Below the pieces are notes generated by a model that saw only the letters and a program-made list of their open reading frames with translations, had not been told where the DNA came from and did no database searches. The position numbers and the translations under genes were made by a program. From Halosolutus gelatinilyticus (GTDB lineage: Archaea; Halobacteriota; Halobacteria; Halobacteriales; Natrialbaceae), in assembly GCF_023028105.1 (NCBI RefSeq), contig NZ_CP095492.1, forward strand, positions 496,001 through 560,000: a stretch of 64,000 nt of DNA, read 5' to 3'. Shown in pieces: positions 1-64,000 of the stretch (position 1 is its first letter; each line of letters opens with the position of its first letter).

Positions 1-102
1 CGCCTCTTCGACGCGCTTTGCCTGTTCGATCGTTCCGAGGACGTCGCCGTACGCGACGACCTGACACCCGAAGGTGAGGCCGCTCGAATCGGATCTACTC
101 AT
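1..102 (-). CDS. Partial N-terminus, probable LLM-class flavin/F420 oxidoreductase
   Basis: Only the first 34 codons are present; the gene runs off the left edge. Reading leftward from the ATG at 100-102 gives an open frame with LTFGCQVV followed by a helix ending in KRVEEA. This resembles the first beta strand and helix of a TIM-barrel luciferase-like monooxygenase, where a 'FGxQV' strand precedes 'AxxAEEAGF'. The family call rests on this short stretch and is an inference; another TIM-barrel family is possible. The gene is divergent from uxaC, separated by about 155 bases. Confidence 0.4.
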   Translation of the reverse strand, partial: MSRSDSSGLTFGCQVVAYGDVLGTIEQAKRVEEA

Positions 103-226
103 CGACGTACCCTTGGGAGGACTGCAGTAAATAGGTGGGCGTTTTCGCCACGCCGGCTCGAGTACCGTTCCGCCGGTCGTCTCGGGCGGCGCGACGTTGC
201 CCGAGTCTCGGACCCGTACCCGTAGC

Positions 227-232
227 TTTAAT
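227..232 (+). promoter_or_regulatory. TATA box for uxaC
   Basis: TTTAAT lies 26-31 bases before the ATG at 258, the spacing of a leaderless haloarchaeal transcript. It supports the 258 start over the longer open frame reaching back to 135. Confidence 0.5.
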
Positions 233-257
233 CCGGTTCGCTGGAAACGGTACGTCC

Positions 258-1622
258 ATGAGCTTCCTCGGAAAGGGCTACCTGCTCGAGACGGACGCCG
301 CACGAGAGCTGTACGACGCGATCGCGGAGTTGCCGATCGTCGATCCCCATACCCACGCCAACGTCGCCGAGATCGTCGAGAACGACGGCTGGGACGACAT
401 CTGGGAGGTCGAGGCCGCGACGGACCACTACGTCTGGGCCCTGATGCGCGACTGCGGGGTCGACGAAGAGCTGATCACCGGCGACGCGTCAAACCGCGAG
501 AAGTGGAACGCGCTCGCGTCGGTTTTCCCGCAGTTCGCCGGCAACCCGACCTACGAGTGGATCCACCTCGATCTGCGACGTCGGTTCGGCATCGAAAAAC
601 GGATCTCGGCGGAGACGGCGGACGAGATCTGGGCGAAGACGGAGGCCCAGCTCGCCAACGACGCCATGCAACCCCAGCAGCTCCTCGAGGCGATGAACGT
701 CGAGGTCGTCGGCAGCACCGACGACCCGACGGACGACCTCGAGTACCACGAACGCGCCGTCGACGAGGTGTCCGGCGTCGACGTCGTTCCGACGTGGCGC
801 GCGGACCGAGCCGTGAAGATCGACCGGCCCGAGTGGACCGCCTTCGTCGACGACCTCGAGGCCGCGACCGGAATCGAGACCGACGAGTTCGACGGCTTTC
901 TCGAGGCGCTCGCGGCGACCCACGACTACTTCGACGAGCGCGGCTGCCGGGCCAGCGACCTGGGCATCGAACAGCCCGTCTCCCGACCCGTCGGCGAGCG
1001 ACGCGCGCGGAAGGTGTTCCGACGGCGGGTCGTCGGCAGCTCGCTTTCCGAGCGCGAGGTCGGGGATTTCCAGGCGTTCCTCCTCGAGTTCGTCGGCGAG
1101 TTGAACGCCGAGAACGGCTGGGTCACTCAGCTCCACCTCGGCTCCGTTCGCAACTACCGCGACGAGCTGTTCGAGCGACTGGGGCCCGCCGCCGGCGGCG
1201 ACATCTCCACGCAGGACGTCGAGTTCGCCGACGCGCTCGAGCACTTCGTCAACGAGTTCGACGGCGAGACCGAGATCGTGCTCTACACGATCGATCCCAC
1301 CCATTACCCGACGATCGCGACGATGGCCCGCGTCTTCCCACACGTCACCGTCGGCCCAGCCTGGTGGTTCAACGACAGCCCGTTCGGCATGGAACAGCAA
1401 CTCGAGTACGTCGGCACGGTGGACCTACTCTCCCAACACGCCGGGATGGTCAGCGACTCGCGGAAGCTGCTCTCCTACGGCTCGCGCTTCGAGATGTTCC
1501 GCCGATCGCTCGCGAACGTCGTCGGCAAGCAGGTCGAGCGCGGACAGGTACCGATGGACGTGGCGCGGGAACTCGTCGAACGGCTCGCCTACGAGCGGCC
1601 GAACGAGCTGTACGGGTTCTGA
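258..1622 (+). CDS. uxaC: Glucuronate/galacturonate isomerase
   Basis: This 454-residue protein is the UxaC family of the amidohydrolase superfamily. It interconverts D-glucuronate and D-fructuronate or D-galacturonate and D-tagaturonate in the cytoplasm, the first step of hexuronate breakdown. The metal-binding HTH is seen at about residues 31-33 (VDPHTHAN). Other family blocks are WxALMRxCGVxExxITG near 60-80, QLHLGSVRNYR near the middle and VGPAWWFNDSP near 375. Length is normal for the family. The open frame extends upstream to 135, but the extra residues are basic and low complexity, and a TATA box fits the start chosen. No UxaB/UxaA partner is in the window; the neighbouring GH3 and GH4 glycosidases could supply uronic acids from plant polysaccharide. 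Confidence 0.9.
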   Translation: MSFLGKGYLLETDAARELYDAIAELPIVDPHTHANVAEIVENDGWDDIWEVEAATDHYVWALMRDCGVDEELITGDASNREKWNALASVFPQFAGNPTYEWIHLDLRRRFGIEKRISAETADEIWAKTEAQLANDAMQPQQLLEAMNVEVVGSTDDPTDDLEYHERAVDEVSGVDVVPTWRADRAVKIDRPEWTAFVDDLEAATGIETDEFDGFLEALAATHDYFDERGCRASDLGIEQPVSRPVGERRARKVFRRRVVGSSLSEREVGDFQAFLLEFVGELNAENGWVTQLHLGSVRNYRDELFERLGPAAGGDISTQDVEFADALEHFVNEFDGETEIVLYTIDPTHYPTIATMARVFPHVTVGPAWWFNDSPFGMEQQLEYVGTVDLLSQHAGMVSDSRKLLSYGSRFEMFRRSLANVVGKQVERGQVPMDVARELVERLAYERPNELYGF

Positions 1623-1704
1623 GCCGATCCGAACGCGATAGCGGCGGCGGCCGCTCACGACGACCGATCCGATCGGAGAGAAGCCGAATGCCGGTGGGGT
1701 AGCG

Positions 1705-4053
1705 CTATTCGATGTCTTCGACGGTCGTTTCCGTGAAGTACGCCCGGCCGGTCTTCGGAACCGTCTTCGTCGCCGTCACCTCGAGTTCCTCGCTCGCGAC
1801 GATGTCGGCGGCCGAGCGGCCGATCCGGACCTCGTAAGGGCCTTCCTCGACGGCGAGGTTCATGTCGAGGTCGTGGTAGGCGAGCTGAGTCGCGGAGAGT
1901 TCGAAGGTAACGCGCTTCGATTCGCCCGACTCGAGCGGGACGCGCTCGAAGCCCTGGAGTTCCTGGATGGGACGGGCCTGACTCGGGTTCGCCGCGCGGG
2001 TGTACAGTTGGACGACCTCGTCGCCGGCGCGATCGCCGACGTTCGTGACGGTGATGCTCGCCGTGATCGTCTCGAGCGGCGCGACGGCGTTCGCGGAGAG
2101 CGAGACGGCGTCGTACTCGAACTCGGTGTAGCTCAGCCCGTATCCGAACGGATACACCGGCTCGCCGTCGGTGTAGACGTAGTCCTTGTTCGCGGTGTTC
2201 GCCTTGCGGTTGTAGTACACCGGCAGCTGCCCGACGGACTTCGGCAGCGAGACGGGGAGCTTCCCGCCGGGGGCGTACTCGCCGAAGAGGACGTCCGCGA
2301 TGGCGGGGCCGCCCTCGTCGCCCGGAAGCCACGCGTAGAGGATCGCGGGCACGTCCTCGGCCATCCACTCGATCGCGTGCGGTTTCCCGCTGACGAGGAC
2401 GACCACGACCGGCGTCTCCGTCTCGAGGAGGCGGGAAACGAGTTCCTCCTGGACGCCCGGCAGACCGAGGTCGGTGACGTCACAGCCCTCGCCGCTGGTG
2501 GGGACGCTCGGTTTCTTTCGCTGCTCTTCGTCGACATCCGAGAAGTCGACCGCCGAGCGGGCGCCGACGAACGCGAGCGTCACGTCCGCGTCTTCGGCGG
2601 CCGACGCCGCCGCGTCGAACCCGTCCGTGGAGGGGCCGGAGATCGTACACCCCGGCTCGTGGAGAACCTCGAGATCCTCGCGGGCGCCGAGGGCCTCGAG
2701 CGGCGTGATCGCGTCGGCCTCGTACTCCTCTTCGGGGTAGTGAGCGGCGTAGGCGTAGTCGCCCATCAGTTCCTTCGTGTCGTCGGCTTTCGGGCCGACG
2801 ACCGCGACGGAGTCGACGTCGAGGGGCAGGAGGTCGCCCTCGTTCTTCAGGAGCGTCATCGATTCGCGGGCCGCCCGCCTCGTCACGGTTCGCGCCTCTT
2901 CGGTGTGGAAGGCGTCCGTCGCGGCGTCCTCGTCGACGATCGGATCGTCGAAGACGCCCTTGCGGAACTTCTCGCGCAGGACGCGACGGACCGACTCGTC
3001 GAGCGTCTCCTCGGCGAGCTCGCCCTCTTCGACGGCCTCGACGAGGTGCTCGCCGTAGTACTCGGTGTAGGGCAACTCGACGTCGATGCCGGCCTCGAGG
3101 GACTGCACGCCGGCCTCGCGTTTCGTGTTCGCGGTGCCGTGTTCGGTCACCAGGTGCCGGACGCTGTAGTAGTCCGAGACGACGGTCCCGTCGAAGCCGA
3201 ACTCGCCGCGCAGCACGTCCGTCAGGAGCCACTCGGAGCTCGCACACGGGACGCCGTCGATGTCGTGGTAGGCGTTCATCACCGATTCGGCGTTCGCCTC
3301 GCTGATGACGGCCTCGTAAGGGAACAGATGAACCTCACGGAGCTCCCGGGGGCCGACGTTGAGCGACGAGCGGTTCTTCCCGCCGTCGGTCGCGCCGTGA
3401 CCGACGAAGTGCTTCAGCGTCGCCGAGATACCGTCCGCGCGGCCCTCGCCCTGCAGTCCGTTCACGTACGCGGCCGCCATCTCCGAGACCAGGTACGGAT
3501 CCTCGCCGAAGGTTTCCTCGACGCGACCCCAGCGCAGGTCCCGCGCCACGTCGAGAACCGGGGACAGCGCGTGCGTCGTGCCGATTCCTTCGAGTTCGCC
3601 GCGGATCGTCTCGGTAACGGTCCGGAGGAGGTCGGGGTTCCAGCTGCTCGCCATCCCGATCATCTGCGGGAACGTCGTCGCATTCGGCCCCATGTAGCCG
3701 CTGAGACACTCCTCGTGGGGGATCGCGGGAATTCCGAGGCGCGTCTCCTCGCGCAGGTACGTCTGTAGTTCGTTCGCGATCCGGGCTGCGTCGGCCGGCG
3801 AGAGCCCGCCCTCCCCGCCGAGGCGGGTGAAGTGGCCGATCCCGTGCTCGAGCCACTCCTCGACGGCTTCGTCGTCGAGTTCGTCGTTTTCGAGCAGGCG
3901 ATCGGCGTTAACCGAACCGAGCTGTGCAGCCTTTTCTTCGAGGGTCATCCGCTCGAGGAGATCGTCGACGCGAGTCGACACGGATTTCGATCCGTCCCGA
4001 TACGGTGTCGCGGACTGTTTTCGTGTCACGCACTGGTCCTCGTGATCGATCAC
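1705..4053 (-). CDS. GH3 beta-glucosidase/beta-xylosidase
   Basis: A 782-residue family 3 glycoside hydrolase with the three-domain plan of bacterial BglX/XylA-type enzymes. The N-terminal TIM barrel holds KHFVGHG at about 214-220 and the probable nucleophile Asp294 in VSDYYSV. An alpha/beta sandwich (about 400-600) and a C-terminal fibronectin III-like domain (about 650-760) follow. It removes non-reducing beta-linked glucose or xylose; the sequence does not settle the substrate. No Tat signal or lipobox is seen, so it is probably cytoplasmic. The assigned start is a GTG, and a later start near Met36 (MTLEEKAAQ) is possible. Its upstream region, shared with divergent IclR-1, carries a motif 2 palindrome around a TATATAT box and a motif 1 site. 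Confidence 0.88.
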   Translation of the reverse strand: MIDHEDQCVTRKQSATPYRDGSKSVSTRVDDLLERMTLEEKAAQLGSVNADRLLENDELDDEAVEEWLEHGIGHFTRLGGEGGLSPADAARIANELQTYLREETRLGIPAIPHEECLSGYMGPNATTFPQMIGMASSWNPDLLRTVTETIRGELEGIGTTHALSPVLDVARDLRWGRVEETFGEDPYLVSEMAAAYVNGLQGEGRADGISATLKHFVGHGATDGGKNRSSLNVGPRELREVHLFPYEAVISEANAESVMNAYHDIDGVPCASSEWLLTDVLRGEFGFDGTVVSDYYSVRHLVTEHGTANTKREAGVQSLEAGIDVELPYTEYYGEHLVEAVEEGELAEETLDESVRRVLREKFRKGVFDDPIVDEDAATDAFHTEEARTVTRRAARESMTLLKNEGDLLPLDVDSVAVVGPKADDTKELMGDYAYAAHYPEEEYEADAITPLEALGAREDLEVLHEPGCTISGPSTDGFDAAASAAEDADVTLAFVGARSAVDFSDVDEEQRKKPSVPTSGEGCDVTDLGLPGVQEELVSRLLETETPVVVVLVSGKPHAIEWMAEDVPAILYAWLPGDEGGPAIADVLFGEYAPGGKLPVSLPKSVGQLPVYYNRKANTANKDYVYTDGEPVYPFGYGLSYTEFEYDAVSLSANAVAPLETITASITVTNVGDRAGDEVVQLYTRAANPSQARPIQELQGFERVPLESGESKRVTFELSATQLAYHDLDMNLAVEEGPYEVRIGRSAADIVASEELEVTATKTVPKTGRAYFTETTVEDIE

Positions 4054-4107
4054 CTTAGCAGTTCTGACAGTGGGCGCCCCGTGGAGATCCGTCCCCTCCC
4101 GGACCCG

Positions 4108-4126
4108 GTTTCGTATATATCGAAAC
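4108..4126. promoter_or_regulatory. Motif 2 palindrome on the GH3 promoter
   Basis: GTTTCG-TATATAT-CGAAAC is a 6-bp inverted repeat enclosing a TATA-like core, 55-73 bases upstream of the GH3 GTG. Binding here would block TBP/TFB. It shares the TTCG-N7-CGAA layout with 4549-4567, 18732-18748 and 19446-19464. Confidence 0.55.
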
Positions 4127-4251
4127 TATCACCGTCGACCGATCGGCGCCGCTGACGAAGCGATCGCGCGGCAGACGGGTGCCGAGAGTCCGTTCGGCGC
4201 ACCGACGGAGAGTCGCCTCCCCGACGACATCTCGAGAGAGGATCCGTCTGA

Positions 4252-4271
4252 TTACAACCGTATGCGTGTAA
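4252..4271. promoter_or_regulatory. Motif 1 palindrome, copy 1
   Basis: TTACAACCGTATGCGTGTAA fits TTACR-N3-RTAY-N3-YGTAA exactly, and the flanking A and T extend the arms to 6 bp. It lies about 200 bases upstream of the GH3 start and 349 bases before the IclR-1 start. Confidence 0.65.
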
Positions 4272-4548
4272 TAGATAACGCAGTAGTATTTCCTAGTGTT
4301 ACCTTCGATATTTGCGAAACACGGTCGTCGATGTCGTTTCATTCTCGCTGTGCGGCGTACGATAGGGGCGGTGCGGCCGGTACGGGACGTACGAGACTCG
4401 TCCGTACCGTCTACCACCGGACCCATTCCGAAGCGGTCCCGTTCGTACGACGCACTCGCATCGGCTGCTGACGCCGTTCGGATGCTCGGGGAGCATCGTG
4501 GACGAAGCGGTCCGTATCGCGAGTTTGCCGACCGGACGGACGGTGCCT

Positions 4549-4567
4549 ATTTCGACATATCCGAACC
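4549..4567. promoter_or_regulatory. Motif 2-like palindrome upstream of IclR-1
   Basis: ATTTCG-ACATATC-CGAACC has TTCG and CGAA arms separated by 7 bases around an ATAT core. It sits 22 bases before the IclR-1 TATA box, a sensible place for autoregulation. Confidence 0.45.
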
Positions 4568-4589
4568 GAGTTTCGAGAATTGCAAAGAG

Positions 4590-4596
4590 TTTAATA
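4590..4596 (+). promoter_or_regulatory. TATA box for IclR-1
   Basis: TTTAATA lies 25-31 bases before ATG 4621, which favours that start over the upstream in-frame GTG at 4498. Confidence 0.5.
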
Positions 4597-4620
4597 CGAC
4601 GTACGGTCCAATCGTGGACC

Positions 4621-5394
4621 ATGAGAACGGACGACACGGGAGACGGACGGACGATCAAGTCACTCGAGCGCGGCTTCGAGATCATCGAAACGCTCGCCGA
4701 ACTCGAGGGCGCGCGGCTGACGGAGGTTTCGACGGCGATCGGTCTATCGGTGAGTACGACCCACACCTACCTCCAGACCCTGGTGGAGACGGGATACGTC
4801 AGGCGAGCCGGCGACCAGTACGAGCTCAACTTGCGGTTTCTCCAGCAGGGCGGCCGAGTTCGACAGTCGGTCGACGTCTACGACGTCGCGCGGCCGGAGG
4901 TCGACAGGCTAGCCAGGGAGACGAACGAGGTCGCGTCGCTCGGAATCGAAGAGGACGGACAGCGGGTACTCATCTACAAGTCCGAGGGCGACAACGCCAT
5001 CTACGACAACGCGCCGACGGGCGAGTACACGAACATGCACTGGAGCGCGCTGGGGAAGGCGCTGCTCTCGCGCCACTCGCGGTCGGAACTCGAGGCGATC
5101 GTCGACGAGTACGGCCTCGAAGCGCAAACCGATCGGACGATCACGGACGTCGAGACGCTGCGGTCGGAGCTCGAGCGGATCCGGGAACGGGGGTACTCGA
5201 TCGAAAACGAGGAACGCCGTGCGGGCATCCGCTCGGTCGGCGTCCCCATCGTGACCGACGACGACGACGTGATCGGCGCGCTCTCCATCTCCGGGCCGAA
5301 GAATCGGATCAACGACGCCTGGATCGAGGAGACCGCCGTTCCGCTGCTCCGGAACGCGGCCAACATCGTCGAGGTGAAGTACGTCCACAACTGA
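4621..5394 (+). CDS. IclR-family transcriptional regulator (IclR-1)
   Basis: A 257-residue DNA-binding regulator. Residues about 12-75 form the winged helix-turn-helix (KSLERGFEIIETLAEL, recognition helix around STTHTYLQTLVETGYV). Residues about 85-255 form the IclR effector domain, with the family landmarks HWSALGKALLS and RERGYSIENEE. Effectors of such domains are usually small carboxylates or sugar acids; none can be assigned here. It is divergent from the GH3 gene and precedes the fused permease by 163 bases, so either could be its target. It resembles IclR-4 more than the others in sequence. It starts at a leaderless-type ATG. Confidence 0.9.
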   Translation: MRTDDTGDGRTIKSLERGFEIIETLAELEGARLTEVSTAIGLSVSTTHTYLQTLVETGYVRRAGDQYELNLRFLQQGGRVRQSVDVYDVARPEVDRLARETNEVASLGIEEDGQRVLIYKSEGDNAIYDNAPTGEYTNMHWSALGKALLSRHSRSELEAIVDEYGLEAQTDRTITDVETLRSELERIRERGYSIENEERRAGIRSVGVPIVTDDDDVIGALSISGPKNRINDAWIEETAVPLLRNAANIVEVKYVHN

Positions 5395-5557
5395 GCCGGC
5401 CGAAATCGCACGTTCGACGTCGGACGCCGCGCCCGCGTCCGCGTTTAGAGGAGACTGGTGATGCAAGACCTTCGCGTTCGGTTTTCGAGCGCGTCCGCAT
5501 GCATCGGAACAGTAATTTTATTAGGTCGGGGAGGAAGTTCCTTAGTAACATTAAGCA

Positions 5558-7618
5558 ATGTCCAATTGGCTAATCAAGCGAATCGGCCAGGGTGTGTTAA
5601 CAATCCTCGTCGTGTTCCATCTGACGTTCGCACTCGTCCGCTTCATGCCGGGGAACCCGTTCGAGGCGATGTACGCGCAGATGCTGTCGGAGAATCCGAA
5701 CAATCCGGACGCCGCTCGACGACTGGTCGAACTCACGATAAACATCCAGCCGGACAAGCCGATGCACGTACAGTACGTGGAGTACATGTCCTCGATGTTG
5801 CAGGGTGATCTCGGCCACTCGCTATCCCAGAACCAGCCGGTCACCCAGATCCTTGCCGAGGCGGTGCCGTGGACGATTTTCTACATGTCCATCGCGATGA
5901 TCATCACGTTCGTGACGAGCATCTGTCTCGGGGCGATCATGGCCTACTACGAGGGCTCGAAGTTCGACACCGCGATGACCGTCGTCGCCGTCATCGAGAG
6001 CTCGACGCCGTACTACGTCGCCGCGCTCCTCCTGTCGTTCGTCTTCGCCTACCAGCTCGGCTGGTTCCCCACCGGCGCGCGATACCCGGGCGGCGCGGAT
6101 ATCGGGCTCAACGCCGAGTTCGTCCTCGGCGCGTTACATCACGCCTCGTTACCGATCCTCTCGTTGATCGTTACGGGCGCGGCCGCCTCGCTCGGCATGC
6201 GCGGGAACTCCATCAGCGTCCTGGGTGCCGATCACATCCGCGTCGCTCGCCTCCGGGGACTCCCGCCGACGAGAATCGCGCTGCGGTACGTCATGCGAAA
6301 TGCTCTGCTTCCGCTGTACACCGGTCTGCTGCTGACGATCGGCTTCATGATCGGCGGCTCGATCATCCTCGAGGACATCTTCAGTTACCACGGAATGGGA
6401 TGGTACATGTTCGAGGGCGTACAGAATCGCGACTACCCGCTCATGGTCGGCGGGTTCACCGTGATCTGTATCACGGTCGTCATCGCGATGTTCGTCGCGG
6501 ACCTCACGTACAGCCGCATCGACCCGCGGGCGAAGACCGGCGGCGACGACATGCAGGTGTACGGCAGTTCCGCGGGCGTCCCGCTGCGGACGCAGTTCAA
6601 GCGCTACGTACGGCGGCTGACGAACGCCACCGAGGAGCCGCGAGCGGACGGCGGCACCGCCGACCACGCGTTCTTCGGCGAGGAGCGGGCGATCGACGTC
6701 GACCGGAGGGACGTGCTGTACCGGAAGTTCGATCGGTCGATCTACGCGCCGGCGAAGATCGTGCTGAGCGACTGGCGCGGCTTCCTCGGCGTGACGATCA
6801 CGATCGCGTTCGTCCTGCTCGGGACGCTCGGGCCGCGGTTCGTTCACAGCCCGACCGCCACGTTCGAAACCTGGGTGTCCCCGCTCGACGGCAATCTCTC
6901 ACATCCGCTGGGGACGACGGACACCGGAGTCGACATCCTCTCGCTGATGGTCCACGGAACGACGCCCGTCCTCATCATGATCACCGCCGGCGCGATCGCG
7001 ACGGTCGTCCTGGGCGTCGGCATCGGCGCGACCGCCGGATTCCGCGGCGGAGCGACCGACCGAGTCCTCATGACGCTCTGTGACATCGTCGTCTCGATTC
7101 CCGGGCTCCCGCTGATCATCGTCATCGCGGCGATCATCGAGCCGCGCCATCCGGCGATGGTCGGTCTCGTGCTCTCGGTCGCCGCGTGGGGCGGACTCGG
7201 CCGTTCGATCCGGTCCGAAGTGCTGAAGGTCAGGAGTCAGGAGTACGTCGAAGCGGCCCGCGCGATGGGCGTCGGAACGGTCTCGACGATCGTCAAGGAC
7301 ATCCTGCCCAACATCTGGCCCTACGTCCTCATCAACCTCGCTAACCACGCGCGAAACATCATCTTCGCCTCGGTGGCCCTGTATTACCTGGGCTTCCTCC
7401 CGGTCAGCACGCAGAACTGGGGCGTCGTCCTCAACAACGCGGAGGAGGCATACGCCCTCTACTCCGTCGGACAGATGCACTATATCCTCGCCCCGACGCT
7501 GTTCATCATCGGGCTCTCGATGGGACTGATCCTCATCGCCCAGGCGTTGGACCGCATCAGCAACCCGCGGATCCGGGCTCGCCACGCGAAGTCGGTCGAC
7601 GACGACGAACCCGTCTGA
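5558..7618 (+). CDS. Single-chain DppB-DppC fusion, dipeptide/oligosaccharide ABC permease
   Basis: Two permeases of the DppB/DppC type are joined in one 686-residue protein. Residues 1 to about 325 are DppB-like: an N-terminal membrane segment (WLIKRIGQGVLTILVV), the periplasmic-type FMPGNPFEAMY loop and an EAA loop near ADHIRVARLRG. A hydrophilic linker of about 85 residues follows. From about 410 the DppC-like half begins with DWRGFLG and HPLGTTDTGVDILS, and has its own EAA loop (QEYVEAARAMG). The reading frame is continuous through the join. These permeases normally come as two genes beside a binding protein and two ATPases; none of that family is in the window, so this is an orphan needing partners in trans. 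Its place between IclR-1 and a GH4 glycosidase favours oligosaccharides over peptides. Confidence 0.85.
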   Translation: MSNWLIKRIGQGVLTILVVFHLTFALVRFMPGNPFEAMYAQMLSENPNNPDAARRLVELTINIQPDKPMHVQYVEYMSSMLQGDLGHSLSQNQPVTQILAEAVPWTIFYMSIAMIITFVTSICLGAIMAYYEGSKFDTAMTVVAVIESSTPYYVAALLLSFVFAYQLGWFPTGARYPGGADIGLNAEFVLGALHHASLPILSLIVTGAAASLGMRGNSISVLGADHIRVARLRGLPPTRIALRYVMRNALLPLYTGLLLTIGFMIGGSIILEDIFSYHGMGWYMFEGVQNRDYPLMVGGFTVICITVVIAMFVADLTYSRIDPRAKTGGDDMQVYGSSAGVPLRTQFKRYVRRLTNATEEPRADGGTADHAFFGEERAIDVDRRDVLYRKFDRSIYAPAKIVLSDWRGFLGVTITIAFVLLGTLGPRFVHSPTATFETWVSPLDGNLSHPLGTTDTGVDILSLMVHGTTPVLIMITAGAIATVVLGVGIGATAGFRGGATDRVLMTLCDIVVSIPGLPLIIVIAAIIEPRHPAMVGLVLSVAAWGGLGRSIRSEVLKVRSQEYVEAARAMGVGTVSTIVKDILPNIWPYVLINLANHARNIIFASVALYYLGFLPVSTQNWGVVLNNAEEAYALYSVGQMHYILAPTLFIIGLSMGLILIAQALDRISNPRIRARHAKSVDDDEPV

Positions 7619-7762
7619 ACCCCTCGGATATCGATTTTTACGCTGCATTGGTCGTGTCGCTCGGTACCTAGGCAACGGCGCGTTCGGTAACGCGAGCGTC
7701 GCCCGAGAGGGACCGCAGTTACCGTGACGAGGGTTCGAAAAGGGGCCGTCGAAACGGAGACG

Positions 7763-9217
7763 TTACTCGGCCGGGTAGGCGGCCGACTCCGCGAGGACGG
7801 TCGAGTCTTCGAGATCCCAGTCCTGTAGGTACGATTCCTCCGCGGCGACGAGTTCCGCGAACAGCTCGCGGGCGTCTTCAGTCTGAAGGGTGCGGATCTG
7901 CTGGTCGATGAGGAATCCCTGGAACGCGGCGTCGACGTCGCCGTCAGCGGAGGCCTCGATGACCGTCTCGATAGTGTCGATGTGCCCGCGGACGACGCCG
8001 CGAACGGGACGCGGGAAGCCGCCGGCCGCCACCGGCTTGACCTCGTTCGCCCGGACGAGCGCGTTCGTCTCGACGACCGCGTCGTTCTGGAGATCCGACA
8101 CCTGGCCCGTGTTCGGCAGGTTGATATTCGTCACGTAGTCGCCTTTCCCGACGAGCCCCCGGAGGATGTCGACGAAGACCTCGTTCGACTCGCTCAGTTC
8201 GAACTCGCGCTCGCCGGCCAACCACGCCTCGACGTCGGTCGTCTGGTCCGACTCGGCGGGCGTCCAGTGTTTGGCCCGGTAGTCGCTTCCGGTGCGCTTG
8301 ACGCCCCAGCGGTTGAGCCCCTCCTTGCCGCCCTGGATGAACCAGGTCGCGTACTCGACGAGGTGGCGGTCGCCCGCGGCGGGGAGGACGCCGAACCGGC
8401 GGAACAGCTCCCAGGTCACCTGCCAGTTGTCGACGAACACGCTCTCGTCGGCGAGGTCCTCCCCCGTGAACGCCCGGTGGCCCTCCGCGCCGCCGCGGAG
8501 CTCCTCGAGCATCGGCCAGAGGTCGACGCCCTTGCAGCGCGCCTCGTCGACCCACGTGAAGTGGTTAATCCCCTTGACGTTAACCGAGATATCGCTGCGC
8601 TCGGCGTCCATGTCGAGGTGCTCTCGAGCGTACCGCGCGAGGCGGTGACGGGTGCCGAGCACCTCGTGGCACAGGCCGAGGGCGTTGATGTCGGGGTACT
8701 CGTCGTACAGCGCTCGCGTCACGAAGTGGACGGGGTTCGTGTAGTTGAACACCCACGCGTCGGGGCAGTGCTCGCGAATCGCGGCGGCGAACGCGCGGTA
8801 GAGCGGGACCGTCCGCATGGCGCGGAAGATGCCGCCCGGACCGATCGTCGCCGCGACCGCGCCGTAAATGCCGTAGCGTTTGGGGATGTCGAGATCGTGG
8901 ACGAACGTCTCCGCCGGATCGTACTGCGTCGACAGGATGACGACGTCCGCGCCGGCGAGCGCCGTCTCGAGCGAGTCCGTCGCCTCGTACGACCAGTCGG
9001 CGACGGCTCCCTCTCGCTCCTGCACCCAGTTGCCGAAACGCGCGTTCCGCTCGGTGCTCTCGTAGTACTCGTCGTAGAGCCGTACCCGTCCGTCGAGGTC
9101 CGACTGCGCGAGATCCTGGATGAGATTCGGCGCCCACTGGCGACTTCCGCCGCCGAGATACGCAATCGTGATGTCGTCCGGATCGGTTGCCGTGCTCGAG
9201 TGAATCGCTTGCGCCAT
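7763..9217 (-). CDS. GH4 NAD-dependent alpha-glycosidase (alpha-glucosidase/galactosidase/uronidase type)
   Basis: A 484-residue family 4 glycosidase. GH4 enzymes use NAD and a divalent metal in an oxidation-elimination mechanism in the cytoplasm. The Rossmann loop is YLGGGSRQWAP at about 20-30. NYTNPV at 159-164 and CHEV at 183-186 carry the Asn, Cys and His expected at the metal and substrate site, and GINHF is at 216-220. As I recall them, the CHxx subgroup residues are CHSV for alpha-gluco/galactosidases, CHGx for uronidases and CNVP/CDMP for phospho-glycosidases. CHEV fits none exactly, so the substrate is open; phospho-sugars look unlikely. ATG 9217 is preferred over the upstream frame because a TATA box lies 26-31 bases before it. 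Confidence 0.85.
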   Translation of the reverse strand: MAQAIHSSTATDPDDITIAYLGGGSRQWAPNLIQDLAQSDLDGRVRLYDEYYESTERNARFGNWVQEREGAVADWSYEATDSLETALAGADVVILSTQYDPAETFVHDLDIPKRYGIYGAVAATIGPGGIFRAMRTVPLYRAFAAAIREHCPDAWVFNYTNPVHFVTRALYDEYPDINALGLCHEVLGTRHRLARYAREHLDMDAERSDISVNVKGINHFTWVDEARCKGVDLWPMLEELRGGAEGHRAFTGEDLADESVFVDNWQVTWELFRRFGVLPAAGDRHLVEYATWFIQGGKEGLNRWGVKRTGSDYRAKHWTPAESDQTTDVEAWLAGEREFELSESNEVFVDILRGLVGKGDYVTNINLPNTGQVSDLQNDAVVETNALVRANEVKPVAAGGFPRPVRGVVRGHIDTIETVIEASADGDVDAAFQGFLIDQQIRTLQTEDARELFAELVAAEESYLQDWDLEDSTVLAESAAYPAE

Positions 9218-9242
9218 CGTTCCATTGTGAGAGACATACAGG

Positions 9243-9248
9243 CATAAA
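9243..9248 (-). promoter_or_regulatory. TATA box for the GH4 gene
   Basis: On the minus strand TTTATG lies 26-31 bases before ATG 9217, consistent with a leaderless transcript. Confidence 0.45.
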
Positions 9249-9350
9249 CGTATGTGATGCGGATCGTACTCGTACCGGGTTCGATCCGGCCGCAGTGTCG
9301 GACGGACCGGACGCGTTTCCGCCGGCCGCCGTCGGTCGCCGATCTCGGCG

Positions 9351-9809
9351 TCAGTCCGTAACGACGGTAACAGGGCCGTCAAAGTCGAGGATCACGCGCT
9401 GTGCCGTATCGCCGAAGATCGCTTTCCCCGTCGGCGATCGTTTGTGCCCCGTGATGAATACGTGATCGCAGTCGCGTTCCGCCGCGGTCGCGACGATCCG
9501 TCGCGCCTGCTGGCCGTCTTCGACGACGGCGCAGAGCGGCTCGTACTCGACGTCCAGATCGGTCAGTTCGGCCCCGGCGATATCCCTGACGAACTGCCGT
9601 CCGCTCTCCGTGACGTCCGCCGAGGAGTACGACGTGCCTTCGACGTCGGCGATCGTCGACATCGTCTCGAGCGTGTGTTCGTACTCGTCGTCGTTCATCG
9701 TTGCGAGAAGGACGAGTTCGCCACCGGTCCCTGCCGCGAACTCGCCGGCGTTCCGAACTAATCGCTTAGCGGAATCGGTCGATTCGACTACCACGAGTGC
9801 GCGATTCAT
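9351..9809 (-). CDS. Universal stress protein, UspA family
   Basis: A 152-residue single UspA domain. It opens with a hydrophobic strand (RALVVVESTDSAKRLV) and ends with the strand VTVVTD after GDTAQRVILDFDGPV. The C-terminal ITGHKRSPTGKAIFGDTA resembles the ATP-binding G-2x-G-9x-G(S/T) loop but is not a clean match, so nucleotide binding is uncertain. Function is general stress adaptation and cannot be refined. A TATA-like CTTATTAC (9833-9839) precedes the ATG by 24-30 bases, arguing against the longer frame starting at 10136. Confidence 0.8.
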   Translation of the reverse strand: MNRALVVVESTDSAKRLVRNAGEFAAGTGGELVLLATMNDDEYEHTLETMSTIADVEGTSYSSADVTESGRQFVRDIAGAELTDLDVEYEPLCAVVEDGQQARRIVATAAERDCDHVFITGHKRSPTGKAIFGDTAQRVILDFDGPVTVVTD

Positions 9810-10142
9810 GGCGCGACGTTCACTCACGCAAGTAATAAGTATTGTGTCCGACTGGGTACCGAGTATGACCGGGAAATAGGACGGCGAAGCATACTCATGG
9901 CAGCCCAACGTGCTCACCGAATCGTTTGTCGAGTGGTAACGCTCGACGGATAGCTGGTACAGAACGCTATTTCGAAATGGAGAACACGGTTCGGAACCAC
10001 GCAATACGCGGAGAATGCATCTATGAAGAGCGGAGGTCGATTCAGTTCCCACCGCCGATCGCGCAGAACCGTCCATCCAGTGCGTCTGCCGGCGGACGGA
10101 TGGGTGGGGCCGCGAACGCAAGCGGACGCCGGCCAACGTCAG

Positions 10143-10162
10143 TTACATACGTACCTCTGTAA
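10143..10162. promoter_or_regulatory. Motif 1 palindrome, copy 2
   Basis: TTACATACGTACCTCTGTAA fits the consensus with 5-bp arms and a central GTAC. It ends 339 bases before the IclR-2 start, nearly the offset seen at IclR-1 and IclR-4. Confidence 0.65.
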
Positions 10163-10472
10163 ACGTACTCGAATCGACTGGAGAGAGACACTCAATAACA
10201 TCCACCGATCCGTTCCAATAGCGCCAAAATCGTTCTGTGTACCAGAATTGTGTGCGGCCACGGCACATATTCGTTGTCTGCTCGTCGTCGCGACTGCAGC
10301 AGATGTGGTTCGAACACCAGTATTGGACATACGTTTCGATCTAAAATACAATGGTTCCCCAACATGCATCGCACCCGGCTCACATTCACAATTCCAAAAT
10401 CGACCGGTCCGTTCTGGTGTGTTCAACGGCTTGTGTGCGACACCGACCACAGTTCGGTATGAGAGAACAACA

Positions 10473-10479
10473 CATATAT
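10473..10479 (+). promoter_or_regulatory. TATA box for IclR-2
   Basis: CATATAT lies 23-29 bases before ATG 10502 and supports that start over the in-frame ATG at 10478, which overlaps the box. Confidence 0.45.
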
Positions 10480-10501
10480 GATTTCAGGTGCATACGCGAA
10501 T

Positions 10502-11263
10502 ATGGTAAAACCGAGCCGTTCCGTCCAAACGATCGACCGGACGTTCGAGATCCTCGAGGTGATCCACGAGCTCGACGGCGCCGGCGTCTCGGAGATCGCC
10601 GAACGAGTCGACATCGGAAAGAGCGCAGTCCACAGCCACCTGACGACGCTGTCGAACCGCGAGTACGTCGACAAGGACGGCGACGAATATCACATCGGCC
10701 TCTCGTTTCTCGGGCTGGGCGCGTACGCGCGAAACCGAACGCCGATCTACGACGCGGCGCAGTCACGGGCCGACACCCTCGCCAACCAGACGGGCGAGTT
10801 AGTGAACCTCCTCGTCGAGAAAAGCGGAATGGGCATCTACCTCTACCAGGCGAAAGGGGAGAACGCGGTCGAACTCGACACCCACGAGGGAAAGCGCGTT
10901 CGGATGCACTGTACGGCACTCGGAAAGGCGATCCTCGCGTTCCGTCTGTCCGAGGAGGTCGACGAGATCATCGACGAGCACGGGCTTCCGACACTGACCA
11001 GTCAGACCGTCGCCGATCGCGAACGGTTGCACGCAGAACTCGAGGAGATCCGCGAACGACGGTACGCGATCGATCGCGAGGAACGCCTCAATGGCCTGCG
11101 GTGTATCGCGGCGCCGATCACCGACGATGCCGACCGGAGCATCGCGGCGATCAGCGTTGCCTGTCCCGTCCACCGCGTCGACGACGAGCGGTTCTACGAG
11201 GACCTCCCCGAGGCGGTGTTGGGCGCGGCGAACGTGATCGAACTCGAGTACAACTACTCGTAG
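10502..11263 (+). CDS. IclR-family transcriptional regulator (IclR-2)
   Basis: A 253-residue regulator with an N-terminal winged helix (SVQTIDRTFEILEVIHEL, then GKSAVHSHLTTLSNREYV) and a C-terminal effector domain with MHCTALGKAIL and RERRYAIDREE. It lies 149 bases upstream of the ribose-type ABC operon on the same strand and is its likely local regulator; that link is from position only. An ATG at 10478 would add 8 residues but overlaps the TATA box. Confidence 0.9.
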   Translation: MVKPSRSVQTIDRTFEILEVIHELDGAGVSEIAERVDIGKSAVHSHLTTLSNREYVDKDGDEYHIGLSFLGLGAYARNRTPIYDAAQSRADTLANQTGELVNLLVEKSGMGIYLYQAKGENAVELDTHEGKRVRMHCTALGKAILAFRLSEEVDEIIDEHGLPTLTSQTVADRERLHAELEEIRERRYAIDREERLNGLRCIAAPITDDADRSIAAISVACPVHRVDDERFYEDLPEAVLGAANVIELEYNYS

Positions 11264-11382
11264 ATCGACCGCACGTTCGTTGCGTCAGTCTCGCCGCGGT
11301 ACGTCGGATCGGACTCGGTCGCGGTTTGGCTTCGGGCAGTACCGGTCCGGTGAGATTGTGGATCCGGTGTTAGACACGAAAA

Positions 11383-11388
11383 TTTATA
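11383..11388 (+). promoter_or_regulatory. TATA box for the ribose-type ABC operon
   Basis: TTTATA lies 25-30 bases before ATG 11413. An inverted repeat, ATGGGC-N7-GCCCAT (11392-11410), fills the space between box and start and could be an operator. Confidence 0.55.
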
Positions 11389-11412
11389 CTGATGGGCCTG
11401 GCACGCCCATGC

Positions 11413-12570
11413 ATGCCACAGGGTGATAGCGGAAGAGCCAGCATAGACCTCGGAGCGGGCGTCTCCCGACGGGACGTTATGCGGCGACTCGGGGCAGCAA
11501 GTGCGGTCGGTGCGACGGCGAGCCTGGCCGGGTGCAGCGACCTCGTGTTCCGAGACGGCGAGGACGACGGCTCGAGCGCGAGAAACTGCGAAGACGGAGT
11601 GAACTACCAGCAGATCGACCTCGTACCGCCGCCGACCGACCTCGATTACGAGAGCGGCGGGAACGAACGCGAGGTGAACATGGTGACCCACGACGCCGCA
11701 ACGTCGTTTTTCGACCCGACAATGGCCGGGCTTCACGACGCCGCGAGTCAGGTCGGCTGGAGCGCGAACTTTTCCGGTCCGACCGGCGGCGAAGACGTCG
11801 AAGAGCAGGTCACGATCCTCGAGTCGACGGTCGACGCCGGACCGGACGTGATCCTCACGACGATCATCGACGAACACGCGTACGATTCGGTGCTCCAAGA
11901 GGCCCTCGATAACGACATCGTCGTGCTCGCGTATAACGCGAACTCGCTCTCGACGCAGCAGATGGAAGAGCAGTTCGACCGGGCGCTGGCGTACGTCGGA
12001 CAGGACAACTACGCGGCCGGCTACGTCTGCGGGCTCGCCGCCGCCGAGCGACTCGAGAGCGACGACGGACAGGTGACGATCGCCACGTGCTGTCCGGGCC
12101 ACTCGGCGCTGGGCGAACGCGCGGCGGGTATCAAGGACGCACTGACGGAGGAGACCGGCGTCGAGACCGACCAGCTCGACGTTACCGACGATTCGAACGA
12201 GGGGATCGCTCGTCTGGAGGACCACATCGCGTCGACCGAGAACCTGCTCGGCATCGTCGGGACCGACGCCTACACCTGGTTCATCGGCGAGGCGCTCAAG
12301 AGCCAGGGCGTCGAAGACGAACTGCTCGGCGGCGGCTTCGACCTCGAGGAGCCGACGATGGAGGCCATCAACAACGGCGTGATGGACTACACGATCGGGC
12401 AGGACCCGTACTCACAGGGGTACGTGCCGACGATGCTCGCCTGGCTGTACATGGAGCGGGGGATTCCGCCGAAAGACTACAAGACGGGCGCCGAAGTGAT
12501 CGATCAGGAGAACATCGAGTTCGCGCTGAAACGGAGCGACTGGTCGACGCTGCTCGAGCAACAGGGCTAA
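11413..12570 (+). CDS. Sugar ABC transporter substrate-binding lipoprotein, RbsB-like
   Basis: A 385-residue binding protein of the periplasmic-binding-protein-like type I fold used for ribose, xylose, fructose or inositol. A Tat motif (SRRDVMRRL) followed by a hydrophobic stretch ends in the lipobox LAGC, so it should be a surface-anchored lipoprotein. The mature part has sugar-PBP features such as VNMVTHD, a QVGW block and repeated VILTTIIDE and VVLAYNANS strand ends. The TATA spacing fits ATG 11413 better than the in-frame ATG at 11392. It is the first gene of a three-gene operon with an ATPase (2-base gap) and permease. The ligand cannot be read from the sequence. Confidence 0.85.
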   Translation: MPQGDSGRASIDLGAGVSRRDVMRRLGAASAVGATASLAGCSDLVFRDGEDDGSSARNCEDGVNYQQIDLVPPPTDLDYESGGNEREVNMVTHDAATSFFDPTMAGLHDAASQVGWSANFSGPTGGEDVEEQVTILESTVDAGPDVILTTIIDEHAYDSVLQEALDNDIVVLAYNANSLSTQQMEEQFDRALAYVGQDNYAAGYVCGLAAAERLESDDGQVTIATCCPGHSALGERAAGIKDALTEETGVETDQLDVTDDSNEGIARLEDHIASTENLLGIVGTDAYTWFIGEALKSQGVEDELLGGGFDLEEPTMEAINNGVMDYTIGQDPYSQGYVPTMLAWLYMERGIPPKDYKTGAEVIDQENIEFALKRSDWSTLLEQQG

Positions 12571-12572
12571 TC

Positions 12573-13376
12573 ATGAGTTCGGAACCGATCATTCGCACGA
12601 AGAAACTGTCGAAGGAGTTCGAGACCGTACACGCGGTGAAGGGCGTCGACTTCAGCGCCACCGAGGGCGAGATCATGGCCGTCGTCGGCGACAACGGCGC
12701 GGGGAAGTCGACGCTGATCGAGATGCTCTGTGGCGTGTTGGAGCCGACCGACGGCGACGTCTTCCTCAGAGGCGAACGAGTCCAGTTCGACGACTACAAC
12801 GACGCACAGGAGGCGGGGATCGGCACCGTCTACCAGGATCTCGCGCTCGCGGAGAGCCAGTCGGTGGCGGCGAACATCTTCCTCGGAAACGAGCCGACGA
12901 CGGCGGGACTCGCCGGCCGGCTGGGGCTCGTCGACGAGCGCGAGATGGCCGCGGAGGCGTCGTCGATCCTCGAACAGGTGCAGATTCCGGTCGATCCGCA
13001 CGGCACCGTTCGCAGCCTCTCCGGCGGACAGCAACAGGCGGTCGCGATCGCTCGTGCGTTGCAGTTCGACCCGGAAATCCTCATCATGGACGAACCGACG
13101 AGCGCGCTGTCGATCGAGGGCGTGCGGAACGTACTGAACGTCGTGGGCGGACTTCGAGAGCGGGGGATCACGATTATTCTCATCAGTCACAACATCGAGG
13201 AGGTACTCGGTATCGCGGATCGGATCACGGTGCTCCACCAGGGAGAGCTGATGGGCGTCCTCGACGCCGACGAGGCCGACCGCGAGGACATCGTCTTGCT
13301 GATGATGGGCGGGAGCGAGGAGGACCGCGTCGAAGACCTCACCGAAGCCGGAGCCGAGGAGGGGTCGACCGCATGA
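12573..13376 (+). CDS. Sugar ABC transporter ATPase, single-domain RbsA/FrcA type
   Basis: A 267-residue ATPase. The Walker A is GDNGAGKST at about 35-43, the signature LSGGQQQAVAIARAL, the Walker B ILIMDEPTSAL and the switch His lies in LISHN. The GDNGAGKST form is typical of the CUT2 (ribose/fructose) class. RbsA normally carries two such domains in about 500 residues; this protein has one, like FrcA. It follows the binding protein by 2 bases and shares an ATGA overlap with the permease, so the three are translationally coupled. Confidence 0.9.
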   Translation: MSSEPIIRTKKLSKEFETVHAVKGVDFSATEGEIMAVVGDNGAGKSTLIEMLCGVLEPTDGDVFLRGERVQFDDYNDAQEAGIGTVYQDLALAESQSVAANIFLGNEPTTAGLAGRLGLVDEREMAAEASSILEQVQIPVDPHGTVRSLSGGQQQAVAIARALQFDPEILIMDEPTSALSIEGVRNVLNVVGGLRERGITIILISHNIEEVLGIADRITVLHQGELMGVLDADEADREDIVLLMMGGSEEDRVEDLTEAGAEEGSTA

Positions 13377-14392
13377 GCGAGAAGACGGCCACGGCCGGCA
13401 AGTCGGCCGTGACTCGCGATCCGTCGGCGTTCGTTCGGCGGCTCACCTCGCGACGGGAGGCCGGCGTCCTGTTCGGGTTCGTCACGCTCTATGCGATCAT
13501 CGCCGTCACGCGTCCGGACATCTTCTTCAGCTGGCAGGACATCTCCGGAGTGACCTTCCGGCTCTTCCGGACGGCGTCGATCTACGTCATCGTCGGCATC
13601 GGCATGAGCTTCCTGATCATCAGCGGCGAATTCGACCTCTCGGTCGGGTCGATGTTCGCCGTCGGCGGGCTCACGTTCGCATTGCTCATGCAGAACTACC
13701 AGCTCACGGGCCTCGCGAGCGTGGTGCTCGTCCTCCTGCTCGCGGCGGGCGTCGGCCTCACGAACGGCGTGATCGTGACGAAAGTCGGCGTCCCGTCGCT
13801 GATCGCGACGATCGGGATGTTGAGCGTGCTCCGCGGCGTCGCACTCGCGATCACCGACGGCTCGTGGGGCGTCCCGCAAAACGACGCCGTAGTCGGGCTG
13901 TTGGGCGGCAAAGCGGAGATCCTCGGCGTCACGGTCGCCCACCAGGTCGTCTGGGCGGCGCTGCTGGTGCTCGTTTTCGGGTTCGTCCTCCAGAAGACGC
14001 GCTTTGGCTACCACGTCTTCGCCGTCGGCGACGATCAGGACGCCGCCGAGAAGACCGGCATCGACGCCGACATGGTGAAGATCCGGAACTTCGTCATCGT
14101 CGCGATGCTCGCGGCGCTGGCCGGCATGATCAACATCTCCTACTACGGGTCGATGTTCGCCTCGAGCGGACAGACCTACGAGCTGTTGATCATCGCGGCC
14201 GTCGTCATCGGCGGGACGAACCTCTTCGGCGGCGAAGGCTCGCTCTCCGGGATGGTGCTCGGCGCGCTCGTCATCGCCATCATCCCGCAGGTGCTCGTCC
14301 TGAACGGGATGAGCGTGGACATTCAAGAGCTGCTAACCGGGGTGATCATCATCGCCGCGGTCGTCCTCGACATCATCTTCAGGGGACGGTAG
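13373..14392 (+). CDS. Sugar ABC transporter permease, RbsC/FrcC type
   Basis: A 339-residue CUT2-class permease with about nine hydrophobic segments. Family landmarks are GMSFLIISGEFDLSVGSM near residue 80, PSLIATIGMLSVLRGVALAITDG near 150 and IIAAVVIGGTNLFGGEGS near 275. Its ATG overlaps the ATPase stop. With the upstream lipoprotein and ATPase it completes an importer. Confidence 0.92.
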   Translation: MSEKTATAGKSAVTRDPSAFVRRLTSRREAGVLFGFVTLYAIIAVTRPDIFFSWQDISGVTFRLFRTASIYVIVGIGMSFLIISGEFDLSVGSMFAVGGLTFALLMQNYQLTGLASVVLVLLLAAGVGLTNGVIVTKVGVPSLIATIGMLSVLRGVALAITDGSWGVPQNDAVVGLLGGKAEILGVTVAHQVVWAALLVLVFGFVLQKTRFGYHVFAVGDDQDAAEKTGIDADMVKIRNFVIVAMLAALAGMINISYYGSMFASSGQTYELLIIAAVVIGGTNLFGGEGSLSGMVLGALVIAIIPQVLVLNGMSVDIQELLTGVIIIAAVVLDIIFRGR

Positions 14393-15540
14393 CCGCGCTC
14401 TTCCCACTCAAGTGTCAGCGGTATCGCGAGGGCCGGAAGAACGCGATCGCAGTCGCCCGCCGTAGCTGCACTGGCAGAGGTGTCCGGCGAAGTGTCCGTG
14501 CGCTTCGGACGCGATGCGATCGACACTCGCCGCAGTAGGGACTGTTACGCGTTCGTCAGTCTTGCACAGACTCAGTATTCGTATAGATCGGTAGTAATAC
14601 TTCGGATTTGCCACCTTTTCTCACCCGCGTTCAGCGGCGGCGAACCCGAGATTATGAAACCGTTCACCACGGCGGCTGAAGTTTTCTCCGATGTGAACGA
14701 CTCCTCGCACGCGCCAGTGACCGTTTCGGTGAAGCGAGCCGTCGTCATCGGCGGCGCAGCGGGATCGAACGGGCGATCGCGAGCGCCTCTCGTCTCCTTC
14801 AGCATGCCTCAGAACGCCGATACCTACCGACGGGAACCGCCGTCTCTCGTTCGCCTTAGCTTCAATCGTCCGCCTATTTGAACCGCCAGGCGAAAATGAT
14901 TATAAAAATATGAATTATTATAATATTTCATAGTTATATGATAGCTGGTGACGGGAGCCGATAGGCTTCTTCGAGACCGAACGTTTACATTCACATGTTC
15001 GTAGGATCAATGCTCGCTGGCGTCCGCCCGATCGGTCCTGATTTCCCTTCTCGGCCTATCCGCTCCCGTCATCTCGTTATCCGGCGGTGACGGACGGAAA
15101 TCATGAGCTAATATCGCGATAAAGGTGCCACAGCGAACGGCGGGACGGTTCGTTCTTATGCCATCAAATCGGAGCCGGTATTGTCGTAATTGACACGCGT
15201 CTCCGAACGCCTCCCGGTTGGCCGCTCGACTCTATCGGTCGTCACTCGAAACGGAGTCACAGCGACGAAAGTAGCACCTTTCGTCCGCTTCGACGATCCG
15301 AGCCGTCGGCCGCGTCACCGTCGCCGATCCGTTCGGAGTTTGTACGACGAAAAAGCGGGTACTCGGAGCAGTTCCACCGACTACGTGACGGACCGATCAC
15401 GGCGCCGAACCTCATACTCGTGGTCGTCGCGATACTGGAATCGACTTCTCGCGTCAGTCGACACCTGCAAATCGGCGCGTTCGAATGGGTCGGACGATCG
15501 GCGGAGCAAGAAATTTAGCCCCCGCGCGCCACGTCGGGAC
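14393..15540. other. Gene-free region with AT-rich patch
   Basis: These 1.15 kb between the CUT2 permease and the enolase-superfamily gene hold no recognisable gene. A strongly AT-rich patch lies at about 14895-14945. A degraded motif 1 copy (TTACA-N10-CGTAG, 14985-15004) follows. AATTTAG at about 15510-15516 is a plausible TATA box for the gene starting at 15541. Confidence 0.5.
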
Positions 15541-16986
15541 ATGGCGATCGAAATTTCGGCGACGTCCTTTCACGTCGTCGATCTCGAAACGCGGTTCCCC
15601 TTCCACTTCGGGAACGTAGCGGTCACGAAGATCCCGAAGGTGCTCCTCCGCGTGAAGGCCGAGGTGGACGAGAAATCCCAAGACGGCATCGCGATGGGCG
15701 GATTGATTCCCGGTTGGTTCTACAAGGATCCCGAGATGGACCTCGACGCGGGCTACCGGAGTATGATCGACGCGTTCCGTTCGGCCGCCGATATCGCCCG
15801 GACCCTCAGCCCCCGGCCCACGGCGTTTGCGTTCTGGCGATCGCTCTACGAGGAACAACACGAGTGGGCCGCCGGCACCGACTGCCCGGCGCTGCTCTGG
15901 TCGTACGGCGTGAGCCTCGTCGAACAGGCGCTGATCGACGCCGTCTGCCGCGCGAAGAACACGACCTTCGCGAACGCGGTCAGGGAGAACGCGTTCGGCA
16001 TCGACCTCGGATCCGTGTACGACGAGCTGGCTTCCGCCGACCCCGCCGGTCTGCTCCCGGACGAGCCGCGACGCTCGACGGCGATCAGGCACACCGTCGG
16101 CCTCGACGACCCGCTCACGGCGGCGGATATCGGGGACGATCGGCCGGACGACGGGCTCCCGCTAACGCTCGGCGAGCACGTCCGCGAAACCGGAGTGAAC
16201 CACTTCAAGATCAAACTGTCGGCCGACCTCGAACGCGATGCGACCCGCCTCGCCAGGATCGGCGACGTCCTCGCCGACGCAGGCGTCGAGGAGTATCGCT
16301 GCACCGTCGACGCCAACGAGGGGTACGACTCGGCCGGCGAGTTCCGGCGCCACTGGGAGGCCCTCGCGTCGGAGCCCGCGCTCGCGGCCGTCTTCGATTC
16401 GCTCGCGTACGTCGAACAGCCGCTCCCTCGAGACGAGGCGTTCACCGCCGAAACGAGAGACGTACTCACGTCGTGGGCCGACGCCCCGCCGATCGTTATC
16501 GACGAGTCCGACGACCGCATCGCCAGCGCGGGCGCCGCGCTGTCGTACGGCTACGCCGGAACGAGTCACAAGAACTGCAAAGGGGTGTTCAAAGGCATCG
16601 CGAACGCGTGTCTGGTCGCCCACCGCAACCGAACGAGCGAGGATCGTCGCTTCGTCGTCAGCGCCGAGGACCTGACGACCGTCGGCCCCGTCGAATTGCT
16701 CCAGGACCTCTCCGTGACGGCGACGATCGGGGTCGATCACGTCGAACGAAACGGCCACCACTACTTCGCGGGACTTCGCGCGTTCTCCAACGGGATTCGA
16801 GAGGAGCTGCTGTCCGCACACGGCGACCTGTACCGTCGTCACGAGGAGGGGTTTCCGACGCTCGATATCAGGGACGGAACGATTGAACTGGGCTCGGTAC
16901 TCGATGCACCCTTCGGCGTCGCACCGCTGTGCGATACGAGCCAGTTTACGCCGCTCGAGATGTGGCTCGAAACAGTATCCAACTAG
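15541..16986 (+). CDS. Divergent enolase-superfamily (mandelate racemase/muconate lactonising-like) protein
   Basis: A 481-residue protein, about 100 longer than typical MR/MLE enzymes. Superfamily hallmarks are recognisable: FKIKLS (catalytic Lys strand), TVDANEGYD (first metal Asp), VEQPLP (second, Glu), VIDESDD (third) and HKNCKGVFKG, which may carry the second base. The N-terminal capping region has extra sequence (FAFWRSLYEEQHEWA). Such enzymes take a proton alpha to a carboxylate, then dehydrate, racemise or cycloisomerise. Its substrate is unknown to me and it resembles none of the other three enolase-superfamily proteins here closely. The gene is apparently monocistronic. ATG 15541 follows a TATA-like AATTTAG by about 25 bases. 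Confidence 0.7.
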   Translation: MAIEISATSFHVVDLETRFPFHFGNVAVTKIPKVLLRVKAEVDEKSQDGIAMGGLIPGWFYKDPEMDLDAGYRSMIDAFRSAADIARTLSPRPTAFAFWRSLYEEQHEWAAGTDCPALLWSYGVSLVEQALIDAVCRAKNTTFANAVRENAFGIDLGSVYDELASADPAGLLPDEPRRSTAIRHTVGLDDPLTAADIGDDRPDDGLPLTLGEHVRETGVNHFKIKLSADLERDATRLARIGDVLADAGVEEYRCTVDANEGYDSAGEFRRHWEALASEPALAAVFDSLAYVEQPLPRDEAFTAETRDVLTSWADAPPIVIDESDDRIASAGAALSYGYAGTSHKNCKGVFKGIANACLVAHRNRTSEDRRFVVSAEDLTTVGPVELLQDLSVTATIGVDHVERNGHHYFAGLRAFSNGIREELLSAHGDLYRRHEEGFPTLDIRDGTIELGSVLDAPFGVAPLCDTSQFTPLEMWLETVSN

Positions 16987-17376
16987 CCGCGTTACCGGTC
17001 GTGTTACGGACAGGACCGGCAGCAGCAGCAGGGCGACCGAACGGATGGTTCCGAGGGATGGTGCAACTCCGGCGGCCATCCTGAAAAGGAGTATGTCGCC
17101 GGAGGCCACGACCGTTATTGTCGATGTGATATCATTACAGGTGAACTGATGAGTGAGGCGATCGACGGATCAGACTACGTCGCGCGTTGCCGTGGGTTTG
17201 CAAACGGGGCCCGGACAGCCTACGGCATCACGACCCGCTCGCGCTCGCGATTCGTCGGTGATATCCGTCGCGCACCGCCCGTCGAGTGAAACCGTGAGCC
17301 TGGCCGCAACACCACTTCTACGGCCCGTTCAGACCCGTTACTTCTCGAATCCGTCTCGTCGGCCGTCGGGTGACCG
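16987..17376. other. Intergenic, no feature seen
   Basis: These 390 bases separate the plus-strand enolase-superfamily gene from the minus-strand VOC gene. I see no gene, repeat or clear operator. Confidence 0.5.
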
Positions 17377-17751
17377 TTATTCGAGATTCTCGATCAGTTC
17401 GATCTCCCATCCGTCCGGCCCCTCGATAAACGCCACGCGGACGCCGACCTCGTCGAGCGTCATCGGCCCGTCGATAATCCTGCGATCGTCGAGGTCGTCG
17501 ACGGTCGAGTCGACGTCCGCCACGGCCAGCGCGACGTGTTCGAAGTCGCCCGTCTCCACCGGTTCGTCGGATTCGACGAGTTGGAGAGCGGCGTCGTCGG
17601 CGGCGGACGGATCCGGGTGGCCGAGGAAGACGTTTCTCGTCCCATCGTCCGTCTCGAACGAACGGACCACCTCGAAACCGACCAGTTCATCGTAGAACGC
17701 GACGTTCGATTCGACGTCCGAAACACGAATCGCCGTGTGTAGGAGTGTCAT
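17377..17751 (-). CDS. VOC-family (glyoxalase/bleomycin-resistance fold) protein
   Basis: A 124-residue protein of the vicinal oxygen chelate fold. Two beta-alpha-beta-beta-beta modules are visible: MTLLHTAIRVSDVESNVAFY...ALQLVE and FEHVALAVADVDSTVDDL...VAFIEGPDGWEIELIE. Candidate metal ligands are His5, the Gln in ALQLVE, His in FEHVALAV and Glu in WEIELIE, the four positions used by glyoxalase I. Lactoylglutathione lyase is the usual annotation, but haloarchaea lack glutathione, so the true substrate is open. Confidence 0.8.
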   Translation of the reverse strand: MTLLHTAIRVSDVESNVAFYDELVGFEVVRSFETDDGTRNVFLGHPDPSAADDAALQLVESDEPVETGDFEHVALAVADVDSTVDDLDDRRIIDGPMTLDEVGVRVAFIEGPDGWEIELIENLE

Positions 17752-17934
17752 CGCCAGAAAGATAATTCAAGGTAGATTAAATAGACTACGGTTCGGGACC
17801 ATCCTACGCTCCGGTTCTCACCGGCGTTCTGTCGTTCGCGAGCGGAAGACGATCGAGACGCCGGCCGGCCCGACGAGAACCGGTCGGGCGAGAGCCGAAC
17901 TCAGCGAACACGCCCAAGCCGGTATCGGGGACGG

Positions 17935-18702
17935 CTACGCGAGCGCGAGTTCGAGTTCGTACTCGGTGACGATCTCCGTAACCGTGTCGGCGAGTCGTTG
18001 CTCTTCGTCGGGGTCAGTGAACAGATGTTCCGGACCGGTGATGCTGAACCCGCCGATCACATCACCCGATCGTTTGGTCGCCGCGACGCCGATTCCGTGG
18101 AGTTCCCGGAAGTTCTCGGCGTGGTTGACGGCGTAGCCCTGGTGACGGATCTCGGCGAGTTCGTCGAACAGCGTTTCTCGGTCCGTGATCGTGTTCTGCG
18201 TCTCCTCCGGCATTCCCCATTTATCGAGCGTCTGCTCGGCCCGCAATCGAGGGAGTTCGGCGAGTATCGCTTTCCCGACGGCGGTGTTGTGGAGATAGAG
18301 TCGATTTCCGAGCTGCTCGTGGGTCCAGCCCATCTTGTTCCCCGACGCCGTGTGGACGAACACGGCTCTCCCGTCCATCTCGACGGCAAAGATCGACCTG
18401 AGTCCTAGCTCCTGGTACAGTCGCTCCGTGAATTCGCGCGCAAGGACGAACCCCTCTTCGCGAGTCCGGACCTGATTCCCCAACCGCAGCAGTTCGGGAC
18501 CGAGGTGGTAACAATCCCCCTGTTTGAACAGGAAGCTCGCCGATTCGAGGGTCGCGAGGTGGCCGTGGATAGTACTCTTCGGCGTCTCCATCTGGTCCGC
18601 GATCTCGGAGACTCTGGCGCCGTTCAGCTCTTCGACGAGTTCGAGGATCTCTATCGACGTGGCGGTTGTCCGGAGTTTTTTCGAGTCGCGTTCTCGGGCC
18701 AT
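17935..18702 (-). CDS. IclR-family transcriptional regulator (IclR-3)
   Basis: A 255-residue IclR protein. The winged helix spans about residues 8-70 (SIEILELVEELNGARVSEIADQ, recognition part PKSTIHGHLATLESASF). The effector domain has YLHNTAVGKAILAEL and HQGYAVNHAEN. It starts at ATG 18702, preceded at 24-29 bases by a TATA box abutting a motif 2 palindrome. Upstream lies 930 bases of gene-free DNA with three motif 1 sites and two further motif 2 sites, shared with a divergent Gfo/Idh/MocA gene, its most likely target. Confidence 0.9.
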   Translation of the reverse strand: MARERDSKKLRTTATSIEILELVEELNGARVSEIADQMETPKSTIHGHLATLESASFLFKQGDCYHLGPELLRLGNQVRTREEGFVLAREFTERLYQELGLRSIFAVEMDGRAVFVHTASGNKMGWTHEQLGNRLYLHNTAVGKAILAELPRLRAEQTLDKWGMPEETQNTITDRETLFDELAEIRHQGYAVNHAENFRELHGIGVAATKRSGDVIGGFSITGPEHLFTDPDEEQRLADTVTEIVTEYELELALA

Positions 18703-18725
18703 ACGCGGAAAATGGCCGCCACTGT

Positions 18726-18731
18726 AATAAA
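18726..18731 (-). promoter_or_regulatory. TATA box for IclR-3
   Basis: TTTATT on the minus strand, 24-29 bases before ATG 18702, directly abutting a motif 2 palindrome. Confidence 0.5.
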
Positions 18732-18748
18732 GTTCGTGATAACCGAAC
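18732..18748. promoter_or_regulatory. Motif 2 palindrome at the IclR-3 promoter
   Basis: GTTCG-TGATAAC-CGAAC is a perfect 5-bp inverted repeat with a 7-base spacer. It covers the BRE position of the IclR-3 promoter, as expected for autorepression. Confidence 0.55.
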
Positions 18749-19061
18749 GCCGATCGATCGGATTTTCCGTCACGACCAGGGCCCAGTTCCCGAATCGTCG
18801 GCCGCATCGATCGCTCCGAGGAGCGGATCGCGTCATCGAGATTACCGGACGCTCGCGTCACGCCTCCTCCGAACTACGCCTCGGAAGTCCGAACCAGGGC
18901 TACAGGTCGGACGCAATCCCGACGCCGGCCCGTGACGATGGCGCGAACAGTATCTACACTACTGTCCGTGGTGACCGTTCCGTCACCACCCCCCCGAGCG
19001 AGACCTCGAAGGGGCGCGTACTCCACGATGCAAGCGGAGAGTTCTGCACACTCGGTGATAA

Positions 19062-19080
19062 GGTTCGAGATACTGGAACC
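19062..19080. promoter_or_regulatory. Motif 2 palindrome in the IclR-3 hub
   Basis: GGTTCGAGATACTGGAACC matches the copy at 19446-19464 in 17 of 19 positions, with GGTTC/GAACC arms. It lies 17 bases before a motif 1 site. Confidence 0.5.
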
Positions 19081-19097
19081 GCACGTGACTCGGATGA

Positions 19098-19117
19098 TTA
19101 CAGTTGTACGCTCGTAA
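19098..19117. promoter_or_regulatory. Motif 1 palindrome, copy 3
   Basis: TTACAGTTGTACGCTCGTAA fits the consensus, and the flanking A and T extend the arms. Confidence 0.6.
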
Positions 19118-19341
19118 TGGGCGCCGTCGTTCGGTGCCCTCGATGCGATCCCGATTCCGAGTCCAGCGGAGCAGATATACCGTCGAAGCGCCGTGGAGAC
19201 CAAAATGCGTCCTCTGCCGAGTCGTCGAACGCGGTCCGTAAACGGGCAATACTCGACCCGTCCGCCCGCCCGACGGACGATACCGCCGATCGGAGACGCC
19301 AGCACCGATCATATTCGAACATTATATTCCGATCGCAGTCG

Positions 19342-19361
19342 TTACGAACGTACGGTCGTAA
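19342..19361. promoter_or_regulatory. Motif 1 palindrome, copy 4
   Basis: TTACGAACGTACGGTCGTAA is a TTACG/CGTAA version with central GTAC. It is 36 bases (start to start) from copy 5, close to integral helical turns. Confidence 0.6.
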
Positions 19362-19377
19362 ATGACTCCACTTTTAT

Positions 19378-19397
19378 TTACATTCATACAATCGTAA
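19378..19397. promoter_or_regulatory. Motif 1 palindrome, copy 5
   Basis: TTACATTCATACAATCGTAA. The flanks give a 7-bp inverted repeat TATTTAC/GTAAATA (19375-19400). It differs from the 31370 copy at only three positions and overlaps a TATA-like element. Confidence 0.6.
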
Positions 19398-19445
19398 ATA
19401 GCGTGAACGAGCGCCGATATCATCCGAGATGCGCGCGCCGGTGAC

Positions 19446-19464
19446 GGTTCGAGATATTCGAACC
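19446..19464. promoter_or_regulatory. Motif 2 palindrome in the IclR-3 hub
   Basis: GGTTCGA-GATAT-TCGAACC is a perfect 7-bp inverted repeat, the best motif 2 copy in the window. It is 168 bases before the Gfo/Idh/MocA start. Confidence 0.55.
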
Positions 19465-19601
19465 TTATTACTACGGATCGCCGGCCCCGGACGAGTCCCG
19501 ATCGTGTCGCATGCCGAACGCTCGATATGGGGCGTCTCGGCGGTTCTGACCGATAGGTCGTGACAGGGACAACTCACAAGAAAGTGACCGAAACCATTAC
19601 T

Positions 19602-19609
19602 TTCATATA
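19602..19609 (+). promoter_or_regulatory. TATA box for the Gfo/Idh/MocA gene
   Basis: TTCATATA lies 23-30 bases before ATG 19632, giving a leaderless transcript. Confidence 0.5.
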
Positions 19610-19631
19610 CCGTCTCGGATGATTCCTGATC

Positions 19632-20738
19632 ATGCGACCGAAGATCGGTTACGTCGGCGTAGACCACCACCACCGCGATCCGTACTTTACGATCGCCGGC
19701 GGGCTCGGCCTCGACATCACGAGCGTCTGCGAGCCGGGACGCGAGATCGACCTCGCCGAACTCACGGCGATGGACGACCGGCCCGACGAGATAACGACGG
19801 AGGGCGGCAACGTAGCAGACCTCGTCTCGGATGCGACGGCGTACGCGGATCCGCACCGCTTGGTCGAAGAGGGGGATATCGACGTCGTCTGGATCACGTA
19901 TCGGAGCGACGAAACGCCCGCGATCGTCGATACCGCGGTCGAAAACGGCGTCCACGTCGTTAGCGAGAAGCCGATTGCGCGGACCGCCGCCGACCTGGAG
20001 GAGATCGCGACGCGCGCGAACGAGGCGGGTGTCACCGTTTCGCCGACGCTGTACTATCGGACGAATCCCGTCGCGATGGAACTGCGAAACCGGGTCCGTG
20101 ACGGCTTCTTCGGCGACGTCTGGACCGTAGAGGGGCGCTTCAACGCCAGTCAGCTCTCCTATCGGGATACCGACCATTATCTCTACGATCGGGCGACGAG
20201 TCGCGGCGGCGCCCTGCAGTGGATCGGCCCGCACTGGGTCGACGTGATGCCGTGGATACTCGACGACCCGATCGCGCGGGTGAACGCACAGTTTCACGAG
20301 GCCGAGGAGGCCGACGTCGACGCAGGGGCCGTCCTCCAGTTCGAGACGGAAGACGGGACGCTGGGAACGTATCACACCGGCTACTACCTGAGCGACCGCG
20401 GAAAGGACACGCACTTCGGCCTCTACGGGACGGATGCGCAGGCCCTGACGCCGCTGCACCACGACTCGCTCCAGCACGAACCGACGATTCCCCTCGAGAT
20501 CACGTCGGCGGATCCCGAGTGGTCGGCCGCGCCGAAGCAGACCACAGCGTTCGAGTTCACTTACGATCGCTTCCCGGCCTGGGGCGATTTCGTCTACGAT
20601 TACTTCGAAGCGTATTTCGACGGATACGAGACGGGAGACGTTCCCGCGACGGTCGACGACGCGGTCCAGCTCCTCCGGGTTCTCGACGCAGCGTACGAAT
20701 CCGCCGAGCGGGACAGCTGGGCCGAGGTCGCCGACTGA
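19632..20738 (+). CDS. Gfo/Idh/MocA-family NAD(P)-dependent sugar oxidoreductase
   Basis: A 368-residue protein with an N-terminal Rossmann domain (KIGYVGVDHHHRDP) that lacks the usual GxGxxG loop, and a C-terminal alpha/beta substrate domain. EKPIAR near residue 115 carries the conserved Lys of the family EKP motif. GGALQWIGPHWVDVMPW near 195 carries a candidate catalytic His after a GG(A)L(x)(D/Q) block. The family oxidises or reduces sugars and inositols. The HHH cluster in place of GxGxxG makes cofactor preference hard to predict. It is monocistronic, opposite IclR-3 across the regulatory hub. Confidence 0.8.
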   Translation: MRPKIGYVGVDHHHRDPYFTIAGGLGLDITSVCEPGREIDLAELTAMDDRPDEITTEGGNVADLVSDATAYADPHRLVEEGDIDVVWITYRSDETPAIVDTAVENGVHVVSEKPIARTAADLEEIATRANEAGVTVSPTLYYRTNPVAMELRNRVRDGFFGDVWTVEGRFNASQLSYRDTDHYLYDRATSRGGALQWIGPHWVDVMPWILDDPIARVNAQFHEAEEADVDAGAVLQFETEDGTLGTYHTGYYLSDRGKDTHFGLYGTDAQALTPLHHDSLQHEPTIPLEITSADPEWSAAPKQTTAFEFTYDRFPAWGDFVYDYFEAYFDGYETGDVPATVDDAVQLLRVLDAAYESAERDSWAEVAD

Positions 20739-21082
20739 GTTCGCCGCGAGAGCATCCGTACGTTCCGTTTCCGTTTCTCGACGCGATCCGTTTTCGAACA
20801 CTTCGCATCGTTCGCGTTGGACGGTTTCGATGCGCGGGTCGTCAAGCCGGTAGTGTACGTTTGCTGAATCGATCGACGCTGCCAGCGGAGGGGAGAGAAC
20901 TATCCGTTCGACCGCAGGTTCGCTCGCCGAGAAAGGAGGAAATTGCACGTAAATCCGTATAGAGGAGGCCGTTCACCTACTGACACCCCTTTTCGAATGC
21001 ACCATCGGTCGGTTATCCGCGACGAAGCGCCACTATGCACAGAACACCAATGTTTATAGTGTGTGACTGTATGGCATCATGC
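20739..21082. other. Intergenic with promoter of the taurine-type ABC operon
   Basis: 344 bases without a gene. CACTAT (21031-21036) and ATAGTG (21056-21061) form a wide inverted repeat whose right arm overlaps the TTTATA box at 21053-21058. Confidence 0.45.
21053..21058 (+). promoter_or_regulatory. TATA box for the taurine-type ABC operon
   Basis: TTTATA lies 25-30 bases before ATG 21083. This favours MPDRESN as the N-terminus over in-frame ATGs at 21071 and 21035. Confidence 0.5.
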
Positions 21083-22291
21083 ATGCCGGACAGAGAATCG
21101 AATGCAACAGAAGAACAGTTACTTGACGATCTCGACGGCGTGCTTCCCGGAGGCATCGATCGCCGGAAGTTCATGTACGGGTCGCTCGGCGCGATCGGGG
21201 CGACGATGCTCGCCGGCTGTAGCAGCGGGGGTGGGGACGGAGGTGGCGGAGGCGGCTCCGATACCGTCTTCACGACGCCGTGGAAACAGGAGCCGTCGTG
21301 GGGCGTCGCGCACGTCGCCGACGGGAACGGATACTGGTCGGACGAAGGCGCCTCCGGCATCGTCGGACAGGAGGGCAACGGTTCCGACACGGAGTCCCAA
21401 CAGATCGGTATCGGAAACAAGGAGATGGGGATCACCTCCCTGGCGACGGCGATCGGCGTCATGCCGGCGACGGAGGACACCGATCAACTGGACATGAAGA
21501 TCGTCGGGCTGGCTCGGGGTCGACCGCTCCTCTCGTTTATCTGGCGGACGGACGAGGTCGAAGACAGAGCCGACATCGCCGGAAAAAACGTCCTGCAGGC
21601 GTCCGGGTTCGCCGCGACGACGTGGGACGTCTACCCCCAGCTCGTCGACGTCGATCCGTCCGAGGTAAACGCCGAGGAAGGAGCCGAAGAAGTCGCGCCG
21701 GTCCGGTTCGCCAACAACGAGGTCCAGGCGATCTGGGGCTCGATCGATCTGCTTCCCGCCTATGAAGCCGAAGTGGACGTCGAACTCGGGGTGGAGCCGC
21801 TGACCGGATTCGGTCCGTTCCTCGGATACCCCATCTGGGTCAACGGAAGCTGGTACGAAAACAAGGAGGACAGCGTGGAGTACGTCGCTAACGTCCTCAC
21901 CGGGTACTTCAAGGCCCTGAAGTGGAGCCTGCTCAATCAGGACGAGTACCTCAAGTACCTCAAGGAAGAGGTGAATCCGAACCTGCAGACCTGGGAGGAA
22001 GACGAACTCACGGGTCAACACTCCGTGCTCGCCGCGCAGGCCGCCACGCTGGACATGAAAGACGAGGGTCTCGGATACTTCACCGAGGACGGCGTCGCGT
22101 ACAGCGTCGACAACATCGGACCGGCGCTCGTCGACGATCCGGAGGCGCTCCCGTCGACCGAGGATCTGTACGACCTGGAACCCTGGGAAACGGCGGAGAA
22201 GGTGACGTTCAGCGACGACGAATGGGATCAACTCGCCGAGACCGCCGGCCGATACTGGGACGTCTTCGCGGACGCCGAAGCGTCGAACTGA
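21083..22291 (+). CDS. ABC transporter substrate-binding lipoprotein, SsuA/TauA/NMT1-like
   Basis: A 402-residue binding protein of the type II fold. The Tat motif is DRRKFMYGSLGAIG with lipobox LAGC, then a Gly/Ser linker. The mature region begins TTPWKQEPSWGVAHVADGNGYW, where aliphatic-sulfonate/nitrate/pyrimidine binders have 'LxWxxxxxxxxxYVAxxKGYFxxEGL'. IGNKEMGITSLATAI matches their 'VGxADxxxxxxxR' strand loosely. It heads an operon of ATPase and two permeases. The ligand is unknown; sulfonate, nitrate, or thiamine/pyrimidine precursors are typical of the family. Confidence 0.8.
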   Translation: MPDRESNATEEQLLDDLDGVLPGGIDRRKFMYGSLGAIGATMLAGCSSGGGDGGGGGGSDTVFTTPWKQEPSWGVAHVADGNGYWSDEGASGIVGQEGNGSDTESQQIGIGNKEMGITSLATAIGVMPATEDTDQLDMKIVGLARGRPLLSFIWRTDEVEDRADIAGKNVLQASGFAATTWDVYPQLVDVDPSEVNAEEGAEEVAPVRFANNEVQAIWGSIDLLPAYEAEVDVELGVEPLTGFGPFLGYPIWVNGSWYENKEDSVEYVANVLTGYFKALKWSLLNQDEYLKYLKEEVNPNLQTWEEDELTGQHSVLAAQAATLDMKDEGLGYFTEDGVAYSVDNIGPALVDDPEALPSTEDLYDLEPWETAEKVTFSDDEWDQLAETAGRYWDVFADAEASN

Positions 22292-22437
22292 GTTCGGATT
22301 CGTCCGTCGTTCGCGCCGTACGCGTCAGAGCCGATCGCGGTCGAATCGCCCGGCGTCGGGAAGAATCCGTCCGTCGCCTCGCGATCGATTTCCTTAGGTA
22401 TGCTTATGTGGTTCGAAACAGACGAGAGTGATAGACA

Positions 22438-23280
22438 ATGATTGGCAAGAACAGAGAGAGAACACGCACTACCGGGTCGGATTCGGCGGAACGGATGATC
22501 TCGTACGACGACGTGAACAAGATATACGGTACCGATCCGGCCGAAGAGTCCGTAACGGCGCTTCGAGACATCGACCTCGGCGTCGAACGCGGCGAGTTCG
22601 TGTCGGTGGTCGGCCCCTCCGGGTGCGGCAAGACCACGCTGTTGCACCTCGCCGCCGGCATTCTCGAGCCGACGAAGGGCACGGTCGAAGTGAACGGCGC
22701 CGACGTCCAGAGCTCCCGGCACGAGCCCAGCGAAGTCGGACTCGTGTTCCAACACCCCGTCGCGCTCCAGTGGCGGACGGTGCGCAAGAACGTTTTACTC
22801 CCCGTTCAGATACTGATGGAAAACGGCGCGCTCGACGGGGAGATGGACGAGTACCGCGAGCGGGCCGAGGAACTCATCTCGCTCGTGGGACTCGACGGGT
22901 TCGGCGACGCCTACCCGAACGAACTCTCCGGCGGCATGCAACAGCGGGTGACGATCAGTCAGGCGCTGATCTACAATCCGTCGGTCCTCCTGATGGACGA
23001 GCCGTTCGGGGCGCTCGACGCGATGACGAAGAACGAACTCAACCTCGAGTTGCTCCGAATCTGGCGCGAGACCGAGAAAACGGTCCTGTTCATCACTCAC
23101 GACCTCGACGAAGCCGTCTTCCTCTCGGATCGGGCCGTCATCCTCTCTCCCCGCCCGGGAGAGGTTTCCGGCGACATCGAGATCGACCTCGAGCGACCGC
23201 GAACAGACGACACCCGTAGTTCGGAGCGCTTCGTCGAGCTGTCGACCGAACTCCATCGGCACTTCAAGAGTTTAGAATGA
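22438..23280 (+). CDS. ABC transporter ATPase, SsuB/TauB type
   Basis: A 280-residue ATPase with Walker A GPSGCGKTT near 60, signature LSGGMQQRVTISQAL, Walker B VLLMDEPFGALD and switch His in FITHDLDEAVFLSDR. The DEPFGALD and THDLDEAVFLSDR blocks are typical of the taurine/nitrate/sulfonate class. It is 146 bases after the binding protein, with a TATA-like GCTTATG (about 22398-22404) between, and overlaps the next permease by ATGA. Confidence 0.88.
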   Translation: MIGKNRERTRTTGSDSAERMISYDDVNKIYGTDPAEESVTALRDIDLGVERGEFVSVVGPSGCGKTTLLHLAAGILEPTKGTVEVNGADVQSSRHEPSEVGLVFQHPVALQWRTVRKNVLLPVQILMENGALDGEMDEYRERAEELISLVGLDGFGDAYPNELSGGMQQRVTISQALIYNPSVLLMDEPFGALDAMTKNELNLELLRIWRETEKTVLFITHDLDEAVFLSDRAVILSPRPGEVSGDIEIDLERPRTDDTRSSERFVELSTELHRHFKSLE

Positions 23281-24128
23281 TCGCCAAAGCCGCGCGAAAA
23301 CTGGGAATCGAGGTAACCGGCGAGCGAGGGCTCTCCGTGGAGAACACCCGACTGATGCGATGGGGGCTGTCGGCCGTCGGCGTCGTCCTGCTTCTGGTGT
23401 TCTGGGAGGGGGCCATACGTCTCCTGGCGCTCAATCCGCGATACTTCCCGGGGCCCATCGACGTCGTGACCGAACTCGAGCGGATCTGGCCGGCCATCGT
23501 GAGTGTCCTTCCCAACACGATCTCCGCCGCGGTCGTCGGCTACCTGATCGCACTCGCGCTCTCGATCGTCGTCGCGATGCCGCTGGTGGCAGACGAGCGG
23601 CTCATGAACGCGCTCATGCCGTTTATCATCGGCACGAACACGATCCCGCGAATCGCGCTGACGCCGCTTGTCATCTACTGGGTCAGCTTCTTCACCATCG
23701 CCGATCTGGTCATCGCGAACTACATCATGGCGATCTGGGTCGCGTTCTTCCCGATGCTGATCGCCGCCATCGACGGATTTCGAAACGTCGACGAGGATAC
23801 CGAGAACATGCTCAGGGTCTACGACGCATCGACCTGGCAGGAATTCAAGTACGTTCGGTTCAAGCAGGCCCTTCCCTTCATCTTCGACGGCATGAAGATC
23901 GGGTTCATTCTGGCGATGATCGGGGCCGTCGTCGGCGAGTTCATCAGCGGCACCCCCGGCATCGGCTCGATGGCCTCGTCCGCGATCGGCCGGACCAGCG
24001 TCTCGCGGGCGTTCGCGATCGTGCTCGTGGCCGGATTCATCAGCACGGGCGTCGTGCTGGTGATCTACCTGATCGAAAGCCGCGTAATCTTCTGGCGGGA
24101 ATCCAGCATTATGGGGGGTGAGAGCTAA
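23277..24128 (+). CDS. ABC transporter permease 1, SsuC/TauC type
   Basis: A 283-residue inner-membrane permease with six or so hydrophobic segments. The N-terminal WEGAIRLLALNPRYFPGPIDVV and the EAA-type loop ENMLRVYDASTWQEFKYVRF, then IGAVVGEFISGTPGIGSM, are typical of the SsuC class. Its stop overlaps the ATG of a second, different permease (TAATG), so the transporter may use a heterodimeric channel. Confidence 0.88.
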   Translation: MIAKAARKLGIEVTGERGLSVENTRLMRWGLSAVGVVLLLVFWEGAIRLLALNPRYFPGPIDVVTELERIWPAIVSVLPNTISAAVVGYLIALALSIVVAMPLVADERLMNALMPFIIGTNTIPRIALTPLVIYWVSFFTIADLVIANYIMAIWVAFFPMLIAAIDGFRNVDEDTENMLRVYDASTWQEFKYVRFKQALPFIFDGMKIGFILAMIGAVVGEFISGTPGIGSMASSAIGRTSVSRAFAIVLVAGFISTGVVLVIYLIESRVIFWRESSIMGGES

Positions 24129-24997
24129 TGTCGCTCAGAACCGATCGGAGGGTGTGGAAAGCGCGGCGGTGGACCGAGCGACAGATACCGACGCTGCTCG
24201 CGCTCGTCGTCATGCTCTTGCTCTGGGAGGGTATCGCGCGTCTCATCGATAACAACCGGATCTTCGCCAGCATCGGGTACACCCAACGACAGCTGTCAGC
24301 GGAGATGGACACCGTCCTCATTAGGATCACGGAGACGTTCACGTCGGTCGTGGTCGCGTTTATCATCGCCGTCATCGTCGGCGTCCTGCTCGGTCTCGTG
24401 GTGGCTGAACTGTTCACCGTCCGGCAGATGACGATGCCCGTGATCATCTTCGCGTACGCCGTGCCCCACCCGATTCTGGCGCCGATGTTCATCATCTGGT
24501 TTCTGGTCGTCGGCGACATCACGCTGTTCACGTTCACGGGTCCCGCCGCGTACCTGCTCGACTCCGTCACCGCCGCACAGGCCGAGCAGGCCGTCGCTAT
24601 CAGCGGCGTCACGACGTTCGGCGCCTGGGTCGGATTCTTCCCGGTGTTCCTCAACACCATCACCGGAATGAACGAACTCGAGGACCGATTCGAGCACTTG
24701 GGCACCCTGCTCGGAGCGACCAGGTGGCAGATGGTCAAGTACTTCCGGTTCTGGCGCGCCCTGCCGAACATCACCTCGAGCATGAAGTCGACGGTGCAAC
24801 TCTCCATCGTGGGCGTCATCGTCGCGGAGTTCATCGCCTCCTCCCAGGGAATCGGCTACCAGATCATCCTGGCGTGGAAGGGGGCGAACCTCGGATACAT
24901 GTTCGGCGTGGTCCTCGTCATCATGCTCGCGTCCTACGCGTTCTATCAATCCGTCGTGTGGACGCTGAAGGTAGTCACCCCGCCCGGATCGGTCTAA
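24128..24997 (+). CDS. ABC transporter permease 2, SsuC/TauC type
   Basis: A 289-residue permease of the same family as its upstream neighbour but clearly diverged. The EAA-type loop is EHLGTLLGATRWQMVKYFRFW and the C-terminal block IVGVIVAEFIASSQGIGYQI. The two permeases differ through most of their length, so this is an old duplication or heterodimer. Start and the previous stop share one base. Confidence 0.88.
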   Translation: MSLRTDRRVWKARRWTERQIPTLLALVVMLLLWEGIARLIDNNRIFASIGYTQRQLSAEMDTVLIRITETFTSVVVAFIIAVIVGVLLGLVVAELFTVRQMTMPVIIFAYAVPHPILAPMFIIWFLVVGDITLFTFTGPAAYLLDSVTAAQAEQAVAISGVTTFGAWVGFFPVFLNTITGMNELEDRFEHLGTLLGATRWQMVKYFRFWRALPNITSSMKSTVQLSIVGVIVAEFIASSQGIGYQIILAWKGANLGYMFGVVLVIMLASYAFYQSVVWTLKVVTPPGSV

Positions 24998-25081
24998 TCT
25001 GCCGCTTCGCGTTCGTTCGACGCCAGCCCGGGCGAGCGGTTCCCACGACAATCGCGACCGACGCGGGTAGTCGGGACAGCT

Positions 25082-26434
25082 ATGTATGGGGAGGACCCAT
25101 TCACGGGTATGATTCCGGATGCAGACGCGGTCGCCGATCCGGATCGGCGACTGGCGCTCGAGTGTATCGCCGCCGGCATCCAGGCCGCGGAACCCGCGAC
25201 GGTGATCGACGAGCGGGTTTCCGTACGCGGGTCGCAGCTCGTCGTCGCGGGCGATCGGTACGACCTCGATTCGTCCGAGGACGTGGTCGTCGTCGGCGGT
25301 GGCAACGCCGCCGCCACGGCGGCGCGCGCCCTCGAAACCGTTCTGGGGGATCGGATCGATCGCGGCGCGGTCGTGACCGACAATCCGGTCGAGACGGACC
25401 GGATCGAGGTGCTCCCCGGGGACCATCCCCTCCCGAGCGAGCGGGGCGTCGAGAGCACGCGGCGGATTCTCGAGATCGCCCAGTCCGCCGGGGCCGACGA
25501 CCTGGTGCTCGCGATCATCACGGGCGGTGGAAGCGCCCTCATGCCCGCGCCCGCCGAGGGAATCGACCTCTCGAGTCTCCGTTCCACCACCGAACGACTG
25601 CTGGGAAGCGGCGCCGCGATCGGCGAGATCAATGCCGTCCGCAAGCACTGCTCGGCGTTCAAGGGCGGCCGACTCGCCGCGGCCGCGTCGCCAGCGACGG
25701 TCCTCGGGTTCGCGTTCAGCGACGTCGTCGGCAACCGGCTCGACGTGATCGCCAGCGGCCCGCTCGCCCCCGACGAGTCGACGTTCGCCGACGCGCTGTC
25801 GGTCCTCGATCGCTACGACATCGACGTCCCGAACGCGGTCGAGACCCGACTTCGCCGGGGCGAGGACGGCGCGTACCCGGAAACGCCGGGTCCGGACGAT
25901 CCCGCGTTCGAATCGGTAACGCAGTACGTCCTCGCGGACGGGAACACGGCTCTAGACGCCGCGGCCGAGACGGCCCGAGAGGCCGGATACGAGCCGCTGG
26001 TGCTCAGTTCGCGCATCCGCGGGGAGGCCCGGGAGGCGGCCAAAGTCGTCGCGGGCATCGCCGAAGAGTGCGTGGCCACCGAAACGCCGGTCGCACCGCC
26101 GACGGTCCTCCTCTCGGGCGGCGAGACGACCGTCACCATCCGGAGCGACGGCGTCGGCGGTCCCAACCAGGAGTTCGCCCTGAGCGCGGCCCTGGAGCTG
26201 TCCGAACCCGACGTCGTCGTCGCGAGCGTCGACACCGATGGTATCGACGGGAACTCGGACGCCGCCGGCGCTCTCGCGACCCGGGAGACGATCGAACCGG
26301 AGTCCGAGGCGCGGACGGCGCTTCTGAACAACGACGCCGGAGGCTTCCTCGATCGACGGGACGCCTCGATCGTCACCGGTCCGACCGGGACGAACGTCAA
26401 CGATCTCCGGGTGTTCGTTTTACCCGAGCACTGA
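25082..26434 (+). CDS. Glycerate 2-kinase, GckA/MOFRL family
   Basis: A 450-residue protein with the DUF4147 N-terminal domain (VVVVGGGNAAATAARALE; IITGGGSALMPAPAEG; INAVRKHCSAFKGGRLA) and C-terminal MOFRL domain (LLSGGETTVTI...GGPNQEFALSAAL...TDGIDGNSDAAGA). The family phosphorylates glycerate to 2-phosphoglycerate in the branched Entner-Doudoroff and related routes; old 'hydroxypyruvate reductase' labels are usually wrong. It would consume glyceraldehyde-derived glycerate from sugar-acid aldolases. An alternative ATG is at 25109. It lies 85 bases after the ABC operon. Confidence 0.85.
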   Translation: MYGEDPFTGMIPDADAVADPDRRLALECIAAGIQAAEPATVIDERVSVRGSQLVVAGDRYDLDSSEDVVVVGGGNAAATAARALETVLGDRIDRGAVVTDNPVETDRIEVLPGDHPLPSERGVESTRRILEIAQSAGADDLVLAIITGGGSALMPAPAEGIDLSSLRSTTERLLGSGAAIGEINAVRKHCSAFKGGRLAAAASPATVLGFAFSDVVGNRLDVIASGPLAPDESTFADALSVLDRYDIDVPNAVETRLRRGEDGAYPETPGPDDPAFESVTQYVLADGNTALDAAAETAREAGYEPLVLSSRIRGEAREAAKVVAGIAEECVATETPVAPPTVLLSGGETTVTIRSDGVGGPNQEFALSAALELSEPDVVVASVDTDGIDGNSDAAGALATRETIEPESEARTALLNNDAGGFLDRRDASIVTGPTGTNVNDLRVFVLPEH

Positions 26435-26634
26435 GAGACCGGGCGGCACAGCCAGGATCCGACACCGGCGGCTGTGGTCGAATCGGAAGCCGATCGCGAA
26501 CGGCTCATGCGCCAAACCGCGCTCGAGCTGTTCGACCTGTAACGCGACGTCCGAGGTGTAGGAGATCTGACGATCACCACGCGACCGAAACACTATTGAG
26601 AGTTTAGCGGTCAACAATAACTGACGTAGTAGCT

Positions 26635-27783
26635 ATGCAAGAAATCGGAATCATCATGAACGGCGTGACCGGCCGCATGGGAACGAACCAGCATCTCATC
26701 CGATCCATCCTCGCGATCCGCGACGAGGGCGGCGTCGAGCTGCCGAGCGGGGAACGGGTCATGCCGGATCCGCTGCTGGTCGGCCGGAACGAGCGGAAGC
26801 TCCGGGAACTGAGCGAGGAACACGGGGTGGACCGCTGGCTCACCGACCCGGACTTGGAGACGTGTCTCGACGGCGACGACGAGATCTATTTCGACTCGCA
26901 AGTCACCCCTCGACGTCCCGAGGCGCTGTTGAAAGCCATGGAGGCCGGGAAGGACGTCTACTGCGAAAAACCGCTGGCGGGCGACCTCGAAACCGCGCTG
27001 GAAGTCGCCCAAACGGCGGAGCGAAGCGGCGTCAAACACGGCATCGTCCAGGACAAGCTCTGGCTGCCCGGCCTGCTGAAACTACAGCGGCTGATCGATC
27101 AGGACTTCTTCGGCGACATCCTCTCGGTTCGCGTCGAGTTCGGCTACTGGGTGTTCACCGGCCACATCCAGCCCGCACAGCGCCCTTCCTGGAACTACCG
27201 CGCCGAGGACGGCGGCGGCATCATCGACGACATGTTCTCTCACTGGAGTTACGTGCTCGAGAACCTCTTCGGTCGCGTCGAAGCGGTCCGCTGTCTCGAG
27301 AAGACGCACGTTCCCGAACGCGTCGACGAGAACGGCGAGGCCTACGAGGCGACGGCCGACGACGCGGCCTACGCCATCATGGAACTCGAAGACGACGTCG
27401 TCGCCCAACTGAACTCGTCGTGGGCGGTTCGCGTCAACCGCGACGACCTGCTCGAGATCCAGGTCGACGGGACGAGAGGCAGCGCCGTCGCGGGCCTGCG
27501 CGACTGCAAGACCCAACACCACGCCAACACCCCCAAGCCGGAGTGGAACCCCGACACGCCGAAGGAACACGACTTCTACGAGGACTGGGAGCCCGTGCCG
27601 ACCAACCGGGAGCTGGAGAACGCGTTCAAAATCCAGTGGAAGAAGTTCATCCGACACGTCGTCTCGGACGAGCCGTTCCCGTGGGACTTCGCCGCCGGAG
27701 CGCGCGGCGTCCAGCTCACCGAGGCGAGCTATCAGTCCGCGGACGAACAGCGTCGCGTCGCCATCGACGAGCTCGAGATCTGA
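26635..27783 (+). CDS. Gfo/Idh/MocA-family oxidoreductase
   Basis: A 382-residue protein. The N-terminal Rossmann fold opens with GIIMNGVTGRMGTNQHL, an unusual GxxGxxG-type loop. EKPLAG near residue 105 holds the family Lys. GGGIIDDMFSHWSYVLENLFG near 195 carries the D-x3-H active-site pair. It resembles the 19632 gene only at family level. Substrate is unknown; sugars, inositols or amino-sugar derivatives are all possible. It stands between glycerate kinase and the convergent DUF2088 gene. Confidence 0.82.
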   Translation: MQEIGIIMNGVTGRMGTNQHLIRSILAIRDEGGVELPSGERVMPDPLLVGRNERKLRELSEEHGVDRWLTDPDLETCLDGDDEIYFDSQVTPRRPEALLKAMEAGKDVYCEKPLAGDLETALEVAQTAERSGVKHGIVQDKLWLPGLLKLQRLIDQDFFGDILSVRVEFGYWVFTGHIQPAQRPSWNYRAEDGGGIIDDMFSHWSYVLENLFGRVEAVRCLEKTHVPERVDENGEAYEATADDAAYAIMELEDDVVAQLNSSWAVRVNRDDLLEIQVDGTRGSAVAGLRDCKTQHHANTPKPEWNPDTPKEHDFYEDWEPVPTNRELENAFKIQWKKFIRHVVSDEPFPWDFAAGARGVQLTEASYQSADEQRRVAIDELEI

Positions 27784-27919
27784 CGGCCGGACGTTGCACT
27801 CGCCGTCGAGCTGATTCGCTCGACGGAACCGAGAAGCGACGCGAATTCCGAACCGTCGGATCGGTACCGTTCGGAGCAGGGAGAATCGACGAGCGACAGG
27901 AGAATCCGCGGCTCCGTTC

Positions 27920-29290
27920 TCAATCGTTACTCGGCCCGTCACGCGCGGCCGACTCGCGGGGCGACGGCGCCGCGAAGTCGCCCGATTCGAATTCGATCGG
28001 CGAGGGCTCCTCGATCACCCGAAGGTCCTCGCGCTCGCGCGCCTCCTCGACGAGCGCCGTCGAGGCGTAGAGGTACTGGAGGTGCATGGTATCCGGCGCG
28101 CGGACGACCCGGACCGTCTCGGGATCGACGATGCCGATGGTCGACAGCGCGGCGATGAGGCCCGCACGGTCAGTTTCAACGGCCGGCGGGAGGCGGACAC
28201 CCCTGGTCGTGCTCGCCGTCAGCGCGTTGATGAGCGTCGTTGGAATGTCGATCTCCTGAAGCAAGTCCGCGTGGACGAAGTCGGCCGACCCCATCCCCAT
28301 CGCGTTGCCGTGGGTCGTCTCCGTCAGGCCGCGCGTGTAGATCCGCTTGATGACGGGGAGGTCCGGCTCCGGCTCCTGGATGGCGAACGGACGGCGACCG
28401 ATGACGTTCGTGTCCATCCCCTGGCCGCTGATATCCTTTCCCTGGGAGTCGAGGACGAGCACGTCGATATCCTGAAACGGAAGCGTCGGCATACAGTCGT
28501 AGGCCCGCTCGAGGAGCTCCTCCTCGCGGTCGAGGAACCCCGACGGCGGCACCCCTTCGAGGAGGGTCGTGTCGTCGCGCTGATCCTCCAGAATCGCGAC
28601 GCCGCCCGCGACGGGCAACTCGTCGAGCAACTGCTCGGTGATTTCGGGGATCATGTTCCGGAGCGACCAGTCGACCGCCCAGTCGTGGGCGATCTTCGCC
28701 CCGCGCTGTTTGCCCATCCCGATGACGAGCATCTTCGAGAGGCCGCTCTCTACGGTGCCGTCGAAGTCGGTGTGCGGTTTGACCCGGTTTATGGGCACGA
28801 TGGCATCGGCCGAAACGGCGTTCGCGTCGGCGACGACCGGGACGTCGCGATCGGCGGTCCGGCCGACTTCGACGACCGCCATGCTCGAGCGGATCTCGCA
28901 GCCGACGGTCGACTCGTCGACGCCGAGGTCGGCCAGCATCTCGCGTTGCCCCTCCGCAGTGGCCCCGCCGTGGCTGCCCATCGCCGGGAACACGAACGGC
29001 TCGTAGCCGCGGTCTTGCGCTTCGTCGACGACGCCGGCGACGATCGTAGCGAGGTTCGCGATGCCGCGGCTGCCGACGCCGAGCGCGATCTCGCCGCCGT
29101 CGGGGACGGTTTCGAGGGGCAGCGATGCGAACGCCTCTCCCGCGCGGTCGGCGATCTCGTCCGGCGGTATCGGGTTCGTCTCCCACACTTGCTCGATCAC
29201 GCCAAGCTCCGGGAGGGGCGTTTCGCCGCACGCCTCGCTGATCGACGCTTCGGGAACTGCCAGTGAACGTCTCGATGGGTTCGAATCCAT
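27920..29290 (-). CDS. LarA-like DUF2088 protein (lactate racemase-domain family)
   Basis: A 456-residue protein of the family whose best known member is nickel-dependent lactate racemase LarA. It has VGSRGIANLATIVAGVVD near 80, GSHGGATAEGQ near 115 and VKPHTDFDGTVESGLSKMLVIGMGKQ in the middle. The latter is typical of a LarA-N paralogue branch rather than true LarA, so racemisation is not established. ATG 29290 is chosen over the long frame back to 29395 because a TTTATC box lies 25-30 bases upstream. It diverges from the FAH-family gene. Confidence 0.75.
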   Translation of the reverse strand: MDSNPSRRSLAVPEASISEACGETPLPELGVIEQVWETNPIPPDEIADRAGEAFASLPLETVPDGGEIALGVGSRGIANLATIVAGVVDEAQDRGYEPFVFPAMGSHGGATAEGQREMLADLGVDESTVGCEIRSSMAVVEVGRTADRDVPVVADANAVSADAIVPINRVKPHTDFDGTVESGLSKMLVIGMGKQRGAKIAHDWAVDWSLRNMIPEITEQLLDELPVAGGVAILEDQRDDTTLLEGVPPSGFLDREEELLERAYDCMPTLPFQDIDVLVLDSQGKDISGQGMDTNVIGRRPFAIQEPEPDLPVIKRIYTRGLTETTHGNAMGMGSADFVHADLLQEIDIPTTLINALTASTTRGVRLPPAVETDRAGLIAALSTIGIVDPETVRVVRAPDTMHLQYLYASTALVEEAREREDLRVIEEPSPIEFESGDFAAPSPRESAARDGPSND

Positions 29291-29314
29291 ATGCCGATAC
29301 AGAGTAGATTCAGT

Positions 29315-29320
29315 GATAAA
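29315..29320 (-). promoter_or_regulatory. TATA box for the DUF2088 gene
   Basis: On the minus strand TTTATC lies 25-30 bases before ATG 29290. The divergent FAH gene has its own GTTTAAG-type box near 29402. Confidence 0.45.
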
Positions 29321-29433
29321 TATGTCCTGGAACGACAGGGAACGTCGGCCGGTGGTCGGCGGAGTCCGAAAAATATTGCGGCCTCGGCCGTTCAACTCAA
29401 CGTTTAAGTCGTCGGAGTTGTCTCTTACGATCG

Positions 29434-30276
29434 ATGCACTTCGTTCGATACACCGACGGTGCCGGCCCCAGCTGGGGCGTACAAACCGATGCAGGTATCC
29501 ACGCGCTCGCCGATCTTCCGGCGGGCGAGCCCTCGTACCAGGACCTTACGAACCGACGGTACCTCGACCAGCTGGAGCAACACGTCGACACCGGGACCCT
29601 CTCGACGATCGACCCCGACGAGGTGAACCTCTTGGCACCGGTCCCTCGTCCCCCCAAGATCGTCTGCGTGGGGCTCAACTACCGCGATCACGCCGAGGAA
29701 CAGGACGAAGAGCTCCCGGACGTTCCGCTCCTGTTCGCGAAGGCGCCGACGACGGTGACGAACCCGAACAGTCCGATCGTCCACCCGGCGGGCGAACAGG
29801 TCGACTACGAAGTCGAACTCGCGATCGTGATCGGACGCAGGGCGAAGAACCTCGACGAGGACGAGGTCGACGACTACGTCGCCGGCTACACGATCCTCAA
29901 CGACGTGAGCGGACGGGACGCGCAGTTCGCCGACGGCCAGTTCTTCCGCGGGAAGAGCTACGACACGTTCTCGCCGATGGGGCCGGCGCTCGTCGCGGGC
30001 CAGGCGTTCGACCCCAACAACGTCGACGTCGAACTGCGCGTCGACGGGGAGACGAAACAGTCCTCGAACACCGAGCAGTTCATCTTCGACGTCCACGAGG
30101 TCGTCTCGTACATCAGCGGGAACATGACGCTCGAACCCGGCGACGTCATCTCGACCGGGACGCCGGGCGGCGTCGGCATCTTCCGCGACCCCGTCGACCT
30201 GCTCGAACCGGGCCGGACCTGCGAGGCCGAAATCGAGGGAATCGGGACGCTCACGAATCCCGTCGTGGAGGAGTGA
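29434..30276 (+). CDS. Fumarylacetoacetate hydrolase-family protein
   Basis: A 280-residue protein with the FAH C-terminal fold. CVGLNYRDHAEE near 85 and VDYEVELAIVIGRRAKNL near 130 carry the metal-binding Glu-x-Glu. SGRDAQF (Asp) and STGTPGGVG complete the site. Members hydrolyse beta-diketo acids, decarboxylate or tautomerise; in non-phosphorylated pentose and deoxy-sugar pathways they cleave 2,4-diketo-3-deoxy acids or dehydrate. In this sugar-acid neighbourhood that role is more likely than aromatic degradation, but this is inferred. Confidence 0.82.
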   Translation: MHFVRYTDGAGPSWGVQTDAGIHALADLPAGEPSYQDLTNRRYLDQLEQHVDTGTLSTIDPDEVNLLAPVPRPPKIVCVGLNYRDHAEEQDEELPDVPLLFAKAPTTVTNPNSPIVHPAGEQVDYEVELAIVIGRRAKNLDEDEVDDYVAGYTILNDVSGRDAQFADGQFFRGKSYDTFSPMGPALVAGQAFDPNNVDVELRVDGETKQSSNTEQFIFDVHEVVSYISGNMTLEPGDVISTGTPGGVGIFRDPVDLLEPGRTCEAEIEGIGTLTNPVVEE

Positions 30277-30711
30277 ACGGCCGAGCGGCGGCCGGGACGA
30301 CCCCGATCGCGTCGAGGAATCATGTTCGACGTCCCCGCGCGGTCGCAAGCGGGAACTGGCCGGCACCGCGGGAAAACGGCGGACGTCGATCGCCCGATCT
30401 ACTGGCAGGCCGGCGAATGTCGGACGTGATCGCGCCGTTCGCCACGTAGTGCGATCGACGACTGGCCGCTCGACGACCTCGAACGTGACGGCGATGGATC
30501 CAACGAGAGTCGATGGAGCACTCGCTCGCGAATCAGTGACAGAGACTGACGCAGCCGGAGGCGAATAGCCGACGGACGCCGTTGACCGGACACCGTTCGA
30601 GCACAGCAACGATCGGTAGCAGCCGCTCTGCGTTCGTGACGAAACGCGGACCGACATCGAAGAGAACGGCCGATCGCCGATGTCAAATCGGCGTGAATCA
30701 GTTGCGATAGT

Positions 30712-30762
30712 TACCTATTTCACCTATTATACCTATTAGAAATGTTGTACCTATTTCACCGG
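30712..30762. repeat. 9-base-period ACCTATT repeat, copy A
   Basis: Five consecutive 9-base units: ACCTATTTC, ACCTATTAT, ACCTATTAG, a divergent fourth unit, then ACCTATTTC. Bases 30721-30762 align without gaps to 50077-50118 with 32 of 42 identical. Confidence 0.6.
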
Positions 30763-30917
30763 TCAAATTCGCTCACCGGTTACCCGACGGCGCGTTCGAT
30801 CGTTGCGGTTGTTCTAATGCAGTATTCTTTATGCTATTTCGTTATTGTCACCTAACTGCTTGGTACGGGGTTATTGCTGACCAGGTATTTGGAAACGAGC
30901 GGAATCGGGCGCAACAC

Positions 30918-30966
30918 CACGCCTAGACGGCGTGAGTAACGGGTTTAGGGCGGGTTACGGCCCGCC
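30918..30966. repeat. Pair of adjacent hairpins
   Basis: CACGCC-TAGAC-GGCGTG (30918-30934) is followed 14 bases later by GGCGGG-TTACGG-CCCGCC (30949-30966). Each stem is 6 bp and perfect. Subterminal hairpins of this kind mark ends of IS200/IS605-type elements and related MITEs, but no transposase is present. Confidence 0.35.
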
Positions 30967-31369
30967 GCTCCCTTCGTCCCGCTGTGAGTTCGATGCACGA
31001 CGCTCGGAGATCCCACGGGCCACCTGCGAAGCGTTCCGATCGGATAGACGCATTATCTCGATTCGGAAGTAGATAGTCATCGTCGTGCGCGGTCTGCATT
31101 AGCGGCTAGCGAAGAAGAGAGGATCGAATCCGAAGGTGTCGAATTCACAGATATCCTATTTGTATGTTGATATGGGAGATAGTACTCAATTTGTCATTCT
31201 AGAGCCACGTATCGCGTTTCGCCGATCAGTTCAACGGATCTAATATCAACCGAAGTCTCGTAGCTGCCAAGCGACGGCCGCAAGCTGTGTATCGCTCCAA
31301 CCAGCATCTCCCGCCGGCACCCTCTCAAGCGCGATCGACTATCTCGAGGGCGATACGCAGCTGGGACAC

Positions 31370-31389
31370 TTACATCCATACTATTGTAA
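31370..31389. promoter_or_regulatory. Motif 1 palindrome, copy 6
   Basis: TTACATCCATACTATTGTAA fits the consensus exactly and ends 325 bases before the IclR-4 start. Confidence 0.65.
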
Positions 31390-31714
31390 AAAGTGAGCGG
31401 CCGCGTGCGCGACAGCCCGTTGCGGTCCCGATCGGCGAAATCGCCGACTCTCGTAGACGAAGGCCAGTCCGAGTAGTCGAACGTCACTCGCCGCTTTCGA
31501 GCGGCATACCGGGTTCGAGAAATCGAAGCCCCGCCGGGAGATACCATCCTCGTTGATGGCGGACTCGCCACGTCCAGCGTCGCCAGTGGGGGATGAAGCG
31601 CGTTCTCAACAAGCGTCGAGAGGGCCACGAGTTCTGCCGCCCCCGCATCCAGAGATGATGGAAAAGAATACTACTTTCGATGGATTTTTCACTGGTATTG
31701 GATATCATAGTGAT

Positions 31715-32485
31715 ATGGGAACGAAAAACGCGGGATCGTCAGGGCAACGAATCAACGCGTTGGTAAAAGGATTCAACATCATTGAAGAGTTGAAAGAGAC
31801 GGGGAGCACAGGAGTCTCCGACCTCGCAGCGGCGCTCGATATGCCGACGAGTACGGTCCACGTACACCTCCGGACGCTGGAAGAGTTGGGCTACCTGATC
31901 GCCGACGACGACGGATACCGCCTGAGCTTACGATTCTTGGACATCGGGGGTCGAGTCCGGGGACGGATGAGCGTATTCTCGGCGGCGCGCAGCGAGATGA
32001 TCGACCTCAGTCAGGAAACCGGTGAGACGGTCGGCATCGGCGTCGTCGAGAACGAACGGCGAGTCGAACTATGGCAAATCGAGGGCGAAGACGCCATCAA
32101 CGACAAGATCCACGTCGGAGAGCACACGTACTTACACTGGACGTCGCTCGGGAAGACGCTGCTCGCGAGTCTGTCGGATGCGGAGATCGATCGCATTATC
32201 GACCGACAAGGGCTGCCGGAGGCGACCGAAAACACGATCACCGACCGAGCGGAGCTCTTCGCGGCAGTCGATGGGATCCGTCAGCAGGGGTTCGCGATCG
32301 AGGACGAGGAGCGGAAAGTCGGCATCCGCAGCGTCTCGGTTCCGCTGACCGACGTCGACGGGAACACGGTCGCCGCGCTGGGGATCAACGCGCCCAAGAA
32401 CAGACTGACGCCGCCACAGTGCGGCGAGTACATCGCCCTGCTGAAACGGAAGGCGAACGTCATCTCGATTCGGTACAACTACTGA
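31715..32485 (+). CDS. IclR-family transcriptional regulator (IclR-4)
   Basis: A 256-residue IclR protein with the winged helix at about 8-72 (NALVKGFNIIEELKETG, recognition part PTSTVHVHLRTLEELGYL) and effector domain with YLHWTSLGKTLLASL and RQQGFAIEDEE. The frame continues upstream to 31553, but those residues are unlike the family and the ATG at 31715 matches the N-terminal length of the other five. TCACT (31689-31693) and AGTGA (31709-31713) form an inverted repeat just before the ATG. Likely target is the creatininase-family gene that follows. Confidence 0.88.
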   Translation: MGTKNAGSSGQRINALVKGFNIIEELKETGSTGVSDLAAALDMPTSTVHVHLRTLEELGYLIADDDGYRLSLRFLDIGGRVRGRMSVFSAARSEMIDLSQETGETVGIGVVENERRVELWQIEGEDAINDKIHVGEHTYLHWTSLGKTLLASLSDAEIDRIIDRQGLPEATENTITDRAELFAAVDGIRQQGFAIEDEERKVGIRSVSVPLTDVDGNTVAALGINAPKNRLTPPQCGEYIALLKRKANVISIRYNY

Positions 32486-32669
32486 CCGAATTTCCACTAT
32501 CGTTGAAAATCGATCGCGCCGGTCCGATCGGCCGTAACGACGTCGGCGTCCGACGCGATCGAGCCTCGAAGACGGTCGCACCGGTCGCGTGACGCCCGTT
32601 CTCGACGGGCAGGCCCCGTCCACTCGTCGTACCCCCGCCAGGACGCCGGTTCTCGTTCGGGGAGGAACT

Positions 32670-32677
32670 TTTTTACC
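32670..32677 (+). promoter_or_regulatory. TATA box for the creatininase-family gene
   Basis: TTTTTTAC lies 23-30 bases before ATG 32700. Confidence 0.45.
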
Positions 32678-32699
32678 GTCCACCGGGCATTCGCTACAC

Positions 32700-33503
32700 A
32701 TGTCGTTCGAAGATTCGGTAGCCAGCAGCGTCTCCTTCGCGAGCCGCACCTACGGCGAAATCACCGAGATCGGCGATCGCGACGGCTCCGTGCTCGTGGT
32801 CCCGATCGGGAGCGTCGAACAGCACGGCAACCACCTTCCGGTGGCGACCGACAGCATCCTCGTCGAGGCCGTGGCGACGCTCGGCGCGGAGCGGGTGGTC
32901 GACGACGTTCCGATCCTCGTGCTTCCGGCGTTCTGGAGCGGATTTTCGCCCCACCACCTTCACTTCGGTGGGACCGTATCACTGGAGTTCGAGCACATGC
33001 TGGCCGCGATCGAGGACGTCGCGGACACCGCGCTCGAGAACGGCTTCGACGCCGTGGTGCTGCTGAACGGACACGGCGGAAACGCGTCGCTGATCGACGG
33101 CGCCGTCAGCACGATCGGCGCCGACCGCACCGGCGTCGAGGTGCTGGGCCTCACGTACTTCCGGCTCGCGAGGAGCTTCATCGACGAGATCCGAGAGAGC
33201 GAGATCGGCGGGATGGCTCACGGCGGCGAGTTCGAGACGTCGCTCATGTTGTACCTGCGCGAGGACCTGGTCGACGGCGATCGCCTCGACGGCACGTACC
33301 TGAACGAGCCGTACGATCTCGGAACGAAGGACCTGATGGAAGGCGGCCCGCTCGCGGTGTACCGCGGCTTCGAAGAGTACTCCGCGTCCGGCGCGATCGG
33401 CGATCCCGGCCTGGCGTCCGCCGAGAAGGGCGAACGGATATACGAACTGCTCGGCGACGAACTGGAGTCGCTGCTACGGGACGTTCACGAGCGCAACCGA
33501 TAG
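32700..33503 (+). CDS. Creatininase-family amidohydrolase
   Basis: A 267-residue member of the creatininase family of di-metal cyclic amidohydrolases. Metal-binding blocks are clear: PIGSVEQHGNHLPVATDS near residue 40 (Glu, His and Asp), LNGHGGNASL near 125 (His) and GGMAHGGEFETSLML near 175 (His, Glu). The family includes creatininase, formamidopyrimidine deformylases and keto-inositol hydrolases, so the substrate is not fixed. Next to an enolase-superfamily gene and IclR-4, a role in opening a lactam or cyclic sugar derivative is plausible. Confidence 0.85.
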   Translation: MSFEDSVASSVSFASRTYGEITEIGDRDGSVLVVPIGSVEQHGNHLPVATDSILVEAVATLGAERVVDDVPILVLPAFWSGFSPHHLHFGGTVSLEFEHMLAAIEDVADTALENGFDAVVLLNGHGGNASLIDGAVSTIGADRTGVEVLGLTYFRLARSFIDEIRESEIGGMAHGGEFETSLMLYLREDLVDGDRLDGTYLNEPYDLGTKDLMEGGPLAVYRGFEEYSASGAIGDPGLASAEKGERIYELLGDELESLLRDVHERNR

Positions 33504-33578
33504 CGCGATGGCGGTCGACTCGACGGTCGCGATCGCTTCGATCGGTCGGCGTCCGAGCCAGCACAGCCCCGACTGCGG

Positions 33579-34736
33579 TCAGCCGGCGATCCGGTGTTCG
33601 GCGATCTTGTCCTCGTCCACGGCGATCCCCAGTCCTGGCTCGTCGGGGACCGCGATCGCCCCGTCCTCGATCGCGAACGGCTCCTCGATCACGTCGTCCT
33701 CCCACGCGTAGTAGACGGTGTCCGGCGGCAGCGTGAACCCCGGAATTCCGCTGACGGCGTGGAGGATCGCCGCGGTTCGAATCCCCAGGTCGAACGCGCA
33801 GTGGTGCGCCATCGGAACGCCGGCGTCCTCGGCGATCGCGGCGACCTGCCGCAGCCCGGAGATACCGCCGGCGGGCGTCATGTCGACGACGGCGACGTCG
33901 AGCGCGCCGTGTTCGATGAGTTCGCGCAGGTTGTGTGCGACGTAGGTGTCCTCGTTCGGCCCGATCGGCTGCGGGGTGCGCTGGCGGAGGCGCGCCAGCG
34001 ATCGGTGGGTATCGACCCGGATCGGTTGTTCGAGGTACTGGAGGTAGACGCCGGCGTCGGCCAAGGCCGCGCCGACGCGGATCGCCTCGTCGAGGCGCCA
34101 GCCCTGGTTGGGATCGAGCCGGAAGTCGAGCCGTCCGTCCACCTCGTCGTCCATCGCGACGATCCGTTCGACGTCCTGCTTCCAGTCGCGTCCCGCTTTC
34201 GTCTTCACCACGTCGAACCCCTCGTCGACCGCTTTCGCGGCGTGAATCCGGGACTCCTCCGGCGAGAGAATGCCGAGACAGTAGGCCACGTCGACGGCGT
34301 TCTCCCGGTCGTACGCAGTGTCCAGCCGCCGCGTCGTCGTTCCCGGCGCGGTCCACCCGCCCAGTAGCTCGTAAATCGGCTTTTCGAGCGCTTTCCCGAC
34401 GATGTCCCAACAGGCCATCTCCACGGCGGAAAAAAACATGTCGACGTTCGCGTACTCGATGAACAGCAGCCGACGCAGGCTCTCGACCTCGAAGGGGGAG
34501 TGGCCCTCGACGATCGGCGCGACGCCGTCTTCCAGCGCCGTGATCGTCGTCGCCGGAGAGAGGAATACTCGCATTTCGCCCCATCCGGAGATCCCCTCAT
34601 CGGTGTCGACCCGGACCACCACCCGATCGACGTCCTCGACGGCGCCGTGGTTCGTCACGTAGGGCGAAAGCCCTCCGTCTTCCAGATCGACGACGTTCAC
34701 GTTGACGGCACGCGCTTTCACGCCAGTGATTTCCAT
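33579..34736 (-). CDS. Enolase-superfamily (mandelate racemase/MLE subgroup) enzyme
   Basis: A 385-residue MR/MLE-type protein. VKTKAG near 185 carries the KxK base pair; metal ligands are in RLDPNQGW (Asp), LEQPI (Glu) and GPNEDTYV (Glu or Asp); a candidate second base is in PMAHHCAFDLGIRT. The signature shared with the 47875-48993 gene (YVxNHxxVExVDRVxVRV, GWGEM, AYCLGI, DPNQGW, HHCxFDLG) makes the two paralogues. Substrate is unknown; sugar acids or muconolactone-like compounds are typical. It converges with the creatininase gene and has a TATA-type ATTTAATAG about 27-35 bases upstream. Confidence 0.85.
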   Translation of the reverse strand: MEITGVKARAVNVNVVDLEDGGLSPYVTNHGAVEDVDRVVVRVDTDEGISGWGEMRVFLSPATTITALEDGVAPIVEGHSPFEVESLRRLLFIEYANVDMFFSAVEMACWDIVGKALEKPIYELLGGWTAPGTTTRRLDTAYDRENAVDVAYCLGILSPEESRIHAAKAVDEGFDVVKTKAGRDWKQDVERIVAMDDEVDGRLDFRLDPNQGWRLDEAIRVGAALADAGVYLQYLEQPIRVDTHRSLARLRQRTPQPIGPNEDTYVAHNLRELIEHGALDVAVVDMTPAGGISGLRQVAAIAEDAGVPMAHHCAFDLGIRTAAILHAVSGIPGFTLPPDTVYYAWEDDVIEEPFAIEDGAIAVPDEPGLGIAVDEDKIAEHRIAG

Positions 34737-34762
34737 ACGCGGAAAGGATGCGCGACCGGTCT

Positions 34763-34768
34763 ATTAAA
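34763..34768 (-). promoter_or_regulatory. TATA box for the 33579-34736 enolase-superfamily gene
   Basis: TTTAAT on the minus strand, 27-32 bases before ATG 34736. Confidence 0.45.
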
Positions 34769-34791
34769 TCCACGGGTGCAACGATCGAAAC

Positions 34792-35790
34792 TCATGCGAA
34801 GTGCGGGATGATGTGCTCGCCGAACGCCTCGATCGTCTCGTACGGGTCCCCACACTTCGACCCGACGAGGACGCGCGAGACGCCGGCGGCCTCGAGGTCC
34901 TCGAGAGCCGCGACGATGTCGTCCGGGTCGTCAGTGATATTGTACTCCGCGACGAGTTCCGCGTCGGAGCGGTCGTCGAGACGCCGGTCCGCGACGCGTT
35001 GGATCGATCGTGGATCGGGGTTGTTGAGTTCGGTATCGACGGGGAGATACTCACCCTTCTCGCGGATTTCCGCGACGAGAACGTCGGGATCACCGACGTT
35101 CGCGGTGAACTCGGTCGTCACGTCGGCCGACTCGATGTCGCGGCCCGCCGCGTCCATGGCGTCCTCGAATGCGGGAACGATTTGGGACTCGATCCGGTCG
35201 GCGGGTGCGACCGTCAGCAGGTGATCCGCGAAGCGCCCGGCGAGCCGGACCGATTTCGGCCCCCACCCGGCCCAGTGGACGGGGATGTCGGACATCGGCT
35301 CAGTGTAGAGCTTGATCCCCTCGTACTGAAAGTAGTCGCCGTCGTAGTCGACGTACCCGTCCTCGTTCCAGAGGCGCTTCGCGACGTCGATCGCCTCGAC
35401 CAACATGCGAGCGCGGGCGTCCCAATCCGGCCAATCGCCGTCCGCGAAGTGTACCTCGTTCAGGGCTTCGCCGACGCCGACGCCGAGGTTCACCCGACCG
35501 GGATGCATGTTGTCGAGCGTCGCGAACGCCTGGGCGACCAGCGGCGGCCGGTACCGGACGATCGGACAGGTCACGGAGGTCCCGACGGGAACCTCGGGCA
35601 CCTCGCTCAGCAGCGACCCGAGCCAGGACGCGGCGTGGTGGCTGTACGGCCGCGAGTCGATCCACGGCAGGAAGTGATCGCCGATCCAGATCCCCTCGAA
35701 TCCGGCGTCGACCGCGGCCTTCGCGAGATCGATGTCCGAGCGCGGATCGCGGAAACAGCCGTAGACGTTGTAGTGAATCTCTACCGTCAT
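34792..35790 (-). CDS. LLM-class, probably F420-dependent oxidoreductase
   Basis: A 332-residue TIM-barrel protein of the luciferase-like superfamily. AAVDAGFEGIWIGDHFLPW near residues 27-45 and NLGVGVGEALNE near 105 match the F420-dependent glucose-6-phosphate dehydrogenase/methylene-H4MPT reductase branch, and PVHWAGWGPKSVRLAGRFADHLL is also typical. Haloarchaea make F420, so this cofactor is likely, but FMN cannot be excluded. The long upstream frame to 35949 is rejected because a TATATTAG box lies 23-30 bases before ATG 35790. Substrate unknown. Confidence 0.8.
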   Translation of the reverse strand: MTVEIHYNVYGCFRDPRSDIDLAKAAVDAGFEGIWIGDHFLPWIDSRPYSHHAASWLGSLLSEVPEVPVGTSVTCPIVRYRPPLVAQAFATLDNMHPGRVNLGVGVGEALNEVHFADGDWPDWDARARMLVEAIDVAKRLWNEDGYVDYDGDYFQYEGIKLYTEPMSDIPVHWAGWGPKSVRLAGRFADHLLTVAPADRIESQIVPAFEDAMDAAGRDIESADVTTEFTANVGDPDVLVAEIREKGEYLPVDTELNNPDPRSIQRVADRRLDDRSDAELVAEYNITDDPDDIVAALEDLEAAGVSRVLVGSKCGDPYETIEAFGEHIIPHFA

Positions 35791-35955
35791 GGTTCTACAC
35801 GTACCGCACGGGCTAATATACCTAGGGCGAGCGGCGGCCGACGAGCAGGAGCGGCCCGCGTGTGCGGCCGGTTCGACGCGCTCGATCGGCGCGTCGACCG
35901 ATCGGACGGGATCGCCGCGGGAGGAGCTCGCCCGAGCGAGTACATCCACCGGAAC

Positions 35956-35963
35956 TTATATAA
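35956..35963 (+). promoter_or_regulatory. TATA box for the UgpABCE-type operon
   Basis: TTATATAA lies 27-34 bases before ATG 35990. Confidence 0.55.
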
Positions 35964-35989
35964 TTGATAGCTGTTGACGTTACCACAGA

Positions 35990-37156
35990 ATGAGTTCCCT
36001 GAGGCTAGAGAGTATACGAAAGGTCTTCGGCGATCCGAACGAGGGCGAGATCGTCGCGGTCGACGACGTGTCCATGGAGATCGAAGACGGGGAGTTCATG
36101 GTCCTCGTCGGCCCGTCGGGGAGCGGGAAGTCGACGCTACTCCGGCTGATCTCCGGGCTCGAGACGCTCACGAACGGGAACCTCTACCTCGGCGACGAGG
36201 AGATTGGTCGGACCAAACCGAAAAACCGGGATCTGGCCATGGTGTTCCAGAACTACGCGCTCTATCCGCACCTGACGGCCCGCGGGAACATGTCCTTCGG
36301 GCTGAAGATGCAGGGGGAACTCGACGAGACGGAGATCGCCGAGCGCGTCGACGATGCCGCCGACATCATGGACATCGGCCACCTACTCGAGAAGATGCCC
36401 AGCGAACTCTCAGGCGGCCAGCAACAGCGCGTCGCGCTCGGTCGGGCGATCGTCCGCAACCCGGAGGTGTTCCTGATGGACGAACCGCTCAGCAACCTCG
36501 ACGCCAAGCTCCGCTCGCAGATGCGCACCGAGATCCAGCGCCTGCAAAGCGACCTCGGCGTCACGACGATCTACGTCACGCACGACCAGACCGAGGCGAT
36601 GACGATGGGCGACCGAATCGCGATCATGAACCACGGCGAACTGCAGCAGGTCGCGACGCCGCTCGAGGCCTACTACGAACCGGCGAACGTCTTCGTCGCG
36701 GGGTTCATCGGCTCGCCGAGCATGAACTTCATCCCCGCGACGACCGACACGTCCGCCGATCGACTGACTCTCGAGCACGACGCCTTCTCCTACGGCGCGT
36801 CGAGCGTTCTCGGCGACGAACTGACCGCCGACGGACGGGAGATCCTCGTCGGGATCCGCCCGGAGGACTTCGATATCGTACAGTCGCCGACGGACACCTC
36901 CGTCACCGTCGAAATCGACGTCATCGAACCGCTCGGAAAGGAACACCTCCTCTATTTCGACATCGGCCAGGAGACCTACACGGCGAGCATCCCGGGGTAC
37001 GTCCAGGTCGAAGCGGGCGATCGAATCCACCTCGAGATACCCGAACAGCGGATCCACGTGTTCGACGCCGAGTCCCGACGGACGATCAAAAATCGCGAAC
37101 CCGCCTCGGCCGACGAGGCCCACCCGAACGGACAGCTCACGATCGAGGACAGGTGA
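35990..37156 (+). CDS. Sugar ABC transporter ATPase, UgpC/MalK/MsmK type
   Basis: A 388-residue ATPase of the CUT1 class. Walker A GPSGSGKST near 40, FQNYALYPHLT, signature LSGGQQQRVALGRAI, Walker B VFLMDEPLSNLDAKLR and VTHDQTEAMTMGDR are intact. The C-terminal third (about 240-388) is the TOBE/OB extension for oligomerisation or regulation. It leads an operon with two permeases, a membrane-anchored protein and a binding protein, an unusual order with ATPase first and binding protein last. It resembles the ATPase at 61972. Confidence 0.92.
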   Translation: MSSLRLESIRKVFGDPNEGEIVAVDDVSMEIEDGEFMVLVGPSGSGKSTLLRLISGLETLTNGNLYLGDEEIGRTKPKNRDLAMVFQNYALYPHLTARGNMSFGLKMQGELDETEIAERVDDAADIMDIGHLLEKMPSELSGGQQQRVALGRAIVRNPEVFLMDEPLSNLDAKLRSQMRTEIQRLQSDLGVTTIYVTHDQTEAMTMGDRIAIMNHGELQQVATPLEAYYEPANVFVAGFIGSPSMNFIPATTDTSADRLTLEHDAFSYGASSVLGDELTADGREILVGIRPEDFDIVQSPTDTSVTVEIDVIEPLGKEHLLYFDIGQETYTASIPGYVQVEAGDRIHLEIPEQRIHVFDAESRRTIKNREPASADEAHPNGQLTIEDR

Positions 37157-37387
37157 GTCGCGATCGACGGGGACGGGCCGTTTTCCGACCGAATGCCCCG
37201 AAGTCGCCGTCGAAGCGCCGCCGGCGGCTATCGTCCGTTCGGCACGCGCCGCGTACCCGTCCGGGACACGTAGGCAAAGAATTATGATCGAAGCCGCGTA
37301 AGTGAGTTTCACGTGACACTCAGACATGATTGCAGTGGTGCGCATCATCAGTAAGCGGACCCCGGACGCGACGGAGGCGTCCGTCCG

Positions 37388-38323
37388 ATGAATCGCGAGT
37401 CGTTGAGGTCGCCGGGGACGTGGCGCCGACTCGCCACCGGCGACGCGAACCTATCGAAGAAGCAACAGCACACCGTGATCGCGTGGATCGCGATCGCGCC
37501 GGTCATGGCGTGGCTGCTGGTGTACAAGTACATCGCGCTGTTCTGGAACGTCGTGCTGACGTTCTTCGATCGGAGTTACACCGGCGAGATGACGTTCGTC
37601 GGACTGGAGAACTGGGCGCAGGCGTTTCAGGATCCGGTGTTTCCGACGGCACTGCGCAACACCATCGTCCTGTTCGGGACGATCCCCGTCGGTATCGCGC
37701 TGGCGCTGTTCATCGCGATCCTGCTCAACCAGAAGTTCCCGGGGTCGAAGGCGTTTCGCTCCGTGTTCTTCCTCCCGTACATCACGATGATGGTCGCGAT
37801 CGCGGTCATCTGGCAGTACATGTTTCACACCGAGCAGGGGGTGATCAACTACGCGCTACTGAACGTCGGACTGATCGACGACCCGATCAGCTGGCTCGGT
37901 AACGGCAGGTGGGCCCTCTTCTCGGTGTTTCTCGTCCACATCTGGAAGACGACCGGGTTCTACGTCATCATCATCCTGGCCGGCCTGCAGACGATCCCCC
38001 GTCAGGTGTACGAGGTATCGCGAATCGACGGCGCCAGCCGCTGGCAGCAGTTCCGGTACCTCACCCTGCCGCTTCTGAAGCCGACGATCGGCGTCTGCAT
38101 GCTGGTCGGCGTCGTCATCTCGTTTCGCCTGTTCGATCTGATTCTGGTGATGACGGACGGCGGGCCGGGCTACTCCACGGAGATCCTCCTCACCTGGATC
38201 TACAAGCAGTCGTTCTCCTACAACGACTTCGGATACGGCGCGGTTCTCAGCGTGATCATGGTGATCACCACGTTCACCGTGGCGTATCTCGGGCTGAAAC
38301 TCCAGCAGGTGAGCTACTCGTGA
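37388..38323 (+). CDS. Sugar ABC transporter permease, UgpA/MalF type
   Basis: A 311-residue CUT1 permease with about six membrane segments. The EAA loop is YEVSRIDGASRWQQFRYLTLP near 215-235. RNTIVLFGTIPVGIALALFIAILLNQKFPG is the typical core start. It follows the ATPase after 231 bases without a gene and its stop overlaps the GTG start of the second permease. Confidence 0.92.
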   Translation: MNRESLRSPGTWRRLATGDANLSKKQQHTVIAWIAIAPVMAWLLVYKYIALFWNVVLTFFDRSYTGEMTFVGLENWAQAFQDPVFPTALRNTIVLFGTIPVGIALALFIAILLNQKFPGSKAFRSVFFLPYITMMVAIAVIWQYMFHTEQGVINYALLNVGLIDDPISWLGNGRWALFSVFLVHIWKTTGFYVIIILAGLQTIPRQVYEVSRIDGASRWQQFRYLTLPLLKPTIGVCMLVGVVISFRLFDLILVMTDGGPGYSTEILLTWIYKQSFSYNDFGYGAVLSVIMVITTFTVAYLGLKLQQVSYS

Positions 38324-39213
38324 GCGGAATCAACGAATTCGTTTCGGCCCGCGATCCGCGGCGACTCGTCCGCCACGCGACCCTCCGGAGCAGAGCGACG
38401 CTGCTCCGCAAAGGGGGGTTGTTCGTGCTGGCGCTGGTCGCGGCGGCGCTGTTCGCGTTCCCGTTCTACTGGCTGCTTCGAGTCGCCGCCGTCTGGCCGA
38501 GCGAGTCGCTGTACGGTTCGCCGCCGTCGTTGATCATCGACGACCTGAGCCTGTACAATTTCGTCCGCGTCTACTACGCGATCCCGTTCGCCCAGTACGC
38601 GATCAACAGCGTGATCGTGTCCGCGATGGCGGTCGCGAGCCAGCTGATCTTCTGTTCGCTGGCCGCCTACGGGCTCTCGATGGACTTCTACGGGAAGAAG
38701 TACGTCATGGGGTTCATCGTCGCGGCCATGATGGTTCCGTTCCAGACGATCTTCCTCACCGACTACCTGATCACCCGTCGCCTGGGCCTGATCAACACGT
38801 ACCCGGGGTTGGCGATCGTCGTCGCGGTGAGCGTCGTCAACATCCTCGTGCTGAAGAGCGCGTTCGAGGCGGTGCCCGACTCGATGGTCGACGCCGCGCG
38901 TCTCGACGGCGCGTCCGAACTGTACATCCTCTTCGGGGTCTACTGGCCGCTCTCGAAGGCCGCGCTGTCGACGACCGTCATCCTCGCGTTCGTCTTCTCC
39001 TGGAACAGCTATCTGTGGCCCTTACTGATCGCGACGCAGGACAGCTACGTGACCCTGCCGCTGGGGCTGGCGACGTTCCAGTCCCAGATGTCGGGGAACT
39101 TCGCGCTGCAGTACGCCTTCACCATCATGGTGTTGCTGCCGCTGTTGATCCTGTTCTTGCTCCTGCAGAAGTACTTCATCCGCAGCGCGGTCATGAGCAG
39201 CATCAAGACGTGA
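38320..39213 (+). CDS. Sugar ABC transporter permease, UgpE/MalG type
   Basis: A 297-residue CUT1 permease. The EAA-type loop is MVDAARLDGASELYILFGVYWPL, and SWNSYLWPLLIATQDSYVTLPLGLATFQ is typical of the UgpE/MalG side. The start is GTG at 38320 within GTGA, overlapping the previous stop; the frame is open far upstream but only this start keeps the family length. Translation is probably coupled to the first permease. Confidence 0.9.
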   Translation: MSGINEFVSARDPRRLVRHATLRSRATLLRKGGLFVLALVAAALFAFPFYWLLRVAAVWPSESLYGSPPSLIIDDLSLYNFVRVYYAIPFAQYAINSVIVSAMAVASQLIFCSLAAYGLSMDFYGKKYVMGFIVAAMMVPFQTIFLTDYLITRRLGLINTYPGLAIVVAVSVVNILVLKSAFEAVPDSMVDAARLDGASELYILFGVYWPLSKAALSTTVILAFVFSWNSYLWPLLIATQDSYVTLPLGLATFQSQMSGNFALQYAFTIMVLLPLLILFLLLQKYFIRSAVMSSIKT

Positions 39214-39220
39214 TCCACCC

Positions 39221-39625
39221 ATGAACGTGCCACCACTTCTGAAACTCGTCGCGGAAGCGATCTCGGTCCGACAGCTCCTGTACAACCGGTTCACCATCCT
39301 GCTCGCGGTTCTGTTGCTCGTCTCGATCCCCGTACAGGGGTACGCCGCGGCGAACAGCGACGGGTACGTCACCGGACAGGTCGTCGACGGCGACGGCGAG
39401 CCGATCGCGAACGCCACCGTGACGCTGTCGCCACAGACGATCGCCGGCGTCCCCGACACCCAGTCTACGACCACCGACGGGGCGGGCGAGTTCGAGTTCC
39501 GGGACGAGAGCCTCCTGGAATTCACGATCGAAGCCCAACACCCCGAGCGCGGCGAGAGCGAGACCAGGCGACACCACCTCTACTTCAAGGGGCAGAATAC
39601 GGAGGTGACGCTGGTGCTCAGCTGA
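39221..39625 (+). CDS. Membrane-anchored carboxypeptidase-regulatory-like (beta-sandwich) protein
   Basis: A 134-residue protein. Residues about 24-44 are one hydrophobic segment (FTILLAVLLLVSIPVQGYAAA), an anchor or signal. The rest is a CarboxypepD_reg-like beta-sandwich: VTGQVVDGDGEPIANATVTL, then TTTDGAGEFEFRDE and the final strand TEVTLVL. These domains face outside and often bind carbohydrate or act as scaffolds. It begins 7 bases after the UgpE-type permease and precedes the binding protein, so it looks like an operon member; a role as surface accessory to the importer is inferred. Not a standard part of ABC operons. Confidence 0.75.
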   Translation: MNVPPLLKLVAEAISVRQLLYNRFTILLAVLLLVSIPVQGYAAANSDGYVTGQVVDGDGEPIANATVTLSPQTIAGVPDTQSTTTDGAGEFEFRDESLLEFTIEAQHPERGESETRRHHLYFKGQNTEVTLVLS

Positions 39626-39773
39626 CCGTTCGAATCGGGACGGCGACGGCCTCAGCGCGCCGACTTGCCGTACCAATCGATTCCGACGGAGCGTCACCTG
39701 CGGGCGAAGAGTGCGAGTGTACCGGTCCGAAACGATGGATCGGCGCCGATCGAACCGTCAGACCGTCACTAGA

Positions 39774-39780
39774 TATAAAT
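39774..39780 (+). promoter_or_regulatory. TATA box for the operon's binding-protein gene
   Basis: TATAAAT lies 22-28 bases before ATG 39802, giving the last gene of the operon its own strong leaderless promoter. CCGTCA occurs twice just upstream. Confidence 0.55.
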
Positions 39781-39801
39781 AATAGAAGGTTCTGTTCACG
39801 A

Positions 39802-41136
39802 ATGATGACACGAGAAAGCATACCGGTGGGTAGTCGACGGACCTACCTCAAAGGGGTTGCGGCCGGCGCCGCGGCCGGCCTCGCCGGCTGCCTCGGCGGC
39901 GGCGGTGACAGCGAAGAGGGCATTTCGGATCCGATCGAGGTGTACACCTGGAACCTCCCCTTCTGGGAGGAGACGATCACGGGAGAGATCATCCCGACCT
40001 TCGAGGACGAGTTCGGCGACGAGTACGACGGCCTCGAGGGCGATTCGATCGACCGGGGGCCTAAAACGGAAGATATTATCTCGTTCTTCCAGTCGCGACT
40101 CCAGTCCGGCAATCCGCCGAGCGTGTTCGACACGCAGTTCGGCGCCTACGCCAGATACGCCGAAGAGGGCGTGTTCGCCGACATCGAGGAGCTGGCCGAC
40201 GACGAACTCCTCGAGCAGTACGACGACACGGCGCTCGAACTGAACCAGTACGACGGCACGCTGTACCAGCTGCCATTCTACATGGGGACGAACATGACCG
40301 CCTGCCGCACGCAGTGGTTCGACGAAGCGGGCATCGATCCGCCGACGTTCGAGGAGCCGTGGTCGACCCACGAGTACCTCGACGCGGCGGAGGAGCTCGT
40401 CGAGAACTCCGGCGCGGAGTTCGGGCTCACGTTCATCCGGTTCGACTACCTGCTGTGGCCCTGGTTCAAGTCGGAAGGCGTCGACGTCCTCACCGACGAC
40501 AACAGCGAGGCGGCGTTCAACACGTCCACGACGGTCGAACTGCTCGAACGGTTCCGGCAGTTGACCGACGACGGCGTACTTCCGGAAGTCACCTGGACCG
40601 GCGAGTGGCAGCCCGCCGCCGAACAGTTCGGTGCCGGAGATACGGGGATCTACTTCGGCTCCGGGTCGGCGCTGCGCCTCATCCAGAACATGGGTGAAGA
40701 CTGGGTGAGTGAGGACACGATCGACATCGCCCACGCGCCCGCGGACGGCGGGTTGTTCACGTTCCACGGCCTCGGAATCACGACCCCCGGAAAGAGCGAC
40801 ACGGAACAGCAAGCCGCGCTCGACTTAGCATCGGTCATCCTCAACAAGGAGTTCCAGCAGGACTTCCTCCGGAACACGACCGTACTCGTCCCGCACACCG
40901 AGGCGATGGAAGAGCTCCAGGCCGACGACGAGTTCCAGTCGAACAACCCGCTACTGGTGCAGCTGTACGACATGTACGACGTCGTCGCCGAAGACCTCTG
41001 GCGGCCGCCGGTGATTCCCAAGGCCACCGAGATCGCCGACATCATCGACACGGAGTTCTCGGCCGCCGCGCTCGGAGAGAAAGATCCCCAGGACGCGGTC
41101 GACGAAGCCGAATCGCGGGTCAACAGTACGCTGTAG
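39802..41136 (+). CDS. Sugar ABC transporter substrate-binding lipoprotein, UgpB/MalE type
   Basis: A 444-residue binding protein of solute-binding family 1. The Tat motif is SRRTYLKGVAAG and the lipobox LAGC at about residues 27-30. The mature part has VYTWNLPFWEE, LYQLPFYMGTNMTACRTQWF and a hinge region around YFGSGSALRLIQNMG. The alternative start ATG 39805 differs by one residue. It completes the importer with the genes from 35990. Directly followed by an exported NagZ-type GH3, so amino-sugar oligosaccharides are candidate ligands. Confidence 0.88.
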   Translation: MMTRESIPVGSRRTYLKGVAAGAAAGLAGCLGGGGDSEEGISDPIEVYTWNLPFWEETITGEIIPTFEDEFGDEYDGLEGDSIDRGPKTEDIISFFQSRLQSGNPPSVFDTQFGAYARYAEEGVFADIEELADDELLEQYDDTALELNQYDGTLYQLPFYMGTNMTACRTQWFDEAGIDPPTFEEPWSTHEYLDAAEELVENSGAEFGLTFIRFDYLLWPWFKSEGVDVLTDDNSEAAFNTSTTVELLERFRQLTDDGVLPEVTWTGEWQPAAEQFGAGDTGIYFGSGSALRLIQNMGEDWVSEDTIDIAHAPADGGLFTFHGLGITTPGKSDTEQQAALDLASVILNKEFQQDFLRNTTVLVPHTEAMEELQADDEFQSNNPLLVQLYDMYDVVAEDLWRPPVIPKATEIADIIDTEFSAAALGEKDPQDAVDEAESRVNSTL

Positions 41137-41294
41137 CGTCGACGTCCGGATCGCCGCCGGATCGGGAGACGGCGATCGCCACGCGGATCGGCCATTATTT
41201 TCGGGTTCCGACTGGTAGAGACACCAATCGTTGACTATGGTTCAACGTTACAGCGAGGGAAACTATTTTGATCGCGTACGATTACGGTATCCGT

Positions 41295-43142
41295 ATGGCG
41301 GTAGACGATACCACGCGAGCAGATGGGGCGAGTAACGACTCCGACGATCGGTCCGTGCCGTCGGCGAACCGCAGACGCTTCGTTCGGACGACGGGCGCTC
41401 TCGGCGCCGGCGCGGTGATCCCCGGGCTCGGCGCCGCGTCCGCGCAGTCGCGAGAGGGGCGGTCCGTCGACGACATCGTGGCCGACCTCTCCGATCGCGA
41501 GAAGGTCGGTCAGTTGGTGATGGCGCTGGTGTCCCCGACCGACGACGGGGAGCCGCCGGCGAGGGCCGAGGACATCGTGAAAGATCTCGCGGTCGGGTCT
41601 GCGATGGTAGAACACGTCGGCACGCCCGAGCGGACGGCCGAGTTCAACAACACCCTCCAGGCCTGGGCGCTGGAGACGGAAGCGGCGCTTCCGCTGCTCG
41701 TCGGCGCGGACTTCGAGTTCGGCGCCGCCCACAGCGTCGGCGACCTCCGGGACGATCGAACGACCCAGTTCCCGCGAACCATGAACCTCGGCGCGCTCGG
41801 ATCCGAGCGGGCGGCCGCCGACGCCGCGACGATCACCGCGACGGAAGCGCGCGCGATGGGGTACCACTGGGGGTTCGCTCCAGTCGCGGACGTCAACACG
41901 AACCCGGAGAATCCGGTGATCGGCGTCCGGGCGTTCGGTGGCGACGCCGATCTCGTGGCGTCGCTCACCGCCGCACAGGCGCCGGGCTTCCAGCGCAACG
42001 GGAATGGCATCATCGCCACGGCGAAGCACTTCCCGGGCCACGGAGACACGCACACCGACTCGCACACTGGCCTTCCCACGGTCTCCTACGATCGGGACAC
42101 GCTCGACGCGATCCACCTGCCGCCGTTTCGGGCGGCCATCGACGCCGGCATCGACGCGATCATGACCGCCCACATCGTCGTCGAGGCGATCGACCCCGAC
42201 CGTCCGGCGACGCTCTCCGAACCGGTGTTGACCGGCCTCCTCCGGAACGAACTCGGGTACGACGGCCTCCTCGTCACCGATGCGATGTCGATGCAGGCGA
42301 TCACGGACATCTGGGGGCAAGAGCGCGCCGCCGTCCTCGCCGCGTCGGCTGGCGCGGACGTCATCATGTCGATGGGCGGCTACGAGGACCACGCCGCCAC
42401 CGTCGAGGCCCTGTACGACGCCGTCCAGCGCGGGGAGCTGTCGATGGAGCGCGTCGAAGCGGCGGCGACCCGCGTGGTAGCGGCGAAGCGGAAGTACGGC
42501 CTGCTGACCCGCGGGGGCGGTCGGCCGAGCGGCCGCGTCTTCGTCAACCCCGAGCGGGCGGCACGCAGAACCGGCAAACTCCCGGATCGGCGACGCGCCG
42601 CGGAGATCGCCCGGAAATCGATGACGCTGGTGAAAAACGACGGCGTCCTCCCGTTCGACGCGACCGGCGGCAGGACCACGCTCGTCGCCGGCGTCGCGCA
42701 GGTCGACGTCCTCACGGAGGCCGTTCGCGACCGCTCCGACGGCGAGGTCGTCGCCTGGCAGTCGAGCCAGTGGCGGGACGACGACCCGACCGACGACGAG
42801 ATCGAGACGGTGACGGCGCTCGCCGAGGAGGCGGACCGCGCGCTCGTCGCGACGTACTCGGCGTCCGAACTTCCCGACGGACAGGCGGAACTCGTCGCCT
42901 CGGTCCGGGGGACCGGAACGCCCACGGCCGCGGTGTCGGTCGGCCTCCCGTACGACGTCGCGTCCTACCCGGACGTCGACGCCTACCTCGCGTCGTACGC
43001 GCTCGATCGCTGGAAGCAGCTGAACGTCTCGGCACTGGAGGGGGTCGCCGAGGTCGTCTTCGGCGCGGAACCGGAGGGAACGCTCCCCGTGGAGATCGAC
43101 GGTCACTACCCGCTGGGACACGGACTCGGATACGAGGGATAG
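41295..43142 (+). CDS. Tat-exported GH3 beta-N-acetylhexosaminidase, NagZ type
   Basis: A 615-residue family 3 enzyme. NRRRFVRTTGALGAGAVI at 25-42, then AASAQS, is a Tat signal without a lipobox Cys, so the enzyme is secreted. KHFPGHGDTHTDSH at 244-257 is the NagZ-type Asp/His acid-base dyad that distinguishes hexosaminidases from beta-glucosidases; the nucleophile is Asp329 in VTDAMSM. A C-terminal alpha/beta domain (about 430-610) resembles that of Bacillus NagZ. It should remove non-reducing GlcNAc from chitooligosaccharides or peptidoglycan. ATG 41295 is used rather than the ATT-rich frame start at 41268. Confidence 0.85.
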   Translation: MAVDDTTRADGASNDSDDRSVPSANRRRFVRTTGALGAGAVIPGLGAASAQSREGRSVDDIVADLSDREKVGQLVMALVSPTDDGEPPARAEDIVKDLAVGSAMVEHVGTPERTAEFNNTLQAWALETEAALPLLVGADFEFGAAHSVGDLRDDRTTQFPRTMNLGALGSERAAADAATITATEARAMGYHWGFAPVADVNTNPENPVIGVRAFGGDADLVASLTAAQAPGFQRNGNGIIATAKHFPGHGDTHTDSHTGLPTVSYDRDTLDAIHLPPFRAAIDAGIDAIMTAHIVVEAIDPDRPATLSEPVLTGLLRNELGYDGLLVTDAMSMQAITDIWGQERAAVLAASAGADVIMSMGGYEDHAATVEALYDAVQRGELSMERVEAAATRVVAAKRKYGLLTRGGGRPSGRVFVNPERAARRTGKLPDRRRAAEIARKSMTLVKNDGVLPFDATGGRTTLVAGVAQVDVLTEAVRDRSDGEVVAWQSSQWRDDDPTDDEIETVTALAEEADRALVATYSASELPDGQAELVASVRGTGTPTAAVSVGLPYDVASYPDVDAYLASYALDRWKQLNVSALEGVAEVVFGAEPEGTLPVEIDGHYPLGHGLGYEG

Positions 43143-43211
43143 ACAGACGTTTTCTCTACGTGATTTCTATGCGAGGAAAAACTTATGAAAGCGTACGTGT
43201 AGGATCGAGAT

Positions 43212-44117
43212 ATGCCGCCGACAGATACGGCAGCGACTCGAACGCGACGGGGAGCGCTATCGGCGCTCGGGGCCTCCGGGATCGCCCTGGCGTCCGGACT
43301 GTGCGTGGGTAGCGCGTCGGCCGAGCCGCAGGCGCCCGATCGCAGCCTGACAGCGATGAGTTACAACGTCCACCACGGGGTCGGGTCGGACGGTCGCCTG
43401 GATCTCGAAGGCACGGCTCGCGAGATCCGGGAGTCCGGCGCCGAGGTCGTCGGACTCCAGGAGGTGGACGTCCACTGGGGCGAGCGCTCGAACTTCCGGA
43501 ACCAGGCGGCGTCGCTGGCGGAGATGCTGGACGCGAACTACGTCTTCGCCCCGATCTACAGCCTCGACCCGCCCGAGACCGATCGGCCGCGACGCGAGTA
43601 CGGCCTCGCGGTGCTGAGCGAGTACCCGATCCGGCACTCGCGGAACCACGAGATCACGCGTCTGTCCCCGCTGCTCGGCCCCGAACCCCAGTCGGCGCCC
43701 GGCTTTCCCGAAGTCAGCGTCAACGTCCGAGGGGTACGCGTCTCGTTCTTTGCGACGCACCTGGATTACAGGGCGGATCCGAGCGTGCGCGAGATGCAGG
43801 TCGGGGACATGCTGGAGATCGTCGACGCGGACCGCGGGCCGACGCTCCTCGTGGGCGACCTGAACGCGCCGCCCGGCGCGCCGGAGCTACGCCCGCTGTG
43901 GGACGAGTTCGACGACGCCTGGAACGTGCGGAGCGAGGAGCCGGGATACACGTTCCCGGCTGAGACTCCGACCAAACGCATCGACTACGTGCTGACTTCC
44001 TCGGACGTGGAAACGGACGCGGTCGAAGTCGTCGAGACGCTCGTCTCGGACCACCGACCGGTGATTGCGGAGCTGTCGATCCCCGGCTCGGCTGTGGGTG
44101 AGCAGTCGCGCGAATAA
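43212..44117 (+). CDS. Tat-exported endonuclease/exonuclease/phosphatase-fold protein
   Basis: A 301-residue EEP-fold enzyme with an N-terminal Tat signal (TRRGALSALGASGIALASG, cleavage near SASAEP). Active-site blocks are LTAMSYNVHHGVG (Asn), VGLQEVD (Glu, metal), THLDYRAD, LLVGDLNAPP (Asp, Asn) and SDHRPVIAEL (Asp, His). The fold cleaves phosphodiesters in nucleic acids, sphingomyelin or phosphoinositides. Placed between two cell-wall glycosidases, it could free phosphate from phosphodiester polymers such as teichoic acids or DNA, but this is only positional. TATA-like CTTATG precedes the ATG by about 25-30 bases. Confidence 0.82.
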   Translation: MPPTDTAATRTRRGALSALGASGIALASGLCVGSASAEPQAPDRSLTAMSYNVHHGVGSDGRLDLEGTAREIRESGAEVVGLQEVDVHWGERSNFRNQAASLAEMLDANYVFAPIYSLDPPETDRPRREYGLAVLSEYPIRHSRNHEITRLSPLLGPEPQSAPGFPEVSVNVRGVRVSFFATHLDYRADPSVREMQVGDMLEIVDADRGPTLLVGDLNAPPGAPELRPLWDEFDDAWNVRSEEPGYTFPAETPTKRIDYVLTSSDVETDAVEVVETLVSDHRPVIAELSIPGSAVGEQSRE

Positions 44118-44151
44118 CTCGCCGAATTCGCCGGCCCCCTCGATTCATGAT

Positions 44152-44170
44152 ACTATTTCTAGAAAATAGT
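44152..44170. promoter_or_regulatory. Inverted repeat at the exported NamZ promoter
   Basis: ACTATTT-CTAGA-AAATAGT has perfect 7-bp arms and overlaps the left end of the TTATAG box (44170-44175), which is 24-29 bases before ATG 44199. A good operator candidate for the downstream gene. Confidence 0.5.
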
Positions 44171-44198
44171 TATAGTCGTGAGCGATGGATTGTGTTTC

Positions 44199-45584
44199 AT
44201 GGTGTCAGATGACACTGTCGATAGCGGTAGCGCGAGCGGTATCGCATCGATCGCCCCGACGCGGAGAGGGTGGCTTCGAACGGCCGCGGTGGGGTCGCTC
44301 GGCGCCGCGCTCGGACTGGGCGGGCAGGGAACCGCGACGGCGTCCGGCGACGAGAGACGGGGGCCGCCCCCGCGGGCCACGCCGCAGACCACGCTCGGCG
44401 TCGAGACCCTGCTCGACGAACGCGTCGAACTCCTCGACGGCGATCGGCTGGGCCTAATCACGAATCCCTCCGGGGTCGACAGCTCGCTGACCCCGACGAT
44501 CGACCGCCTGTACGAGCACGACGCGTTCGACCTACGGAAGCTCTTCAGTCCCGAACACGGCATCCGCGGGAACGCGGAAGCCGGCGAGGGCGTCGACGAC
44601 ACGATCGACGAGAAGACGGGGCTGCCGGTGTTCAGCCTCTACGGCGACACCCGGCAGCTGCAGCCGGAGATGATCGAGGACGTAGACGCCGTGCTCTTCG
44701 ACATCCAGGACGTCGGCGTCCGGTTCTACACGTACATCTACGACATCGCGCGGTCGCTGGAAACGATCGGCCAGACCGACAAGCGATTCGTCGTCCTCGA
44801 TCGGCCGAACCCCATCGCCCCGCTGCCGGTGACGGGAAGCCGGATCGACGACGAGAACGCCTCGGGCATCGGGGACTACCGGCTGCCGATCATCCACGGG
44901 ATGACGGTCGGCGAAATCGCCCAGTACTTCAACGACGAGTTCGACTTTGGGGCGGACCTCGAAATCGTCCGGATGCGGGGGTGGAACCGGGGGATGTGGT
45001 ACGACGAAACCGGGCTCCCATTCGTGCCGCCGTCGCCGAACATGCCGACGACGGAGACGGCGACCATCTATCCTGGGATGGTGTACTTCGAAGCGACGAC
45101 CCACTCGGAGGGCCGCGGGACGACGAAGCCCTTCGAGTACGTCGGTGCCCCGTGGATCGACGGCCAGGAATGGGCTGACGCCCTGAACGACCTCGGACTC
45201 CCCGGCGTCCGGTTCCGCCCGGTATGGTTCGAGCCGACGTTCGACGATCACGAGGGGGAGAACGTGAGCGGCGTCCAGACGCACGTCGTCGACCGGTCCA
45301 GCGCCCAGCCCGTCCGCGTCGGCCTGGCGATGCTCGTCTCCGCGTTCCTCGGGTACCCCGAGAGCGAGTGGCTCTCGTGGGGGGACACATACGCGATCGA
45401 TACCCGGGCGAACGGCAGCGAACTCCGCGAGACCATCGACGAGGCGGAGCCCAGTACGGACCCGCTGGCGCTGGCAGACCAGATCCGGAGCGGCTGGGAG
45501 GACGATATCGACGAGTTCCGTGACGTCAGAGATCCGCACCTCCTCTACGACGATCGCTGGCGCGGTCGCCGGAACGGAAACTGA
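44199..45584 (+). CDS. Tat-exported DUF1343 protein, NamZ-type exo-beta-N-acetylmuramidase (GH171)
   Basis: A 461-residue protein. TRRGWLRTAAVGSLGAALGLG is a Tat signal without lipobox. The DUF1343 landmarks are all present: GLITNPSGVDS, LFSPEHGIRG, LPVFSLYGDTRQLQ, DIQDVGVRFYTYIYDI, VLDRPNPIAPL, HGMTVGEIAQYFNDEF, PPSPNMP and EGRGTTKPFEYVGAPW. The founding enzyme, Bacillus NamZ/YbbC, releases MurNAc from non-reducing ends of peptidoglycan chains after NagZ has removed GlcNAc. Here it lies 1.06 kb after a NagZ-type gene, mirroring the bacterial ybbC-nagZ pairing. ATG 44199 fits the TATA box better than GTG 44178. Confidence 0.85.
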   Translation: MVSDDTVDSGSASGIASIAPTRRGWLRTAAVGSLGAALGLGGQGTATASGDERRGPPPRATPQTTLGVETLLDERVELLDGDRLGLITNPSGVDSSLTPTIDRLYEHDAFDLRKLFSPEHGIRGNAEAGEGVDDTIDEKTGLPVFSLYGDTRQLQPEMIEDVDAVLFDIQDVGVRFYTYIYDIARSLETIGQTDKRFVVLDRPNPIAPLPVTGSRIDDENASGIGDYRLPIIHGMTVGEIAQYFNDEFDFGADLEIVRMRGWNRGMWYDETGLPFVPPSPNMPTTETATIYPGMVYFEATTHSEGRGTTKPFEYVGAPWIDGQEWADALNDLGLPGVRFRPVWFEPTFDDHEGENVSGVQTHVVDRSSAQPVRVGLAMLVSAFLGYPESEWLSWGDTYAIDTRANGSELRETIDEAEPSTDPLALADQIRSGWEDDIDEFRDVRDPHLLYDDRWRGRRNGN

Positions 45585-45675
45585 CGCGGCCGGCCGATCG
45601 CCGCGACCCGATCGATTCGCGAATGCGCGGCGAAGACCGCGTCGGACGCCGCGAAGCGCCGCGCCGCGACACCGG

Positions 45676-46491
45676 CTACGGGTAGCTGTCCGTCTCGTAG
45701 AGCGTTCGTTCGAACGTTCGATCTAACCCGGCGGTCATCCCGCCGTCCACGGGGAGCACGACGCCGTTGACGAACGACGACCGATCGGACGCCAAAAAGC
45801 GGACCGCCGACGCGACTTCCTCCGGGCGTCCGAACCGGCCGCCGGGGTACTGATCCTTCAATTGCGTCCAGACGGCGTCGTCCCACTCCGCTTCGCGATG
45901 GGCGCGTCGCGACCCGGTGTCGATCGTTCCCGGGCAGACGACGTTCGATCGGATTCCGTACCCGCTGTACTGCGTAGCGACGAGCCGAGAGAGCCCGTGA
46001 ATTCCGGCTTTTGCAGCCGAATAGCCCGTCAGGCCGATCCCGGTGAGCCCGTTGACCGAGGAGACGTGCACGATCCGGCCGCCGCCGCCGTCGATCATGC
46101 GCGGGAGGGCCGCGCGGGTGCAGAGAAACGGACTGGTGAGGTTGAGATCGATGTTCGCCCGCCACGTGTCAGGGTCCACCTCGTGGGCCTTTCCGTCGTT
46201 CAGTTCCCCGCCGGCGTTGTTGACCAACACGTCGGGACCGCCGTACTCTGCCTCGACGGCCGCCATCAGCGTTTCGGCGGACGCGGCGTCGGTCACGTCC
46301 GTTTCGACGAATATCCCCTCGCCGCCCGAATCGCGGATCGATCGGGCGGTTGATTCGCCGCTCGCCTTGTCGATTTCGGCGACGATCACGGACGCGCCGG
46401 CCGCCGCGAGTTCGGACGCGATCGACGCACCGATGCCGGACCCTGCGCCGGTTACCACGGCGGTTTCGCCGCTCAACGTATCGTCGGACAT
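45676..46491 (-). CDS. Short-chain dehydrogenase/reductase
   Basis: A 271-residue classical SDR. Cofactor loop VVTGAGSGIGASIASEL near 12-28, VNNAGG near 90, catalytic Ser in VHVSSVNG and Y-x3-K in GYSAAKAG are intact. VIVAEID after the second strand (Glu/Asp) favours NAD(H) over NADP(H). It ends 211 bases downstream of the cytoplasmic NamZ gene on the same strand and may oxidise a sugar released by it; glucose- or 3-ketosugar-type SDRs are alternatives. Confidence 0.88.
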   Translation of the reverse strand: MSDDTLSGETAVVTGAGSGIGASIASELAAAGASVIVAEIDKASGESTARSIRDSGGEGIFVETDVTDAASAETLMAAVEAEYGGPDVLVNNAGGELNDGKAHEVDPDTWRANIDLNLTSPFLCTRAALPRMIDGGGGRIVHVSSVNGLTGIGLTGYSAAKAGIHGLSRLVATQYSGYGIRSNVVCPGTIDTGSRRAHREAEWDDAVWTQLKDQYPGGRFGRPEEVASAVRFLASDRSSFVNGVVLPVDGGMTAGLDRTFERTLYETDSYP

Positions 46492-46702
46492 ACTGCGAGG
46501 TACAGCGACGCGCGGGATAGTAGTTACGTTCAGTGACGATCGAACCGAAGCGGGACACCGTCGATCGCTTCACTCCAGCGCGGTCCGAAGGATCTCGATC
46601 TCGAGGTGCCGTTTCTATCAATCTATCGTGAACGCACTCACACGTATAACTCGTGTTAGAACTCCGTCGAGTGTCCGCGAGTGAAAGCCGCGTCAGGAGG
46701 AA

Positions 46703-47878
46703 TCACGATCGGCCGTAGATCGAGTACTCGCGCGCGAGCGGTCCGAACGCCGCCAGTTCATCGTCCCACTGTGATCGGAGCCGATCGATCGCAATCCACG
46801 GCGCGACGCCGCGTCGAACCTCGGAGATCCGCTCGCGAACCGCTGACCCGCCCAGCAGATCGTCGATGACGTATCCGGCGGACCCGTTCAGCCACTCGCA
46901 ATCCGAGTACTCCCGAAAGACCGTCGCGAGCATCGCGATGCCGGCGTCCACCGGATCGAACGCCGACCGATCGACGACGTGAATCTGAACGCCTTCGACG
47001 TCCTGGCGTTCGTGTTTCGAGAACAGCGGCCTGAAGTACGCCGGCCGAAACTTGACGCCCGGGAGATCGAGTTCGTTCAACTGGGTCGCCCAGTCGGGCG
47101 CGTGAATCCACGGGGCGCCGACGAGTTCGAACGGTAACGTCGTCCCGCGACCTTCGGAGAGGTTCGTTCCCTCGAACATACACGTTCCGGGGTAGACGAG
47201 CGCTGTCCGCAGATCCGGCATGTTCGGCGACGGCGGCACCCAGGGCAGCTCGTACTCGTCGAACCACCGTTCGCGGGTCCAGCCGTCCATCGTGACGACG
47301 CTGAGGTCGGCATCGATCCCGAACTCGTCGTTGAAGAACCGCGCGAGTTCGCCGATCGTCATCCCGTGGACGATCGGAAGCGCGGTCCCGTCGGGGCCGT
47401 CGGCGATCCCGCCGCGGTGACCAAGCGGCGCGATCGGATTCGGCCTGTCCAGCACGACGACCGGCGTCGCGGCGTCGGCGGCGACCGAGAGGACCCGCTC
47501 GAGCGTTTGCACGAAGGTGTAAAATCGAGTGCCGACCTCCTGAATATCGTAGACGAGGAGGTCGAGCGGTTCGATCTGCGCCGCCGAGCCGGTCTTGGTT
47601 CGCCTGGAGAGGTTGTACACCGGAACGCCGGTCCGCTCGTCGACGCGGCCGTCCACGCCGGCCCGCGAGTTTTCGTTGCCGCGGATTCCGTGCGTCGGCC
47701 CGAACAACGCCTCGAGTCGTATAGTGTCGCTTCGATGGAACAGATCGATCGTCGATTCGAGGTCGCTCGTCACGCCAGAGGGGTTGGTTACGAGACCGAT
47801 CGTCGAGGGACGGGTTCCGTCCCGCCGTTCCAGAAAGGACTCTACGCCGAGTGTCGCCGTCGAGCGGGTCCGCGTCAT
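46703..47878 (-). CDS. Cytoplasmic DUF1343 protein, NamZ-type (GH171)
   Basis: A 391-residue DUF1343 protein without any signal. The conserved blocks are GLVTNPSGVTSDL, LFGPTHGIRGNENS, PVYNLSRRTK, DIQEVGTRFYTFVQTL, VLDRPNPIAPLG, HGMTIGELARFFNDEF, PPSPNMP and EGRGTTLPFELVGAPW. It differs from the exported paralogue in much of its sequence, so it is not a recent duplicate. As a cytoplasmic exo-muramidase it would act on imported MurNAc-containing disaccharides or muropeptides. Its ATG overlaps the stop of the enolase-superfamily gene (ATGA), so the two are co-translated. Confidence 0.83.
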   Translation of the reverse strand: MTRTRSTATLGVESFLERRDGTRPSTIGLVTNPSGVTSDLESTIDLFHRSDTIRLEALFGPTHGIRGNENSRAGVDGRVDERTGVPVYNLSRRTKTGSAAQIEPLDLLVYDIQEVGTRFYTFVQTLERVLSVAADAATPVVVLDRPNPIAPLGHRGGIADGPDGTALPIVHGMTIGELARFFNDEFGIDADLSVVTMDGWTRERWFDEYELPWVPPSPNMPDLRTALVYPGTCMFEGTNLSEGRGTTLPFELVGAPWIHAPDWATQLNELDLPGVKFRPAYFRPLFSKHERQDVEGVQIHVVDRSAFDPVDAGIAMLATVFREYSDCEWLNGSAGYVIDDLLGGSAVRERISEVRRGVAPWIAIDRLRSQWDDELAAFGPLAREYSIYGRS

Positions 47879-48993
47879 TTGTCGAGTCGGTACCGTTTGA
47901 TCTCGTCCTCGTCGACGGTGACGCCGAGCCCGGGACCGTCCGGAACCGAGTAGGCACCGTCTCGCAGTTCGAACGGATCCTCGAGAACGTACTCGTCCCA
48001 GCCGTAATAGACCGAATCCGGCGGCAGATTGAGCGCCGGGGTCCCGGCCGCGAGATGAAGGACGGCGGCCGTCTTAACCCCGAGGTCGAACCCGCAGTGA
48101 TGAGACACGGAGACTCCCGCCGCGCTCGCCTCTGCGACCTGGTCTCGCGCCGCCGTGATCCCGCCGGCGGGCACTAGATCGATTACGGCGACGTCGATCG
48201 CGTCGTGTCGAAGGAGGGTCGCCAGATTCCCGCGAAAGTAGGTGTCTTCGTTGACCGCGATCGGGGTGTTGACTCTGGCCCGGAGTTTCGCGAAACTCCC
48301 GGGCGTTTCCGTCCGAAGGGGCTGTTCGATGTACTCGAGTAAAATTCCCCGCTCCTCCAGCCGGGTGAGCGCGCGAACGGCCTCCGTCGCGGTCCACCCT
48401 TGGTTCGGATCGAGCCGAAACTCGAGTGCGCCGTCGACGGCGCGATCCATCGCGGTGAGTCGCTCCACGTCCGCGTTCCAGTCCGGACCCGCCTTGGTCT
48501 TGAGGCGCGCGAACCCCGCACTCTTCGCTTCGACGGCGTGGTCCGCGGCGCGTTCCGGGTCCATAATTCCGAGACAGAAGGCGACCGGAACCGACTCCGT
48601 CACTGCACCCCCGAGCAGGTCGACGATCGGCGCCCCGTACTGCTTGCCGACCAGATCCCAAATCGCCGTGCTGACCGCGCCGAGAAACGGATCGAGTCGA
48701 ACGTAGGGGTAGTAAAACTCTGCTAATGCGCTGCGCGCTTCGGTGACGGCCACCCCCTCGAGTTCGGGGGCGATCACGTCTTCGACGACCGTCTTCGTCA
48801 CGCGGGCGGATTTCAGGGCGACGAGCATCTCGCCCCACCCGAGTCGTCCCGTCGCGGTCTCGACGCGGACCAGCACTCTGTCGACCGATTCGACCGAATC
48901 GTGGTTGCTCACGTACGGCGCGAGCCCGAGTTCCGTATCGAGCGAGGCCACGCCCATTCGGACCGGGACCGCCTCCACGCTGCGGATTCGCAT
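47875..48993 (-). CDS. Enolase-superfamily (mandelate racemase/MLE subgroup) enzyme coupled to NamZ
   Basis: A 372-residue MR/MLE-type protein. LKTKAG near 165 carries the base Lys; metal ligands are in RLDPNQGW, IEQPL and VNEDTYF; a possible second base is in SHHCGFDLGVKT. It is a paralogue of the 33579-34736 protein. Such enzymes remove a proton alpha to a carboxylate and can eliminate a beta substituent. Being the first gene of an ATGA-coupled pair with cytoplasmic NamZ, it may process an oxidised MurNAc or GlcNAc; that is inference. The Met at 48993 follows a TTCAAATACG promoter-like element. Confidence 0.83.
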   Translation of the reverse strand: MRIRSVEAVPVRMGVASLDTELGLAPYVSNHDSVESVDRVLVRVETATGRLGWGEMLVALKSARVTKTVVEDVIAPELEGVAVTEARSALAEFYYPYVRLDPFLGAVSTAIWDLVGKQYGAPIVDLLGGAVTESVPVAFCLGIMDPERAADHAVEAKSAGFARLKTKAGPDWNADVERLTAMDRAVDGALEFRLDPNQGWTATEAVRALTRLEERGILLEYIEQPLRTETPGSFAKLRARVNTPIAVNEDTYFRGNLATLLRHDAIDVAVIDLVPAGGITAARDQVAEASAAGVSVSHHCGFDLGVKTAAVLHLAAGTPALNLPPDSVYYGWDEYVLEDPFELRDGAYSVPDGPGLGVTVDEDEIKRYRLDK

Positions 48994-49089
48994 GGATACA
49001 TGCAGAGAGACCACGTATTTGAATCATTCTGTAACGGCACTGCGATCGAGACCGCATTGCGGGACCTCGTTTCGGCGCCGTCGAAATCG

Positions 49090-49842
49090 TCAGGAGTGGG
49101 CAATGTAGAGCTCGATAACGTTCGCGGTCGTCTGCAATCGGTCGACGAGGTCCGCGATTCGGTCCTCGGAAAAGCGGTTCTTCGCACCCGCGACGCCGAT
49201 CGACGCGACGATCGTTCCGCTCTCGTCTTTCAACGCCGTGCCGACGCTCGCGACGCTGGCAAGCCGTTCGCCCCTATCGTAGTCGTACCCCCGTTGACGG
49301 ACGCGTTCGAGATAATCGAAAAACTCCCGGACGTCGTCGATCGCCCGTCCCGAGCCCTCGAGGTCGGAGATGAGTTCCGCGACCCGATCGTTCGACAGGT
49401 AGGCGAGATACGCGCGGCCGATCCCGGACGTATGTAACTCGATACGCGTCCCCGGCCGAAGATCGAGCGGGGCCGCGTCGCTCTCTCGCGCCGACTCCAA
49501 GACGACGCCGGTACCGTTTTCCGCTGTCAAGAGGAGGGCCGTCTCGTTCGTCGACTCGGCGAGGGCCCGGAGTTCCTCGCGCGCGATGTCGAACCCGCGT
49601 CGCGAGCGCCGCGCGTATTCGCCGTGATCCAGAAACCGCAACCCGACGTGGTACCGGTGTGACTCTTTGACGACGTAACCGCGGTTGACGAGCGTCGTCA
49701 GATGGTTGTGTACCGTGCTGTTCGGTAACCCGAGTTCGGCGGCGAGTTCCGTCAGCCGCGCTCCGTCGAGCCGCTGTAGCGCCTCGATTATGTCCAATGA
49801 CCGTTCGGTCGTTCGAACGGCGGCGTCCGGTTTATCATTCAT
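49090..49842 (-). CDS. IclR-family transcriptional regulator (IclR-5)
   Basis: A 250-residue IclR protein with winged helix at about 8-70 (RTTERSLDIIEALQRL, recognition part PNSTVHNHLTTLVNRGYVV) and effector domain with ELHTSGIGRAYLAYL and RQRGYDYDRGE. It lies just upstream of the enolase-NamZ pair on the same strand and is its likely regulator. An AT-rich promoter (CTTATAATT near 49876) and a motif 1 site 103 bases before the ATG precede it. Confidence 0.9.
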   Translation of the reverse strand: MNDKPDAAVRTTERSLDIIEALQRLDGARLTELAAELGLPNSTVHNHLTTLVNRGYVVKESHRYHVGLRFLDHGEYARRSRRGFDIAREELRALAESTNETALLLTAENGTGVVLESARESDAAPLDLRPGTRIELHTSGIGRAYLAYLSNDRVAELISDLEGSGRAIDDVREFFDYLERVRQRGYDYDRGERLASVASVGTALKDESGTIVASIGVAGAKNRFSEDRIADLVDRLQTTANVIELYIAHS

Positions 49843-49944
49843 TTTTATGATGGTATCTATATTTTCATTCGAAATTATAAGTGTTTCCCCGAAACCGAGC
49901 CGCCGACTGCGGCACTTTCACCTCTGCTGAAATTCAGGCATTTT

Positions 49945-49964
49945 TTACAAGCGTACAAATGTAA
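49945..49964. promoter_or_regulatory. Motif 1 palindrome, copy 7
   Basis: TTACAAGCGTACAAATGTAA, a perfect fit, 103-122 bases upstream of IclR-5. Confidence 0.65.
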
Positions 49965-50076
49965 CCCATGTGGCGACGACGAGGCGAGCTACAATCGGAA
50001 CGGGTCGCCAGCTTCCGCCGGACCATCCGATCGCGAATTCCGAGGCGGTCGGGCTCGTCGCCGTAGTTCCCTAAGC

Positions 50077-50118
50077 CACCTATCACACCTATTGTGAGAA
50101 TTGTAGCTATTTCACCGA
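50077..50118. repeat. 9-base-period repeat, copy B
   Basis: ACCTATCAC, ACCTATTGT, a divergent unit, then AGCTATTTC and ACC. It aligns gap-free to 30721-30762 with 32 of 42 bases identical. Read on the minus strand both copies encode a Gly/Ile-rich string with GEI and GNY, but only copy B lies in a longer open frame. Confidence 0.55.
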
Positions 50119-50258
50119 TTGCACGCGTCGTATCCAGTAGACGAATCGCCCCCGGTGACCGCCCGCTTTCGTCGTCGAACCGCCGCGGAGGGGCGCGATG
50201 CTCACCCGCACCTCCGAACGCTCGTCCGCGGCTATCCGAAACCGAAGATCCGCCCGCA

Positions 50259-51320
50259 TCACGAACCGAGGGGACGAACCCGCATACAGACCGGCTCCGG
50301 GATGGAGATCGTCTCACCCGTCGCGGCGAGCGCGCCGGTCCCCTCGTCGATACGAAAGACCACAATCGTATCCGACGCTCGATTTTCGGCGAACAGGAAC
50401 GCGCCGGTGTCGTCGATCGCGAAGTGACGGGGCCACTCGCCGCGAGTCGATTCGTGCCCGGCCGGCGTTATCGCCCCCGTCTCGTTGTTGATCTCGAATA
50501 TCGCGATCGAATCGTGCCCGCGGTTCGATCCGTACACCCACCGTCCGGACGGGTGCACGTGGACGTCCGCCGTGGCGTTCTCGCCGTCGAAACTCGGCGG
50601 AAGCGTCGATCGCGTGGCGATCTCCGAGAGGGACCCGGTTTCGGGATCCCGCTCCAGCGCGGTGAGCGTGGAATCCAGTTCGTTGATCACGTAGCCGTAC
50701 CGGCCGTTCGGATGAAATTCGAGGTGACGCGGGCCCGCGCCGGGTTCCGCGCCGAAAGCTCCCGCCCGTTCGATCGCGCCGTTTCGTTCGTCGAGCTCGT
50801 AGACGACGATCTCGTCGGTTCCGAGATCCGGAACGTAGAGGAAGCGGCCGTCGGGGCCGGGTATGACGGAGTGGGGATGGGCACCGGCCTGCCGCTCGGG
50901 ATCCGCGCTCGATCCCTCATGGGAAACGATATCGGAAGTCGGTGCCAGCGTTCCATCGCGCCAGATCGGAATAACGGAGACCGCCGCGCCGGTGTAGTGA
51001 GCGACGAAGAGGAAGTCGCCGGACGGATGGACGCTAGAGTGGCACGGGCCGCTTGCCCCGCTATCGACGCGGTTCAGTCGACGAAGTCCGCGACCCTCGT
51101 CGTCGATCGCGATCGCCGTGACACTGCCAGCCTCGACCTCGTGAACGGCGTAGAGTCGGCGACAAGTCGGATGCAAAGTGAGAAACGACGGATTGTCCGC
51201 GAGCTCGCTGCTCTCGCTCCTCCGGAGCGTCGGCGCCTCGTCGGGGGTGATGTCGCAGGTGTACAACCCGTCGCTCGCTCCACTGGTGTACGTTCCTACG
51301 AACGCGATCTGGCGAACCAT
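50259..51320 (-). CDS. Lactonase-family seven-bladed beta-propeller (YbhE/Pgl type)
   Basis: A 353-residue beta-propeller of the lactonase family that includes YbhE 6-phosphogluconolactonase. Repeated blade motifs are visible: FVGTYTSGASDGLYTCDI at the N-terminus, LHPTCRRLYAVHE, VHPSGDFLFVAHY, GPCHSSVHPSG, GAHPHSVIPGPDGRFLYVPDLGTDEI, PRHLEFHPNGRYGYVINELD and WPRHFAIDDTGAFLFAEN. It opens aldonolactones, so it can follow the glucose dehydrogenase encoded 0.84 kb upstream. The long frame to 51818 is rejected: MVRQIAFVGTY is the family N-terminus and GTATAAG-type TATA lies 38-44 bases upstream. Confidence 0.83.
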   Translation of the reverse strand: MVRQIAFVGTYTSGASDGLYTCDITPDEAPTLRRSESSELADNPSFLTLHPTCRRLYAVHEVEAGSVTAIAIDDEGRGLRRLNRVDSGASGPCHSSVHPSGDFLFVAHYTGAAVSVIPIWRDGTLAPTSDIVSHEGSSADPERQAGAHPHSVIPGPDGRFLYVPDLGTDEIVVYELDERNGAIERAGAFGAEPGAGPRHLEFHPNGRYGYVINELDSTLTALERDPETGSLSEIATRSTLPPSFDGENATADVHVHPSGRWVYGSNRGHDSIAIFEINNETGAITPAGHESTRGEWPRHFAIDDTGAFLFAENRASDTIVVFRIDEGTGALAATGETISIPEPVCMRVRPLGS

Positions 51321-52160
51321 AGTTCGATCAGCGATACCGGTGCAACTCGGCCCGCACGTATAAGTCGATCGAACGTACTCGATCACCGACAACGGAGCCG
51401 GGGCCGAATTACCGCGCGAAATAGGGCGGCGAGCGGGCGCCGCCGTCTCCCGCGGACGGTTCGAGAAGCGATCGAAAATATTCGGCAAATGGAATGTGTG
51501 TCGATTTCCCGAACAGAAATTAGATCCAGACATCGTCTGGTTTCGCGATTCGAACACCGAACCTCGGACAAAGCGTTTCGAGAAGGCGGCCATAGTCACC
51601 GTGTAGAACCGCGTACGGTGGATTTCGTTCGTCGGCGATGACCGCACGGACAGCAGATAGCGATCGTTGCCGTCGAAATCACTGCCCTGTCCGGTACACA
51701 ACGTCCGAATTTGCGGTAGTCGGGACCGGAGACCGCGCCGATCCGATCGGAGCGAAGGGATGAGCAGAGAGAATATCATCATATTTTCGAGTAATACACA
51801 AATCCGAGAGGTAGACAAAGTGAGAACCGACGGCGTTACTGCGGCGGACGCGATGTCGACTCACACGCCGCCCACCTCCTGGCCTGGCATTCCCGCGCCG
51901 CAAAACGACGTTCCACCCTCGAAACCCGTCGGAGAGACCGCACGCTCCGCGGACGACTACGCGTTCCGAGTCCGCATCGCGATCGATCGCACCGATCGGC
52001 CGCCGGAGCGGTCCCACCCGACGACCGAACCGGTAAAGATGGCACTCAGCGGAGCGTCCAACGCGTCTCCGGCTCCTAGCGGCGGTGATCCGACGCGGTT
52101 CGACGGATCACGAACGCGACGTCGGCGACGTTCGTTGAGCGATCGGTTCGGGACGGGGCG
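51321..52160. other. Intergenic, no feature assigned
   Basis: 840 bases between the lactonase and glucose dehydrogenase genes, both minus-strand. Apart from a lactonase TATA box (51358-51364) I see no gene or repeat; an AT-rich patch lies at about 51775-51800. Confidence 0.5.
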
Positions 52161-53222
52161 TCACGGAGTATCGAATTCGATCACGGTCTTGATCCGGTCG
52201 TCGCCGCCGGCGAACGCCTCGTCGACTCGTTCCGGCGGAAATACGTCGGTGATGATTCGCTCGGGAACCCAGTCCGGGACGCCGGCGAGCGACTCCTTCG
52301 CCGCCTCGAAGTGCCGGAGGTTCGAGTTGACGCTGCCGACGAGCGCCTTGTTCCGGAGGACCATTTCCCTGTGAAACCGCCCGCCGTCGACCTCGAACGT
52401 CCAGTCATCCGGAATTCCGAGGAGGACGCCGACGCCGTTCGGCGCGAGCGCCTCGACCGTTTCGAAGGCGTGTTTCGCGTACCCCGTCGCTTCGTACGCG
52501 AGATCGACCGGTTCGTGGACGTCCGGGAGCTCGTCGACGGGCGTCTCGCGGGAGTCGACGTACGTCGCGCCGAGTTCCTCGATGAGATCGATCGTCGGAT
52601 CGGGCCTGTCGCGCCGACCGAGGCAGTAGCACCGGTCCACCGTCGAGTCCAGCATGGCGAGCGTGAGTAGCCCGAGCGGCCCGTTGCCGAGGACCAGCGC
52701 CGTTTCGGGCTCCCACTCGAACAGCGATCGCGACGCGAACGCGTGCTCGAGCGCCTTGACCGTGTTGCTCATCGGTTCGACGAGGATGCCGGTCTCCGCG
52801 AATTCCGTCGGAATCGGGACCAGGTACTCGGCCGGGCTAGTGACGTACTCCGCCATGAAACCGTGGGCGCCGTCGATCCCGCGCTCGAGGTAGGTTCCGG
52901 GCGGCGCCATGTCGGGTTCGCCGCGATCGAAGTACTCGTTCGATCCGGCCGGCGGGCGTCGCACGGTCGGGACGACGAACTGTCCCCGCTCGAGATCGGT
53001 CCCGTTCGGCTCTTCGACGATGCCGACGGCTTCGTGGCCGAGGATCTGGTACTCGTCGTCGTCGGGAAAGCCGCCGTGAGTCCCCTTGAGGACCTCGAAG
53101 TCGGTGCCGTCGATCCCGACGCGCAGCGTTCGCAGCAGCGCTTCGCCGTCGTCGGGTTCGGGCGCCGGAACGTCGAGGAGGCTGGGCTCGTGCTCCCCGC
53201 GTTTGACGCCGATCGCCTTCAT
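52161..53222 (-). CDS. gdh: Zinc-dependent glucose 1-dehydrogenase, haloarchaeal type
   Basis: A 353-residue medium-chain dehydrogenase very like the Haloferax mediterranei enzyme that starts the semi-phosphorylative Entner-Doudoroff pathway. Zinc ligands are Asp38 (GIDGTD, the haloarchaeal Asp instead of Cys), His63 (LGHEAVG) and a Glu near 148 (VEPMSNTVKALEHA). VLGNGPLGLL is the NADP-binding loop and LGRRDRPDPTIDLIEELGATYVDS fits an NADP site. It oxidises beta-D-glucose to the lactone; related enzymes accept other C2-variant sugars, so glucosamine is conceivable. It overlaps RidA (ATGA) and is the last gene of the PLP-RidA-Gdh run. Confidence 0.88.
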   Translation of the reverse strand: MKAIGVKRGEHEPSLLDVPAPEPDDGEALLRTLRVGIDGTDFEVLKGTHGGFPDDDEYQILGHEAVGIVEEPNGTDLERGQFVVPTVRRPPAGSNEYFDRGEPDMAPPGTYLERGIDGAHGFMAEYVTSPAEYLVPIPTEFAETGILVEPMSNTVKALEHAFASRSLFEWEPETALVLGNGPLGLLTLAMLDSTVDRCYCLGRRDRPDPTIDLIEELGATYVDSRETPVDELPDVHEPVDLAYEATGYAKHAFETVEALAPNGVGVLLGIPDDWTFEVDGGRFHREMVLRNKALVGSVNSNLRHFEAAKESLAGVPDWVPERIITDVFPPERVDEAFAGGDDRIKTVIEFDTP

Positions 53223-53599
53223 CGGTCGACCCGCGCGATGACTTCGATTTCGACGCCGATATCGACTGGCAGATCCTCGACCTGCACGGCGCTTCGGGCG
53301 GGGTACGGTTCGCTCAGGTACTCCTCGTAGACGTCGTTGATCGCGTCGTAGTTCTCCATGTCCTGGACGAAAACGGTCGCCTTCACGACGTCGTCGAGCG
53401 AACTCCCCGCCGCCTCGAGCACCGCGCCGATATTCTTCATCGCCCGGTGCGTTTCGGCCGCGATGTCGTCGCCGACGATCTCGCCCGTCTCGGGGTCGAT
53501 CGGTCCTTGACCCGAAACGTAGACCCGTCCGTCGTCGACGAGCCCCTGAGAAAACGGCCCGATACTCGGCGGTGCGTCGGCTGTAGATACCTCTTCCAT
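53219..53599 (-). CDS. RidA-family enamine/imine deaminase
   Basis: A 126-residue YjgF/YER057c/RidA protein: GPFSQGLVDDGRVYVSGQGPIDPETG, then AMKNIGAVLEAAGSSLDDVVKATVFVQDM and YPARSAVQVEDLPVDIGVEIEVIA. The Arg after YPA (RSAVQV) is the conserved substrate-binding residue. RidA hydrolyses unstable enamines and imines made by PLP dehydratases and lyases to keto acids and ammonia. It lies 103 bases after a SelA-like PLP enzyme and overlaps gdh. ATG 53599 is used because CTTTATC lies 26-32 bases upstream; a GTG at 53620 sits within a GGAGGTG, so a longer form is possible. Confidence 0.87.
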   Translation of the reverse strand: MEEVSTADAPPSIGPFSQGLVDDGRVYVSGQGPIDPETGEIVGDDIAAETHRAMKNIGAVLEAAGSSLDDVVKATVFVQDMENYDAINDVYEEYLSEPYPARSAVQVEDLPVDIGVEIEVIARVDR

Positions 53600-53702
53600 G
53601 AGCGTGTGGGTCATCTGCACCTCCGATAAAGTAGGTTTCGATTCGGCTACAGGTCGCTTCGCCGCCGGAACCGACGCCTGGATCGCGTCGGCGCGGTCGT
53701 CG

Positions 53703-54932
53703 TTATCGATTCGCCGTCGCGTGGGCCCGGATTCGGTCCACGACGTACTCCGCTTCGTCGTCGTCGAGACACATCGGATTGATCGTGAACGCGTCCTCGT
53801 CCAGCCGGTCCGCGCCGACGAACACTCGCGGTCGCTCCGCGCGCAGCGCGCGAACGAGGTCGGCGGCCGACGTGTCCGCTTCGGCGCGATCGACGCGAAC
53901 CAGGGCCTCGGGTGCGACGGAGGCGTCGGTTCCGGCGGTGACGTCCGTCTCTATCCCGTCGATCTCCGCGAGGTCGTCGGCGATCCGCGCGGCGTCGCGG
54001 TGCCACGCCCGCGCCCGATCCGCGTGGTCCTCCTCCAGGAACGACTCGAGCGCGACGACGAGGCCGACGAGCTCCTCCTTGCCGACCTTCATCGATCGGC
54101 CGATCCCCTGTCGAGGGACGGAGTCGAGGCGCTCGCGGTCGACGAGGGTCGATGGCGGCTCCCAGACGGCCTTCGCGGCGTGCATATCGAGGTTCTGGAG
54201 CGCGATGGATTCGACGAGGTCTCGGCGGCCGGCGACGATACCGGTCGTCTGGGGGCCGCGGATCGCCTTGCCCCCGCTGAAGACGACGAGATCCGCACCC
54301 TCGTCGATAAACCGGGAGAGGTTCGACGCCGGCGGTAGCTCCGCCGCCGCGTCGACGATGACGGGGACATCGTGGTCGCGGGCGATTTCCGCGACGACCT
54401 CGAGCGGCGGCTCGGTGTAGGGTTTCTGGACGTACCCGATCGCGGCCGTCTCGTCGGTGATCGCCGAGTCGATCTCCCACGGCTCGACGTTCGTCGCGCC
54501 GGTTCCGAGCGTTCTGTCGTTTGTGCCGACGTCGACGATCGTCGCGCCGGCGGCTCGGAACGCGTGGTCGTAGCCGGTCCGGTGGGTTCGCGGCATGACG
54601 ATTTCGTCGGGGAAGCCGGTCGTGTCCGGCAGTCGATTCATCCGGTGGACGTCGAGCCCCGCGAGGGCGGCCGCCGCGCCGAGGAGGAGCCCCGCGGAGG
54701 CGCCGCTCGTCACGTATCCCGCCTCCGCACCGGTCGCCTCGGCGATCCGATCGCTCGCCTCGGCTTGCAGATCGGAGAGTCGCACGAACGAGTCGGCCGC
54801 GCGGCTCATCGCCTCGACCGCCTCGGTTCGGATGCGGCTTCCGCCGATGCGCGTTTTCGTTCCGGCGGCGTTGACCACCGCGGGGACGCCCAGCTCGTCG
54901 TAGATAGATTCGTCTTCTCCGGCCCGATCCAT
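53703..54932 (-). CDS. SelA-like PLP ammonia-lyase (D-glucosaminate ammonia-lyase-like)
   Basis: A 409-residue fold-type I PLP enzyme of the SelA/DgaE branch. YDELGVPAVVNAAGTKTRIGGS at the N-terminus, FVRLSDLQAEA near 50, VTSGASAGLLLG near 75 and LPDTTGFPDE near 105 match D-glucosaminate-6-phosphate ammonia-lyase relatives. The cofactor site is VIVDAAAELPP (Asp194) and FSGGKAIRGPQTTG (Lys222, Schiff base). Such enzymes turn 2-amino sugar acids into 2-keto-3-deoxy acids with loss of ammonia. Phosphorylated or free substrate is not decided by sequence. The ATG at 54932 fits a TTTTTTATC box 22-30 bases before; the frame extends to 55004. Confidence 0.82.
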   Translation of the reverse strand: MDRAGEDESIYDELGVPAVVNAAGTKTRIGGSRIRTEAVEAMSRAADSFVRLSDLQAEASDRIAEATGAEAGYVTSGASAGLLLGAAAALAGLDVHRMNRLPDTTGFPDEIVMPRTHRTGYDHAFRAAGATIVDVGTNDRTLGTGATNVEPWEIDSAITDETAAIGYVQKPYTEPPLEVVAEIARDHDVPVIVDAAAELPPASNLSRFIDEGADLVVFSGGKAIRGPQTTGIVAGRRDLVESIALQNLDMHAAKAVWEPPSTLVDRERLDSVPRQGIGRSMKVGKEELVGLVVALESFLEEDHADRARAWHRDAARIADDLAEIDGIETDVTAGTDASVAPEALVRVDRAEADTSAADLVRALRAERPRVFVGADRLDEDAFTINPMCLDDDEAEYVVDRIRAHATANR

Positions 54933-54953
54933 GGACGTACTCGGCGGATGAGG

Positions 54954-54962
54954 GATAAAAAA
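54954..54962 (-). promoter_or_regulatory. TATA box for the PLP enzyme gene
   Basis: TTTTTTATC on the minus strand, 22-30 bases before ATG 54932. Confidence 0.5.
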
Positions 54963-54981
54963 GTTCTGCTCCCCCGCGTCC

Positions 54982-54998
54982 GTTTCGACGCGGGAAAC
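54982..54998. promoter_or_regulatory. Possible motif 2 variant between PLP gene and IclR-6
   Basis: GTTTC-GACGCGG-GAAAC has 5-bp arms and the same 7-base spacer as motif 2, but a GC-rich core. It is 33 bases before the IclR-6 ATG and 50 bases before the PLP gene, so it could serve both divergent promoters. Confidence 0.35.
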
Positions 54999-55030
54999 AC
55001 TCATGGGGGCGCGGCGTAAACGTCGCCCGC

Positions 55031-55777
55031 ATGGCCACCGACACGCGGCGGGAAACGATCGAAGCGACGGTTCGTTCGTTTTCGGTGCTGGACGTCCTCG
55101 TCGACGCGCCGCAACCGATCGGCGTGACCGACATCGCCTCGCGGACCGAGATGACCAAGAGTACGGCGTACAAGCACGCGACGACGCTCGTCGACCTCGG
55201 GTACGCGGAGAAGGTCGGGGACCGGTACAGGCCCGCGATCCGATTACTCGACTGCGCCCGCCGCGTGCGGTGGAACAACGAACTGATCCGGACGGCTCGC
55301 AACCCGGTCGACGAACTCGCCGAGATGGCGAACGAAGTGGCCGGGCTCGTCATCGAACGGGACGGCGTCGCGATCGACGTCTACTGCGCCGACCAGTACC
55401 ACTCCGGCACGTTTCCCGCGTACAACACCCGGCACCTCCACTGCAGTGCCGCCGGAAAGGCGATCCTCGCGGAACTGCCCGACGACCGAACCGAGTCGAT
55501 CCTCCGGCGCTGTCCGCCGGTGACCGAACACACCATCACCGATCCCGAAGAGCTCTCGACGGAACTTACTCGCATTCGCGAGCGCGGCTTCTCGCTCGAT
55601 CGGCGAGAGCAGTTCCCGAACGTCAATAGCGTCGCCGTCAGCCTTCGGACCGACTCGTTCGTCGCGGCCGTCTACGTCTCCGGGCGGGCCGACGAACTCT
55701 CCGGAAAGCGGTTCGAGGAGAACATCCCGGGCCTGCTGCTCAGCGCGAGTCGGATGCTCACCTCGGCCCTCGAGTGA
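55031..55777 (+). CDS. IclR-family transcriptional regulator (IclR-6)
   Basis: A 248-residue IclR protein with winged helix at about 12-72 (ATVRSFSVLDVLVDAPQPIGVTD, recognition part TKSTAYKHATTLVDLGYAE) and effector domain with HLHCSAAGKAILAEL and RERGFSLDRREQ. It diverges from the PLP-RidA-gdh run (99 bases between starts) and is followed 75 bases later by the LmbE-type gene, so it probably controls the amino-sugar module. No motif 1 site lies upstream. Confidence 0.9.
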   Translation: MATDTRRETIEATVRSFSVLDVLVDAPQPIGVTDIASRTEMTKSTAYKHATTLVDLGYAEKVGDRYRPAIRLLDCARRVRWNNELIRTARNPVDELAEMANEVAGLVIERDGVAIDVYCADQYHSGTFPAYNTRHLHCSAAGKAILAELPDDRTESILRRCPPVTEHTITDPEELSTELTRIRERGFSLDRREQFPNVNSVAVSLRTDSFVAAVYVSGRADELSGKRFEENIPGLLLSASRMLTSALE

Positions 55778-55852
55778 GTTCCGACGAGGGCGAGATCGCG
55801 CGTTACCGGACCAGACGATTGAAATAGGATCGGTTCGATGTGGCGGTTACAC

Positions 55853-56554
55853 ATGGAGTTGTTAGCAATCGTCGCGCATCCCGACGACGCGGATATCTTC
55901 TGCGGTGGGACGCTCGCAAAGCACGCCGATCGCGGGGATACCGTCACCATCGCACACATGACCAAAGGCGAGTACGGCGGGTTCGACGCGACGGAGGACG
56001 CCATCGCCGAAACGAGGGCCGAGGAAGCGCGCCGATCGGGCGACGAGCTCGGCGCGGACGAGGTGACGTTTCTCGGGTTCGAGGACGGGCGGATCGAGTA
56101 CACGCTCGAGAACCGCCTCGAGATCGTCGAGACGATCCGGGCCCACGCGCCCGATCTGATCCTGACCCACTACACGGACGACATGCACCCGGACCACCGC
56201 GCCACGTCGCGGCTCGTCACGGACGCCTACTACATGGCGTCGCTCCCGCTCGTCGACACCGAACACGACCCGTGCGACCCGGAGAACGTCTACTTCTTCG
56301 GGAAGCCGACGTCATCGTTCGAGCCAACCGTCCACGTCGATACGTCGGGATACGAAGCGCAGAAAGCCGCCGCCATCGATCGCCACGAGTCGCAGGTCGC
56401 GTTCCTCGAGGAACACGGCGGCATCGACGCCGAGTTCGACAACCTGATCGAAGGGGTCGCCGCTGAGGACGCCGCACGCGGGAAGCGAACGGGGGTCGAA
56501 CGCGCCGAAGGCTTCGTCCCGCTTCACGGCCGGGCCGTTGACTACCTCGGGTGA
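55853..56554 (+). CDS. LmbE/PIG-L-family N-acetylglucosamine-type deacetylase
   Basis: A 233-residue zinc deacetylase. AIVAHPDDADIFCGGTLA at residues 5-22 carries the HPDD metal/catalytic motif, and THYTDDMHPDHRATSRL near 105-120 the second zinc His group. The family removes acetyl groups from GlcNAc in GlcNAc-PI, mycothiol and bacillithiol precursors, and archaeal chitobiose (Dac). Here, beside glucose dehydrogenase, an amino-acid-sugar lyase and a chitin-type importer, a GlcNAc or chitobiose deacetylase is the best guess. The ATG at 55853 is preferred to the in-frame one at 55838. Cytoplasmic. Confidence 0.82.
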   Translation: MELLAIVAHPDDADIFCGGTLAKHADRGDTVTIAHMTKGEYGGFDATEDAIAETRAEEARRSGDELGADEVTFLGFEDGRIEYTLENRLEIVETIRAHAPDLILTHYTDDMHPDHRATSRLVTDAYYMASLPLVDTEHDPCDPENVYFFGKPTSSFEPTVHVDTSGYEAQKAAAIDRHESQVAFLEEHGGIDAEFDNLIEGVAAEDAARGKRTGVERAEGFVPLHGRAVDYLG

Positions 56555-57039
56555 GCCGTCCCGATCGCCATCGGCCGAAGATAGCTCGCACACGGTCACC
56601 CTCTTTTCGGGGCCATCTGATCGCTCGTTCGCGCCGACCGATCCCTCGGTTCGTTGCCCGGCCGATCGTTTCGGAGGTCGAAACACCGGGGCGAACGAGC
56701 GGTCGATTACAGTGATACGACTGTAATTCGACGGCGATCAGCGCGCGGAACGGGCGGAAAACGGCGCCACTGTTTCGGTGGTCGAAACGCGACTGGGAAT
56801 CGGTGGCGTTCGAGAACGGCCAACGCGACAGGGGCCGTCGCCGGCCGCGAACGGAATCTCGAACGACGGGAAGAGACGAGCCTCGATCATCGGTTCCGTC
56901 ACAGGGATGCGGCCAGCGCGTTTCGGCAGTGGTCCGTGGAACGAGGACGGCGCGATCGGTTCGACGACCGCAACCGCAGGTCGACGTGTTGGGTCCGTCC
57001 CCGAACGCGAGCTATCGACGAACCGCGCCGCGGCGCCGA
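56555..57039. other. Convergent intergenic with motif 1 palindrome
   Basis: These 485 bases lie between the 3' ends of the deacetylase and the DgoD-like gene. No gene is seen. A motif 1 copy lies at 56707-56726, away from any known promoter. Confidence 0.5.
56707..56726. promoter_or_regulatory. Motif 1 palindrome, copy 8
   Basis: TTACAGTGATACGACTGTAA; with its flanks it forms ATTACAGT-N6-ACTGTAAT, the most perfect copy (8-bp arms). It is 3' of both neighbouring genes, so it may regulate an unseen transcript or the deacetylase end. Confidence 0.55.
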
Positions 57040-58191
<1,152 letters not shown>

Positions 58192-58214
58192 GGTCGGCCG
58201 TTTGCGGCGATTCG

Positions 58215-58222
58215 TTATATAC
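58215..58222 (-). promoter_or_regulatory. TATA box for the DgoD-like gene
   Basis: GTATATAA on the minus strand, 24-31 bases before ATG 58191. Confidence 0.55.
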
Positions 58223-58330
58223 CCACTCACTGGTGAGGTCCGCGTCGCGCCGACTGCGGCCCGCTATCGACCGCGGTCGTCTACGAGCCCGTCCCGCCAC
58301 GAGATTCGCGATCCATTATCTTCGCATATT

Positions 58331-58370
58331 CGTTTGGAAAAGGTTATCACACACGTTTGGAAAACGTTAT
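58331..58370. repeat. Tandem 17-bp direct repeat at the ABC operon promoter
   Basis: CGTTTGGAAAAGGTTAT (58331-58347) and CGTTTGGAAAACGTTAT (58354-58370) differ at one base and are 23 bases apart, about two helical turns. The second ends within the TATA element (GTTATATAT, 58366-58374) of the operon starting at 58408. A likely operator. Confidence 0.6.
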
Positions 58371-58407
58371 ATATCATGTATCATAATAGATGGATCGAAG
58401 ATTAGCT

Positions 58408-59685
58408 ATGAGACGGCATACTCGGCGGAAGCTACTCGCAACTACAGGCGCAGCGGCCGCAGTCGGTCTTGCGGGGTGTGCTGGTGGGGACAGTACCGAC
58501 GGGACGACGATCGAAACGCGGTATATGGACGCACCCGGCGCGGAGGAGTTCTTCAAGGAACACACCGAACGCTTCGAGGAGGAGACCGGGATCCGCGTCG
58601 AGTACGACTTCGTCGGCTGGGGCGAAGCCCAGGAAACGATGCTCAGCGACATCGTGAGTCGAAGCGGTCCGGACGTCCACGAAATCGCGTCGACGTGGAT
58701 TCCCGAACAGTACAACGCGGACGGTTGGCTCGATCTGGAGTCAGACGACGTGGCCGAGCACGTCCCGGACACCGGCATGTTCGCGGATGGCGCGCTGGAG
58801 GTCGCGACGTTTCAGGACACGCTCGTCGGCATCCCGTGGTTCTGGGGACCGCGCGCGTACCAGCAGATCGACGAAGAGATCGAATCGGGCGGCATAGACG
58901 GTTCTCCTGACAATTGGGACGACCTCCTCCAGCAGGCCGAGCAGTACAGCGGCGACAACGACTACTTCGCGATCATGGGGGCCGACTTCGAGCCGATCCG
59001 CAACTTCGCGATGTTCCTCTGGCAAAACGGCGGCCAGCTGCTCACCGACGACGACTCGGCGCCGGCGTTCCACGAGGAAGCGGGCGTCGAGGCGCTGCAG
59101 TTCTACGCCGACCTGTACGCCGAGTACGACGTGTTGCCGTCGGAGACGGTCGAGTGGGGCGCCGCCGACATCCAGGGCGCGTTCGCGGGCAGGCAGATGG
59201 CCAGCACGTGGGGCGCGCTCGGAACGGTCGGTGCGTACGCGGACGAAGGCGACCACTCGATGGACGATCTGTCGATTACGGCGCCGCCCGCCGGTCCGGA
59301 CGGCGAGCGCGGAACGTTCTTCGGGATGGAACTGCTCGGTATCCACCCGTGGACCGACGAACCCGAAGCGGCAGCCCAGTGGATCGAGTACCTCCTGCGA
59401 GCCGAACCTAACGCGGAGATCTCGAACACGGTCGGCTTCCTCCCGACGAATCCCGACGGGTTGGACACCGAGTACTTCGACCACGACCTGTACCGGGCCT
59501 TCGACGAGGAAGTGTTCCCGCACGCGCAGACCTACCCGCAGGTGCTCGGGTGGGGCGAAATCGAGGGCGAACTCAACAACGTGGTGTTCGACGTCATCCA
59601 GAACGCCGTCACGGGCGACCTGGAGGACGGCGACGTCGAGAGCGCGCTCCACGACGCCGCGAAAGTCGCCGAACAGACGCTGTAA
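58408..59685 (+). CDS. Sugar ABC transporter substrate-binding lipoprotein
   Basis: A 425-residue solute-binding family 1 protein. TRRKLLATTGAAAAVG is the Tat signal and LAGC the lipobox. The mature region has TERFEEETGIRVEYDFVGWGEAQETMLSDI and GRQMASTWGALGTV typical of UgpB/MalE/chitobiose binders. ATG 58390 in frame would add six residues but overlaps the expected transcription start. First gene of an importer (permeases 59875 and 60858, ATPase 61972) that ends next to a chitin-binding secreted protein, so GlcNAc or chitooligosaccharide is the leading ligand guess. Confidence 0.85.
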   Translation: MRRHTRRKLLATTGAAAAVGLAGCAGGDSTDGTTIETRYMDAPGAEEFFKEHTERFEEETGIRVEYDFVGWGEAQETMLSDIVSRSGPDVHEIASTWIPEQYNADGWLDLESDDVAEHVPDTGMFADGALEVATFQDTLVGIPWFWGPRAYQQIDEEIESGGIDGSPDNWDDLLQQAEQYSGDNDYFAIMGADFEPIRNFAMFLWQNGGQLLTDDDSAPAFHEEAGVEALQFYADLYAEYDVLPSETVEWGAADIQGAFAGRQMASTWGALGTVGAYADEGDHSMDDLSITAPPAGPDGERGTFFGMELLGIHPWTDEPEAAAQWIEYLLRAEPNAEISNTVGFLPTNPDGLDTEYFDHDLYRAFDEEVFPHAQTYPQVLGWGEIEGELNNVVFDVIQNAVTGDLEDGDVESALHDAAKVAEQTL

Positions 59686-59874
59686 GCGGCCGGCGCGCCG
59701 CTCGTCTCCGGACTGGAGTCCGTCGACGACGCGCGGTCGGGAGGGCGGCGATCGCCGATCGGGAAGCGTCCACGTCGCCGTCGACGGGCGAATCACGTGT
59801 CGACGCTTCCGCGAGAATGAAAACTGGTAACGAAAAACATTAGTCAGTAGTCGAACTCGATTTGGATACTTGCC

Positions 59875-60861
59875 ATGGCGAGCACAACGAGACAGTTTCG
59901 AAGACGAATAGCCGACCTTCGGCTCGGGAGGTACCTCCCGCTGTACGATCGGCTGTCCGAAGACCAACGCTTCGCGTACAAGCTGTTGGCCCCGGGGCTT
60001 GCGATGATGTTTCTCATCCACTTTCTGCCGATCGTCTGGGGGACCATCATCAGCTTCCTGGGCGTCGACTCCGCCTACGTTGCCCGGTGGTACGAGGCCC
60101 CGTTCGTCGGACTCGAGAACTATCGCTACGTTCTCGATCCGCGAACCGTCGTCGGCGGTCGGTTCTGGTACTCGATCCGCCAGACGATCATCTTCGCCGT
60201 CGGTACGCTGGTGCTGACGTACGTTCTCGGTCTCACGGCGGCGCTGATCCTCAACCAGAAGTTCACGGGGCGGTTCGTGGCGCGGACCCTCCTGTTGCTT
60301 CCCTGGGTCGCGCCCGTCGTCGTCACGCTGCTCATCTGGCGGATGATGTTCCAACAACAGAGCGGGATCGTCAACACCGTCTTGCTCTCGGCCGGCGTCA
60401 TCAACGAACCGATCTACTGGCTGATCGGCGACAACGCCATCTGGACGCTCATCATCACCCACTCCTGGACCCAGTTCCCGCTTGTTATGATCATGCTCTA
60501 CGCCGGGCTCCAGTCGATCCCCGACCAGCTGTACGAGGCGGCCGCGATCGACGGCGCCGGCCGGTGGGCGCGGTTTCGCTACATCACGTTCCCGCAGTTG
60601 AAACCGGTTTCCGCCGCGATCGTGTTGCTGGTGATGCTGTGGACGATGATCAACTTCACGTCGCCGTTCGTCCTCCTCGGCGCGCAGCCGCCGAAGGCCG
60701 GCCAGGTCTCGATCCTGTACATCTACGAGTTCGCGTTCTCGAACTACCAGTTCGGTCGCGGCGGGGCGATGAGCGTCGTGCTGTTCGTCATCGCGATGGC
60801 GATGGCCCTCGGGTACTACAAGTACCTGTTCGACGACGACTTCAAGGGTGACGGCCGATGA
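59875..60861 (+). CDS. Sugar ABC transporter permease, UgpA/MalF type
   Basis: A 328-residue CUT1 permease. RLSEDQRFAYKLLAPGLAMMFLIHFLPIVWG opens the first membrane segment. The EAA loop is LYEAAAIDGAGRWARFRYITFP near 225. It overlaps the second permease by ATGA. Confidence 0.92.
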   Translation: MASTTRQFRRRIADLRLGRYLPLYDRLSEDQRFAYKLLAPGLAMMFLIHFLPIVWGTIISFLGVDSAYVARWYEAPFVGLENYRYVLDPRTVVGGRFWYSIRQTIIFAVGTLVLTYVLGLTAALILNQKFTGRFVARTLLLLPWVAPVVVTLLIWRMMFQQQSGIVNTVLLSAGVINEPIYWLIGDNAIWTLIITHSWTQFPLVMIMLYAGLQSIPDQLYEAAAIDGAGRWARFRYITFPQLKPVSAAIVLLVMLWTMINFTSPFVLLGAQPPKAGQVSILYIYEFAFSNYQFGRGGAMSVVLFVIAMAMALGYYKYLFDDDFKGDGR

Positions 60862-61784
60862 TTCCCGACGAACTGCGGCTGACGGAGTCGGGGAAGGACG
60901 CGCTGTTCCGACTCCTCTCGAGGGGCGTTCTCGGGTGTCTGCTCCTGTACGCGCTGTTCCCGATCTACTGGATGGTCGTCTCCAGTTTCCGGACCCGGGC
61001 GGAGATCTCCGCCGCCGACCCGAACCTCTTCCTGTTCGGAATCGACGACGTGCCGACGATCGTACAGGATCCAAACCACCTTCTGACGGTGTTGCACTAC
61101 GAGAACTACCTCACGATGTGGAGTCGGTTTCCCGTCCTCGACTATTTCGTCAACAGCCTCATCATCGCGAGTACGACGACCGCGCTCGCGCTCGTCGTCG
61201 GCTGCCTGGGCGGCTACGCGTTCTCCCGATACCGGTTCCCCGGCAAGGGGATCGTCGGCGGAGCGCTGCTCGGAACGCAGATGATTCCGGGGATCCTCAT
61301 CCTCCTGCCGATGTTCCTGCTGTTCATCTGGCTCCAGGAGAGCCTCTCGATCCCGATCCTCGACACCTACCACGGCATCATCTTCGTCTACACGACGTTT
61401 ACGGTCCCCGTGGCGATCTGGATGCTCCGCGGCTTCTTCGATACTATCCCCGTCTCCACCGAAGAGGCGGCTCGGGTCGACGGCTGCTCCCGGCTGCAGG
61501 CGCTCGTCCGCGTCGTTCTCCCGATGGCGGCGCCCGGAATCGCCGCGACCGGGATGTTCGTCTTCCTCGTCGCCTTCAACGAGGTGCTGTTCGCGTCGAT
61601 GCTGGCGCGCAGCGACGTGACGCCCTTCGCGATCGGCATCCAGAGCTTCGAGACGCAGACGACGGTCTACTGGGGGGAGATGATGGCCGCCTCGACGGTC
61701 GCGACGGCGCCGATCCTCGTGCTGTTCATCCTGTTCCAGAAACCGATCGTGGAAGGGCTGACCGAAGGAAGCGTCAAACAGTAG
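60858..61784 (+). CDS. Sugar ABC transporter permease, UgpE/MalG type
   Basis: A 308-residue CUT1 permease with EAA loop TEEAARVDGCSRLQALVRVVLP near 205 and six membrane segments. Starts within ATGA of the upstream permease. Confidence 0.92.
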   Translation: MIPDELRLTESGKDALFRLLSRGVLGCLLLYALFPIYWMVVSSFRTRAEISAADPNLFLFGIDDVPTIVQDPNHLLTVLHYENYLTMWSRFPVLDYFVNSLIIASTTTALALVVGCLGGYAFSRYRFPGKGIVGGALLGTQMIPGILILLPMFLLFIWLQESLSIPILDTYHGIIFVYTTFTVPVAIWMLRGFFDTIPVSTEEAARVDGCSRLQALVRVVLPMAAPGIAATGMFVFLVAFNEVLFASMLARSDVTPFAIGIQSFETQTTVYWGEMMAASTVATAPILVLFILFQKPIVEGLTEGSVKQ

Positions 61785-61939
61785 CCGATCCAGGCGTTCG
61801 CCCGCACGCGTCGTCTTCGTTCGATCGACCGTCCGCGTCGTTCCACCGGCTGCCTCCACGCCCGCGTTCGCGGCGGCGCCCCCGCCCGTCGCCGCGATCG
61901 ATCACGTAGAGTGCGTCCGCGGATGAACGGTTAGGTAGC

Positions 61940-61947
61940 TATAAATA
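61940..61947 (+). promoter_or_regulatory. TATA box for the second ATPase gene
   Basis: TATAAATA lies 25-32 bases before ATG 61972, giving the ATPase its own promoter apart from the permeases. Confidence 0.55.
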
Positions 61948-61971
61948 TCCGGACGAACCACATATGTACGA

Positions 61972-63138
61972 ATGAGTCGTGTCAACATAGATAATTTGAT
62001 CAAGGAGTACGACTCCCCCGGCGGTTCGATCGTCGCGGTCAACGATCTGACCCTCTCCATCGACGACGGCGAGTTCGTCGTCTTCGTCGGGCCGTCGGGC
62101 TGCGGCAAATCGACTACACTGCGGTGTATCGCCGGGCTCGAGACGGTGACCGCGGGGTCGATCCGGTTCGGGGACGAGGACGTGACGGACCGGAAGCCGA
62201 AGGAACGGGACATCGCGATGGTGTTCCAGAACTACGCGCTGTACCCCCACATGACCGCCCGGGAGAACATGGCGTTCGGGCTGAAGATGTCGACGGACCT
62301 CTCCGAGCACGAGAGAGCCGAGCGCGTCGAGGAGACCGCCGAGATGATGGGGATCGAAGAGCTGTTGGACGACAGACCGAAGGCGCTCTCGGGCGGGCAA
62401 CAACAGCGGGTCGCGCTCGGCCGGGCGATCGTTCGCGATCCGGAGGTCTTCCTCATGGACGAGCCGCTGTCGAACCTCGACGCGAAGCTTCGCGCGCAGA
62501 TGCGCACCGAACTGCAGCAGTTGCAGAAGGAACTCGACGTGACGACGGTGTACGTCACCCACGATCAGACGGAAGCGATGACGATGGGCGATCGGATCGT
62601 CGTCCTGAACGACGGCGAACTCCAGCAGGTCGGCACGCCGCTCGAGTGTTACCACCGGCCGGCAAACCGGTTCGTCGCGGGGTTCCTCGGCTCGCCGCCG
62701 ATGAACTTCCTCGAGGTCACGGCCGACACCGAAAACGGGACGCTCGAGCATCCGGCGTTCACGCTGCCGATGCCCGAGTCGGTCGCGGACGACGCCGACG
62801 AGCCGAACCTCGTCCTCGGGATCCGACCGGAACACCTCTCGCTGACGGACACGCCCGAGACGCACGCGGATCCGGACTGTCTGGTCGAAACGGACGTCAC
62901 CGTCACGGAGCCGATGGGCGACGTGACGAACGTGTACCTCGACGTGGGCGGCGATTCGGTCACGGTCACGACCGGCGGATACGCGGGTGCCGGCCCCGGG
63001 GATCAGCTGTACGTGCACGTCCCGACGGCGAAGATGCACCTGTTCGATGCCGCGTCCGGAGCGGCGCTCAAACACAGCGACGAACCGATCGACTCGGCCG
63101 CCGTCCCGGAGACCGGCGGCCACGCGGAAACGGCCTGA
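61972..63138 (+). CDS. Sugar ABC transporter ATPase, UgpC/MsmK type
   Basis: A 388-residue CUT1 ATPase: Walker A GPSGCGKST near 40, FQNYALYPHMT, signature LSGGQQQRVALGRAI, Walker B VFLMDEPLSNLDAKLR, VTHDQTEAMTMGDR. A TOBE region follows from about 240. It is closely similar to the ATPase at 35990, and such MsmK-type ATPases can serve several importers. Confidence 0.92.
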   Translation: MSRVNIDNLIKEYDSPGGSIVAVNDLTLSIDDGEFVVFVGPSGCGKSTTLRCIAGLETVTAGSIRFGDEDVTDRKPKERDIAMVFQNYALYPHMTARENMAFGLKMSTDLSEHERAERVEETAEMMGIEELLDDRPKALSGGQQQRVALGRAIVRDPEVFLMDEPLSNLDAKLRAQMRTELQQLQKELDVTTVYVTHDQTEAMTMGDRIVVLNDGELQQVGTPLECYHRPANRFVAGFLGSPPMNFLEVTADTENGTLEHPAFTLPMPESVADDADEPNLVLGIRPEHLSLTDTPETHADPDCLVETDVTVTEPMGDVTNVYLDVGGDSVTVTTGGYAGAGPGDQLYVHVPTAKMHLFDAASGAALKHSDEPIDSAAVPETGGHAETA

Positions 63139-63588
63139 TCGACGTTCGGGACGCCGAACGACGGTGTCGATCGCATCGCCCCGCTGCGCCCGGCCCGATC
63201 CGAACGCGGATTCGCCTCGACGGTCCGGGAATTCGACCGCGGAATACCGCGCTCGACGGTCGAACAGTCGGTAACGGTATCACGCTCGATGCAGTACTCT
63301 TTTCGCGCCGCGGTGTGACACGCGATATCACGAGTTGCAACCCGATCGTCGATCACCGGGAGACGTGCTCTTCGCCTCGTTCCAGCGGCAGGAGAGCGCC
63401 ACTTCCGTCCGCGGCTCATACCGATGTGACGTCTCCGAATTACGATTCCCCCATACTAACCTAGTATTTAGAACCCAATATAAAATTATAATATATTCTG
63501 CAATAATTTTTTATATCGTACTCATGAATATCCGGATGGCTGCGAGAGACCGGCATCGATCGCAGACCGACCCCGAGGAGAGATACCA
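63139..63588. other. Intergenic with operator-like palindrome and AT-rich promoter
   Basis: 450 bases without a gene. ATACTA-ACC-TAGTAT (63453-63467) is a perfect 6-bp palindrome, followed by AT-rich sequence with TTTTTTATAT (63507-63516) as TATA box. A GAGGAG Shine-Dalgarno sequence (63575-63580) precedes the ATG by 8 bases, so this transcript has a leader. Confidence 0.5.
63453..63467. promoter_or_regulatory. Palindrome upstream of the chitin-binding protein gene
   Basis: ATACTA-ACC-TAGTAT with perfect 6-bp arms, about 40 bases upstream of a TATA-like stretch; an operator candidate. Confidence 0.4.
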
Positions 63589-64000
63589 ATGAAACGAACA
63601 CGTCGAACGGTACTGAGCAACGCAACGAAACTCTCCGCGCTGTTGGCCGGCATCGGCGCGAGCGGTGCGGTTGCAGCGCAGGAGGACTCGTACCCCGAGT
63701 GGGATCCCGATGTCGCCTACACGGAGGGCGATCGAGTCGTCCACGGCGGCTACGTCTGGGAGGCCCAGTGGTGGACCAGAGGCAACGAGCCCGGCACCGG
63801 CGGCGAGTGGGGGCCCTGGGAGCGGATCGAGGAGCACGACGACGGCGACGACGGCGGCGGCGATCCCACTCTGGTCGCGGCGTTCTCCGTCAGCACCCAG
63901 TTCCCCGACCCCGGCGAATCGGTCGAATTCGACGGCGGCGGCTCGACGGGCGACATCGAGCGCTACGAGTGGGACCTCGGCGACGGCACGACGGCGACCG
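63589..64000 (+). CDS. Secreted chitin-binding protein, probable chitinase N-terminus (partial)
   Basis: The first 137 codons of a gene running off the right edge. TRRTVLSNATKLSALLAGIGASGAVAAQ is a Tat signal. Residues about 34-80 form a CBM5/12 chitin-binding module: YPEWDPDVAYTEGDRVVHGGY then VWEAQWWTRGNEPG and WGPWERI. After an acidic/Gly linker a PKD domain begins (VAAFSVSTQFPDPGESVEFDG, YEWDLGDG). Haloarchaeal chitinases commonly join such modules to a GH18 domain. The catalytic part is outside the window, so chitinase is probable, not shown. It has a good Shine-Dalgarno sequence. Confidence 0.75.
   Translation, partial: MKRTRRTVLSNATKLSALLAGIGASGAVAAQEDSYPEWDPDVAYTEGDRVVHGGYVWEAQWWTRGNEPGTGGEWGPWERIEEHDDGDDGGGDPTLVAAFSVSTQFPDPGESVEFDGGGSTGDIERYEWDLGDGTTAT

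Follow-up and report, generated by a model that had tools for sequence, protein, structure and literature searches.

A predicted two-regulator promoter hub in a haloarchaeal catabolic gene cluster, with IclR-3 and RdfA as candidate binders of its palindromes

The hub and its palindromes

The window, i.e. the whole 64-kb stretch of DNA analysed here, sits on a 562-kb contig (C2) of a haloarchaeal genome of 4.76 Mb (G000). Within it the hub (18703–19631) separates the gene of an IclR-type regulator, IclR-3, on the left (17935–18702, minus strand; Pfam IclR_C 9e-27, HTH_IclR 3.8e-8) from that of a Gfo/Idh/MocA oxidoreductase on the right (19632–20738, plus strand, assigned with Pfam), which we consider as the target gene. 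Gene calls and start sites are computed, and both genes are predicted to be leaderless, IclR-3 starting at 18702. After the oxidoreductase come an ABC transporter, with an ATPase closest to the nitrate/taurine type, and a glycerate-kinase-like gene. The oxidoreductase has orthologues of 75–84% identity, and orthologues of most of the cluster are grouped in relatives, including a second oxidoreductase, a nickel-pincer isomerase and an FAA hydrolase; the gene order around the hub varies among these relatives. The gene at 27920–29395 matches the model NF052515 of nickel pincer cofactor-dependent isomerases above cut-off, so that the label of aldehyde dehydrogenase is wrong; its product is more than 80% conserved beside oxidoreductases in relatives, with a DUF362 protein there in some annotated ones.

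The hub had been predicted to be free of genes, and we come to the same view. Its open reading frames lack coding character (GC3 0.54–0.63 and Arg 15–22%, against 0.77–0.84 and 6–8% for the two flanking genes), no Rfam family matches the window at gathering score, and in two annotated relatives no gene lies in the corresponding interval. A decayed gene was also considered and discarded: the DNA similarity to relatives stops at the starts of the flanking genes.

Six palindromes reported in this interval are all present in the sequence, far above chance expectation. Those of motif 2, GTTCG-N7-CGAAC, have their cores at 18732–18748, 19063–19079 and 19447–19463; those of motif 1, TTAC-N5-TA-N5-GTAA, lie at 19098–19117, 19342–19361 and 19378–19397. 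Motif 1 occurs 8 times in the window for 0.00 expected from shuffles, and GTTCN9GAAC 10 times for 2.1 expected; three of these ten copies fall inside the 0.93-kb hub, where ~0.03 would be expected. To the six we add a fourth, degenerate motif 2 with its TATA at 19304–19328, absent from the original prediction. A chance cluster, or the debris of a rearrangement, would agree with the differing gene order near the hub, but motif counts so far in excess of the shuffles, together with a spacing conserved across many genera (see below), make this explanation almost negligible.

Motif 2 and the adjacent regulator

A search of the genome contigs with one IclR protein as query returned no relative, and an alignment of five sequences gave 11 close haloarchaeal ones; orthologues are present in many genera. 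For 15 of 16 orthologues at least 8 of the 10 core bases of motif 2 are found 46–47 bp upstream of the ATG, the 16th being weaker; 2.9% of shuffled upstream regions reach the same score. In these orthologues the CGAAC half directly precedes TTTATA-like DNA. As CGAAA and TTWT are the proposed BRE and TATA of haloarchaea (PMC4983044), the operator would overlap the BRE. The same layout is seen in the window, where the predicted operator of the IclR-3 promoter (18732–18748, minus strand) adjoins the TATA box TTTATTAC (18724–18731, minus strand), an element shared by the orthologues. This copy is the more divergent across 19 bp and keeps the GTTCG..CGAAC core. The full 19-bp motif 2 has only two exact matches in the genome, both in the hub, and eleven others with 3 mismatches.

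From sequence we take motif 2, with near certainty, as the predicted operator of the neighbouring IclR-3, and the earlier choice of this protein for footprinting was apt. Its position, the known haloarchaeal IclR activators and the argument made for CsmR (discussed below) lead us to infer activation rather than repression.

Motif 1 and RdfA

Whereas the original prediction treated both motifs alike, motif 2 is local and motif 1 genome-wide. Motif 1 (consensus TTAC(A/G)N3 RTAY N3(T/C)GTAA) has 53 sites in G000, whereas its reversed control has none, and it is common across the family. Every one of the 50 mapped sites is intergenic. The genes that they face include those of sulfatases, enolase-superfamily enzymes, dehydrogenases, solute-binding proteins, a rhamnogalacturonan lyase and one rdfA, and the majority of the sites are at catabolic genes. 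We found no description of motif 1 in the accessible literature on XacR, TrmB, GfcR and haloarchaeal promoters.

Two side observations concern the distribution of the sites. The window holds six IclR genes (4498, 10478, 17935, 31553, 49090 and 55031), of which five have a motif 1 at ~0.5 kb or less and the remaining one at 1 kb or less. A double TTAC site, spaced by exactly 50 bp, is shared by G109 and Haloarcula japonica (L192, 4229/4279; L193, 3901/3951), between genes resembling those of a substrate-binding protein and an acetolactate synthase; TTAC sites are otherwise nearly absent from H. japonica.

The predicted motif 1 protein of G000 (C1:2172617-2173195) is an RdfA, named for rod-determining factor A: it matches PF21811 with E 1e-74 and 251.9 bits, for a curated cut-off of 27. 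Three genomes possess no more than one or two motif 1 sites (G011, G110 and G106), and in each a site adjoins rdfA, with an SMC-like gene coming after it. Motif 1 flanks the rdfA-sph pair on both sides in G000 and G106 (L054, 2266 and 5293; L196, 2909 and 5661).

We collected RdfA genes by means of PF21811 and counted a motif site when it lay at most 400 bp away. Among the 68 genes compared, 23 have no site within this distance, and the other 45 have a 20-bp palindrome of either the form TTAC..GTAA or the form TAAC..GTTA. The form fits residue 117 of the protein in every case: TTAC..GTAA for 30 of 30 genes with His117 and TAAC..GTTA for 15 of 15 with Tyr117. The chance of this split is 1 in C(45,15), ~3e-12, if relatedness is ignored, and because independent His/Tyr switches are few, fewer events stand behind the 45/45 match than this count suggests. 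Nevertheless two motif-label changes are needed on the RdfA tree, where the starred branches force two, so that the rule linking residue and motif spans more than one switch, though the events are few. Some of the rdfA loci were chosen for a nearby TAAC site, a selection in which residue 117 played no part. This residue was spotted by eye and the alignment columns were ranked later: it is the only one that separates the two labels perfectly, 121 being second. In the AlphaFold model of RdfA (mean pLDDT 88) both residues belong to helix 117–127, which comes after helix 107–112. These helices are predicted to form a helix-turn-helix-like pair, with 117 as the first residue of the recognition helix.

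The same correspondence appears at the scale of genomes and of orthologous hubs, whose motif form tracks the RdfA type present. TTAC and TAAC sites number 53 and 1 in G000, which has a His-type RdfA, and 0 and 16 (G122) or 1 and 6 (G095) in genomes with the Tyr type. In two Haloarcula, with Tyr-type genes, they number 2 and 17, and 5 and 22; G150 also has a His-type gene, whose own site is TTAC. G076 has both types of RdfA, with 48 TTAC and 5 TAAC sites, and the TAAC sites of its hub lie ~5.5 kb from a Tyr-type rdfA gene. Different forms are likewise carried by rdfA paralogues of one genome (G011, G076, G026). In the family of G000, represented by 37 genomes, an rdfA gene is found at 300 bp or less from 17 out of 37 TAAC sites.

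Motif 1 is therefore most likely, on sequence grounds, the operator of an RdfA-family protein. Two other binders have to be considered. IclR-family paralogues could share motif 1, so that the hub would be purely IclR-controlled: the more IclR candidates a genome has, the more motif 1 sites it tends to have (rho 0.83, and 0.67 allowing for genome size), and 21 of the 50 mapped sites are within 1 kb of an IclR gene. However, the motif 2 of the orthologues stays constant while motif 1 of the same hub switches form by lineage, and where a genome has just one or two sites, one of them is beside rdfA, which renders this idea very unlikely. Alternatively another global regulator could bind motif 1 and count rdfA-sph among its targets, RdfA itself not being the binder. 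The location of most sites at catabolic genes agrees with it, and so does the structure search with Foldseek, which gave no confident relative of RdfA, DNA-binding or other; no solved structure of a homologue was found either. But such a regulator leaves unexplained why the motif form goes with one RdfA residue, in a predicted recognition helix, for 45 genes out of 45, and why paralogues of the same genome differ in form, so that we hold it for unlikely. We thus retain RdfA as the candidate motif 1 protein.

Architecture of the hub

In relatives the two motifs form a module: a motif 2 with its TATA, then motif 1 at 39 bp, then a second motif 2 with TATA at ~67 bp (start-to-start distances), both TATA boxes being on the same side and both motif 2 units in the same direction. 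It is found at orthologous loci of five Haloferax, two Haladaptatus and Halostagnicola larsenii (G036), somewhat degenerate in Halegenticoccus, and with the TAAC form of motif 1 in two Haloarcula and G122. Haloarcula marina, inspected afterwards, shows spacings of exactly 39 and 67. At the Haloferax loci (L090–L095, ~4380–4530) the module precedes a gene of ~700 aa with a Tat-like signal, not an ABC transporter.

The module of the window is a variant, in which the left motif 2 is degenerate and motif 1 is doubled. We located this left motif 2 through the conserved spacing of 39 bp: it occupies 19304–19328 (plus strand), with a CGAAC half-site at 19316–19320 followed by the TATA-like ATTATATT (19321–19328). 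The first motif 1 (19342–19361) and the second of the doublet (19378–19397), 36 bp further, come next; then the right motif 2 at 19447–19463, 69 bp from motif 1 (65–69 in relatives, mostly 67), with its TATA CTTATTAC at 19464–19471 (plus strand). The left pair is an extra unit in the opposite direction to the module. It associates a leftward motif 2 (19063–19079) and its TATA TTATCAC (19055–19061, minus strand) with the motif 1 at 19098–19117, a predicted RdfA operator by its counts and rdfA linkage.

Taking the 46–47 bp between motif 2 and the ATG of the leaderless IclR gene as a ruler, with an offset of 46 bp, we predict internal promoters with starts at ~19033 (leftward), ~19350 (rightward, inside motif 1) and ~19493 (rightward). 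The opinion that the interval contains more than a divergent promoter needs is thus shared by us, a two-regulator hub with extra promoters being likely. On the other hand the transcript proposed from ~19400 loses its support, since the motif 2/BRE/TATA units predict other starts. The TATA-like stretch invoked for it does exist (TTTTATT, 19371–19377) and abuts a motif 1 site without any CGAAA-type BRE.

Internal promoters could also mean that the hub encodes a small RNA or a small protein. Between the motif 2/TATA units and the next start codon that they face there are indeed ~140–330 nt of non-coding DNA, and haloarchaea rarely have long leaders, 72% of their coding transcripts being leaderless (PMC4983044). 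This is countered by the Rfam result and the lack of coding character given above, and by the resemblance of the hub DNA to that of relatives only at the starts of the two flanking genes; we find such a product rather doubtful, and keep to promoters under two regulators.

The hub had moreover been described as nearly mirror-symmetric about 19.26 kb, as a sign of looping. There is a 27-nt inverted repeat (19055–19081 and 19445–19471, 78% complementary, centred at ~19.263 kb), made of motif 2 and TATA in opposite directions, but the symmetry is partial, because the motif 2 at 18732 belongs to the IclR gene's own promoter and motif 1 has one copy on the left side but two on the right. Nor is it evidence for looping, because the two motif 2 units of the relatives point the same way. 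Looping may still occur, for another reason: the gene of RdfA, which is predicted to act on motif 1, neighbours that of an SMC-like ATPase.

Elsewhere in the window the 39/67 geometry recurs at one further hub, with a different palindrome. There (56668–56788) the motif 1 at 56707 is flanked by GTTTCGGAGGTCGAAAC at -39 and GTTTCGGTGGTCGAAAC at +65, which conform to a 17-bp palindrome GTTTCG-N5-CGAAAC, another presumed IclR operator, in the same geometry. At the scale of the genome, 29 IclR-like palindromes of 17 bp lie near motif 1 in G000, against 3–11 for other widths; the excess is weaker in G025 (11 against at most 6) and in Haloarcula (5 against at most 3), and there is none in G026. The pairing being strong only in G000, we do not claim this layout for every motif 1 hub. 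A TATA at constant distance from all motif 1 sites was searched for and none was found.

Proposed function

The motif statistics, the conserved spacing, the linkage of motif 2 to IclR and the covariation of RdfA residue and motif are computed. On these sequence features we propose that the hub is probably a two-regulator promoter hub of a catabolic gene cluster, with motif 2 as the IclR-3 operator and motif 1 as the RdfA operator. The oxidoreductase's own promoter, with a TATA region at 19601–19610 (plus strand) in upstream DNA similar among relatives, has no motif 2, which counts against this reading.

IclR-3 would act on motif 2, each copy of which overlaps the BRE just upstream of a TATA, the usual place of archaeal activators; these units would serve IclR-3 itself and the internal promoters in both directions. 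An RdfA-family protein, encoded elsewhere beside the SMC-like Sph, would act on ~50 mostly catabolic hubs. In the module, motif 1 covers the predicted left start, and 47 bp separate its end from the right motif 2; RdfA, if bound there, should therefore obstruct the left promoter while modulating the right one. The overlap suggests repression at the left start; the distance of 47 bp is compatible with cooperation, competition or bridging. It is in this sense that we infer binding, activation or repression, and transcripts at the hub. A local substrate input, through IclR-3, would thus be overlaid by a global one, through RdfA, reflecting growth state or cell shape. Carbon use and cell shape may plausibly be linked, since RdfA and Sph3 are required for the rod shape of Haloferax volcanii, delta-sph3 forming only disks (PMC10869688, 2024). 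The literature is in conflict about Sph3, elsewhere reported as promoting the plate shape (PMC13286277, 2026).

More tentatively, and with less chance of being right than wrong, RdfA-Sph might be a sequence-specific DNA-binding protein with its SMC-like ATPase, occupying motif 1 at the ~50 catabolic hubs and bridging these hubs or loading SMC-like complexes on them. If so, it would couple promoter control to the rod/disk cell-shape programme, perhaps together with replicon folding, and the three motif 1 sites of the hub would be one RdfA-Sph anchor. The data predict RdfA as a DNA-binding regulator with an operator, genome-wide sites and a link to catabolic genes. They also predict a one-residue specificity code, His117 with TTAC..GTAA and Tyr117 with TAAC..GTTA. 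The hub itself would show, within a short interval, how one local and one global regulator are combined at fixed spacing on promoters of archaea, the sites of a whole regulon switching form between lineages.

Comparison with known systems

The haloarchaeal IclR-type catabolic activators XacR, RhcR, GacR and MscR share with IclR-3 the position of the regulator gene beside the catabolic and ABC-transporter genes that it presumably controls, and activation is the published norm for haloarchaeal IclR proteins (PMC11519228). We found no operator sequence for these four in the literature examined; by comparison the predicted operator of the hub is readable from sequence, in several copies fused to BRE/TATA, and the hub adds a second predicted operator, a global one, at fixed spacing.

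The bacterial PcaR/PcaU-type IclR operators read GTNCG-N5-6-CGNAC (PMC8222616). The half-sites GTTCG and CGAAC of the three main copies and of the orthologues resemble them, as do the adjacent operon and the predicted autoregulation, for in 16 orthologues, one with a weak match, motif 2 lies at the promoter of the regulator gene itself. However, the window and the orthologues alike have a 7-bp spacer, not 5–6, so that motif 2 is like this operator group without being a strict member of it. CsmR of H. volcanii has the operator TATCA-N4-TGATA, whose position was read by the authors as that of an activator (PMC13286277). The likeness is that of a palindromic haloarchaeal operator upstream of BRE and TATA, but in sequence and length it differs from both motifs of the hub.

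RdfA, at last, was described with the SMC-like Sph (HVO_2174/HVO_2175) as a rod-shape factor (PMC10869688). The protein of G000 belongs to the same family, PF21811, and the SMC-like gene after rdfA in G011, G110 and G106 recalls the same pair. Beyond this description, the DNA binding, the operator and the catabolic regulon of RdfA are new predictions.
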